From assembly GCA_012514535.1 (NCBI GenBank), contig JAAZAA010000262.1, forward strand, positions 1 to 40,783: a stretch of 40,783 nt of DNA. Reading direction: 5' to 3'. Of this stretch, positions 1 through 40,783 are shown piece after piece. The notes under the pieces were generated by a model. That model was not told the DNA's origin. It saw nothing but the letters and a program-made list of their open reading frames with translations, and ran no database searches. The stretch comes from Myxococcales bacterium (GTDB lineage Bacteria > Myxococcota_A > Polyangia > Polyangiales > Polyangiaceae). The translations under genes were made by a program, and so were the position numbers. Each line of letters begins with the position of its first letter. The first letter of the stretch is position 1.

Positions 1-193
1 AGACGCTCCCATCGTACACCGTGAGGCCCTCCAACTCCTCATCCAACCCGTCGCACTTACCCCCGATCTCGTCATCCAGCGCATAACAGGCAGCCAGACC
101 TGCCAAGGGACCACCAAAGAGTCCTCCTACCGCAAAACAGGCGGGATACACCGCCCGCTTGCATCGGTCCCCTGCGTTCTTGTCGATCGGCAA
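1..193 (-). CDS. Possible partial unknown protein, runs off left edge
   Basis: A minus-strand frame is open from an in-frame stop near 199 to the window edge. It could start at TTG 193-191 or at a GTG about 45 bases further in. It encodes a Gly/Cys-containing stretch (GGLFGGPLAGLAACYALDD) followed by an acidic segment. No Shine-Dalgarno precedes either start. Third codon positions are much richer in A/T than in the other genes here, so this is either a gene of different origin or chance. It overlaps the first bases of the opposite-strand winged-helix fragment. I do not recognise the family. Confidence 0.25.
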   Translation of the reverse strand, partial: MPIDKNAGDRCKRAVYPACFAVGGLFGGPLAGLAACYALDDEIGGKCDGLDEELEGLTVYDGSV

Positions 194-515
194 GGGTTAT
201 AGGGGAGGGATCGACGAGCTTCCAGGCGAATTGAGCCAAATGCTCGCGGCACTCGGTCCCCGCCCGCGGAAAGAGCGACTGCGGGCGGCCATCCTCCGGC
301 TCACTGAGCACGCTCCGTACACGCCAGCGGAGCTCTCCGCGCTCCTTGGAATGAGGGATGTTGCCAAGCTGGTGGAGCGCCACCTCGGCCCTATGGTGAA
401 GTCTGGACAACTCGAGAGGACGCATCCCGACAACTTGACTCACCCGCGACAAAGGTACCGCGCACGTCAAGCATCTCTCGGTGTGGAGACGAGCGCGAAG
501 AGACCGAGCTCGTAG
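159..515 (+). pseudogene. Fragment: C-terminal winged-helix domain of an ATP-binding (AlbA_2-type) protein
   Basis: The region from about 207 to 460 encodes a compact winged-helix sequence: a LPGEL turn, an RKERLRAAI helix, the AELSALLG helix, ERHLGPMVKSGQLERTHPD and then THPRQRYRA. This pattern resembles the C-terminal DNA-binding domain that ends many larger ATP-binding regulators of the AlbA_2/RecG-like type. The 400 or so residues expected before it are missing. The frame is open only from 87, starts with TTG at 159 or ATG at 240, and the upstream residues do not look like the family. It is most simply the 3' remnant of a decayed or truncated gene, although a free-standing 92-residue protein from ATG 240 cannot be excluded. 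Confidence 0.45.
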
Positions 516-600
516 CGGTGCTTACGCCTTCAGCCGAGCGCTACCCGGTTACCCCGAGCTCGGACTCACCCGGCGAACAGCTCCTCCCCCCCGCGCGTCC

Positions 601-628
601 GCGCGGCGACGGCGCTCCGTCGCCGCGC
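601..628 (-). terminator. Hairpin downstream of thiC
   Basis: Bases 601-612 and 617-628 form a perfect 12-bp GC stem around a CGCT loop, just beyond the thiC stop. There is no T run, so it is a candidate rather than a proven intrinsic terminator. The right arm is repeated at 630-641, allowing an alternative pairing. Confidence 0.5.
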
Positions 629-656
629 TCCGTCGCCGCGCGTCGCTCTCTGCGGC

Positions 657-2429
657 TCACTCCGCCGCGGGGGAGGCTTCCTTGCCCGTGCGGAGCTGCA
701 CGAGCTTCTCCTCTTGGAGGTGCCGCGCGGCGTCCGGATCGACGTAGTCCGAGTGGCAGTCGGCGCGCCCCTTGTCCGCTCCGACGGCCTTGCGCGTCTT
801 CGAGGCGAGCTTGTGGATCTCCTCGGGGCTCAGCACGCCGCGCTTCTCGAGGATGGCGCGCTGCTCGTCCGTCAGCGCCGCGGACTTCTCCACCCGCGCG
901 CGCTGGAAGCCGTCCGCCTTGCCGCTCGCGAACTCCGCGATCTCCTTGGAGATGCGCACGGAGCACCAGTCGTGTCCGCACATGGCGCAGAAGTCCGTGT
1001 CCACGTCGAGGTCCTCGTCGTGGAAGGCGCGGGCGGTGTCCGGGTCGAAGGACAGCTCGAAGTGCTTCTCCCAGTTCAGGGCCGCGCGCGCCTTCGTCAG
1101 CTCGTCGTCCCAGTCGCGCGTACCGGGGATGCCGAGGGCGACGTCCGCGGCGTGGGCGGCGATCTTGTAGGCGATGCAGCCTTGCTTGACGTCGTCCTTC
1201 TTCGGGAGCCCGAGGTGCTCCTTCGGCGTCACGTAGCAGAGCATGCTCGCCCCGTGGAAGCCGGCGGCGGTGGCGCCGATGCAGCTCGTGATGTGATCGT
1301 ATCCGGGGAACACGTCCGTCACGAGCGGTCCGAGCACGTAGAAGGGGGCGCCATGGCACAACCGGCGCTGCAGCTTCATGTTGTACTCGATCTGATCGAA
1401 GGGGACGTGGCCGGGGCCCTCCACCATCACCTGACAGCCCTTGCGCCAGGCCTTCTCCGTCAGCTCGCCGAGCACCTGGAGCTCACCGAGCTGGGCCCGA
1501 TCGCTCGCGTCCGCCAGCCCACCCGGGCGCAGGCCATCCCCCAAGGAGAAGGAGACGTCGTACTCCCGCATGATGTCGCAGATCTCGTCGAAGTGCGTGT
1601 ACATCGGGTTCTCCTTGCCGTGCACCAGCATCCACTTGGCGAGCAGGGAGCCGCCGCGGCTGACGATCCCGATGAGACGATCCTTCACGTAGGGGAGGTG
1701 CTCCCGCAGCACGCCCGCGTGGATGGTGAAGTAATCCACCCCCTGCTTGGCCTGGTGGAGCAGGGTCTCCATGATGATCTTGTCCGTCAGATCCTCGATC
1801 CTGCGGCCCAGGATCATCGAGTAGATCGGCACCGTCCCGATGGGGACGCGGGAGTTCTTGATGATGGCCTCGCGGCAGGCGTCCAGGTCGCCGCCCGTGG
1901 ACAGATCCATCACCGTGTCGGCGCCCCAGCGCTCGGCCCAGCGGAGCTTCTCGACCTCCTCCGCCGTCCCCGAGGACACGGGGGAGGCGCCCATGTTGGC
2001 GTTGACCTTCGTCTTGCCGGCGCGGCCGATGCACATCGGGTCGAGCTGGTAGCCGAGGTGCACCTTGTTGGCGGGCACGATCATGCGCCCGGCGGCGATC
2101 TCGTCGCGCACTTGCTCGGCGCTGAGGTGCGGCTCCCGCTCGGCGACCCGGCGCATCTCGGGCGTGACGACGCCGAGGCGCGCGTGGTCGAGCTGCGTCA
2201 CCGGGGAGAACCCCTCCGGGGCGACCCAGCGCCCGTCGACCCGACGCCACCCCGCCGGCATGAAGTCCCAGGCGGTCTTGTCACTCGGCTCCGGCATCCC
2301 GGGCGTGTCAGGCGACGAAAAGGTGCGGGGGCCTCCCAGATCCGCCCGATTGGCGAAGGATCCAGGGTTCGTCCCCTCCCCTCGACTGGATGGATTGAAG
2401 GCTCCCTTGAGTGGCAGGTCGTAGCTCAT
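657..2429 (-). CDS. thiC: Phosphomethylpyrimidine synthase ThiC
   Basis: ThiC is the radical-SAM enzyme that rearranges aminoimidazole ribotide into hydroxymethylpyrimidine phosphate, the pyrimidine half of thiamine. The 590-residue product is normal length for the family. Seen in the sequence: the [11 protein letters not shown] and [10 protein letters not shown] blocks, [11 protein letters not shown], the [10 protein letters not shown] substrate loop, VEGPGHVP, and near the C-terminus the CAMCGHDWC cluster (Cys481, Cys484, Cys489), which has the CX2CX4C spacing used to hold the 4Fe-4S cluster in ThiC. The ATG at 2429 follows an AGGGGAG Shine-Dalgarno with 7-base spacing. A TPP riboswitch lies in its leader, so expression should fall when thiamine pyrophosphate is abundant. 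It stands alone, with no other thi gene in the window. Confidence 0.97.
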
Positions 2430-2436
2430 CGTTCGA

Positions 2437-2457
2437 CTCCCCTGGCGGCGTGGGGAG
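2437..2457 (-). promoter_or_regulatory. SD-sequestering hairpin of the thiC riboswitch
   Basis: On the minus strand CTCCCC (2457-2452) pairs perfectly with GGGGAG (2442-2437) across a 9-base loop. The second arm is the thiC Shine-Dalgarno. It lies directly after the TPP aptamer and fits an expression platform acting on translation initiation. The pairing is seen; its regulatory use is inferred. Confidence 0.55.
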
Positions 2458-2471
2458 GAGCGACCGCTGCC

Positions 2472-2563
2472 ACTCGCTTCCCTCCGCCGGCATGATCCGG
2501 ATCAGGTTCAACGGGTACTTCTCAGTGGGCCGCGCCGTCGGGCGGCTCGGTCCACGCCCCGAG
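2472..2563 (-). promoter_or_regulatory. TPP riboswitch (THI element) aptamer
   Basis: Read on the minus strand, the leader has the thi-box signature. A CTCG/CGAG closing stem is followed by a GTGG...CCAC stem with a variable P3 arm, then the conserved CTGAGA-like junction (ACTGAGA). The ACCCGTTGAACCTGATC block and the ATCATGCCGGCGGAGGGA block follow. All conserved TPP-binding segments are present. It lies about 43 bases upstream of the thiC start, as expected for a thiamine gene. Confidence 0.95.
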
Positions 2564-2698
2564 CGTGCCCTTACTGTAGGCGAGCCGTGGTGTCGTGACC
2601 AGGAGTGGGCCAGGAGTGGTCAGGAGGGGTGCCGGCGCCTTCGGCTGCCGACAGCCCGGCCGTTGCCTGACGTGGGGCTTGCGGGTAGCGAGTGACCC

Positions 2699-3412
2699 AT
2701 GTCCCTCGTCACCATCAGCAGAAACCTCGGACGCAAGGTCGACGAGCTGCAGTTCACGGCGCCGGTCGCCCACGTCTACAACCCCCTCCGCTACGCGCGT
2801 CGCCCCCACGAGCGTTACCTGGAGCGCTGGGGCGGCGGTCCCAAGGAGGTGCTGCTGCTCGGCATGAACCCGGGGCCCTTCGGGATGGCGCAGACCGGCG
2901 TCCCCTTCGGGGACGTGACCCTGGTGCGGGACTGGCTCGGGATCGAGGGTCCGGTCGACGGCTCGGGCCCCTGCCACCCCAAGCGGCCCGTGCTCGGGTT
3001 CGACTGCCAGCGCAGCGAGGTGAGCGGATCGCGGCTGTGGGGCTGGGCCCGGGACCGCTTCGGCACGCCCGAGCGCTTCTTCTCCCGGTTCTTCGTCGTG
3101 AACTATTGCCCGCTCTGCTTCGTGGACGAGGGGGGCCGCAACGTCACCCCCGACAAGCTCCCGGCGCTGGAGCGCGAGCCCCTGCTCTCCCTGTGCGACG
3201 CGGCCCTGCGTCGGGTGGTCACCGAGCTCGAGCCCCGCTGGGTGATCGGCGTCGGCGGCTTCGCCCACAAGCAAGCCGCGCGAGCCCTGGCGGGCATGGA
3301 CGTCTCCCTCGGCTCGGTCCTCCACCCGAGCCCGGCGTCCCCTCTGGCGAACCGCGGCTGGGCAGAGGAGGCGGAAAAACAGCTCCGCGAGCTCGGCATC
3401 GCCGTGCCGTGA
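2699..3412 (+). CDS. SMUG1-type single-strand-selective uracil-DNA glycosylase
   Basis: A 237-residue base-excision-repair enzyme that removes uracil and oxidised pyrimidines from DNA. The diagnostic first motif GMNPGPFGMAQTGVPFG is intact, with the catalytic Asn at residue 57. The second motif HPSPASPLANRGW is also intact, with His209 in the place of the family's catalytic/intercalation loop His. VNYCPLCF matches the family core. These motifs separate it from the Ung and Mug families. SMUG1 is common in animals and scattered in bacteria. The ATG at 2699 is the natural start. It is divergent from thiC across 130 bp containing the riboswitch leader, and it is followed 57 bp later by lgt, so the two may be co-transcribed. 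Confidence 0.9.
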   Translation: MSLVTISRNLGRKVDELQFTAPVAHVYNPLRYARRPHERYLERWGGGPKEVLLLGMNPGPFGMAQTGVPFGDVTLVRDWLGIEGPVDGSGPCHPKRPVLGFDCQRSEVSGSRLWGWARDRFGTPERFFSRFFVVNYCPLCFVDEGGRNVTPDKLPALEREPLLSLCDAALRRVVTELEPRWVIGVGGFAHKQAARALAGMDVSLGSVLHPSPASPLANRGWAEEAEKQLRELGIAVP

Positions 3413-3469
3413 GGCCGCCAGGACCCCGCCGATTCCACGCGCGCTTCAGGCCGTGTTAAGAGCGCCCCC

Positions 3470-4591
3470 GTGCTGCCTTCGTTCACCTGGGACGCCAGTC
3501 CCATCGCCTTCGAGATTCCCCGCGGCCCCCTGCTCCTCGTCGTGGGCGGGATCGCCCTCGTCATGCTCATCAGCGGCCTGGCCAAGCGTCAGGGTGACGT
3601 CGCGCTGTTCGGCCTGATGATGGGCGCCATCCTGGCGGTCGCGTCTCGGTTCCTGCCCGACCCCATCGGCATCCGCTGGTACAGCCTGCTGTTCGTCGGG
3701 GTGTTCCTGGGTGGCTACGCCCTGCTCAACTGGCAGATCCGCCGCGGCGGAGGCCCGGAAGAAGCCGCCGGTGACTTCATCGTCTACGGCGTCCTCGGCG
3801 TGCTGGTCGGCGCCCGCCTCGGCCACGTCATCTTCTACGACCTCGACAAGGCCATCGCGGATCCCTTCTGGGTCTTTCAGATCTGGACGGGCGGCCTCGC
3901 CAGCCACGGCGCCGTCGTGGGCCTCATCGTGGCGATGTGGCTGTTCACCAAACGCAGAGGCATCCCCTTCCTCGAAGGAGCAGACCGCTTCGCGTTCTCC
4001 GCGGCGTTGGGCGCGACCCTCGTGCGCATGGGGAACTTCCTCAACTCCGAGATCGTCGGGCGTGAGGTCCCCGATCAGAGCTGGGGCGTGCGCTTCCCCC
4101 GCTACGACGTGAACGCCCTCGAGGCGCCCCTGCGCTATCCGACGCAGCTCTTCGAGGTGGCCCTCGGCTTGATCGTGATGGCGGGGCTCTTCCTCGCCGA
4201 TCGGTGGCTCGGCAAGGAGAAGCGCCCCCGCGGGGCCCTCATCTCCGTCTTCTTCGTCCTGTACTTCCTCGGGCGCTTCACCGTCGAGTTCTTCAAGGAG
4301 TTCCAGACCGGGCTCGACGAGACCTCCCCCCTCACCATGGGGCAGTACCTGTCCATCCCGGCCTTCCTGCTCGGCGTGATCGGGTTGGTGTGGACGTTGA
4401 AGCGGAAGGAGCCCGCGGGCTGGCCCCACGACGACGAGGACGACCTCGAGGACGAGGACGACGAGGACGACCTCGAGGACGAGGACGAGGACGACGAGGA
4501 CGAGGAGGCTCCCCGCGGCAAGCTCTACGACCCGGACGTCGAGGAGGAGCTGAAGGCCGCGAAGCGGGGCGCCCGCGCCGACGACGACTGA
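3470..4591 (+). CDS. lgt: Prolipoprotein diacylglyceryl transferase Lgt with acidic tail
   Basis: Lgt is an inner-membrane enzyme that transfers diacylglycerol from phosphatidylglycerol to the lipobox cysteine of prolipoproteins. Family blocks seen include IRWYSLLF, WTGGLASHGA (catalytic His region), RMGNFLNSEIVGR followed by WGVRFP (the Lgt signature), and GRFTVEFFKE. Several hydrophobic segments cross the membrane. The start is GTG 3470. An N-terminal extension of about 60 residues adds a membrane segment before the usual beginning. At the other end, residues about 317-373 form a cytoplasm-like tail with 26 positions that are almost all Asp/Glu. The tail is encoded by a perfect 27-bp tandem repeat at 4433-4486 and is not part of normal Lgt (about 260-300 residues). 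Likely substrates in this window include PilP and the GH30-like lipoprotein. Confidence 0.95.
   Translation: MLPSFTWDASPIAFEIPRGPLLLVVGGIALVMLISGLAKRQGDVALFGLMMGAILAVASRFLPDPIGIRWYSLLFVGVFLGGYALLNWQIRRGGGPEEAAGDFIVYGVLGVLVGARLGHVIFYDLDKAIADPFWVFQIWTGGLASHGAVVGLIVAMWLFTKRRGIPFLEGADRFAFSAALGATLVRMGNFLNSEIVGREVPDQSWGVRFPRYDVNALEAPLRYPTQLFEVALGLIVMAGLFLADRWLGKEKRPRGALISVFFVLYFLGRFTVEFFKEFQTGLDETSPLTMGQYLSIPAFLLGVIGLVWTLKRKEPAGWPHDDEDDLEDEDDEDDLEDEDEDDEDEEAPRGKLYDPDVEEELKAAKRGARADDD
4433..4486 (+). repeat. 27-bp perfect tandem repeat in the lgt tail
   Basis: Two identical 27-bp units (4433-4459 and 4460-4486) lie in frame and encode the poly-Asp/Glu tail of Lgt. Related shorter GACGAGGAC units continue to about 4506. 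The in-frame unit length would let copy number change without disrupting the protein. Confidence 0.9.
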
Positions 4592-4677
4592 CGCGCGGCG
4601 CCCGCCGACTCGTCGGGGACTGAGCCTAACGGAGCGAAGCCCCCAAAGGCCCCCAAGAGAGCCCCCGCAAAAAGAGA

Positions 4678-4731
4678 GCCGAGTTCGGACGCGTGCGGCG
4701 GAGGAAGATGCCGCCATCGCCCGAACCCGGC
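4678..4731. terminator. Hairpin between convergent lgt and porin
   Basis: Bases 4678-4688 pair with 4721-4731 (11 bp, one mismatch), with an inner GCGGC/GCCGC stem. It lies between the stops of two convergent genes and could terminate both. There is no T run. Confidence 0.45.
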
Positions 4732-4796
4732 TCCATGCCGGTTGCCCTCCTGGTCGCCGAACGCGACCTGGCTCCCGGCGCCAGCGCCGCTTCAGG

Positions 4797-6191
4797 TCAC
4801 TCGGACTTCACGACCACGCCGAGGATGCTGTTGAACCAGACGTCGGTCGCTTCGCTGGCCCGGTCGTAGAAGATGTTCTGTTCGGACTTCTCGATCCGGT
4901 TGTCCCAGCGCAGCACCAGGTTCTCGACGGGCTTGAGCTCGAGGGTCACGGTCCCCGTCACCAGGCTGTTCCCCTCCGCGACCTCGTCGAGGGCGTCGGG
5001 ATCCGTCAGAGCCCAGACCCCCGCGTCGACGTCCTTGAGGTACTCACCGCGCAGGGCCACCCCGAACATCTCCGTGACGGCGTAGCCGACCGCGAGGCTC
5101 GCGCCCCAGAACGACGTGGAGTCCGCGTCCGAGCCCTCGTCCGGCTCGGCGATGTTGTAGTCGAAGTTGCCGACCATCGTGAAATCACCGGCCTGGAGCA
5201 CCGCCACGAAGTCGAAGAACCGATCGAGGCCCGCGCGCCCGCCGCCCGGATACAGCTCCGAGTTCATCGGATCGATCTGGTGCATGTAGCCGAGGGCCAT
5301 GTCGAGCCCATCGAAGGGCGTGAAGGTCACCTGGGCCGCCACCGCCGGGCGGTTGTTGTCCGGGACGAAGGGCTGGTTCGTCCCGTTGACCACCATGGCG
5401 TTGAAGCCGACGCGCTCGCTCGCCTGGTAGCTGGCGCGCAGACCCGTGTGCCAGAAGGGCTGCATGGCGTAGTACAGGGCGCCGCGGGTGTAGTTGAGGT
5501 TCTGCCAGCTCTCGGCCACCTCGGCGCCGAAGATCGTCCCGAACTGCCCGAAGTCGAGGGTGAGCTCCTCCGTGGGCGACCAGGTCAGGTAGGCTTGGGT
5601 GAGGGGATAGAATCGGTTCGATTCTCCCGAGCCGCTCTCGTCCCCGAAGAAGATCGGGTAGCCGGAGCCCAGCCGGAAGCTCGCCGTCGCCCCGATCTGC
5701 CCCCCGTCGTAGGTGATGTCCGCGCCGAAGAAGGACATGTTGAAGCCGTTGTAGGCGTCGTAGGCGCGGTGGGTCGGGAAGTGCGCGTGGTCACCGGGGC
5801 CGGGGACGGGGCTCGAGGTGTTGAAGGAATAGTAGGCGTCCGCGAAGGCGAAGATGCTGACCCCGCCGCTGTCCGACGGCGGCTCCGCCTCGGTCGCTGG
5901 AGGAGGCTCCGCGACCGCCGGCTCCGGGTCGTCCTCCGGGTCCTGGGCACCGTCGTAGACCGGCTCCGAGGACGACGCGGGAGGCGACGACGCCGGGGGG
6001 ACGGCGTCACTCTCCACCGCCGGGGCCTCCGCAGGATCGGCCGACTGGTCGGCACCTTCCGGCTGCGGCGGGATCAGCGGCTCCCCTTCGTCGTCCTGGG
6101 CGAGGGCACCGGAAGCGAAGAGCAGGGTCGCGCCGGAAATCACTGCGGCGAGGCGCACCGCACCGGGTCGTTTGGCAGGCGTCATGTTCAC
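4797..6191 (-). CDS. Outer-membrane beta-barrel porin (BBP2/OmpL-like)
   Basis: A 464-residue secreted protein. Residues 1-31 form a signal peptide (basic start, hydrophobic AAVISGATLLFASGALA core, cleavage near AQ). Residues about 32-109 are a disordered Pro/Glu/Asp/Ala-rich linker. From about 110 onward the sequence alternates aromatic and polar residues as in outer-membrane strands. Typical of the BBP2 putative-porin family are the FADAYYSFN opening, the HRAYDAYNGFNMSFFGADI block, GSGYPIFFGDE, LTLDFGQFGTIFGAEV, NLNYTRGALYYAMQPFWHTGLR, and the end in LGVVVKS followed by Glu. It is divergent from the SulP transporter across 389 bp, which suggests shared control and a joint role in anion passage. 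That pairing is inference. Confidence 0.82.
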   Translation of the reverse strand: MNMTPAKRPGAVRLAAVISGATLLFASGALAQDDEGEPLIPPQPEGADQSADPAEAPAVESDAVPPASSPPASSSEPVYDGAQDPEDDPEPAVAEPPPATEAEPPSDSGGVSIFAFADAYYSFNTSSPVPGPGDHAHFPTHRAYDAYNGFNMSFFGADITYDGGQIGATASFRLGSGYPIFFGDESGSGESNRFYPLTQAYLTWSPTEELTLDFGQFGTIFGAEVAESWQNLNYTRGALYYAMQPFWHTGLRASYQASERVGFNAMVVNGTNQPFVPDNNRPAVAAQVTFTPFDGLDMALGYMHQIDPMNSELYPGGGRAGLDRFFDFVAVLQAGDFTMVGNFDYNIAEPDEGSDADSTSFWGASLAVGYAVTEMFGVALRGEYLKDVDAGVWALTDPDALDEVAEGNSLVTGTVTLELKPVENLVLRWDNRIEKSEQNIFYDRASEATDVWFNSILGVVVKSE

Positions 6192-6580
6192 TCCTTGGGC
6201 TTCAGATTCGCGACGCCCGTCCGTCGGGAGGTGACGTACGTCGCGGGGTCCGTGGGGCCTCTCGGCCCGTGGCTTTGTTTCCAGCCGTAGGTACCCGGCC
6301 CCAGGTTGCTGCTCGTTTTCGGAGCAGTTTCCGCGCCGACGGTGTGCGACAAACGGCTCACTTCCTGCTAATCATTGGAGATCGTTCGGGTTTGCGGCGC
6401 GGTCCTCGCGCCGGCCCCCGACGGCGCCGAAACAGGAAAATCGGCCGGCGGTGGTCCATCTCGTGTGATCCTCCGGTATTTCTCGGCTAAAACGGGCAAC
6501 CACTCTCCGCAGCGACGGTCGCGAGTCGGAAACATTGGCCGCTGACCGCGCTGGAACGCCCCCCTGCGCCCCACGAGACC
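6192..6580. promoter_or_regulatory. Divergent promoter region, porin/SulP
   Basis: This 389-bp gap must hold the promoters of both divergent genes. I see no coding sequence. A CTGCTC/GAGCAG hairpin at 6309-6327, followed by TTT, lies in an AT-richer stretch (about 6300-6385) that also contains CTAATCAT. Either could be an operator or promoter element, but neither can be proven by eye. Confidence 0.4.
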
Positions 6581-8155
6581 ATGGCAGCAACACCACCGCA
6601 TCACAGTCACAGTGGATCTCGCTTCCAGCTCCAGTACGACGGGCCCGCCTCCATCGTCGTCTTCCTGGTGGCCCTCCCCCTCTGCCTCGGGATCGCCCTC
6701 GCGTCCGGCGCGCCGCTCGTCGCAGGCCTCGTGGCCGGGATCGTCGGCGGCATCGTCATCGGCGCCCTCAGCGGCTCGCCCCTGTCCGTGAGCGGCCCCG
6801 CCGCTGGCCTGACCGTCGTCGTCCTCGACGCGATCCAGACGCTGGGGAGCTATGAGGCCTTCCTGGTGGCCGGGTTGCTCGCGGGCGCCCTCCAGGTCGG
6901 CCTGGGTTACCTGCGCGCCGGCACCCTGGGTGATTTCTTCCCGACGGCGGTCATCCGCGGGATGTTGGCGGGCATCGGCATCATCCTGATCCTCAAGCAG
7001 CTGCCCCACGCGGTCGGCTGGGACGCGGACTTCGTCGGCGACGAGAGCTTCGCCCAGCACAACGGGGAGACCACGTTCTCCGCCCTCGCCCACCTGGCGG
7101 ACCACATCAGCTGGGGTGCGACGATCATCGCGGTGGTGAGCCTCGGGTGCCTGATCGCCTGGGAGCTGCCGACGATTCGACAGAGCCGCCGGCTGCGCCT
7201 CGTCCCTGGGCCGCTCGTGGCGGTGCTCGCAGGCGTCGGGCTCAACGAGATGTTCCAGCGGGTCGCGCCGGGCCTCGCCGTCGGCGAGGGGCACCGCGTC
7301 ACCGTGCCGCGCTTCGACTCCTTCGAGGGGCTCAAGGCGGAGCTCTACTCACCCGACTTCGGGCAGCTCCTGTCGGGGCACGTGTGGGTGGTGGCCGTGA
7401 CCATCGCCATCATCGCGAGCCTGGAGACCCTGCTCTCCGTCGACGCCTCCGACCGCCTGGATCCCCAGCGTCGGCTCACCCCGAAGAACCGGGAGCTGAA
7501 GGCCCAAGGTGTCGGGAACATGGTGTCGGCCGCCCTCGGCGGGCTGCCCATCACGGCCGTGATCGTGCGCAGCTCCGCGAACGTCGTCGCAGGAGCGCGC
7601 ACCAAGCTGAGCTGCATCCTCCACGGCGCCTGGCTGCTGCTCTCGGTGCTGTTCCTCGCGAACACCCTGGCGCTGATCCCGCTGGCGAGCCTCGCCGCGA
7701 TCCTGCTGTTCGTCGGCTTCAAGCTGACCCCGCCTGCGCTCTACAAGCGCATGTACAAGGACGGCTGGTCACAGTTCGTCCCCTTCGCGGTGACCATCAC
7801 GGCCATGGTCCTGACGAACCTCCTGGTGGGCGTGCTCGTCGGGCTCGTGGTGGGGACGTTCTTCGTCTTCCACGCGAACTTCAAGACGGCCGTCTACACG
7901 GAGCAGGAGCGCGACCGGGTGCTCATCCGCTTCCAGAAGGACGTGAGCTTCCTCAACAAGGCGCGCGTGCGGCAGGTGCTCGAGAATATCCAGCCCGGCG
8001 CCGTCGTCGTCATCGACACCTCCCAGAGCGTGTTCGTCGACCGCGACATCCAGCAGACCCTCGACGACTTCTGTGCCCTCGCGCCCGATCGGGACATCAC
8101 GGTCGAGGTCCGGGGGAGCGAGACGGGCGGAGGCGACGACATCCGGGCCGCTTGA
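6581..8155 (+). CDS. SulP-family anion transporter with C-terminal STAS-like domain
   Basis: A 524-residue inner-membrane transporter of the SulP/SLC26 family, whose members move sulfate, bicarbonate or dicarboxylates. After a His-containing N-terminus, the family opening is seen at residues about 20-80 (YDGPASIVVFLVALPLCLGIALASGAP and then ALSGSPLSVSGPAAG). PTAVIRGMLAGIGIILILKQ and SLETLLSVDASDRLDP follow. The IIASLETLL...NRELKAQGVGNM block is a SulP signature. About 11-14 hydrophobic segments end near residue 440. The remainder (about 445-515, with VLIRFQKDVSFLNKA and AVVVIDTSQSVFVD) matches a STAS domain. The overall style resembles the bicarbonate/sulfate branch often found near carbonic anhydrases, but no such gene is present here, so the substrate is undetermined. 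The ATG at 6581 is the clear start. Confidence 0.9.
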   Translation: MAATPPHHSHSGSRFQLQYDGPASIVVFLVALPLCLGIALASGAPLVAGLVAGIVGGIVIGALSGSPLSVSGPAAGLTVVVLDAIQTLGSYEAFLVAGLLAGALQVGLGYLRAGTLGDFFPTAVIRGMLAGIGIILILKQLPHAVGWDADFVGDESFAQHNGETTFSALAHLADHISWGATIIAVVSLGCLIAWELPTIRQSRRLRLVPGPLVAVLAGVGLNEMFQRVAPGLAVGEGHRVTVPRFDSFEGLKAELYSPDFGQLLSGHVWVVAVTIAIIASLETLLSVDASDRLDPQRRLTPKNRELKAQGVGNMVSAALGGLPITAVIVRSSANVVAGARTKLSCILHGAWLLLSVLFLANTLALIPLASLAAILLFVGFKLTPPALYKRMYKDGWSQFVPFAVTITAMVLTNLLVGVLVGLVVGTFFVFHANFKTAVYTEQERDRVLIRFQKDVSFLNKARVRQVLENIQPGAVVVIDTSQSVFVDRDIQQTLDDFCALAPDRDITVEVRGSETGGGDDIRAA

Positions 8156-8612
8156 CGGGGCACACGGCCACGGCTCCCCTGCCTCGCCAATTCCCCCCTG
8201 ACTGGAATTCTGCGAGACCCGGGGGAGAAATCCCGCACCTGTCGGTGGAGGGGGAACCTGAGCCACAGTCCTGGGGGAGATGCCCGCTCGTCCCTGCTTC
8301 CCGACGTCGCCCCCCACGGCATCGATCCACACCACGCGGATCCCAGCCGGGTCGACGCCACTCCCCCTGACGCCATCCGCCGCGGCGTCCCGAGCGAGCA
8401 GCTACGGCGCGGGGTAGCAGGTGCACGTGCCCTCCCTGCTCTCCTCGGTCCCGGCGAGCTCCGCGGGACGGCGGCTCCGAAGACGCACCGCTCCCCCTGC
8501 GCTGGGCAGGACGCCCTCCTCGGGTCAGGTTGAGGGAGATGGGCTCACCCCGAGCCCGCTTGCCAGGGGCGCCCCCCTGCCCGACAATTTTGGATCTCCA
8601 CTCGCCCACTCC
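8156..8612 (+). promoter_or_regulatory. Intergenic leader upstream of winged-helix gene
   Basis: A 457-bp non-coding gap. An AATTCC/GGAATT hairpin at 8189-8209 follows the SulP stop and may end that transcript. Two back-to-back perfect 6-bp hairpins, 8541-8557 (GGGCTC/GAGCCC) and 8564-8579 (CAGGGG/CCCCTG), lie 34-72 bases before the next start. An in-frame extension of the next gene back to 8421 is possible but its residues do not look coding. Confidence 0.4.
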
Positions 8613-9608
8613 ATGAAGCCCCAGGTCCTGATCGACGCCATCGTCCGCCAGACGACGGTGCTCATCGCGCGCCTCTCCACCGCCGGAGGCGTGCGCTCGC
8701 CCTTGGGGCACGTCGCCAACGAGGTCTTCGTCGGCCTCGTGACCGAGCTCGAGAACGAGGGCGTGAGCAAGAAGGTCATCGCCGACATGTTCGGGATGGC
8801 GCTCCGCTCCTACCGCCAGAAGGTGCAGCGCCTCGGTGAGTCGGCGACCACCCGCGGTGTCACCCTCTGGACGGCCGTGCAGACCTTCCTCGCGGAGCGG
8901 GGCACCGCGACCCGGGGCGAGCTCCTGACGCGCTTCCAGTACGACGAGGAGGCGTCCATCCGCGGCATCCTCAACGACCTCGTCGAGAGCGGGCTCATCC
9001 TCCGCAGCGGGCGGGGTGACGAGACGCGGTATCGCGTCCCCACCGCGGAGGAGCTCCGCGACCTCGGCGCCTTCGTCGAGGACCGCTCGCAGGAGTCCTA
9101 CGCCGCCCTGGTCTGGGTGCAGGTGTACCGGGAGGGTCCCCTCAGCATGGAGCGCCTCGCGCAGCTCGTGCCCCTGCCCCAGGCCACCCTCGACGCGACC
9201 ATCGACGCGCTCGTGGCGGACGCGCGGATCCGACGCGATCTGCGCGACGGCGTCGAGGTGTTCACGGCGGAGCACGTGCTCATCCCCGTGGGGGAGACCG
9301 CGGGCTGGGAGGCGGCCATCGTCGATCACCACCGCGCGGTGCTCAACGCGATCGCCGCGAAGGTGACGACGGGCACGCGCACCTCCACCCCCGCCGACGA
9401 AGTGGGCGGCACGACGCTCACCTTCGACCTCTGGCCCGGGCACCCCCGCGAGCAAGAGGTCCGGAGCCTGCTGCGCGCGACCCGCGCCTTGGTGCTGCCC
9501 CTCTGGGAGGAAGTGACGGAGTACAACCGCATGCACCCGGGCAAGGAGACCTATCAGGTGAACTACTACTGCGGGCAGCACGTGCTCGAGGAGGACGAGG
9601 GCGTATGA
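8613..9608 (+). CDS. Double winged-helix protein, unknown function
   Basis: A 331-residue cytoplasmic protein without signal peptide or membrane segments. Residues about 25-75 form a helical start (EVFVGLVTELENEGVSKKVI), then two winged-helix-like modules. The first (about 92-148) runs from VQTFLAERGTATRGELLTRF to LVESGLILRSG. The second (about 168-235) runs from WVQVYREGPLSMERLAQLV to IDALVADARI. A C-terminal domain (about 236-331) contains a TFDLWPGHPREQEV block and ends in YYCGQHVLEED. The fold suggests a transcriptional regulator. I cannot name the family. ATG 8613 is preferred over an upstream start because homology-like residues begin there. Its stop overlaps the next start by 4 nt (ATGA), so it is translationally coupled to the GH30-like lipoprotein. 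Confidence 0.7.
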   Translation: MKPQVLIDAIVRQTTVLIARLSTAGGVRSPLGHVANEVFVGLVTELENEGVSKKVIADMFGMALRSYRQKVQRLGESATTRGVTLWTAVQTFLAERGTATRGELLTRFQYDEEASIRGILNDLVESGLILRSGRGDETRYRVPTAEELRDLGAFVEDRSQESYAALVWVQVYREGPLSMERLAQLVPLPQATLDATIDALVADARIRRDLRDGVEVFTAEHVLIPVGETAGWEAAIVDHHRAVLNAIAAKVTTGTRTSTPADEVGGTTLTFDLWPGHPREQEVRSLLRATRALVLPLWEEVTEYNRMHPGKETYQVNYYCGQHVLEEDEGV

Positions 9609-11266
9609 AGCCATCGGTTGCGTGGAACGTGATCCTCCTCGGCGTCGCGCTGGTGCTCGGCGCCTGCTCCCCCTCCGGGCCGCAGGTGGGCAGCCAGACG
9701 AACTGGTTGCGGGCCTGCGACTCGACGGACGAGTGCGGCGGACTCGAGTGCATCTGCGGCGTGTGCACGCTGCCCTGCGCGGAGCTGGCCTGCGGGGAGC
9801 TCCCGGACAGCGCCTGCGTCGCCTCGACCGAGACCGGCGCCATCGCGGTCTGTGGTGGCTCGGCCCCGCCGAGCGGGCTGTGTCTGCCCCGCTGCGACGA
9901 GGAGAGCTGCCCCGCGGGGACGAGCTGCCTGGCGGGGGTGTGCGCGCCCACGGGCACGCCCTCCGCCCGGGTGACGCTCGACCTCTCGGCGCGCCACCAG
10001 ACCCTCGTCGGCCTCGGCGCCTCCCTGGCCTACTCGGACGACGTGATCGCCGACCACGCGCAGCGAGAGGCCCTCTACGATCTGGTGTTCCGCGACGGCG
10101 GCTTCGACGCGCTGCGGTTCCGCAACCGCTACGAGACCGACGACGACGACCTGAGCGCCACCGCGGAGATCATCGAGGCGGCGACGGAGCGCCTCGGGCG
10201 CCGACCGTTCCTGTTCATGTCGTCGGCGACGCCCCCGGCTGCCCTCAAGGCCAACGCCTCCCGCGTCTGCGAGGGCGGCGACGCGGCCTGCACCCTGAGC
10301 ACCGTCGACGACGGCGGCTTCGACTACGCAGGCTTCGCGAACTACTGGCGCTCGGCCTTCGAAGCTTACGCGGCCCTCGGGATCGTCCCGGACTACTTCA
10401 GCATCCAGAACCACCCGAACCTCGTCTACGCAGAGGAGCACCGGGGTGAGGCGTGCCGCTTCTTGCCCGAGGAGGGCACCGCCAGCGTCACGATCGACGG
10501 GGAGCCGACCGACGTCGACTACCCGGGCTACCGAGAGGCCCTCGAGGCCGTGACCTCGTCGATCGCGGATCTCGAGGAGGTCCCCCGGGCCGCCGTCGCC
10601 GAGACCACCGGGCTCGTCACCGTCGGTGAGTACGTGCCGCCCCTGGATCCGACCACCTTCCAGGCCATCGCCTTCCACATGTACGGGGTGGACACGACCA
10701 CCCCCAACGTGGAGGCCCTCGAGAACGTCCGGGCCCTGTCCGAGGAGCTCGGGATCCCGGCGTTCCAGACGGAGATCCAGGCGGAGGGCTTCGAGACCGC
10801 CGTCCTCGCCCACCACGCCTTCGCCAGCGCGGGTGGCTCGCTCTACCTGCAGAACGATCTGGTCACCACGAGCCTCGACGCCCCGCCGCTCTCGCTCGTC
10901 CTGCTGAGGGACGAGGGCGTTCAGCCCCAGGACCCCTTCCACGCCCTGGCGCACTACGCCAAGGGGACGGATCCCGGCTGGGTGCGGATCGACGCGGAGG
11001 GCGACTCGTCGCAGCTGCTCTCCTCCGCGTGGCTCGCGCCCGAGGAAGACGCCCTGACGGTGATCCTGATCAATGTGGGTTCGGACGAGCTCCGTGTCGA
11101 GGTCGCGCTCCCCGAAGACGTCCGCGCGGCGTACCCCCAGACCCAGGTCACGCGCACCGGCTTCGACGGTCTCGAGCGCCAGGTGTCTCTCGGCGAGCTC
11201 CCCGCGAACGGGGTCGTCCACCTGCCGACCCGAGCGATCGTGACGCTGCAGCTCACCGCCCCCTGA
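9605..11266 (+). CDS. GH30-like lipoprotein with altered acid/base residue
   Basis: A 553-residue lipoprotein. The signal peptide ends in the lipobox LVLGAC (Cys21). Residues 38-113 form a Cys-rich module of the kind common in myxobacterial surface proteins (about 13 Cys). From about 122 the sequence follows glycoside hydrolase family 30: the QTLVGLGASLAYSDD opening, FLFMSSATPPAALKAN, a SIQN-x-PN segment after strand 4, AFHMYGV, FQTEIQ, and a C-terminal beta domain. In GH30 enzymes strand 4 ends in Asn-Glu-Pro, whose Glu is the acid/base. Here residues 269-271 are Asn-His-Pro (codon CAC at 10412-10414). The nucleophile position is retained as Glu390 in QTEIQ. It may therefore be a binding protein, or use an altered mechanism. 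It is co-expressed with the winged-helix gene by ATGA overlap. Confidence 0.8.
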   Translation: MKPSVAWNVILLGVALVLGACSPSGPQVGSQTNWLRACDSTDECGGLECICGVCTLPCAELACGELPDSACVASTETGAIAVCGGSAPPSGLCLPRCDEESCPAGTSCLAGVCAPTGTPSARVTLDLSARHQTLVGLGASLAYSDDVIADHAQREALYDLVFRDGGFDALRFRNRYETDDDDLSATAEIIEAATERLGRRPFLFMSSATPPAALKANASRVCEGGDAACTLSTVDDGGFDYAGFANYWRSAFEAYAALGIVPDYFSIQNHPNLVYAEEHRGEACRFLPEEGTASVTIDGEPTDVDYPGYREALEAVTSSIADLEEVPRAAVAETTGLVTVGEYVPPLDPTTFQAIAFHMYGVDTTTPNVEALENVRALSEELGIPAFQTEIQAEGFETAVLAHHAFASAGGSLYLQNDLVTTSLDAPPLSLVLLRDEGVQPQDPFHALAHYAKGTDPGWVRIDAEGDSSQLLSSAWLAPEEDALTVILINVGSDELRVEVALPEDVRAAYPQTQVTRTGFDGLERQVSLGELPANGVVHLPTRAIVTLQLTAP

Positions 11267-11628
11267 GGGATCCCGTCCCGACGAGAAGCAGCGAGCGCGT
11301 CGATCCGAGGACGACGCTTCGGCGCACCCGTCGGCCACAGCGAGCAGGCCCCGCAACGAGGGCGGGGCCCTGCGCGGCGAGATGTCGTCGGTGGGGCTCC
11401 TTGGTGAGTGTGCGGGCCACGGGTGCGCCCGAGCGGAACGCACCGGGGATGTCGTCCTACGTGGTGAGCACATCGGCGCTCCGGGCGCCGGGCGAAGACG
11501 TCTCGGGAGGCGACCCACCGGGCGCCATCGGCCTGGGCGAAAGTGGCGCGGGCGGAATCGTCCACCGGGCCCGGGAGCGAAGCCTCCTCTGTCGAGGCCT
11601 CCCCCAGGATGGCACACAAGATACAGAG
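11267..11628 (+). promoter_or_regulatory. Intergenic region upstream of sigma factor
   Basis: A 362-bp gap with no convincing coding frame. It carries the hairpin at 11347-11369 and presumably the promoter of the downstream sigma gene. No confident promoter motif was found. Confidence 0.4.
11347..11369 (+). terminator. Hairpin after GH30-like gene
   Basis: A perfect 8-bp stem (GGCCCCGC at 11347-11354 with GCGGGGCC at 11362-11369) and a 7-base loop, 80 bp beyond the stop. No T run follows, so termination is likely but unproven. Confidence 0.5.
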
Positions 11629-12207
11629 ATGACACTGATGCAGGTCATGCCCTCTGCCCCCGACGCGGACCTCTTCGAGGCCGTCCAGGCGGATCGGGAG
11701 GGGTGGCAGGCCCTGGCCTTCGAGCGCTACAGGGCGGCGGTCACCAGCCTGGTCCGGCGACAGTTCCGGGGGCAGCCCGACGACGTCGACGACATCGTCG
11801 CGGAGGCGTTCCTGCGTTTCCTCGAGCGGGCCTCTCGCGTACGTCGCGCCGAGAGCCTCCGCGCGTATCTCCTCTCCATCACGCAGAACACCGTGCGCGC
11901 CGAGATCCGCCGGCGCACCCGGCTGCGACGTGCCTTCGGGGCGCGGGACGGCAGCGTCGACGAGGCCCGATCCGTCGACGATCCCGCCGCGCGCGCCGCG
12001 CTGATCGAGCTCGGGGGCATCCTCGCGCGCATGGGCGAGAGCGAGCGCCGCGCTTACCTGCTCCGCGTGGTCGGCGATCTGGGGCTCGACGCCGTGGCGG
12101 ACGCCCTGGGGCTCTCCCGCTCCACCGCGCAGCGCCGCATCTCCGCGGCGTCGACGTTCCTCCGCAAGAGCGCGGCTCGCAACGCGCTCCTCTCCGAGTA
12201 CGTGTGA
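11629..12207 (+). CDS. ECF-type RNA polymerase sigma factor
   Basis: A 192-residue sigma-70 family protein of the short (ECF) type. Region 2 spans about residues 25-95: FERYRAAVTSLVRRQF, then the DDVDDIVAEAFLRFLE helix (core binding) and SLRAYLLSITQNTVRAEIRRR (-10 recognition). Region 4 spans about 130-185, with the helix-turn-helix LDAVADALGLSRSTAQRRIS. There is no sigma-3 domain and no long C-terminal extension. No anti-sigma gene lies beside it: downstream is convergent dapB and upstream the GH30-like gene. The start is ATG 11629; in-frame ATGs at 11638 and 11647 are alternatives, and no strong ribosome-binding site separates them. Confidence 0.85.
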   Translation: MTLMQVMPSAPDADLFEAVQADREGWQALAFERYRAAVTSLVRRQFRGQPDDVDDIVAEAFLRFLERASRVRRAESLRAYLLSITQNTVRAEIRRRTRLRRAFGARDGSVDEARSVDDPAARAALIELGGILARMGESERRAYLLRVVGDLGLDAVADALGLSRSTAQRRISAASTFLRKSAARNALLSEYV

Positions 12208-12297
12208 GCCTTGGGGAGGCCGTGCTTCCGCTCCCCGCCCTCGTCCGGCCGGGGGTGGAGCGTCCCGATCCGTTCGAGGCCTGGCGTCGCGGGGCCG

Positions 12298-13086
12298 TCA
12301 ACCGCCGAGCACGTCCGCGATCGTGTAGCGCCCTGGCGCCCGCCCGAGCACGTAGCGCGCCGCGCTGATCGCCCCGCGAGCGAACAGATCGCGATCCGTC
12401 GCCCGGTGGGTGAGCTCGAGGCGCTCGGAGGGGCCGAGCAGGTGCACCGTGTGATCACCGATCACGTCGCCGCCCCGCACCCCGAACACGGCCATCTCCT
12501 CGTCCGTGCGAGCGCCCACCTGGCCGTCCCGCCCGCGCAGCTCCGCGAGCTCCGTGCGCACCTCCCGCGCCGCGTCCGCGAGGCGGATCGCCGTCCCGCT
12601 GGGCGCGTCCAGCTTCTTGCGGTGGTGCACCTCGACGATCTCCACGTCGAACTCCGCGCCCAGGCGACGCATCGCGTGCTGCACGACCTCGGCGAGGACC
12701 TGCACGCCGCGGCTCATGTTCGGCGCCCACACCACCGGCACCTTCGCCGCCGCCTGCTCCAGAGCGCGCTGGCCTCGCTCGTCGAGGTTCGTCGTGCCCG
12801 AGACGATGGCCACGCCGGCCTTCTCGCTGGCGGCGAAGAGAGGCGCCACCGCGTTCGCCACGGAGAAGTCGATCACGACGTCGGCGCCCAGCAGACCCGC
12901 GGCGATGTCCGCGCTCAGCTCCACACCGATGGCGCCGACTCCGGCCACCTCGCCCGCGTCCCGGCCGAGGGCGGGATCGTCCGCCGCGCAGATCGCGCCC
13001 ACGAGCTGAATGTCCGGGGCGGCGTGCGCCAGCCGAGTGACCGCTTGCCCCATGCGTCCCGAGGCGCCGAAGACTGCCAACTTCAT
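12298..13086 (-). CDS. dapB: 4-hydroxy-tetrahydrodipicolinate reductase DapB
   Basis: DapB reduces hydroxytetrahydrodipicolinate with NAD(P)H in the diaminopimelate/lysine pathway, which supplies peptidoglycan. The 262-residue product begins with the dinucleotide-binding loop VFGASGRMG. It carries VIDFSVANAV, GTTNLDERG and the family signature VEVHHRKKLDAPSGTA, whose paired His and Lys act on the substrate. FGVRGGDVIGDHTVHLLG and a C-terminal ISAARYVLG complete the fold. The start at ATG 13086 places the nucleotide-binding loop at the usual N-terminus; an upstream in-frame start at 13122 would add 12 Pro/Ala-rich residues. It is the last gene of the rseP-rsmB-dapB run, 37 bp after rsmB. Confidence 0.96.
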   Translation of the reverse strand: MKLAVFGASGRMGQAVTRLAHAAPDIQLVGAICAADDPALGRDAGEVAGVGAIGVELSADIAAGLLGADVVIDFSVANAVAPLFAASEKAGVAIVSGTTNLDERGQRALEQAAAKVPVVWAPNMSRGVQVLAEVVQHAMRRLGAEFDVEIVEVHHRKKLDAPSGTAIRLADAAREVRTELAELRGRDGQVGARTDEEMAVFGVRGGDVIGDHTVHLLGPSERLELTHRATDRDLFARGAISAARYVLGRAPGRYTIADVLGG

Positions 13087-13123
13087 GGCGGCGGGTTTGC
13101 CAGCGGGAGCAGGCGGTTGCAAG

Positions 13124-14482
13124 TCAGCGTCGACGCAAGCTGGCCACGAAGTAGCCGTCGGTGCCGTGGGTTCCGGGGAGCAACCGGAGGCTGCTCCGAT
13201 CCGGCGGAAAGACCTCGGCCACCCGCGGCGCGTCGAAGGGGACGGGCTCCAGCAGCTCGCCCACGCCCTCGAGCACCTCCTCGCAGGCCTCCCGCAACAC
13301 GCTGCACGTCGCGTAGATCACCCGCCCGCCCGGGCGCGCCTGGGTCGCCGCCGCCCGGAGGATCGCTCGCTGCACGTCCGTGAGGCGCGCTGGATCTTCC
13401 GGGCGCAGACGGCGCGCGATCTCGGGGCGACGCCGCAGCGTGCCGTCCCCGACGCAGGGGACGTCGACCACCACCCGATCGAAGCCCCCCGGGAGCGCGT
13501 CTCCCGAAGCCTGGATCCCGTCCGCGGACTCGCCGGGGGCTCCCTCCGAAGCCTCGAGGGCACAGGGCACCGCGGGGGCAGCTCCTCGGGTCCAGTCGAC
13601 GGCGACGGTCCGCGGACGGGGCAACCCCAAGCGCTCGAACTCGAGCCGGAGCTGCTCGAGCTTTCCGGGGTGCAGGTCCGTCGCCCAGAGCTCACCAGTC
13701 GGTCCGACGAGCTCCGCCAGGAGCGACGCCTTTTGTCCGCGCCCCGCGCAGGCGTCCAGCACCCGCTCGCCGGGCCGCGCTCCGACCGCCCACGTCACCA
13801 GCTGCGCCCCCTCCTCCTGCACGACGAACGCGCCCTCGGCGTACCCGGGCAAGCGGCGAGGATCCCCGCCGCCGCGGAAGCGATAGGCCCCGGGCGCGAG
13901 CGCGCTCGGCCGCGCGAGATCCGGATCACTCAGCCACGCGGGCGCCGCCGCTCCCCCCGCGAGGCGCAGGCCGACTCCGACTCCCGCGCCGTCGCCGCCG
14001 AGGAGGGCCGCGGTCTCGTCGTCGCCGACCGCGCGCGCCATGCGCTCCACCAGCCACCGGGGCGCGCTGCGCCGCAGCGCCACGGGCAAGGGTTCGAGCT
14101 CCGTCGCCGTGACCTTGCGCAACACGGCGTTGGCGAAGCCCGCCACGCGAGCGCCCCGGGCGCGCTTGATCTCCGCCACCGCCTCGTGGACCGCGGCGCG
14201 CTGCGGCACGCGATCGAGGAAGGCGATCTGGTAAGCGCCGACGAGCAGGTGGCTCGTGAGCTCCGTGTCCGCGCGTCGGATCTTGCCGAACCGCCCGAGC
14301 ACCTCGAGGAGGTAGCCCTCCGTGCGCAGCACCCCGTAGACGAGCTCCGTCGCCAGCGCCCGATCCCGGGGATCGAGGCCCCCTGCGCGATCCAGCTCCG
14401 CAGACAGGGCCGCCGCCGCGAAGGCGTCGTCCTCCCAGACCCGACGCAGCACCGTCGCCGCGATCCGTCGCGCCGCGCTCAT
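13124..14482 (-). CDS. rsmB: RsmB-type 16S rRNA cytosine-C5 methyltransferase
   Basis: A 452-residue SAM-dependent RNA methyltransferase of the Sun/RsmB group, expected to methylate C967 of 16S rRNA. Residues about 1-135 form a NusB-like RNA-binding domain (RIAATVLRRV, DPRDRALATELVYGVLR, VHEAVAEIKR). The catalytic domain has motif I as DACAGRGQKASLLAE (classically DxCAAPGGKT, so the loop is altered). Motif IV is VDVPCVGDGTLRRRPEI and motif VI YATCSV, each with its conserved Cys. An insert rich in Gly/Ala/Glu (about residues 318-345) precedes motif IV. The product ends in GTDGYFVASLRRR, as in the family. Its ATG overlaps the rseP stop by 4 nt. Confidence 0.92.
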   Translation of the reverse strand: MSAARRIAATVLRRVWEDDAFAAAALSAELDRAGGLDPRDRALATELVYGVLRTEGYLLEVLGRFGKIRRADTELTSHLLVGAYQIAFLDRVPQRAAVHEAVAEIKRARGARVAGFANAVLRKVTATELEPLPVALRRSAPRWLVERMARAVGDDETAALLGGDGAGVGVGLRLAGGAAAPAWLSDPDLARPSALAPGAYRFRGGGDPRRLPGYAEGAFVVQEEGAQLVTWAVGARPGERVLDACAGRGQKASLLAELVGPTGELWATDLHPGKLEQLRLEFERLGLPRPRTVAVDWTRGAAPAVPCALEASEGAPGESADGIQASGDALPGGFDRVVVDVPCVGDGTLRRRPEIARRLRPEDPARLTDVQRAILRAAATQARPGGRVIYATCSVLREACEEVLEGVGELLEPVPFDAPRVAEVFPPDRSSLRLLPGTHGTDGYFVASLRRR

Positions 14483-16212
14483 CCCGTCAGCTCGCCGATC
14501 TGCCCCGCGATGACCTCCCAGCGCTTCTCCACGTCGTTCTTGAAGGCGATGCCCATCAGGACGAGCAGCACGGCCATGCCCGCGATGTGCGCCACCTCCC
14601 GCACACGCATCGGCACGGGGCGCCGGAGCACCCCCTCGATCGCGAAGAACATGAGATGCCCTCCGTCGAGCACCGGGATCGGCAGCAAGTTCAGGAGGCC
14701 CAGGTTGATGCTCACGAGGGCCATCACCCAGATGAAGTACTCGGTGCCCTTGCGGCGCTCCTCCCCCGCGATCTCGTAGATCGTGATGGGGCCAGAGATC
14801 TCACTGAGGCTGAGCCGCCCCTGGGCCAGGCGCACGAACGCCATGGAGATGAAGCGCGTGACGGCGACCGTCTCGTCCACCGCCTTCTCGAAGGCGTACC
14901 GGATCGGCGTGGGGTGCTCGACCCGCTCCTCCAGCGCCAGCGGCAGCCACTGCTGCACCGTGTTCGACGCGCAGCCGAGGGCGCCCCACTCCACGAGGTT
15001 CGCCCAGCTTCCGCAGGGGAGCACGTAGCGGGCGAAGCGCTGACCCTGGGCGTCGACGAAGTCCTCCCGGCGGATCCGGAACGTGCCGGAGCGCTCCCGA
15101 CCGTCTCGCCCCGAGATGAAGCCGAGCTGATGTTCTCGGTCCCGATCCGCGTCGAGCCAGTCCACCAGGGTGGACCACGCAGGGATCGGGTCTCCGTTGA
15201 GCTTCAGCAAGCGATCGCCGCGCCGCAGACCGGCCTCGTACAGGTACGTGCCCGCGGGCACCTCCACCGCGTACAGATCCGCGGACTCCATGCCCGTCCG
15301 CTCGAACAGGCCGACGCCCCGCGAGTGCGGCGTCAACGCGACCACGCCCGCCTCGAACACGGCCATGCGAGCGAGGCCGCCGAGCGCGTCCTCCACGGGC
15401 ACGGGGCGCAGGTACGCCACGGGGACGGTCTCTCCGAGGTTCGCCTTGAACTCCCGCTCCAGATCCATGAAGCGCCGGATCGGCTGGCCCGCGACCTGGG
15501 TGATCACGTCGAAGGTGCGGAGGCCGGCGCGGTAGGCCGGGGACTCCGGAGACGAGATCCCCACGACGGCCGCCGGCGAGTTCGGCTGGATACCGACGGT
15601 CCCGTAGCTCTCCACGATGTCGAGCTGCAGGTGCCGCCGCCGCTCCTGGACGGGCACCTCCACGTCCACGTGGCGATTGTCGCGGAACACCTTGAAGGTG
15701 AGGTTGCCTCCCGGATTTGCCTCGACGATGCGCTTGAGCTCGTCGAAGGTGCCGATGTCCTCGCCGTCGATGGCCATGACGCGATCGCCGGGCTGCAGCT
15801 TGCCGTCCGCGGGGTGCCCGGGAAGCACCACGCCGACGGTGGGGGGCGCGAAGGGTCCGTCCGTGACGAACACGGAGAAGTAGAGCAGGACCGGGAAGAC
15901 GAGGTTCATCGCCGGGCCCGCCAGCACGACGATGACGCGCTTGTAGGCGGGCAGGCTCTCGAAGGTCCGCTTGCGGTCCTCCGGCATCACCAGGTCGCTC
16001 TTGGAGGCCTCCAGCATCTTCACGTAGCCCCCCAGGGGCAGGAGCGAGATGCAGTACTCCGTCTCCCGACCGCGCAGCTTCAGGATCTTGGGGCCGAAGC
16101 CCAGGCTGAAGGTGAGCACCTTCACCCCGAAGGCCTTCGCGAAGAGGAAATGCCCGAGCTCGTGGACGAAGATCAGCGAGCTGATCAGGATGACGAAGTA
16201 GAGCAGGTCCAT
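14479..16212 (-). CDS. rseP: RseP-type site-2 protease with three PDZ-like domains
   Basis: An intramembrane zinc metalloprotease that cleaves membrane-bound regulators such as anti-sigma factors. The zinc motif HELGH is at residues 17-21 in the first membrane helix, and the second active-site motif PVLDGGHLMFF lies near residue 530. SLGFGPKILKLRGRETEYCISLLPLGGYVKM and PAMNLVFPVLL match the family core. Between them are three PDZ-like units: about 135-185 (PGDRVMAIDG), about 225-265 (YRAGLRTFDVITQVAG) and about 320-360 (YEAGLRRGDRLLKLNG). This gives 577 residues, against about 450 with two PDZ domains in E. coli. ATG 16212 is chosen because the hydrophobic first helix starts there; an earlier start at 16263 would add a basic leader. 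It heads the rseP-rsmB-dapB run. Confidence 0.94.
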   Translation of the reverse strand: MDLLYFVILISSLIFVHELGHFLFAKAFGVKVLTFSLGFGPKILKLRGRETEYCISLLPLGGYVKMLEASKSDLVMPEDRKRTFESLPAYKRVIVVLAGPAMNLVFPVLLYFSVFVTDGPFAPPTVGVVLPGHPADGKLQPGDRVMAIDGEDIGTFDELKRIVEANPGGNLTFKVFRDNRHVDVEVPVQERRRHLQLDIVESYGTVGIQPNSPAAVVGISSPESPAYRAGLRTFDVITQVAGQPIRRFMDLEREFKANLGETVPVAYLRPVPVEDALGGLARMAVFEAGVVALTPHSRGVGLFERTGMESADLYAVEVPAGTYLYEAGLRRGDRLLKLNGDPIPAWSTLVDWLDADRDREHQLGFISGRDGRERSGTFRIRREDFVDAQGQRFARYVLPCGSWANLVEWGALGCASNTVQQWLPLALEERVEHPTPIRYAFEKAVDETVAVTRFISMAFVRLAQGRLSLSEISGPITIYEIAGEERRKGTEYFIWVMALVSINLGLLNLLPIPVLDGGHLMFFAIEGVLRRPVPMRVREVAHIAGMAVLLVLMGIAFKNDVEKRWEVIAGQIGELTG

Positions 16213-16388
16213 CGGGTCGAACCGCTGGAGGGCCCTGCACGAGGCCCCCACGAGGCGGCGCACGCTAGCATGCAGGCCCAGCGCCAGGTAGCGGCCCCAG
16301 GGAGCCGGCTCCGCCGTCGTCGGCGCGTCGCACCCTGCCGGCGTCGCGTGCCCGTGGCCGCCCGCGCCCGAGCGAGCTAGTCTGCGTC

Positions 16389-16898
16389 GTGGCTGAAGTC
16401 GTGGCTGAAAACGTCCCTCCGCTCCCCCGCGCCAAGGCGCCGGCGGACACCGAGGTCACCCTGAACCAGCTGATGATGCCCGAGCACTCCAACGGGCACG
16501 GCAACGTGCACGGGGGCATCATCATGAAGCTGGTCGACGAGACCGCGGCCATCGCCGCCATGCGCCACGCCCAGCGCCCGGTCGTCACCGTCGCGATCGA
16601 CTCCATGACCTTCCGTGAGCCCGTACGCGTGAACGACCTCGTCACGTGCCGCGCGCGCCTCACCTACGTCGGCAAGACCTCGATGGAGGTCGGCGTGCTC
16701 GTCACCGCCGAGGATCCCATCACCGGCGTGACCACCCACACCAACTCCGCGTTCCTCGTCTTCGTCGCCCTCGGCGAAGACCGCCGCCCCACGGAGGTCC
16801 CGGCTCTGGCGCCGGTCACCGACGACGACTTCCGGCGCTTCGAAGAGGGCCTCGCGCGACAAAAGCAGCGGCTCGCCCGCCGCGCGCAGACTCCCTGA
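16389..16898 (+). CDS. Acyl-CoA thioesterase (hotdog fold)
   Basis: A 169-residue single-hotdog protein of the acyl-CoA hydrolase/YciA-like group, which cleaves acyl-CoA to free acid and CoA. Seen: NQLMMPEHSNGHGNVHGG, whose Asn-x-x-Gly-x-x-His-Gly-Gly block is the hallmark of these enzymes, KLVDETAAIAAMRHA with the catalytic acidic residue, VTVAIDSMTFREPV, and a long strand ending in AFLVFVAL. The start is GTG 16389 (a second GTG lies four codons in). It is divergent from rseP by 176 bp and followed by a strong hairpin terminator, so it is probably monocistronic. Confidence 0.9.
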   Translation: MAEVVAENVPPLPRAKAPADTEVTLNQLMMPEHSNGHGNVHGGIIMKLVDETAAIAAMRHAQRPVVTVAIDSMTFREPVRVNDLVTCRARLTYVGKTSMEVGVLVTAEDPITGVTTHTNSAFLVFVALGEDRRPTEVPALAPVTDDDFRRFEEGLARQKQRLARRAQTP

Positions 16899-16946
16899 TG
16901 GCCAGCTGAACGCCCCCGAGGTCCGCGAGCGCGGTCGCTCCCACCC

Positions 16947-16980
16947 GGCCCACGAGGTCCCCCGCTCCACCTCGTGGGCC
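16947..16980 (+). terminator. Rho-independent terminator of the thioesterase gene
   Basis: A perfect 12-bp stem (16947-16958 with 16969-16980), 10-base loop, followed by ATTT. It lies 49 bp after the stop. Confidence 0.85.
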
Positions 16981-17087
16981 ATTTCAGTCTTGACGAAATT
17001 GGTCGCGGCCTCATCTTGTGGCGATTCCACCGCTCCCGCGCTGGCCTCGGCGTGGGTGAAACACTAGGTTCCCTCCGGGGGCCGGAC

Positions 17088-17108
17088 CCCGGGCTGGACG
17101 AGCCCGGG
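17088..17108 (+). promoter_or_regulatory. Hairpin in the secA leader
   Basis: CCCGGGCT (17088-17095) pairs perfectly with AGCCCGGG (17101-17108) around a 5-base loop, ending 26 bases before the secA ATG. No Shine-Dalgarno is evident between it and the start. It could affect secA translation, as inference only. A weak -35-like TTGACG at 16990 lies further upstream. Confidence 0.4.
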
Positions 17109-17134
17109 TAGCTCACCGGCTCGATTTTCCGCCA

Positions 17135-20227
<3,093 letters not shown>

Positions 20228-20272
20228 CCGAGCCTGCGTGGGGCCGATCGGGCCCGCTCCCCTCGGAGCCTC

Positions 20273-20308
20273 TGAGCCGCCTGGATTTCCGGGCGGCTCA
20301 GTCGTTTT
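20273..20308 (+). terminator. Rho-independent terminator of secA
   Basis: A perfect 9-bp stem TGAGCCGCC/GGCGGCTCA (20273-20281 with 20292-20300), 10-base loop, followed by GTCGTTTT. It lies 46 bp after the secA stop, between convergent genes. Confidence 0.88.
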
Positions 20309-20371
20309 CGGGGCTGTCGAACGGCACTCCCACCGAGCGACGCGGCACGAGCGGCGCCGTCGGCTCAGAGC

Positions 20372-21691
20372 TCAGCCGGCGCCCGGATCCGAGTCTTCGA
20401 CGACGCGCTGGGAGGCCGCGACGGGCTCCGGCTGCGCGTCCGGCACGCTCCGCTTCGCCGCGAGGGCGCGCCCCGCCCTCCCCGCCAGCTCACGGGATCC
20501 CGCGCTCAACCGGTCGAGCCAGCGGCGGGCCCACATGAACTGGGTTCCCAGCAGGGCGAGGCCCGCGGCGATGGTCAAGATCCCCGGGCCGGGAAGCACG
20601 AGCAGCGCCACACCGACGAGCACCAACGTCGACCCCGCGACGAAGACGAAGACGCGCTGCACCTGCCGGTACGCGGTGGTGAGCAGCGAGCTGAGCTCGG
20701 GGGACAGGGGTGGGCCTTGGGGTGAGTCAGCGGGCTTCGCCGAAGCAGGCGCCAGCAATGACGCCAACACTCCGATCAGCAGGATCCCCCCGATCATCAC
20801 CAAGGAGGTGCCGGCGGGGACGTGATAGTGGCGCGAAACGAGCATCTTGAGACCGATGAACACGAGCAAGAAGACGAGGCTCGTCTTCAGGTAAACGAAC
20901 TTGTGCATGATCGCCGCGAGGGCGAAGTACAAGGAGCGCAAGCCGAGGATCGCGAACACGTTCGACGTGAACACGATGAAGGGATCCTGAGTCACCGCGA
21001 AGACCGCGGGGATGGAGTCCACCGCGAACATGATGTCGGTGCTCTCGACCAGCACCACCGCCAGGCCCAGGGGCGTCACGGCGCGCTTGCCAGCCTCCTT
21101 CACGATGAAGTGATGGTCGCGGAAGTCCTCCGTCACCGGGAAGAGGCGCCGCATGACCCGCACGAAGAGGTTCCTGTCGAGCTCCACCTCCTCCTCGCGG
21201 GTCACCAGCATCTTGAAGGCGGTGATCAGCAGGAGCGCCCCAAAGACATAGATCATCCAGCTGAGGCTGTTCATCAGCGCGAGGCCCGCGCCGATCATGG
21301 CGCCGCGCATGACCAGCGCACCCAGGATGCCCCAGAACAACACGCGGTGCTGGAACTGATCCGGCACCCGCATGTACCCGAAGATCATCGCGATGACGAA
21401 GATGTTGTCGAGGCTCAGGGACTTCTCGACGAGGTACGCGGTGAAGAACTGCAGGGCCGCTTGGCGGCCTCCGAGGTTGTGCCCGGTGGTCTGGCCGATG
21501 CCGAACCAATGCTGCTCGTACATCACGTACAACAGCACGTTGAAGGCCAACGCGAGCGCGATCCAAAAGCCGGTCCAGGCGAGCGCCTCCTTCGCCGAAA
21601 TCACGTGCGGTCGGCGCTGCAGCACACCGAGATCGAGGGCGAGCAGCAGGAGCACCAACGCAAGAAAACCAACCCAGAGGGGGAGCGTCAT
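20372..21691 (-). CDS. TerC/Alx-family membrane protein with C-terminal PGPGW segment
   Basis: A 439-residue polytopic inner-membrane protein. Residues about 1-310 follow the TerC/Alx family, linked in other bacteria to metal (manganese) export and tellurite resistance. The evidence is the two conserved acidic blocks EKSLSLDNIFVIAMIFGY and ESTDIMFAVDSIPAVFAVTQ, plus FTSNVFAILGLRSLYFALA. After a Pro/Ser-rich linker, residues about 340-395 hold two further hydrophobic segments with VLPGPGILTIAAGLALLG and ARRWL, the pattern of the PGPGW family. The joined arrangement is unusual to me. The ATG at 21691 has an AAGGA-type ribosome-binding site and lies inside a 14-bp palindrome. No yybP-ykoY (manganese) riboswitch was seen upstream. 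Confidence 0.9.
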   Translation of the reverse strand: MTLPLWVGFLALVLLLLALDLGVLQRRPHVISAKEALAWTGFWIALALAFNVLLYVMYEQHWFGIGQTTGHNLGGRQAALQFFTAYLVEKSLSLDNIFVIAMIFGYMRVPDQFQHRVLFWGILGALVMRGAMIGAGLALMNSLSWMIYVFGALLLITAFKMLVTREEEVELDRNLFVRVMRRLFPVTEDFRDHHFIVKEAGKRAVTPLGLAVVLVESTDIMFAVDSIPAVFAVTQDPFIVFTSNVFAILGLRSLYFALAAIMHKFVYLKTSLVFLLVFIGLKMLVSRHYHVPAGTSLVMIGGILLIGVLASLLAPASAKPADSPQGPPLSPELSSLLTTAYRQVQRVFVFVAGSTLVLVGVALLVLPGPGILTIAAGLALLGTQFMWARRWLDRLSAGSRELAGRAGRALAAKRSVPDAQPEPVAASQRVVEDSDPGAG

Positions 21692-21767
21692 TCGAGTTCG
21701 AATCCTTGGGCAGGCGGGGCGAGAGCTGCCGCCGAACCACAGCAGGCGGAGGGTAGCACAGTGTGCT
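21690..21767. promoter_or_regulatory. Divergent control region with two palindromes
   Basis: The gap between divergent terC-like and ABC genes holds ATTCGA-GT-TCGAAT (21690-21703, overlapping the terC-like start) and AGCACA-G-TGTGCT (21755-21767). Both are perfect inverted repeats of operator size. The binding proteins are unknown. Confidence 0.4.
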
Positions 21768-21801
21768 CTGCCGGCACTCGCGTGGTAAGAGGCGGCACCG
21801 G

Positions 21802-22848
21802 ATGATCGACGCGTTCGAGCTCACCAAGGACTATGGAACCGTCGTGGCGGTCCGCGACGTCACGTTCCACGTGGGGCGCGGAGAGGTCGTCGGTTTCCTG
21901 GGCCTCAATGGCGCTGGCAAGACGACCACCTTGCGGATGCTGGCGGGCTCCCTCGGACCGACCTCCGGGCGTGTGGTCATCGCCGGCCACGATCTCGAGC
22001 GCGAGCCCCTGCGCGCGCGCGGCTGTCTGGGCTACTTGCCCGAGGCAGCCCCCCTCTACCCGGAGATGCGGGTGCGCGAGTACCTGGAGTTCCGCGCCCG
22101 AGTGAAGTCCATCCGCGGCTCCAAGGTGCGCGCCGCCGCGCGCGAGGCCGCGGAGCGGGCGCGCGTCGTCGACGTGATGGAGACCCTGATCGGTCACCTC
22201 TCGAAGGGGTATCGCCAGCGCGTCGGATTGGCCGAAGCGTTGCTCGGGCGCCCCCCGCTGCTCATCCTGGACGAACCCACCGCGGGCCTCGATCCGAACC
22301 AAATCCATGAGGTCCGCGAGCTGATCCGAGACCTGGGCGCCGATCACACCTTGCTCCTCTCGACGCACATCCTGCCGGAGGTGGAGGCCACCTGCGACCG
22401 GGCCCTCGTCATCCACCGGGGCCGCCTCGTCGCCCAGGGCACCCTGGAAGAGCTGCGCAGCCAGCGCACCGGCAGCGGCGCTGAGCTGCACGTGCGCGGA
22501 GACGCGCAGCGCGCCCGAGCGCTGCTCGGCGAGCTCCCCTTCGTGCGCTCCGTGAACCTTGGCGCTCCACGAGAGGCCGCGGCGCCCTCCGCACCGACGA
22601 CGGAGCTCGTCGAGCTCGAGGTCCGTTTCGATGCCCCGCCGACGGAGCCCGAAACCACGGCGGCGGCGACCTCCGGAGCCGACGTCGACGGCCAGATCGA
22701 GGACTGTGTGCGCGCCCTGGTGAACGCAGGCTTCGGGGTCCGGCGCGCTGGGCCGCGCCGGGCCGCGCTGGACGAGGTGTTCCGCAGCTTGACGTTGCCT
22801 GCCGCCCCCGACGGCGAACGGGACGCGACCGGAGGGAGCGCTTCGTGA
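21802..22848 (+). CDS. ABC transporter ATP-binding protein (GldA-like)
   Basis: A 348-residue ATPase of an ABC-2-type exporter. Seen: Walker A GLNGAGKTTTLRMLAG, the Q-loop region CLGYLPEAAPLYPEM, signature LSKGYRQRVGLAEALL, Walker B LLILDEPTAGLDPNQ and the switch His in LLSTHILPEVE. Residues about 225-348 form a C-terminal extension with a low-complexity Ala/Thr/Pro/Glu stretch. The closest pattern known to me is the GldA/NatA-like ATPase found with GldF and GldG proteins. ATG 21802 is chosen because the ABC domain starts immediately. The stop overlaps the permease start as GTGA. It is the first gene of a four-gene coupled operon. Confidence 0.93.
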   Translation: MIDAFELTKDYGTVVAVRDVTFHVGRGEVVGFLGLNGAGKTTTLRMLAGSLGPTSGRVVIAGHDLEREPLRARGCLGYLPEAAPLYPEMRVREYLEFRARVKSIRGSKVRAAAREAAERARVVDVMETLIGHLSKGYRQRVGLAEALLGRPPLLILDEPTAGLDPNQIHEVRELIRDLGADHTLLLSTHILPEVEATCDRALVIHRGRLVAQGTLEELRSQRTGSGAELHVRGDAQRARALLGELPFVRSVNLGAPREAAAPSAPTTELVELEVRFDAPPTEPETTAAATSGADVDGQIEDCVRALVNAGFGVRRAGPRRAALDEVFRSLTLPAAPDGERDATGGSAS

Positions 22849-23594
22849 GGGGCCTGCTCGCCGTCTATCGCCGCGAGATGCTGAGCCTGTGGGTCACCCC
22901 GCTGGCGTGGCTCCTGCTCGCGACCTTCCTGCTCCTCCAAGGCGGCGTGTTCTACAGCATCGTCGTGCACTTCGTGCAGATGCCGGACCTGTCGCTCGAC
23001 GCAGGTCCCCTGCCCGCCTACTTCGGCCAGAACTCGGTGCTCCTCTCGATCACGCTGCTCTTGCTGTGCCCCGCGCTCAGCATGCGCACCTTCGCGGAGG
23101 AGCGCCGCAGCGGCACCATCGAGTCGCTGCTCACCGCGCCGATCGGCGCGTCCGCCCTGGTGCTCGGCAAGTACTTCGCGGTGCTCTCCACGTACACGCT
23201 GATCTGGGCGCCGACGGTGCTCTACGCGGTCATCCTGCGCACCACCGGGACGGTCGACTGGGCGGTGCTCGGGACCAGCTATCTCGGCCTGTTCCTGGTG
23301 GGAGCGAGCTACCTGGCACTCGGGATCCTGATGAGCGCCGTCACCCGCAGCCAGCTGATCGCCCTGATGCTGGCGATCTTCGTGCAGTTCGGGATCTTCG
23401 TGCTCGGCATCGGCGAGTACGTCTTCGATCCGGGCCCGCTCCAGCAGCTCTGCGCCCACGTCTCCCTGTCGACGCAGCTGGACGAGATGTCGAAGGGGAT
23501 CGTGGACCTGCGGCGCGTGGTCTTCGATCTCTCTTTGGTGGGTTGGGGCTTGTTCGTGACCACCCGCGTCGTCGAGTCCTGGAGGTGGGGATGA
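22845..23594 (+). CDS. ABC-2-type permease (GldF-like)
   Basis: A 249-residue inner-membrane permease with about six hydrophobic segments, the first from LAWLLLATFLLLQGGVFY. The block CPALSMRTFAEERRSGTIESLLTAPI, between segments 2 and 3, is the conserved coupling-helix region of ABC-2/GldF permeases (Arg/Glu-rich, then GT-E-LLTAP). The GTG start at 22845 overlaps the ATPase stop, and its own stop overlaps the next ATG, both by 4 nt. It forms the membrane channel for the upstream ATPase. The substrate is unknown. Confidence 0.92.
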   Translation: MRGLLAVYRREMLSLWVTPLAWLLLATFLLLQGGVFYSIVVHFVQMPDLSLDAGPLPAYFGQNSVLLSITLLLLCPALSMRTFAEERRSGTIESLLTAPIGASALVLGKYFAVLSTYTLIWAPTVLYAVILRTTGTVDWAVLGTSYLGLFLVGASYLALGILMSAVTRSQLIALMLAIFVQFGIFVLGIGEYVFDPGPLQQLCAHVSLSTQLDEMSKGIVDLRRVVFDLSLVGWGLFVTTRVVESWRWG

Positions 23595-25162
23595 GCCGGG
23601 GGGCGCTCGAGTGGGTGACGTCCACCTGGCGGGGCTTGCTCGCGTCCCCGCGCTGGTTGGCCGCGCTGGCGGTGCTCGCCGCGGGGGTGCTCGCCGTCCA
23701 GGCGAACGTCCTGGTGGCGCGCTACTACGCGCGCTGGGATCTCACCAGCGAAGGCACCTACACGCTGTCCCAGCCGACCCGGGATCTGCTCGGATCGCTG
23801 GAGGAGCCCCTCGAGATCACCGTGTTGCTCAGCCGGAGCGATCGGCTCCTGGTCGACGTGCGCCACATGCTCGACGCCTACCGCGCCATCGCGCCCGATC
23901 TGCGGATCGAGTACGTCGACCCCGACGCGGAGCCCGCGCGCTTCCTGTCGCTCCAGCAGCGCCACGGCATCGCGGCTGGCGCCACCCAGGACGGGCGCCT
24001 GATCACCGACGCGAGCCTGATCATCGGTCGCGACGACAGGTTCTGGTTCGTCTCCGCCGACGAGCTCGTGAGCTTCGACGACGAGGGGTTCGCGCAGCCG
24101 CGGATCGAGGCCGCGCTCACCGAGGGCATCGCGCGGGTCGTCGCGCACGAGCGGGATCGCATCTGCTTCACCTCGGGGCACGGCGAGCTCTCCCTCGAGG
24201 ACGGCAGCTCCCAGGGGCTCGGCGAGCTGCGCCACCGGCTGGAGCGCAGCAACTTCGACGTGGACACGGTGGACCTCGCGGGGCCCGCCGGACGCGCTCG
24301 GCACGGTGGTCGTCCCTTCACGGGCTGCCACCTGGTGGTCGTCGCCGGTCCCGAGCGAACCGTGCCGCCGGGCGCCGCGCGCCTGCTCGAAGAGCACGTG
24401 GCCAGCGGAGGCAACCTGCTGCTGCTGCTGAACCCGGTGGTGGACGACGACGGCCGCCTGCGCCCCTCGGGGCTCGAAGGCGCGGCGCGGCTGGCGGGCA
24501 TCGACATCGAAGCCGCCTTCGTCATCGATCCCGATCCGGCGAGCCGCCTCCCCCAGGGCATCGGGGAGGCCTTCTTCGCGCGCCCCAAGGTCCACGGGAT
24601 CACGCGCGGTCTGGCCCTGAGCGAGGAGCGGGTGGAGGCGCGACCGCTCCTGATCGCGGCGCAACCCCTGGGCACCACGCCCGAGTCCGTCGCGCTCCCG
24701 CTGCTGCAGAGCAGCTCCGAGGCCTTCGCCGTCGACGATCTTCGGCCCCTCCAGGCCTCCGGGGGACGCGCGGCGCCCCGGGGCGAGCGTCCCGGGCCCC
24801 TCGCCCTCGCCTATGCCGCGGAGCTCCCTGCGCCGTCTGGCCCAGCCCCGCGGGGCGCGCGCCTGGTCGTGGTGGGCGCAGCCAACGTCGCCTGGTCCCG
24901 GAACTGGCGAGATCCGGCGCTGTTCGGCACACGCCTCTTCATGGAGAACACGATCGCCTGGCTCGCCGATCGTCCTGCCCTCGTCAGCGTGCCCGAGCGG
25001 CCCCGCCACCCCGCTGGGCTCAGCGTCACCGAAGAGTCTCTGTTGGAGATCCAGCGCTACGTCCTGATCTACATGCCGCTCACGGCCGCCCTGAGCGGCC
25101 TGTTCATCCTGCTACGGCGCCGCCGGACCGAACGTCTGTCGCGCCGAGAGGAGGCCGCGTGA
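23591..25162 (+). CDS. GldG-like ABC accessory protein
   Basis: A 523-residue protein anchored by an N-terminal membrane segment (about 22-42) and a C-terminal one (about 490-510, YVLIYMPLTAALSGLFILLRRR), with a large domain between that faces the periplasm. The DLTSEGTYTLSQPTRDLL opening, EPLEITVLLSR, IEYVDPDAEPARF, ICFTSGHGELSLED and the VVAGPERTVPPGAARLLEEHV-type block match the GldG/ABC_transp_aux family. These proteins accompany GldA/GldF; in Bacteroidetes the set supports gliding, but it is widespread elsewhere without a proven role. ATG 23591 overlaps the permease stop (ATGA), and the stop overlaps the next gene as GTGA. Confidence 0.92.
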   Translation: MSRGALEWVTSTWRGLLASPRWLAALAVLAAGVLAVQANVLVARYYARWDLTSEGTYTLSQPTRDLLGSLEEPLEITVLLSRSDRLLVDVRHMLDAYRAIAPDLRIEYVDPDAEPARFLSLQQRHGIAAGATQDGRLITDASLIIGRDDRFWFVSADELVSFDDEGFAQPRIEAALTEGIARVVAHERDRICFTSGHGELSLEDGSSQGLGELRHRLERSNFDVDTVDLAGPAGRARHGGRPFTGCHLVVVAGPERTVPPGAARLLEEHVASGGNLLLLLNPVVDDDGRLRPSGLEGAARLAGIDIEAAFVIDPDPASRLPQGIGEAFFARPKVHGITRGLALSEERVEARPLLIAAQPLGTTPESVALPLLQSSSEAFAVDDLRPLQASGGRAAPRGERPGPLALAYAAELPAPSGPAPRGARLVVVGAANVAWSRNWRDPALFGTRLFMENTIAWLADRPALVSVPERPRHPAGLSVTEESLLEIQRYVLIYMPLTAALSGLFILLRRRRTERLSRREEAA

Positions 25163-27390
25163 GCCTGCGTCGCGCCCGCTGGGTGACCGGAGGCCTCGTC
25201 GCGCTGGCGCTCGCTTCGAGCGTCGCGGTCGTGCTCACCTCACGCAGCGTCACCACCTCCGAGCGCCTGGCGCGCCAGAACAACGTGTTTCGATCCTGGC
25301 GCCCCGCGGAGCTACGGCGCGTGCGCGTCGCTTCCCTGGAGAGCCCGACGGAGTCACCGATCCTGTTGACGCGCATCGCCGAGAGCACGGATCCCCACGA
25401 CTTTGCCCTCGGCGCGGAGGAGCCCAGGAAGGCGGACCCGGGCGCCGTGGCCGAGCTCCTCGGCGCCCTCGAGTTCGCCACCTGGCTCCGTCGCATCGAG
25501 CCCGCAGAGGTCGACCGCCAATCCTTTGGCCTCCAGGATCCCGAGCTCGAGGTGGAGGTCACCTTCCGGGGCGTGGACTACCGCCTCGTCATCGGCGGCG
25601 AGGCACCGAGCCCTCAGGGCGGTCGCTACGCGGAGCTGACGGGCACGGGCGTGCCCGAACCGGGGGTGGGCGTCGTCGCGGCGGAGTTCGTGGCGCAGCT
25701 CCGAGTGGACGTGCGCGCGTTCCTCGGACGCCAGCTCCTCCCCTACGCCAAGAGCGAGATCGCACGGATCGAGCTGGAAGGAGAAGGGGGTGAGCGCACG
25801 CTGGTGCGGGATCCGCGGGGATGGCGCGTGGGCAACGCCGACGGACCGCGCGCTGCCGCGGAGGTCGTCGACGGGATGTTCTTCCAGATGGCTCGGGTCA
25901 CCGCCAGCCGCTACGTCGACCTCGAGGGAGCGCGGGAGGCTCTGGGCGAGCGCTCCGTCCAGCTGACGCAGGTCCCCAGCGAGGGTGCTCCTGTGCGCGT
26001 ACGCCTCGGCGGCAGCTGTCCCGAGGCATCGGACGAGATCATCGCGCTCCGGGAGACGGATCCGGTCGTCGCCGGGTGCGTCCCTGCGACGGTGCTCCCC
26101 GCGCTGCTGACGTCCGCCGAGGAGCTCATCGATCGCTCACCGTTCCCGTTCCGCCCCGACGAGATCGATCATTTCACCCTCGTGGAGGGCGACGCCGTCG
26201 TCGAGGCCGTACGTTCCGGCGCTCGCTTCGATCTGGTGCGCCCCCGACGGAGCGAGCTCGAGCTGGACGCGGGCAACGACTTCCTGCAAGCGCTCGTCTC
26301 GCCGCAGGGGGAGCTGCACCGCGAGGCCGTGGGCTCCGGGAAAGCCGTGGATCGGAAGGCCTTGGGGCTCGCGCCTCCCCGAGGGAGCGCGACGGTGCGC
26401 GGCCTCGTGGAGGGCACCGACGAGGCGGTCGATCTGACCGTCGACTACGGCCACCCGGACGCGTCCGGGCGCGTCTGGCTCGAGCGGAAGGACGACGGCG
26501 TCTTGCTCGCCCTCCCGCGGCAGCGAGCCGCCGCCTTCTCCACGGACGACACCTGGACCCGGTCGCGGAGCGTGCTCCACGTGGAGGAAAACCAGATCGA
26601 GCGGGTGTTGGTGCGCTCCGGCGGGGCGACCTACGTCGTCGAGCGCGCCCCCGACGGAGGCCTGCGCCTCGCGCGACCCGAGGGCTTCGAGCTCGACGGT
26701 GGCCTGGCCTCGGACTGGCTCTCCGCGCTCCACGATCTCCGGGCCGTGCGTTGGCTGCCGCGCGGTCCCGCTGCGGATCGCGCGGCTCCAGAACGCGCTG
26801 GCCCCGATCGCGAGGGCCTCGAGGTCGACGTCACCTATACGGAAGGGGACGAGCGACGGCGCCTCCGCTTCAGCGCGGGCGCGCGCACGGTCGGGGGACA
26901 CCTGGCGACCCTCGACGAAGAGGGGAGGCGGAGCACCTTCGTCCTCCCCAGCGCCACCTTCCGGACGCTCACCACCCTGCCGATCAGCCGCCTCACCATG
27001 TCCCCCGACGTCGATCACCTCGAGCGGATCGTCGTCGAAGCCCAGGGTCTGACCGCGACCCTCGAGCGGCGCGCAGGGGAGCTCGTCTCCGCAGACGGTC
27101 TCCTCACGCCGGACGGCGCGTCAGCCCTGGAGCAAGCCCTGCGAGCCTTGCACCCCCTGGCCGCCGTCCACGTGGGCCCACCGCAGGCGAGCGATGGGCT
27201 CGCTCGCCCCGCCCTCGTCCTGTCGGGGCGCACACGTCGCTTGGGGCGGGAGCCGGAGACCTTCCGCTTCGTCTTCGGGCGGGTCGGCACCTGGCAGGGG
27301 CGCACGGTCCAGTTTGCCCGGGCCGACGGCGTCGAGGCCACGTTCGCCTTCGACCACGACCAGATCCAGGCCTTGCTCGACCTGCTCTGA
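25159..27390 (+). CDS. DUF4340-like protein of the GldG cassette
   Basis: A 743-residue protein with one N-terminal membrane segment (about 8-30, VTGGLVALALASSVAVVL) and a long extracytoplasmic part made of beta-rich repeats. The pattern FGLQDPELEVEVTFRG...YRLVIGGEAPSPQGGRYAEL is typical of DUF4340 (a Pro/Gly turn followed by a paired strand). At least two further similar units follow (about 395-460 and about 530-640). In many genomes a DUF4340 protein directly follows a GldG-like protein, as here. It is larger than usual. The GTG start at 25159 is fixed by the 4-nt overlap with the previous stop. Function is unknown. Confidence 0.82.
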   Translation: MSLRRARWVTGGLVALALASSVAVVLTSRSVTTSERLARQNNVFRSWRPAELRRVRVASLESPTESPILLTRIAESTDPHDFALGAEEPRKADPGAVAELLGALEFATWLRRIEPAEVDRQSFGLQDPELEVEVTFRGVDYRLVIGGEAPSPQGGRYAELTGTGVPEPGVGVVAAEFVAQLRVDVRAFLGRQLLPYAKSEIARIELEGEGGERTLVRDPRGWRVGNADGPRAAAEVVDGMFFQMARVTASRYVDLEGAREALGERSVQLTQVPSEGAPVRVRLGGSCPEASDEIIALRETDPVVAGCVPATVLPALLTSAEELIDRSPFPFRPDEIDHFTLVEGDAVVEAVRSGARFDLVRPRRSELELDAGNDFLQALVSPQGELHREAVGSGKAVDRKALGLAPPRGSATVRGLVEGTDEAVDLTVDYGHPDASGRVWLERKDDGVLLALPRQRAAAFSTDDTWTRSRSVLHVEENQIERVLVRSGGATYVVERAPDGGLRLARPEGFELDGGLASDWLSALHDLRAVRWLPRGPAADRAAPERAGPDREGLEVDVTYTEGDERRRLRFSAGARTVGGHLATLDEEGRRSTFVLPSATFRTLTTLPISRLTMSPDVDHLERIVVEAQGLTATLERRAGELVSADGLLTPDGASALEQALRALHPLAAVHVGPPQASDGLARPALVLSGRTRRLGREPETFRFVFGRVGTWQGRTVQFARADGVEATFAFDHDQIQALLDLL

Positions 27391-27409
27391 GCAGCGGCGA
27401 GGAGCCCAC

Positions 27410-27461
27410 GACGTCCAGCGCGGGGCCGCACGGGTCGGCCTGCGCAGCGCGGAGGGACGTC
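27410..27461. terminator. Long hairpin between convergent genes
   Basis: GACGTCC (27410-27416) pairs with GGACGTC (27455-27461), with inner GGCCG/CGGCC (27424-27428 with 27436-27440). One outer arm reaches into the stop codon of the minus-strand gene. It may terminate both convergent operons. Confidence 0.4.
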
Positions 27462-27840
27462 AGTTCAGAAGCTGCTCTTCGTCCTTGCCGCCCCGACGCC
27501 AGATGGCTTCCCAGTTGTCCCGATAGGCGCTGGAGGCGACCTGCGCCGGCCCCTTGCGCGCGCGGGTGCGGCCCGCTCCCTTGCTGGGGGGGACGAGCTC
27601 GGCGCTGGAGACCTCCGTCTCGACGTCGCACAGGAACGGCGCGCCCCGACGGGGCCGCAGCTTCACGACGTCGCCCTGCAGCGGCTTTCCGTGCTCGAGG
27701 GGGCGGACCTGGCCGGCTTCGATGCTCTGATTCCGTGCTCGCAGCACGTGCAGCCCCTTGCCGTCCTCGGTGACGCCATGGATGAGCACCACGTCGGAGG
27801 ATGCCTGGGGCGGCTTCTTCTGGGAGGTGTCGTCGGCCAC
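27460..27840 (-). CDS. Small unknown protein
   Basis: A 126-residue soluble protein starting at GTG 27840. Residues about 14-85 read as beta-strands (VVLIHGVTEDGKGLHVLRA, GQVRPLEHGKPLQGDVVKLRP, PFLCDVETEVSS), suggesting a small barrel. A basic segment SKGAGRTRARKGPAQVASSAYRDNW follows, cut here by residue chemistry, and a C-terminal acidic end. It lies 45 bp after the SH3 gene on the same strand and is probably the last gene of the kinase-dam-SH3 unit. I do not recognise the family. A nucleic-acid-binding role is possible from the basic tail but is speculation. Confidence 0.7.
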   Translation of the reverse strand: MADDTSQKKPPQASSDVVLIHGVTEDGKGLHVLRARNQSIEAGQVRPLEHGKPLQGDVVKLRPRRGAPFLCDVETEVSSAELVPPSKGAGRTRARKGPAQVASSAYRDNWEAIWRRGGKDEEQLLN

Positions 27841-27885
27841 GGGTCGATTGTACCACGACTTTTCGGGAGGGCCCGAGCGGTCGCT

Positions 27886-28767
27886 TCACTCCTCCGCGTC
27901 GGGTCCGTCGGGCGCGGAGACGTCCATCCCGATCGCAGCGCCATGCACCCAGCCCTCACCCCCCTTGGTGTCGTACTTCACCCGGTACCACTCCTCCTGG
28001 CGGGCCGTCACGATGACGCGGGTGCCGCTGGTCAACCGCGCGCGGATCTTTGCCGTGCTGTTGGGTTCCCGTCGAATGAGGGCCACGTTCCAACGAACGG
28101 TGGCGCTGCCGCTCGCGGGCACGATGCTGCTGCTCTTCACCAGCTCGGGACGCTCGAACTCCACCAAGGCGTACACGGTGTAGCTCGGATGGCGAGCCTC
28201 GACGCCCTTCCAGGAGAGGTCGTCGACGCTCCGCCGCACGCAGTCGAGCAGCCCCTTGACCACCGCCGAGGGGAGGTCGGTGCTGCGACCGCTCTTTACG
28301 TCGTTGGCGCGGCGCGCCTTGAAGTCGACATCGACCCCCACGGAGAGCTTGCCGATCGCGTTCTCCGCCGCCGGGCACGTCGCCAAGGACCGCAGCGCGG
28401 GGCCCAGGAGGGCTTCCGCGTCGAGCTCGCCACAGTCCTTGATCGCCTTGCCGTCGGCGTCGCGACAGCTGGTGATCTTGTACTCCTCGATGACGAGCCG
28501 CTCGCCAGGGGTCGGCGGCTCCGGCTCCTCGGCGGCCGCCCCCTCCCCGTCGCTCTGCGCTTCGGTGGCCTCCTGCTCGGCGAGCACCTCTTGCCGTGCG
28601 CCTTCGACGGGCGCGGACGGCACCAAGCTCACTCCGGCGAGTCGCGGCCACACGACGCCGATGGCGAAGCCGATCACGGCGATCAACCCGACGCGCCCGA
28701 GCTGCACGCCCTCCGCGCGTCCGCCATCGCCTCGCTCCGGCACGATGATCCTCGGTCCCCGGCTCAT
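27886..28767 (-). CDS. Single-pass membrane protein with AgmX-like and SH3 domains
   Basis: A 293-residue protein with a short basic cytoplasmic start and one membrane segment at about 23-42 (GRVGLIAVIGFAIGVVWP). A Glu/Pro/Ala-rich linker (about 55-88) is followed by two extracytoplasmic modules. The first (about 95-205) holds four Cys and the pattern KLSVGVDVDFKARR...LLDCVRRSVDDLSW, reminiscent of the AgmX/TonB-like C-terminal module of myxobacteria. The second (about 225-285) is an SH3b-like fold (VALIRREPNSTAKIRARLTSG, then EEWYRVKYDTKGGEGWVHG). Such domains often touch peptidoglycan. The ATG at 28767 overlaps the dam stop by 4 nt. Confidence 0.75.
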   Translation of the reverse strand: MSRGPRIIVPERGDGGRAEGVQLGRVGLIAVIGFAIGVVWPRLAGVSLVPSAPVEGARQEVLAEQEATEAQSDGEGAAAEEPEPPTPGERLVIEEYKITSCRDADGKAIKDCGELDAEALLGPALRSLATCPAAENAIGKLSVGVDVDFKARRANDVKSGRSTDLPSAVVKGLLDCVRRSVDDLSWKGVEARHPSYTVYALVEFERPELVKSSSIVPASGSATVRWNVALIRREPNSTAKIRARLTSGTRVIVTARQEEWYRVKYDTKGGEGWVHGAAIGMDVSAPDGPDAEE

Positions 28768-29654
28768 CCTTCCTCTTTCAAAACCAGTTCACGGGACGCC
28801 GCGCCCCCCGCCGCCGACGCCTTCCTGCCCTTCCGCCGCGACGTGTTCGCGGCCACGAGCAGCTCCGCGACGGGGCCACGGGCGCGGGCGTTCGAGTTGA
28901 TGGGTCGACTGGCGTGCACGACCCGCGGCTTGAAGGAGCCGTACAGGGCCCGCGTCTCCTTCGTGTCCGAATTGGAGAGCACGACGGCGACCCGTCGCGC
29001 GGCCAGATCTCCGAACAGGCGCGCCAGGCGGTGATGCTCGTCGTTGCCGAAAGGCTCGCTGTGATACGAGGTGAACTTCGCCGTCGTGGAGACCGGCATG
29101 TACGGCGGATCGAAGTAGACCGCGTCCCCGGGACGCGCCCCGGCCACCACGCTCTCGAAATCGGAGACGAGGACCTCCACGCCTTGGAGCACCTGCGCCA
29201 CGGCGCGCAGGTTGTCCGCGTCACAGATGTTCGGTCGCTCCTGGCGCCCGAAGGGCACGTTGAACTCCCCGGAGCGGTTCACCCGGTACAGGCCGTTGTA
29301 GCCCGTCTTGTTCAAATAGATGATCCGCGCGGCTTTCCTGGCCAGGGTGCGCGGCCGCAAGGCGCGGATCCGGTAGTACTCCTCCTCGGAGTGGCGCATG
29401 TCGCTCAGCGCGGCGATGACCGACTCGACGTCGTCGCGGATCGCCGCGTACATCTGGATCAACTCGGAGTTGCGGTCCGAGAGCACCGCCCGCTGGAAGC
29501 GCCCCTCCGCCGCGAGGGCGAAGAAGACGGCGCCGCCGCCCACGAAGGGTTCGTAGTAGGTGTCGATCTCCCGCGGCAAGGCCGCCAGGATGTCGGGCAC
29601 GAGTCGCCGCTTGCCCCCAGCCCACTTCAGCACGGGTTGCGGCCGCCTCGTCAT
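28764..29654 (-). CDS. dam: Solitary Dam-type DNA adenine-N6 methyltransferase
   Basis: A 296-residue SAM-dependent methyltransferase of the alpha group (Dam/DpnM type), which methylates adenine, classically in GATC. Seen in Dam order: motif X LKWAGGKRRL (residues 9-18), motif I YYEPFVGGGAVFF (about 33-45), LNKTGYNGLYRVNRSGEFN (about 118-136), catalytic motif IV DPPY (about 185) and VVLSNSDTKETRALYG. The C-terminal 25 residues are basic and low-complexity. The start is ATG 29654, whose A lies within the ATGA overlap with the kinase/sigma-54 gene. It is downstream of that regulator and upstream of the SH3 protein. No restriction endonuclease or MutH-like gene is nearby, so it looks like an orphan, regulatory-type methylase. 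GATC specificity is predicted, not shown. Confidence 0.93.
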   Translation of the reverse strand: MTRRPQPVLKWAGGKRRLVPDILAALPREIDTYYEPFVGGGAVFFALAAEGRFQRAVLSDRNSELIQMYAAIRDDVESVIAALSDMRHSEEEYYRIRALRPRTLARKAARIIYLNKTGYNGLYRVNRSGEFNVPFGRQERPNICDADNLRAVAQVLQGVEVLVSDFESVVAGARPGDAVYFDPPYMPVSTTAKFTSYHSEPFGNDEHHRLARLFGDLAARRVAVVLSNSDTKETRALYGSFKPRVVHASRPINSNARARGPVAELLVAANTSRRKGRKASAAGGAASRELVLKEEG

Positions 29655-32600
29655 CGCGACTCGTGTAACCCGCTCGGCGATCCTCGTCCAGAGCGCCCGC
29701 GACGACGCGCGACCGTCGACGGTTCCACCTCGAGGCGTTTCATCATTTTCTGGAGGCCGAACCGAGACAGCCCGAGCAGCTCCGCCGCGCGAGTCTGGTT
29801 TCCCTCGGTCCTGCGGAGGGCCGTCTCCACCAGCTCCCGCTCCAGGGCGTCGACCCGGGTGCGCAGGTGCAAGGTGTCGGGGGCGCGGGGCAGCTCCGCG
29901 GCCGCCTGAATCTCCGGGCTCAGGTGCTCGAGCCGGACGAGCCCTTCCGTCAGCACCAGCAAACGGCGCACCTCGTTCTCCAGCTGGCGGACGTTTCCGG
30001 GCCACTCGTAGCGCAGCATCGCACCGAGCGCCTCGGGGGTGAGCTCGAGCCCGCGCCCGGCCCCGTGCAGATCCGCGAAGCGACGCACGAGCAGGGGCAG
30101 GTCCGCCGCGCGCTCGCGCAGCGGGGGCACGCGCAGGGCGATCACGTTCAGACGATAGAAGAGGTCTTCGCGGAAGAAGCCGGCCTCGACGCGCTCACGC
30201 AGGTTCCGGTGGGTGGCGGCCACCACGCGCACGTCCACGGCGCGCGCTCGCTCGGAGCCGACCGGGCGGATCTCGCCGTTCTGCAGCACGCGCAGCAGCT
30301 TCGTCTGCATGGCCGGCGGCATCTCCGCGATCTCGTCCAGGAACAAAGTGCCCCCGTGGGCGACCTCGAACAGACCCGCCCGCTGACGCGCGGCGCCCGT
30401 GAAGGCGCCGCGCGTGTGCCCGAAGAGCGTCGACTCCAGGAGCGGCTCGGGGATGGCGGCGCAGTTCTCCGCGACGAAGGCCTTGCCCCTGCGGGGACCG
30501 TTGTCGTGGATGGCGCGGGCGACGAGCTCCTTGCCGCTGCCCGACTCTCCCTGCACGAGGACGGGCACCTCGGAGGCCGCCACCCGATCGACCACCCGCA
30601 GCAGCGCCAGGATCGGCTCGCTCTGCCCCACGATGGCGGAGTAGTCCCCGCGGGTCTCGCGGGATCTATCCAGCTCCCGCTCGGCGAGCTCGAGCTCCAC
30701 CTCCCGGCGCGCGAGCTGCTCGGCCATGCGCGCCTCCGCACGCTGGGCCCGTCGCGCCGCGCGTCGGAGCCGGAGCTGATCCCGTGCATCGGCGATGGCG
30801 ACGGCGGCGAGGGTGGCCACGAGCTTCACCCAGGCGAGCTCCGACGCGCCGAAGGCGCCCCGCCGCACCCGATCGTCGAGGTACACGACGCCCTGGGTCT
30901 CGCCGCGGGCGATCAGCGGCACCGCCAACACGCTGCGCAGCTTCAGGGCGTGCACACTGCGGTGCACGTCGGAGAGCTCCCCCGCGGCGTCCACGGCGAC
31001 CACGGGGGCGCCGCGCTCGAGCGCTCGTCGCGCCAAGGTGTGGCTCAGCTCCAGCTGCGCTCCCTGGAGATCACCCCGGGCCAGGTTGCGGGCTGCCCGC
31101 ACCACGAGGCGCTCTTCCTCACCGGGCGCTCCCTGGGGCGCGGAGGGGGACGGCGGCGCCCGCAGGAGCAACAACCCCCGCTCGACGCCGGTCCAGAGCA
31201 GCAGGGCGTCGAGCACCTGCTCGAGGAGCGGCTTGAGGCGCTCTCGCGTGCCGAGGCTCCGCACGAGGCGCTCGATCTCTTCGACCTGCTCCGCGGCGAA
31301 GCGGCTCCCCTCGGGGGCGGAGGCCAGGGCGACCCAGTCGAGGGCCTGTGCGTGACGCTGGAGCTCGTCGGGGGTGCCCGCCAAGAGCTCCCGCGCCGCG
31401 GCGCGCGCGCTGGAGAGGAGGCGGCGGGCGTCCTCGCTCCGTCCCAAGCCGACGGCCAGGCGAGCGCCGCGAGCAAAGGCCGGACCGCGGACGACGCCCA
31501 AGTCCGGCGTCGCTGCGAGCGCGAGCAGCGCTTCGAGGATTCCGTCCGCGCGCTCCGTCGCGCCGCCGACTCGACGCCCTTCGATGGCGGCGTGGGCCCG
31601 GGCTCCCCACCATTCGACGCGGACCTCCGTGGAGGCGCTGCGGGCCAAGGTGTCGAGCTCCGCGACCTCGACGTCGATCCCGTGGGCGAGGAGCCGCGCG
31701 CCGACGCGCAGGCGGTCGTCCGCGGTCCCCCTTGCGAGGCCGCGCGCGGCCTCTTCGGCGTGGAACGCGGCGAGCGCGGAGTTGGAGGTGAGGCCATCGC
31801 TGAGGGACAGGTGCACGTAGCTGACGCAGATCGCGTCGCTGGCTGCCCGGGCGCGCCACAGGGCCTCCTCGGCGGCCTCGACGAGCTCGCTCTCGGCACC
31901 CAGCAGGGCGTAGCTGGCGGCTCGCGCCAAGGCCGCGCGGGCCGCCTCCCCTTGCCGCTGCAGCGCCTCGAACAACAGGGTCGCTCGCTCCGCCGCCGGG
32001 AGCGCGACGCGCAGCTCGCCCCGATCGGTCGCCGCGGCGGCCACTCCGGTCAAGTAGGTCGCCTCCTCGAGCAGGGCTCCGGCGCGCTCGGCGCGGAGCG
32101 CTGCGCGCTGAAAGGCCGCGAGGGCGGCGCTCGGCCGCGCCTCCGCGTGGCAGAGGAGACCCTCCACCCCTTCGAGCCGGGCGAGCTGCTCCTCGTTGAT
32201 CGCGAGGCTCCGGGCCTCCTCCAAGCGCGCCCGCGCCGTCGCGACCTCCCCACGGGCGAGGGCCACGAGCGACTGGGTCTCCAGCAGGGGCGCCGTGGGC
32301 GCGTGCCCTCGCATGTGCGCCTCGGCCTCCAGCACCTTGCCCGCGTCCAGGAGCTCCCGTCCCTCCTGGGCAGCGCGGAGCGAACCGAGCTCTCCGTCGG
32401 CGTCCTGCAGCGCAGCGAGCTCGGCGGCGGCCGCGGTGCGATCGCCCAGGCGGCGCGCGGCCAGGGCCGCTTCGATCCTCGCCATGGGCACCGGGCAGCG
32501 CGACGCCAGGAGGCGAGCGCGCGCGTACTCACCTCGCAAACGCCAGGCGCGAGCGGCCGCGACGCCCAGCTCGCCGTGCAGGTCGGGCAGGTTCTCGATG

Positions 32601-33997
32601 CGCTCGAGCACCTCGAGGGCGACGGGGAGCTCCGCCAGACGGAGCGCGAGCACGGTGGGATCGTCCAGGCGCGCGTTGGACTCCGCCGAAGCCGACTGCG
32701 ACGCGCCCTGGGGCGCCTGCGCTCCGTCGGTGGGGGACGGCGAGCCCAGCAGCTGCGCGCGGCACAGCCCCTCGAGGGGTCCCTGGTCTGCGAAAGCGAG
32801 CAGCCGCGTCGCCAGAGCGGGATCGCTCTCCGAGGTCACGGTCCAGGCGGCAGCGCTCGGGCCCACCACGCCCACGAGCCACCGCCGCTGCTCCTGGACG
32901 CGCGCCTGCCGCAACGGGACGCGCTCCGCTCGTCCCGATGGCCCGTGCTTCGACGACTCCGTCGTCGACGACTCCGTCGTCGCCGATTCCGTTGGCCCGA
33001 TGACGTCGCGACCGGCGCGCCAGGCGTCGAGCCACTCCCGCAACCACTCGCCGGGCGGGCCCTCCACCAGCACGTCCACGACGGCCGCGCCCGCCACGCG
33101 CCGCAGCTCCTCCTGGCGCACCCGCAGGTACTCCCGACGCACCGTGCGGCGACGGCGCTCGGACTCCCACCCACCGGCCCAATCGAACAGGGCGCGTCCA
33201 CGGGAGAGCAGCCACTTCACCGAAGGGCGCAGCGCGGGGTTGTCCGCCAGGAGCGGCCGCAGGAGCTGTTCGTAGGGCTCAGGCAGCGCCGTCGATCGCA
33301 CCGCGTCCACCAACCGCTCGGCGTCGCGCAGCGAGGGCACCAAGAGCTCCGCGAACGTCGCCGCGAGGGCATAGAGATCCCGAGCCCGTCCATCGCCCCG
33401 CGGGCCCCCTTCTTCCCGGAGCCACACCTCGGGGGCCCAGTACCGCGGCGTGCCGCCCCGAGGTTCCAGGGCGCTCGCCTCCGCCTGCAGCCCGAGATCG
33501 ATGAGGGTGCCTCGCGGCGCCTCCTCGGATCCGTCGACGAGGACGTTCGAGGGTTTGAGGTCCCCGTGCGCGATCCCCGCGGCGTGCAGCTCCTCGAGGG
33601 CGTCCGCCAGGTCCCGGAGCAGCAGATCGAGCCGCGACGACGTCCCCTCGAGCCCCGCTCGATCGAGGGGTGTCCCCCGCACCATCCCGAGCACGAGGAA
33701 CGGCGCGGCGACCTCGTCTTCCAGCGCCCAGGGCACCCGAGTCAGGCGCCCGCCCCCGAGGACGGTGACCAGGGACGGCGCCCGGGCCACCGCGAGACAT
33801 TCCGCTTCCCGCGCCAGGAGCACCCCGTCCGGCTCCAGGCCGATTTTCACGGCGTAGGCCCGACCCGTCGGGTCCTCCGCTCCCCACACCCGCGCGCTCG
33901 CGCCCCCGCCGAGCTCGCGCGTCCAGCGCATGGGCCGGTCGCCCCAGAGCCAGCACTCGTCAGGCGCAGCGGCTGGATTTGCCAACTTGGTTGTCAT
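29651..33997 (-). CDS. Ser/Thr kinase - TPR - GAF - sigma-54 activator fusion
   Basis: A 1448-residue signalling protein. Domains in order: protein kinase (about 25-275) with Gly loop [11 protein letters not shown], Lys51 in [15 protein letters not shown] (Asp146, Asn151), DLG (Asp167) and APE (190), so the catalytic residues are present; a region about 300-420 where a P-loop ATPase might be expected but only [12 protein letters not shown] is seen; TPR-like helices (about 440-900); GAF (about 912-1075); a charged coiled coil (about 1080-1115); sigma-54 AAA+ (about 1122-1365) with Walker A GESGSGKE, intact GAFTGA (about 1196), LFLDEIAEM and [12 protein letters not shown]; and a Fis-type helix-turn-helix (about 1390-1425, [20 protein letters not shown]). 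It should contact sigma-54 polymerase and bind enhancers. ATG 33997 is preferred to TTG 34051. Its stop overlaps dam. Confidence 0.92.
32952..32981 (-). repeat. 15-bp tandem repeat inside the kinase linker
   Basis: Two perfect 15-bp units (32952-32966, 32967-32981) and a degenerate third (to about 32996) encode the in-frame linker [14 protein letters not shown] between the degenerate ATPase region and the helical region. Confidence 0.85.
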
Positions 33998-34300
33998 CGA
34001 GCGGGGAACCCCAACCAAACCAGGGTATCCCGCTCCTGGGCAAGTGGTCAACCGAGGTGGCGGAGCGCCCTACGGCGCGGCGCGGCGCCGCTCCCCTTCC
34101 GGGCTGGGGAGCAACTCCGTCCGAGCGCAGCAGGGCGCAGCTCCGCCCGCACGCACGCACGTCTGGCTTCAGGTCCCCCGCAGGACGCAGCACCACCAGA
34201 ACCCTCCAGCCGCTGGCTCAGGCTGGAGCCGGCTGGAGCCACCCTCACGCCGGCTCCCCGACACCCCGAGGGGGCCTCTCCGAGCGGGAGAAGCTGGCGC
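33998..34300 (-). promoter_or_regulatory. Leader/intergenic region of the kinase operon
   Basis: A 303-bp gap without a gene. It holds a 7-bp inverted repeat TTGGTTG/CAACCAA (33987-33993 with 34012-34018) spanning the kinase start, a candidate sigma-54 site at 34039-34054, and a 10-bp tandem repeat GGCTGGAGCC x2 (34221-34240). The tandem repeat pairs with CTCCAGCC at 34205-34212 to form an 8-bp hairpin downstream of the small-protein gene. Confidence 0.45.
34039..34054 (-). promoter_or_regulatory. Candidate sigma-54 (-24/-12) promoter
   Basis: On the minus strand CGGTTGACCACTTGCC has the -24 GG and the -12 TTGC at the fixed sigma-54 spacing (GG-N10-GC). The start point would lie about 30 bases before ATG 33997. 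The -24 box lacks the full TGGCAC, so chance is possible in GC-rich DNA. Confidence 0.35.
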
Positions 34301-34555
34301 TCAGCTGTCCATGTACAGCTGGAGGTGCTCGCGCAGCACCTCCTCCGTCACGCCGGTGCGAATGTGCTCACGAAGGGTGTCCGCCAGGGCCAGCAGGAGC
34401 TCGTCCACGCCCTTCTCCTCGATGATCTTCCCGAGCAGGCGACGCGCAGGCGGCGTGTCGTCCTCCCGGAGGAAGGCGCGTACCTCCTCGACGGTGATGT
34501 CCCCCTGAAAGTCCAAGTACAGGTTGTCCATCAAGTAGCGGACGAGCTCGTTCAT
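34301..34555 (-). CDS. Small helical protein, unknown
   Basis: An 84-residue protein rich in Leu, Glu and Arg and predicted by eye to be all-helical: NELVRYLMDNLYLDFQGDI, then TVEEVRAFLREDDT, ARRLLGKIIEEKGVDELLLA, and LREHIRTGVTEEVLREHLQ. It has no signal peptide, Cys pair or membrane segment. A strong AGGAGG ribosome-binding site (about 34562-34567, minus strand) supports the double ATG at 34558/34555; the second gives the better spacing. An upstream open extension to 34642 lacks such a site. It lies between pilQ (182 bp upstream) and the kinase operon. I do not recognise the family. Confidence 0.75.
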   Translation of the reverse strand: MNELVRYLMDNLYLDFQGDITVEEVRAFLREDDTPPARRLLGKIIEEKGVDELLLALADTLREHIRTGVTEEVLREHLQLYMDS

Positions 34556-34737
34556 CATCACCCTCCTGTGCGCTCGACCTCCCGGCGAGGTTCGTGGATC
34601 GGAAGACTCAGAGCTATACCCGCCCTCGTCGCGCCCATGCAAGCGAGGCGCCGCCCGAAGCGCGACGCCTCTCGGTCACGTCAACGCGCGGCGCCCCCTC
34701 GTGCGTCCCCCAGCGCACGCACGGGAGCTCACCTGGT

Positions 34738-37044
34738 TCACCTGCCGAGGGCTTCCGCGCGGTTCACGATGCGCGGCGTGATGAAGATCACGAGCTCACC
34801 CCGCGTGTCGCTCGCCCGGCGGCGCTGGAAGAGCAGGCCCAGCAGCGGGATGTCCCCGAAGAAGGGCACCTGATCGAGGTTCCGGCCCGTGTTGCGGGTG
34901 AAGATCCCACCGATGACCGCGGTGTGGCCGTCGAGGACGAGGAGCTCCGTCTCCGCCTCGCGCTTGAGGATCGTTGGGTCACCCCGCGCCGACGTCTGGT
35001 TGAAGTCGGGCTCGTCGCGGTTGATCTTGACCCGCATCTGCACGCTGCCTTCGGCCGTCACGTGAGGACGGACGAGCAGCTGCAGCTTGGCTTCCTGGAA
35101 GATCGTCTGCACGCCCTGCGCGCTCACCTGGGAGAACGGGATGAGCGTGCCCTGGGAGATGCGCGCCTCGAGGTTGTCCAGCGTGAGGACACGCGGGCTC
35201 GACAGGATGCGCAACATGCCGCTCGACTCCGCAGCGGAGAGACGCACGGCGAGGTTCACCGTGTTGTCGATGGAGCCGAAGGTGAGGCCGAGGGCACCAC
35301 CGGAACCCGTACCGACGGCGGCGGGCAGGTTCACGGCGAAGTTCGGGACCGGCACCCGCTGCGCGAAGGGGCTGAGGCCCTGAGTGGGAGTGTTGGCGTC
35401 GTAGCCACCACCCGTGGCTCCGATGGAGCTCGGGAAGACGAGGCCGGTCGGGTTCCCCGTGGCGGCGGACATGTTGGCGTTGCCGCCCCACTGGATACCC
35501 ACGTCCTTGAGGTAGCGGCTCGTCGCCTCGACGATGCGCGCCTCGACGAGCACCTGCGGCGTCTGGGTGTCGAGGGCGCGCACCAGCTCCTCGACCTGAT
35601 CGAGGGCTCCGGATACGTCCCGGGCGACCAGAGTGTTCGTGCGGTCGTCGATGGCGATCGAGCCGCGGTTGGACAACAGCACCGACGCACGCTCGGCCAT
35701 CGTCCGCGCCCCCGCGTAGCTCACGGGGATGAGGCGCGTCTCGATCGGCGCGAGCTGCACCTCCTGGCGGCGCCGCGCGATCTCCATCTCGCGCTCTCGC
35801 TCGAGATCCGAGAGGGGCGCCACACGCACGAGGTTGCCCCGGCGCACCATCCCGAGCCGCTTCGACTGCAGCACGACGTCGAGAGCCTGATCCCAGGGGA
35901 CGTTCCGCATGCGGATCGTCACGGTGCCGCTCACGTTGTCGGCGACCACCAGGTTCACCTGGCCGACGTCGCCGAGGAGGCGCAGCACGTTGTGGATGTC
36001 GGCGTCCTTGAGATCCAGGTCGATGCGACGCCCGGTGTATTGCCCGGCGGCTTGCCCCAGGATACCCGGGGCGAAGGCCCCCGCCTCGTCCGGCTCCTGC
36101 GCGGCCTCTCCGAGGCCCTCCACGCCCGTGTGCAGCGCAGGGAGATCCTCGAGTCCCTTCTCGACGTAGACGGTCTTGGAGCGACGCGCCGCGAGCCCGT
36201 CACGGCCCTTGCCCGTGAGGCTCGAGGGGAGCGCCCCGGGCTCGAAGAACGACCACACGAGCCGGTTGCCCTGCTGCTCCGCGGAGCTGGTGACCTTCGT
36301 ACTGCGCTCCACCTCCACCACGACGTCCCGTCCTCGGGTGTAGGACGACACGGCGTGCACCCCGCCGCCGAAGGCGCTCACGTCGAGGGTGCGGGTCAGC
36401 TGCTCCGGCAAGGCGGCGTTGCGGATGATGAGCGTCGAGCGCCCGTTCGCCCCGTTGTCCCGGCGGAACTGGACTCGCCCGGTGAGCTCGATGGTCACCA
36501 CGTCCCGGTGACTCTCGTGCTGGAAGTTCACGTCCATCACGCGGGCCAAGGAAGCGGCGCGCTCGGGGGCCTGGGGGGCGGTCTTCGTCTGGGGAGCTCC
36601 GACCAGCTCGCGGATGGCGCCGAGTTCACCCTTCTCGAAGCGCACGACGAGGCGATTGCCCTCCACGGAGACGCCGTACTGCGCGTCCTGCAAGAGGGTG
36701 ATGACGACGCGAGAGGTCTTGCGCTTGCCGTCCTCGAAGGTCTGCGCCAGCACGCCGCCGACGACCCCCTTGCCCTCGGTGATGGCCTCGGGGGCTCCCG
36801 CCAGCTCCGCGTCGACCACGTCGACGATGATGCGCCGAGTGGGGATGTCCAGCCGGGCGGAGTAGGTAGGGCGGGCGCTCAGCTCGATCTCCACCCTCCC
36901 GAGGTCGTTGTCGCCGCTCGTCACGCGCACGTCGCGCAGAGCGGCCAGCGGCTCGGCGAAGGCGGGCGGGGCCCCGAGGAGCGCGGCTGCGACCAGCGCC
37001 GGGGAGAAGAAACGGAGCAAACGTAGCGGCTTGGAGCACATCAT
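34738..37044 (-). CDS. pilQ: Type IV pilus secretin PilQ
   Basis: PilQ forms the outer-membrane ring through which the type IV pilus exits. The 768-residue product has a signal peptide (about 1-30, ending AFA), two AMIN domains that bind peptidoglycan (about 35-125 and about 180-280), a short secretin N-terminal unit (RRIDLDLKDADIHNVLRLLG), an N1/secretin_N unit (VSYAGARTMAERASVLLSNRG) and the C-terminal secretin domain. The last holds the hallmark VPFFGDIPLLGLLFQ and ELVIFITPRIV. Tandem ATGs at 37044 and 37041 follow a GAGGG site. It is transcribed after pilP, but a 420-bp repeat-bearing gap separates them, so it may have its own promoter. Confidence 0.96.
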   Translation of the reverse strand: MMCSKPLRLLRFFSPALVAAALLGAPPAFAEPLAALRDVRVTSGDNDLGRVEIELSARPTYSARLDIPTRRIIVDVVDAELAGAPEAITEGKGVVGGVLAQTFEDGKRKTSRVVITLLQDAQYGVSVEGNRLVVRFEKGELGAIRELVGAPQTKTAPQAPERAASLARVMDVNFQHESHRDVVTIELTGRVQFRRDNGANGRSTLIIRNAALPEQLTRTLDVSAFGGGVHAVSSYTRGRDVVVEVERSTKVTSSAEQQGNRLVWSFFEPGALPSSLTGKGRDGLAARRSKTVYVEKGLEDLPALHTGVEGLGEAAQEPDEAGAFAPGILGQAAGQYTGRRIDLDLKDADIHNVLRLLGDVGQVNLVVADNVSGTVTIRMRNVPWDQALDVVLQSKRLGMVRRGNLVRVAPLSDLEREREMEIARRRQEVQLAPIETRLIPVSYAGARTMAERASVLLSNRGSIAIDDRTNTLVARDVSGALDQVEELVRALDTQTPQVLVEARIVEATSRYLKDVGIQWGGNANMSAATGNPTGLVFPSSIGATGGGYDANTPTQGLSPFAQRVPVPNFAVNLPAAVGTGSGGALGLTFGSIDNTVNLAVRLSAAESSGMLRILSSPRVLTLDNLEARISQGTLIPFSQVSAQGVQTIFQEAKLQLLVRPHVTAEGSVQMRVKINRDEPDFNQTSARGDPTILKREAETELLVLDGHTAVIGGIFTRNTGRNLDQVPFFGDIPLLGLLFQRRRASDTRGELVIFITPRIVNRAEALGR

Positions 37045-37332
37045 GAGCGACCCTCGGGGGGCGACCGATCGGGACTGAGCCCCCCCGCGCCTGCGGCGCC
37101 AGGGAACCGGACGAAACCGTACCTGGCCGCCTCTTCAGGGAACAAATTCCCGGCAGTTCTTCCGAGCACGCCCAGAGCCACCACCCAGGATCCCCGCGCT
37201 CCCGGCCCCCCACCTCAGACTCAGGCGCGAACGCAGGACTCCCTCGAGCCGAGCCCCGCACCACCGGCGAGCTCGACCTCACGACCCGGAATGGGGCGCG
37301 GCAACACCCAGGGGCTCGCGCCCCGACGACTC

Positions 37333-37362
37333 ACGCCCGACGAAAGCACGCCCGACGAAAGC
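37333..37362 (-). repeat. 15-bp tandem duplication, pilP-pilQ spacer
   Basis: Two identical units (37333-37347, 37348-37362; ACGCCCGACGAAAGC on the plus strand) between pilP and pilQ. Confidence 0.9.
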
Positions 37363-37415
37363 ACGAGCGCGATCAGAGCGGCGCGCGCGATCGGGACCGG
37401 ATGCGATCAGAACCA

Positions 37416-37458
37416 CCAGCCGCGACCAGAACCAGCCGCGACCAGAACCAGCCGCGAC
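37416..37458 (-). repeat. 16-bp tandem repeat, 2.7 copies, after pilP
   Basis: Units 37416-37431 and 37432-37447 are identical (CCAGCCGCGACCAGAA on the plus strand), with 11 bases of a third copy to 37458. The array begins 6 bp beyond the pilP stop codon. Confidence 0.92.
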
Positions 37459-37464
37459 GGTCCG

Positions 37465-38232
37465 TCAGTTGGTCCGCGGCGCCTTCACCACGGCGGCGGG
37501 TTCGCGGGGCGCTTCCGGGGCGCCCGAGGCCCGGGGTAGCTCACGCACCTCGACCGTGGGCTTCTGCTCCATGGACTCGAGTCGCCTCTTCAGCTCCTCG
37601 ACCTGGCGATCCAGCGTGTCCGACGAGTTGGCCGCTCGCTCCTCTCCTGCCGCCACGAGCTGCTCGTCGTCCGTGCGGAGGGCGATCACCCTCGTGGCGC
37701 TCGGCACGTCCGGGTTCGCGGGGTCTTCGCGGATGAGCACGATGTCCCCGTCCCGCACCCGATCGACGCGCCAGTTCACCTCGTAGGCGGCGCCGGTGCC
37801 GCTCGGCGGCTGGACCACGGTAGGCCGCCCGATGAACTGGCCGCGGGTCACGAAATGGCCCAGGCCCGTCGGATCCACCAGCATCGCGCGCGGCGGTTCG
37901 ATGCGCGTCACGATCCCCGCCAGGCGCAGCTCGTCGACCGTGTACTGGCCGAGCACGACCTGGCGCTGGGACTTGATCCGATCGCTGCCCTCCTGCACGA
38001 AGGCCTTGGCGAAGGACCGGAACGGATCGCGGCTGCGATCGCTCTCCATGAACTCCGTCTCTTGGAAGTCCACGGGCGGCGGGAGGAGGGCGGTCTCCGG
38101 CTCCTCCTCGGCCGACGGGCGACGATCGACCTGCCCGTGCTTGCTCCCCGTCGTGATGCGCTCTTCTTCGCAGCCGGCCAGCGCGACCAAGGCGAGCAGG
38201 GCGACGACGCTGCGTGACCCGATGCTCCTCAT
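37465..38232 (-). CDS. pilP: Type IV pilus assembly lipoprotein PilP
   Basis: PilP links the inner-membrane PilM/N/O complex to the PilQ secretin. The 255-residue product has a lipoprotein signal ending in LVALAGC, a flexible acidic/Pro region, and the PilP core DELRLAGIVTRIEPPRAMLVDPTGLGHFVTRGQFIGR, whose beta-domain pattern is diagnostic. After the core, residues about 200-225 (DTLDRQVEELKRRLESMEQ) form an added coiled coil, followed by a Pro/Ala tail, so it is longer than the usual 170-180 residues. It would be lipidated by Lgt. The ATG at 38232 overlaps the pilO stop by 4 nt. Confidence 0.94.
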   Translation of the reverse strand: MRSIGSRSVVALLALVALAGCEEERITTGSKHGQVDRRPSAEEEPETALLPPPVDFQETEFMESDRSRDPFRSFAKAFVQEGSDRIKSQRQVVLGQYTVDELRLAGIVTRIEPPRAMLVDPTGLGHFVTRGQFIGRPTVVQPPSGTGAAYEVNWRVDRVRDGDIVLIREDPANPDVPSATRVIALRTDDEQLVAAGEERAANSSDTLDRQVEELKRRLESMEQKPTVEVRELPRASGAPEAPREPAAVVKAPRTN

Positions 38233-38849
38233 TGGTTGCCTCCTCTCTGGCGACTCCGGCGGTCCTTGGCGTTGCCCTGGCTCTCGTCTTCCAGGGTGCG
38301 GAACGCCGTGGCCAACGCCTGCACCTCGACGAGCACGTCCTCGTCCTGCCGCTTGGCGAGCGACATCGAGATGTTCTCGATGTTCATGATCCGATCGCTC
38401 TGCCCGATGCCGTAGAAGAACTTCGCGATCTGGTGGAAGCGCCCGCTGATCTCCAGCTTCATCGGGACCCGCGCGTAGTACTCCTTCTTGACCTCCGGCT
38501 GGGGCGAGTAGGCGGTCAAGGTGATCCCCGACGCGTTCGCCACCGACTGCACGGAGCTCAGGAAGGCCGGGTATTCCGTGGTGGGCGGCAACACCTTGTT
38601 CAGCTCTCGCTCTCGCTCGCGGCGTCGAGCCAGCTCCTCCAGGTCACGCTGGTAGGCAACCTCCGCCGCCTGCGCCCGCTGGAGCTCGCCGTTCAGCGTT
38701 GACTCACGCTGCTGCGCCGCCGCGATCTTGCTGGAGATGTCGCTGAAGAAGACGATGTAGTAGGCGACGCCGGCCAGGACGAGCACGCCGACGGTGACGC
38801 CGATCCGAGCGCCGATGGGCAGACGAGCGAGCGCGCTTTCCTTGGCCAT
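38229..38849 (-). CDS. pilO: Type IV pilus inner-membrane protein PilO
   Basis: A 206-residue bitopic protein of the pilus alignment complex, partner of PilN. It has a short cytoplasmic start, one membrane helix (about 16-35, GVTVGVLVLAGVAYYIVFF) and a long coiled coil (about 38-85, RESTLNGELQRAQAAEVAYQRDLEEL onward, rich in Glu/Arg). A ferredoxin-like periplasmic domain follows (PTTEYPAFLSSVQSVA, RVPMKLEISGRFHQIAKFFYGI, IMNIENISM), which is the PilO pattern. It ends in a basic tail. The ATG at 38849 shares one base with the pilN stop (TGATG). Confidence 0.94.
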   Translation of the reverse strand: MAKESALARLPIGARIGVTVGVLVLAGVAYYIVFFSDISSKIAAAQQRESTLNGELQRAQAAEVAYQRDLEELARRRERERELNKVLPPTTEYPAFLSSVQSVANASGITLTAYSPQPEVKKEYYARVPMKLEISGRFHQIAKFFYGIGQSDRIMNIENISMSLAKRQDEDVLVEVQALATAFRTLEDESQGNAKDRRSRQRGGNQ

Positions 38850-39493
38850 CAGTACTTCACCTGCGCTTCGAGGGCGAACACGACCACGTCGAGGCCGCTG
38901 CCTTGATCCTTCGCGGTCCGGGCGGGCAGGAGCCGCACGGCGTCGAAGTAGTCGGACAACGTGAGGCGCCGGGCGAGCTCGCTCACGTCCTCCGCGTCCC
39001 GGGCCGCGCCCTCGAGCTTCACCATGCGACTGTTCTCGACGAAGCTGGTGATCCAGAGGCGCCGCGCGTCCCAGGAGGGGTTGTAGACGGACAGCGGGTT
39101 GTCGCGCCGGAGCTGGGCGAGCTTCTCCGGGTTGACGCTCGGACCACGGCCGGGGGTCAGGATACGCGCCAGCTCCAGGAGCACCGCCGTCGGCCCCGTC
39201 CGGGCACTCTGTAGCTGCGCGATCGCGTCCTCGCGCGCCCGCATCCCCTCCAGCTCGCTCTTGACCTCTTCGTGGTTGGCGACCGCCTTCTTCGACTGAT
39301 CGATCTGCGACTGGATGCGGCTGTTCTTTTGGTTCTGCTCCTGCAGCTCCTCCTCCTTGAAGCCGTGGAAGACGAACAGCAGGGCGACCTGCACGAGGAG
39401 CAGGCCCAGCGCGCCGAGCACCCAGAGCTCACCGCTGGAGGAAGGCTCCGCCAGCCTGCTCTTCTTCTGGGGCAGGAGGTTGATGCGAATCAC
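38849..39493 (-). CDS. pilN: Type IV pilus assembly protein PilN
   Basis: A 214-residue bitopic protein that binds PilM through its cytoplasmic N-terminus and PilO through the periplasmic domain. The diagnostic start IRINLLPQKK (PilM-binding INLLP motif) directly follows the GTG at 39493. A membrane helix (about 23-43, WVLGALGLLLVQVALLFVFHG) and a coiled coil (about 47-90) lead to the fold ending in ALEAQVKY. The start is fixed by the INLLP motif and by a GTGA overlap with the pilM stop. Confidence 0.94.
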   Translation of the reverse strand: MIRINLLPQKKSRLAEPSSSGELWVLGALGLLLVQVALLFVFHGFKEEELQEQNQKNSRIQSQIDQSKKAVANHEEVKSELEGMRAREDAIAQLQSARTGPTAVLLELARILTPGRGPSVNPEKLAQLRRDNPLSVYNPSWDARRLWITSFVENSRMVKLEGAARDAEDVSELARRLTLSDYFDAVRLLPARTAKDQGSGLDVVVFALEAQVKY

Positions 39494-40545
39494 GCCCGCA
39501 CCTCGCGATCCTTCCGCAACGCCAACCCGAGGGCGACGGAGAGCTGCAGAGCCCTGCGCTCGAGCAGGCTCCGGTCGACGTCCTTCGGCTCCACGTTGAT
39601 CTTCTCCGTGGGGTGCCACGTCTCCACGGGGACGCGGCTCCGGTTCTCGATGGAGCGGGCGAGGGCGCTTAGATAAGCGGTGCCGCCGGTCACGAAGATC
39701 CGAGCGATGTCCGTGTCTCCGCTGGTGGCCATGAAGAAGTCGAGGCTCCGCTGGATCTCCGCGGCGATGGCGTCGCAGGAGCCCTCGATCACGTCCACGA
39801 CCTCACGGGGGACCAAGCCGTCCTGCCCGTCGCCACACTTGTAGGCCTCCGCCTGCTCGAACGAGACCCCGAGGCTCCGCTGGATCTCCTCCGTGACGCT
39901 GTTGCCCCCGTTGGCGATCTCGCGCGTGAAGGCGCTCACCCCGCCGGTCACGATGTTCAAGCTCGCCAGGCTCGCGCCCACGTTGATCAGGGCAACCGTC
40001 TGGTCGGGGTTGAGCCCCCGGGAGAACTCGAAGAGGTTCTGTACGGTGAACGCGTCGATGTCGCACACGATCGGGCGCAGCTTCGCGCTCCGGGCCAGCT
40101 GGGCGTAGTCGTCGATCTGGTCACGCTTCGCGGCCACCAAGAGCACGTCCATCTGACCGTCGTCCGGCCGGCGCCGCAGGACCTGATGATCGATCTGCAC
40201 GTCTTTGATGTCGAAGGGGATGTGCTGCTCCGCCTCCCACTGGATCTGCTCGTCCAGCTCCTCGTCCGTCATGGTCGGAACGGCGATCTTGCGGATGATC
40301 ACGCTCTGCCCGGAGACGCTCACGGCCACGTCGCGCTGGCGGATCTTGTTGTCGCGGAACAGGCGCTGCAGCGTCTCGACCACGGCTCCGGTGTCCATCA
40401 CCTGGCCGTCGACGATGACCTGCGGCTGCAGGGGCGCGTACCCGAAGCGCACCAAGGACAGGCCCCGCCGGCTCTCCTTCAGCTGACAGACCTTGATCGA
40501 GGTGGTCCCGATATCGACACCGACGAGGTTTTTTCCTTGGCGCAT
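39490..40545 (-). CDS. pilM: Type IV pilus assembly ATPase-fold protein PilM
   Basis: A 351-residue cytoplasmic actin-like (FtsA fold) protein that binds ATP and PilN. Seen: phosphate-1 loop LVGVDIGTTSIKVCQL, the IIRKIAVP and IQWEAEQHIPFDI block typical of PilM, DIDAFTVQNLFEFSRG, phosphate-2-like ALINVGASLASLNIV, and IFVTGGTAYLSALARSIENR near the C-terminus. The ATG at 40545 has a GAGGAAG site just upstream; an open extension to 40698 is rejected because the family starts here. It heads the pilMNOPQ cluster. Confidence 0.96.
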   Translation of the reverse strand: MRQGKNLVGVDIGTTSIKVCQLKESRRGLSLVRFGYAPLQPQVIVDGQVMDTGAVVETLQRLFRDNKIRQRDVAVSVSGQSVIIRKIAVPTMTDEELDEQIQWEAEQHIPFDIKDVQIDHQVLRRRPDDGQMDVLLVAAKRDQIDDYAQLARSAKLRPIVCDIDAFTVQNLFEFSRGLNPDQTVALINVGASLASLNIVTGGVSAFTREIANGGNSVTEEIQRSLGVSFEQAEAYKCGDGQDGLVPREVVDVIEGSCDAIAAEIQRSLDFFMATSGDTDIARIFVTGGTAYLSALARSIENRSRVPVETWHPTEKINVEPKDVDRSLLERRALQLSVALGLALRKDREVRA

Positions 40546-40701
40546 GCTTCCTCGCGCGCTTTGCTGCCGATCCGGTCCCGGGGCGCGGACGCGGCGAGAG
40601 CAGGCAGCTCGGCTCGCAGGGCGGATCCTTGCATTGCGTCCACGGCAACGCCAAGAAATCGCCCGAGCTGCAGGGCCGCTCCGCGCAGCAACGGCCATGC
40701 G

Positions 40702-40783
40702 CTAGCTCGAAACGCGCGGTGCGGAGCGCAGGACGATGACGCGCTCCCCCTTGGACGCCAGCGCGTTCACGCCGCCCGCGGCT
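40702..40783 (-). CDS. C-terminal end of an upstream unknown gene
   Basis: A minus-strand frame enters the window at the right edge and ends at TAG 40704-40702, giving about 26 residues (AAGGVNALASKGERVIVLRS, then APRVSS). Codon use is GC-rich like its neighbours, so it may be the 3' end of a gene before pilM. It is too short to identify. Confidence 0.35.
   Translation of the reverse strand, partial: AAGGVNALASKGERVIVLRSAPRVSS

Follow-up and report, generated by a model that had tools for sequence, protein, structure and literature searches.

A GH30-type lipoprotein with histidine at the acid/base position, encoded with a tandem winged-helix protein in a paralogous gene pair of Myxococcota

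The window studied here, a stretch of 40,783 nucleotides of contig JAAZAA010000262.1 from a Myxococcales bacterium (assembly GCA_012514535.1), encodes a lipoprotein that resembles GH30 xylanases. At the place of the catalytic acid/base its motif reads SIQNHPN, so that His270 (codon CAC) stands where the canonical N-E-P has Glu. What, then, does such a protein do: cut a glycan in some altered way, bind it, report on it, or nothing at all? The original prediction from this DNA had named a carbohydrate-binding or sensor lipoprotein and a changed mechanism as the options. In this study, we compare the protein, its gene partner and its relatives across the phylum.

The GH30-type head and its acid/base position

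The features of the lipoprotein gene and of its upstream partner are collected in Table 1. By sequence, the closest GH30 xylanase is the solved 9ywn, which matches residues 122-550 with an E-value of 2.6e-53 (phmmer). An AlphaFold2 model of the lipoprotein, built from 15 aligned relatives (mean pLDDT 88.1, pTM 0.85), ranks GH30 entries first in Foldseek, the best structural match being the GH30_8 xylanase 5cxp (VIA-align; Z 41.2, rmsd 2.1, 366 residues aligned). The head shows the (beta/alpha)8 barrel with side beta sandwich of the family, in line with the GH30 fold of the original prediction. The Pfam and NCBIfam profiles match only below their cut-offs (PF17189, 17.6 bits against 22; NF052681, 25.1 bits against 650), and the head is therefore a divergent one. 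With xylanases of GH30 subfamilies 8 and 10 (5cxp, 3kl0, 7n6h; 9ywn) it shares barrel, sandwich, nucleophile Glu and several conserved residues, whereas the replaced acid/base, the loss of two Trp, an insertion after strand 4, the Cys-rich module, the lipoprotein nature and the winged-helix pairing set it apart. The window head is GH30 by fold; as an enzyme, it retains the GH30 nucleophile and lacks the N-E-P acid/base that follows strand 4.

Table 1. Features of the lipoprotein gene and its partner (window positions)
Feature	Position	Strand	Basis or remark
Tandem winged-helix protein gene, lipoprotein partner	8613..9608	+	weak family matches, model, paralogues
GH30-like lipoprotein gene	9605..11266	+	ORF, 553 aa
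Signal peptide and lipobox VLGAC (Cys at residue 21, Ser at +2)	9605..9667	+	translation reading
Cys-rich module, constant, about residues 30-115, common to lipoproteins with differing heads	9692..9949	+	
GH30-type head, residues 121-551, barrel and beta sandwich	9965..11257	+	
His270 codon CAC, acid/base position	10412..10414	+	
Insertion of about 12 residues near 293-304; strands in model; module clade only	10481..10516	+	
Glu390 codon GAG, nucleophile position, kept in 25/25	10772..10774	+	
Asn417; Trp in 8/8 homologues outside the module, in 0/16 readable module members	10853..10855	+	

Homologues drawn from 193 related genomes and further stretches provided 25 GH30 domains for comparison, duplicate rows having been removed before counting (L014, L016, L028, L029 and L030 equal L240, L245, L243, L244 and L015, respectively). 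Seventeen are module members; the other eight, from the same order or class, lie outside the module, with neither the Cys-rich module nor the winged-helix gene seen (in L245 the upstream, winged-helix side is cut by the contig end). His270 aligns with the N-E-P Glu of 9ywn and of all eight outside homologues, which retain it without exception (codons GAG or GAA). Among the module members Glu is found in 0/17: the position is Asn in 15 (AAC or AAT), Asp in L239, and His in the window copy alone. One Asn member, L007, also has Lys in place of the preceding Asn, and L239:3658 reads NDP with the codon GAC, and might keep some catalysis or represent an intermediate. Glu390, the nucleophile position in the strand-7 motif, is Glu in all 25 aligned domains, in agreement with the original prediction.

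The 17 module GH30s form one clade with full tree support (100/100), and the loss of Glu thus counts as one event, not 17. Judging from the codons, the path most simply ran from Glu to Asn to His, the His of the window likely arising from an Asn ancestor by one base (AAC to CAC). The earlier argument that two base changes separate CAC from a Glu codon, and that a sequencing error is not at issue, holds: as the loss extends over the whole clade, it reflects neither chance nor error. Where a clade of NHP homologues beside the same winged-helix gene had been expected, the clade and the pairing are there (16/17), but most members read NNP, NHP is confined to the window, and the pairing turns out to belong to a two-gene unit of wider occurrence, whose heads are of many kinds. 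That the gene is decaying, or the product of an assembly error, is hardly credible: the assembly is a draft of 442 contigs and the reading frame of one relative is broken in two (L015/L030), against which stand an intact reading frame, the clade-wide substitution, a conserved pocket and a low dN/dS in a close pair.

That pair is L011/L012, the closest in the module, with a dN of 0.10 and a dS of 0.75 over the head, which places the GH30-type module protein under purifying selection. Sixty-two alignment columns are invariant in the eight outside GH30s; 36 of these persist in 90% or more of the module clade and five are lost from all of it, namely E270, F391 (the neighbour of the nucleophile), W417, W421 and G430. 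Arg171, Lys215, His358, Tyr360 and Glu390 are invariant across all readable GH30 rows. The insertion after strand 4, modelled as two strands, occurs in the module clade, L008 having a shorter form, and is absent from the eight others. The changes centre on the active site, which fits a pocket that would still bind and would no longer protonate a leaving group, and a loss of normal hydrolysis in the window protein is well supported.

The alternative of an enzyme with a changed mechanism would have Glu390 form the covalent intermediate, with the turnover of substrates that have good leaving groups completed by an external base, by another residue or by His270 itself, or would have the sugar passed on by glycosyl transfer. 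The GH1 myrosinases of plants work by a mechanism to which this may be likened. The universally kept nucleophile and the Asp of L239 speak for such an enzyme, which we nevertheless regard as improbable, given that no new invariant acid appears in the module clade of the GH30 alignment, that the acid/base position drifts between Asn, His and Asp, that W417 and W421 have gone as well, and that unrelated heads of the same unit type are also disarmed (see below). Columns 147, 182, 240, 311, 363 and 368 are acid-rich in module members only; none of the six is invariant and none adjoins the acid/base motif in sequence. E282 is also present in homologues that keep the Glu. The alignment hence offers no conserved substitute acid.

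A two-gene unit with many heads

The stop codon of the winged-helix gene overlaps the start of the lipoprotein gene in the sequence ATGA (9605-9608). In profile searches the partner gives weak matches to several winged-helix families. Its model is of low confidence (pLDDT 74, pTM 0.49) and contains two winged-helix-like parts, with which Foldseek found nothing beyond a tandem winged helix. The gene lies beside 16 of the 17 module GH30s, the seventeenth (L027) being cut by a contig end, and the partner is conserved across 60 aligned copies. Fragments counted, matches to it number 36 in one genome of 10.4 Mb, 17, 13, 12, 11, 11 and 9 in other genomes, 2 in the window's own genome, and 2 and 1 in two genomes of its genus; in a draw across the phylum, 51 of 359 genomes gave a match at E 0.001, many of them weak. 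The PADLOC models of anti-phage defence returned no family for either protein of the window, and the upstream regions of 13 GH30-type winged-helix genes, compared in search of an operator, gave nothing alignable (L013 was too short).

We sampled 119 winged-helix loci outside the GH30 clade. At 102 of them the winged-helix gene is followed on the same strand by a gene for an exported protein with the same Cys-rich module, the Cys-module gene starting 67 to 562 bases past the winged-helix stop. The exact ATGA overlap occurs in 26 of these 102 units, and a strict lipobox pattern in 60, three of which carry Asp at +2. The window pair is one copy of this paralogous two-gene unit of Myxococcota. No third conserved gene was found at the 119 loci, whose stretches reached only some 100 bases beyond the winged-helix gene on its upstream side; large extra gene clusters at these loci proved to be antisense frames of the module genes, and a cluster of PAS-kinase frames at eight loci was dropped, as it looked like chance overlap. 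Our search of a partial library, which is no proof of absence, found no paper on the winged-helix/Cys-module unit.

What follows the Cys module varies widely: 100 heads (99 sampled and that of the window) fall into 54 BLAST groups, with Pfam matches to Kunitz (5), Pacifastin (4), peptidase S74 (3), GDSL (3), RCC1 (2) and VWC (2) domains, and to receptor L domain, EGF, laminin-G, Kazal, FGE and PHB esterase in single heads. Variable heads on a constant exported N-terminal module, in many paralogues, would also suit polymorphic recognition or toxin delivery, the head being a ligand for cell-cell recognition or a toxin. TraA of the TraA/TraB system of Myxococcus xanthus likewise combines a variable domain with Cys-rich repeats, and the SitA proteins of the same species are modular lipoproteins in many copies (PMC13184517). 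We consider this reading very improbable, however. Sit toxins adjoin cognate immunity genes (PMC13184517), whereas the partner gene here is neither a TraB nor a variable immunity gene but encodes a conserved winged-helix protein; the heads, moreover, look disarmed rather than toxic, and PADLOC found no match.

Distances between winged-helix proteins correlate with those between their Cys modules (Mantel r 0.51 over 95 pairs, the largest of 999 nulls being 0.15), and 41 of the 60 units with a shared head type have, as closest relative by their winged-helix protein, a unit with that same head, genome relatedness being uncontrolled in both comparisons. These figures bear on the main rival to a sensory role, in which the lipoprotein would do no more than bind glycan at the surface: its head would hold polysaccharide or fasten cells to it, and the winged-helix protein would control the expression of the unit, by autoregulation or alternative surface display, with no signal from the head. 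No membrane-spanning partner and no route from the exported lipoprotein across the envelope to the cytoplasm was found; the overlap of the genes shows co-expression and nothing more; several other heads are of binding type (Kunitz, VWC, RCC1, LRR), and two GH30-type units have solute-binding proteins encoded on their downstream side. A regulator of its own for each lipoprotein, with correlated distances between the two (relatedness not controlled), nonetheless exceeds what capture would need, and we take binding alone to be possible but, on balance, doubtful.

Disarmed heads and neighbouring enzymes

Loss of catalytic residues recurs in heads of other descent. In SGNH-type heads the block V His is absent in 16/16, and in a wider search the block III Asn and block V His are both absent from all 13 heads that come with a Cys module and a winged-helix gene, against 14 of 15 readable homologues keeping the His and 12 of 14 keeping the Asn where neither winged-helix gene nor Cys module is present (L292 gave no row and L305 stops short of block V). 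Twelve of the 16 SGNH heads keep the Ser of GDS, much as the nucleophile is retained in GH30 heads. An SGNH profile gave no useful alignment to solved structures. Esterase-type heads have Ala for the Ser of the GxSxGG-like motif in 3/3; in homologues outside the unit the residue is Ser in 21 of 27 and Leu in six, so that the catalytic Ser can also be lost outside the unit. These six (L251, L253, L257, L259, L261 and L262, with the motif LTGGG) are possibly a further group of non-catalytic esterases. The pectate-lyase-like head L144 reads DDNPS where 9buj has SRTPR, the Arg of which we take to be catalytic.

Three S74-type heads (L120, L121 and L201), read by eye, seem to keep the Ser and Lys pattern, and the peptidase S74 chaperone domain at their ends may point to trimeric heads. 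CAP-like heads (L145, L204) and an FGE-like head (L235) count neither as intact nor as disarmed, and L166 was excluded from set A6, its head start having been mis-set. As far as they could be aligned, the heads derived from hydrolases and lyases thus appear mostly disarmed, an association that rests on four separate recruitments and not on the number of sequences. The second unit of the window's own genome (L158, L260, L320; contig C24) has a disarmed SGNH-type head, and its winged-helix gene is divergent from a neighbouring esterase gene in which the SMGGG motif is intact.

Genes for carbohydrate-active enzymes stand beside several units. The GH30-type units L031 and L036 adjoin a GH10 gene, the only GH10 match in those two genomes, with motifs (VNEPPP and SEYD or TEMD) that look intact; L042, the same gene as L008 and from the window's own genus, adjoins GH5 and GH43 genes; L043 a GH43 gene with CBM6; L038 and L039 esterase genes; and L040 and L041 a GDSL esterase gene and a gene for a solute-binding protein, the latter downstream of the unit. 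Of 17 SGNH-type units, four have a neighbouring esterase with an intact SMGGG motif and six a GDSL esterase. The same families were found by homology at none of 17 control units, a comparison that is partly circular, the queries having come from the test loci. In a blind pick of the best GC3 frame on each side, a CAZyme turned up at 3 of 14 GH30-type loci, window included (L036, L042 and L043), and at no more than 2 of 17 control loci (GH94 once and GH8 once among 33 picks), which is no clear enrichment. That scan, at thresholds of E 1e-10 for controls and 1e-3 for the others, covered 15 of 26 picks at GH30-type loci and, in a slightly shorter frame, the upstream pick of the window, and left out L031, L032, L036 and the window downstream, L040 and L041 upstream, and L038 and L039 on both sides. 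From the neighbours, xylan is a lead as the ligand class.

No carbohydrate enzyme gene was found beside the window's own unit, which is flanked by genes for a SulP-type transporter and an ECF sigma factor. The latter lies downstream of the lipoprotein gene (11629-12207, +); upstream of the unit are a BBP2-type porin gene (4797-6191, -) and the SulP-type gene (6581-8155, +). DUF1592-type and DUF1552 genes, adjoining each other, occur near five GH30-type units (L032, L033, L040, L041 and L042), and these families may be common in these genomes. At L238 (G047:C392) two canonical NEP GH30 genes are divergent and adjacent.

A proposed role for the unit

All together, these observations allow us to propose a model, which we regard as evenly balanced between right and wrong, in which the former GH30 head binds a hemicellulose-type glycan without cutting it and serves as the specificity element of a winged-helix response. 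A surface lipoprotein, made of the constant Cys-rich module and a variable head, would be translated together with its own tandem winged-helix protein. The head would descend from an enzyme of GH30 xylanase type in which the acid/base was lost (Glu to Asn, then to His in the window copy) together with two aromatic residues close to strand 8, the insertion behind strand 4 was acquired, and the conserved residues were otherwise for the most part retained. Displayed outside the cell, where we infer the window lipoprotein to be exposed, it would most likely bind its glycan, no cutting being involved; glycan binding by the head is plausible from what remains of the pocket. The winged-helix protein, encoded on the same message, would be the cytoplasmic side of the same task and would execute the response. 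The window lipoprotein is thus probably a substrate sensor; we infer signalling via the unit, and any path of the signal to the cytoplasm is speculative.

Several known systems resemble parts of this arrangement. In Klotho and other glycosidase-like receptors the glycosidase fold is kept for binding after catalysis has been lost, as we suggest here, although Klotho is of GH1 type, is found in animals and has no paired DNA-binding protein. The Sus-type surface glycan-binding proteins of polysaccharide utilization loci are outer, non-hydrolysing lipoproteins, and the window protein would resemble them in being an outer lipoprotein that probably does not hydrolyse, of a unit sometimes beside CAZyme genes; it differs in its glycosidase-derived head and dedicated winged-helix partner, and a SusC-type transporter was not seen. 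A likeness is also found in the SigI/RsgI pairs of Clostridium thermocellum, which are paralogous regulator-sensor gene pairs with differing extracytoplasmic sensory modules (PMC6056542; also treated in PMC12203970). The proposed unit would resemble them to some extent in design, paralogous regulators being paired with sensors of varying extracytoplasmic modules, but the parts differ. RsgI is one protein, an anti-sigma factor that spans the membrane and has a cytoplasmic domain, whereas here an exported lipoprotein accompanies a winged-helix protein and no link between them was found; the partner matched winged-helix families only, with no sigma domain, and Pfam detected no anti-sigma domain with a transmembrane helix in the lipoprotein.

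The model raises the testable question whether an exported lipoprotein can govern a DNA-binding protein in the cytoplasm at all, and by what means, when no partner spanning the membrane is in sight. On a wider scale, we suggest tentatively, and as somewhat less likely than its opposite, that Myxococcota hold an expanding and undescribed repertoire of receptors, each a winged-helix regulator with a surface lipoprotein, in which enzymes of unrelated folds (GH30, SGNH, esterase and pectate lyase) have been recruited and then disarmed to sense ligands, often with an intact enzyme for that class of substrate close by, so that the dead copy reads and the live one cuts. If this is true, a disarmed enzyme with a Cys-rich module beside a winged-helix gene would name the ligand class of its unit, a rule by which substrate sensors could be found in predatory bacteria and in those that degrade polymers, and the gene family would be one in which enzymes were turned into binding proteins repeatedly and independently.
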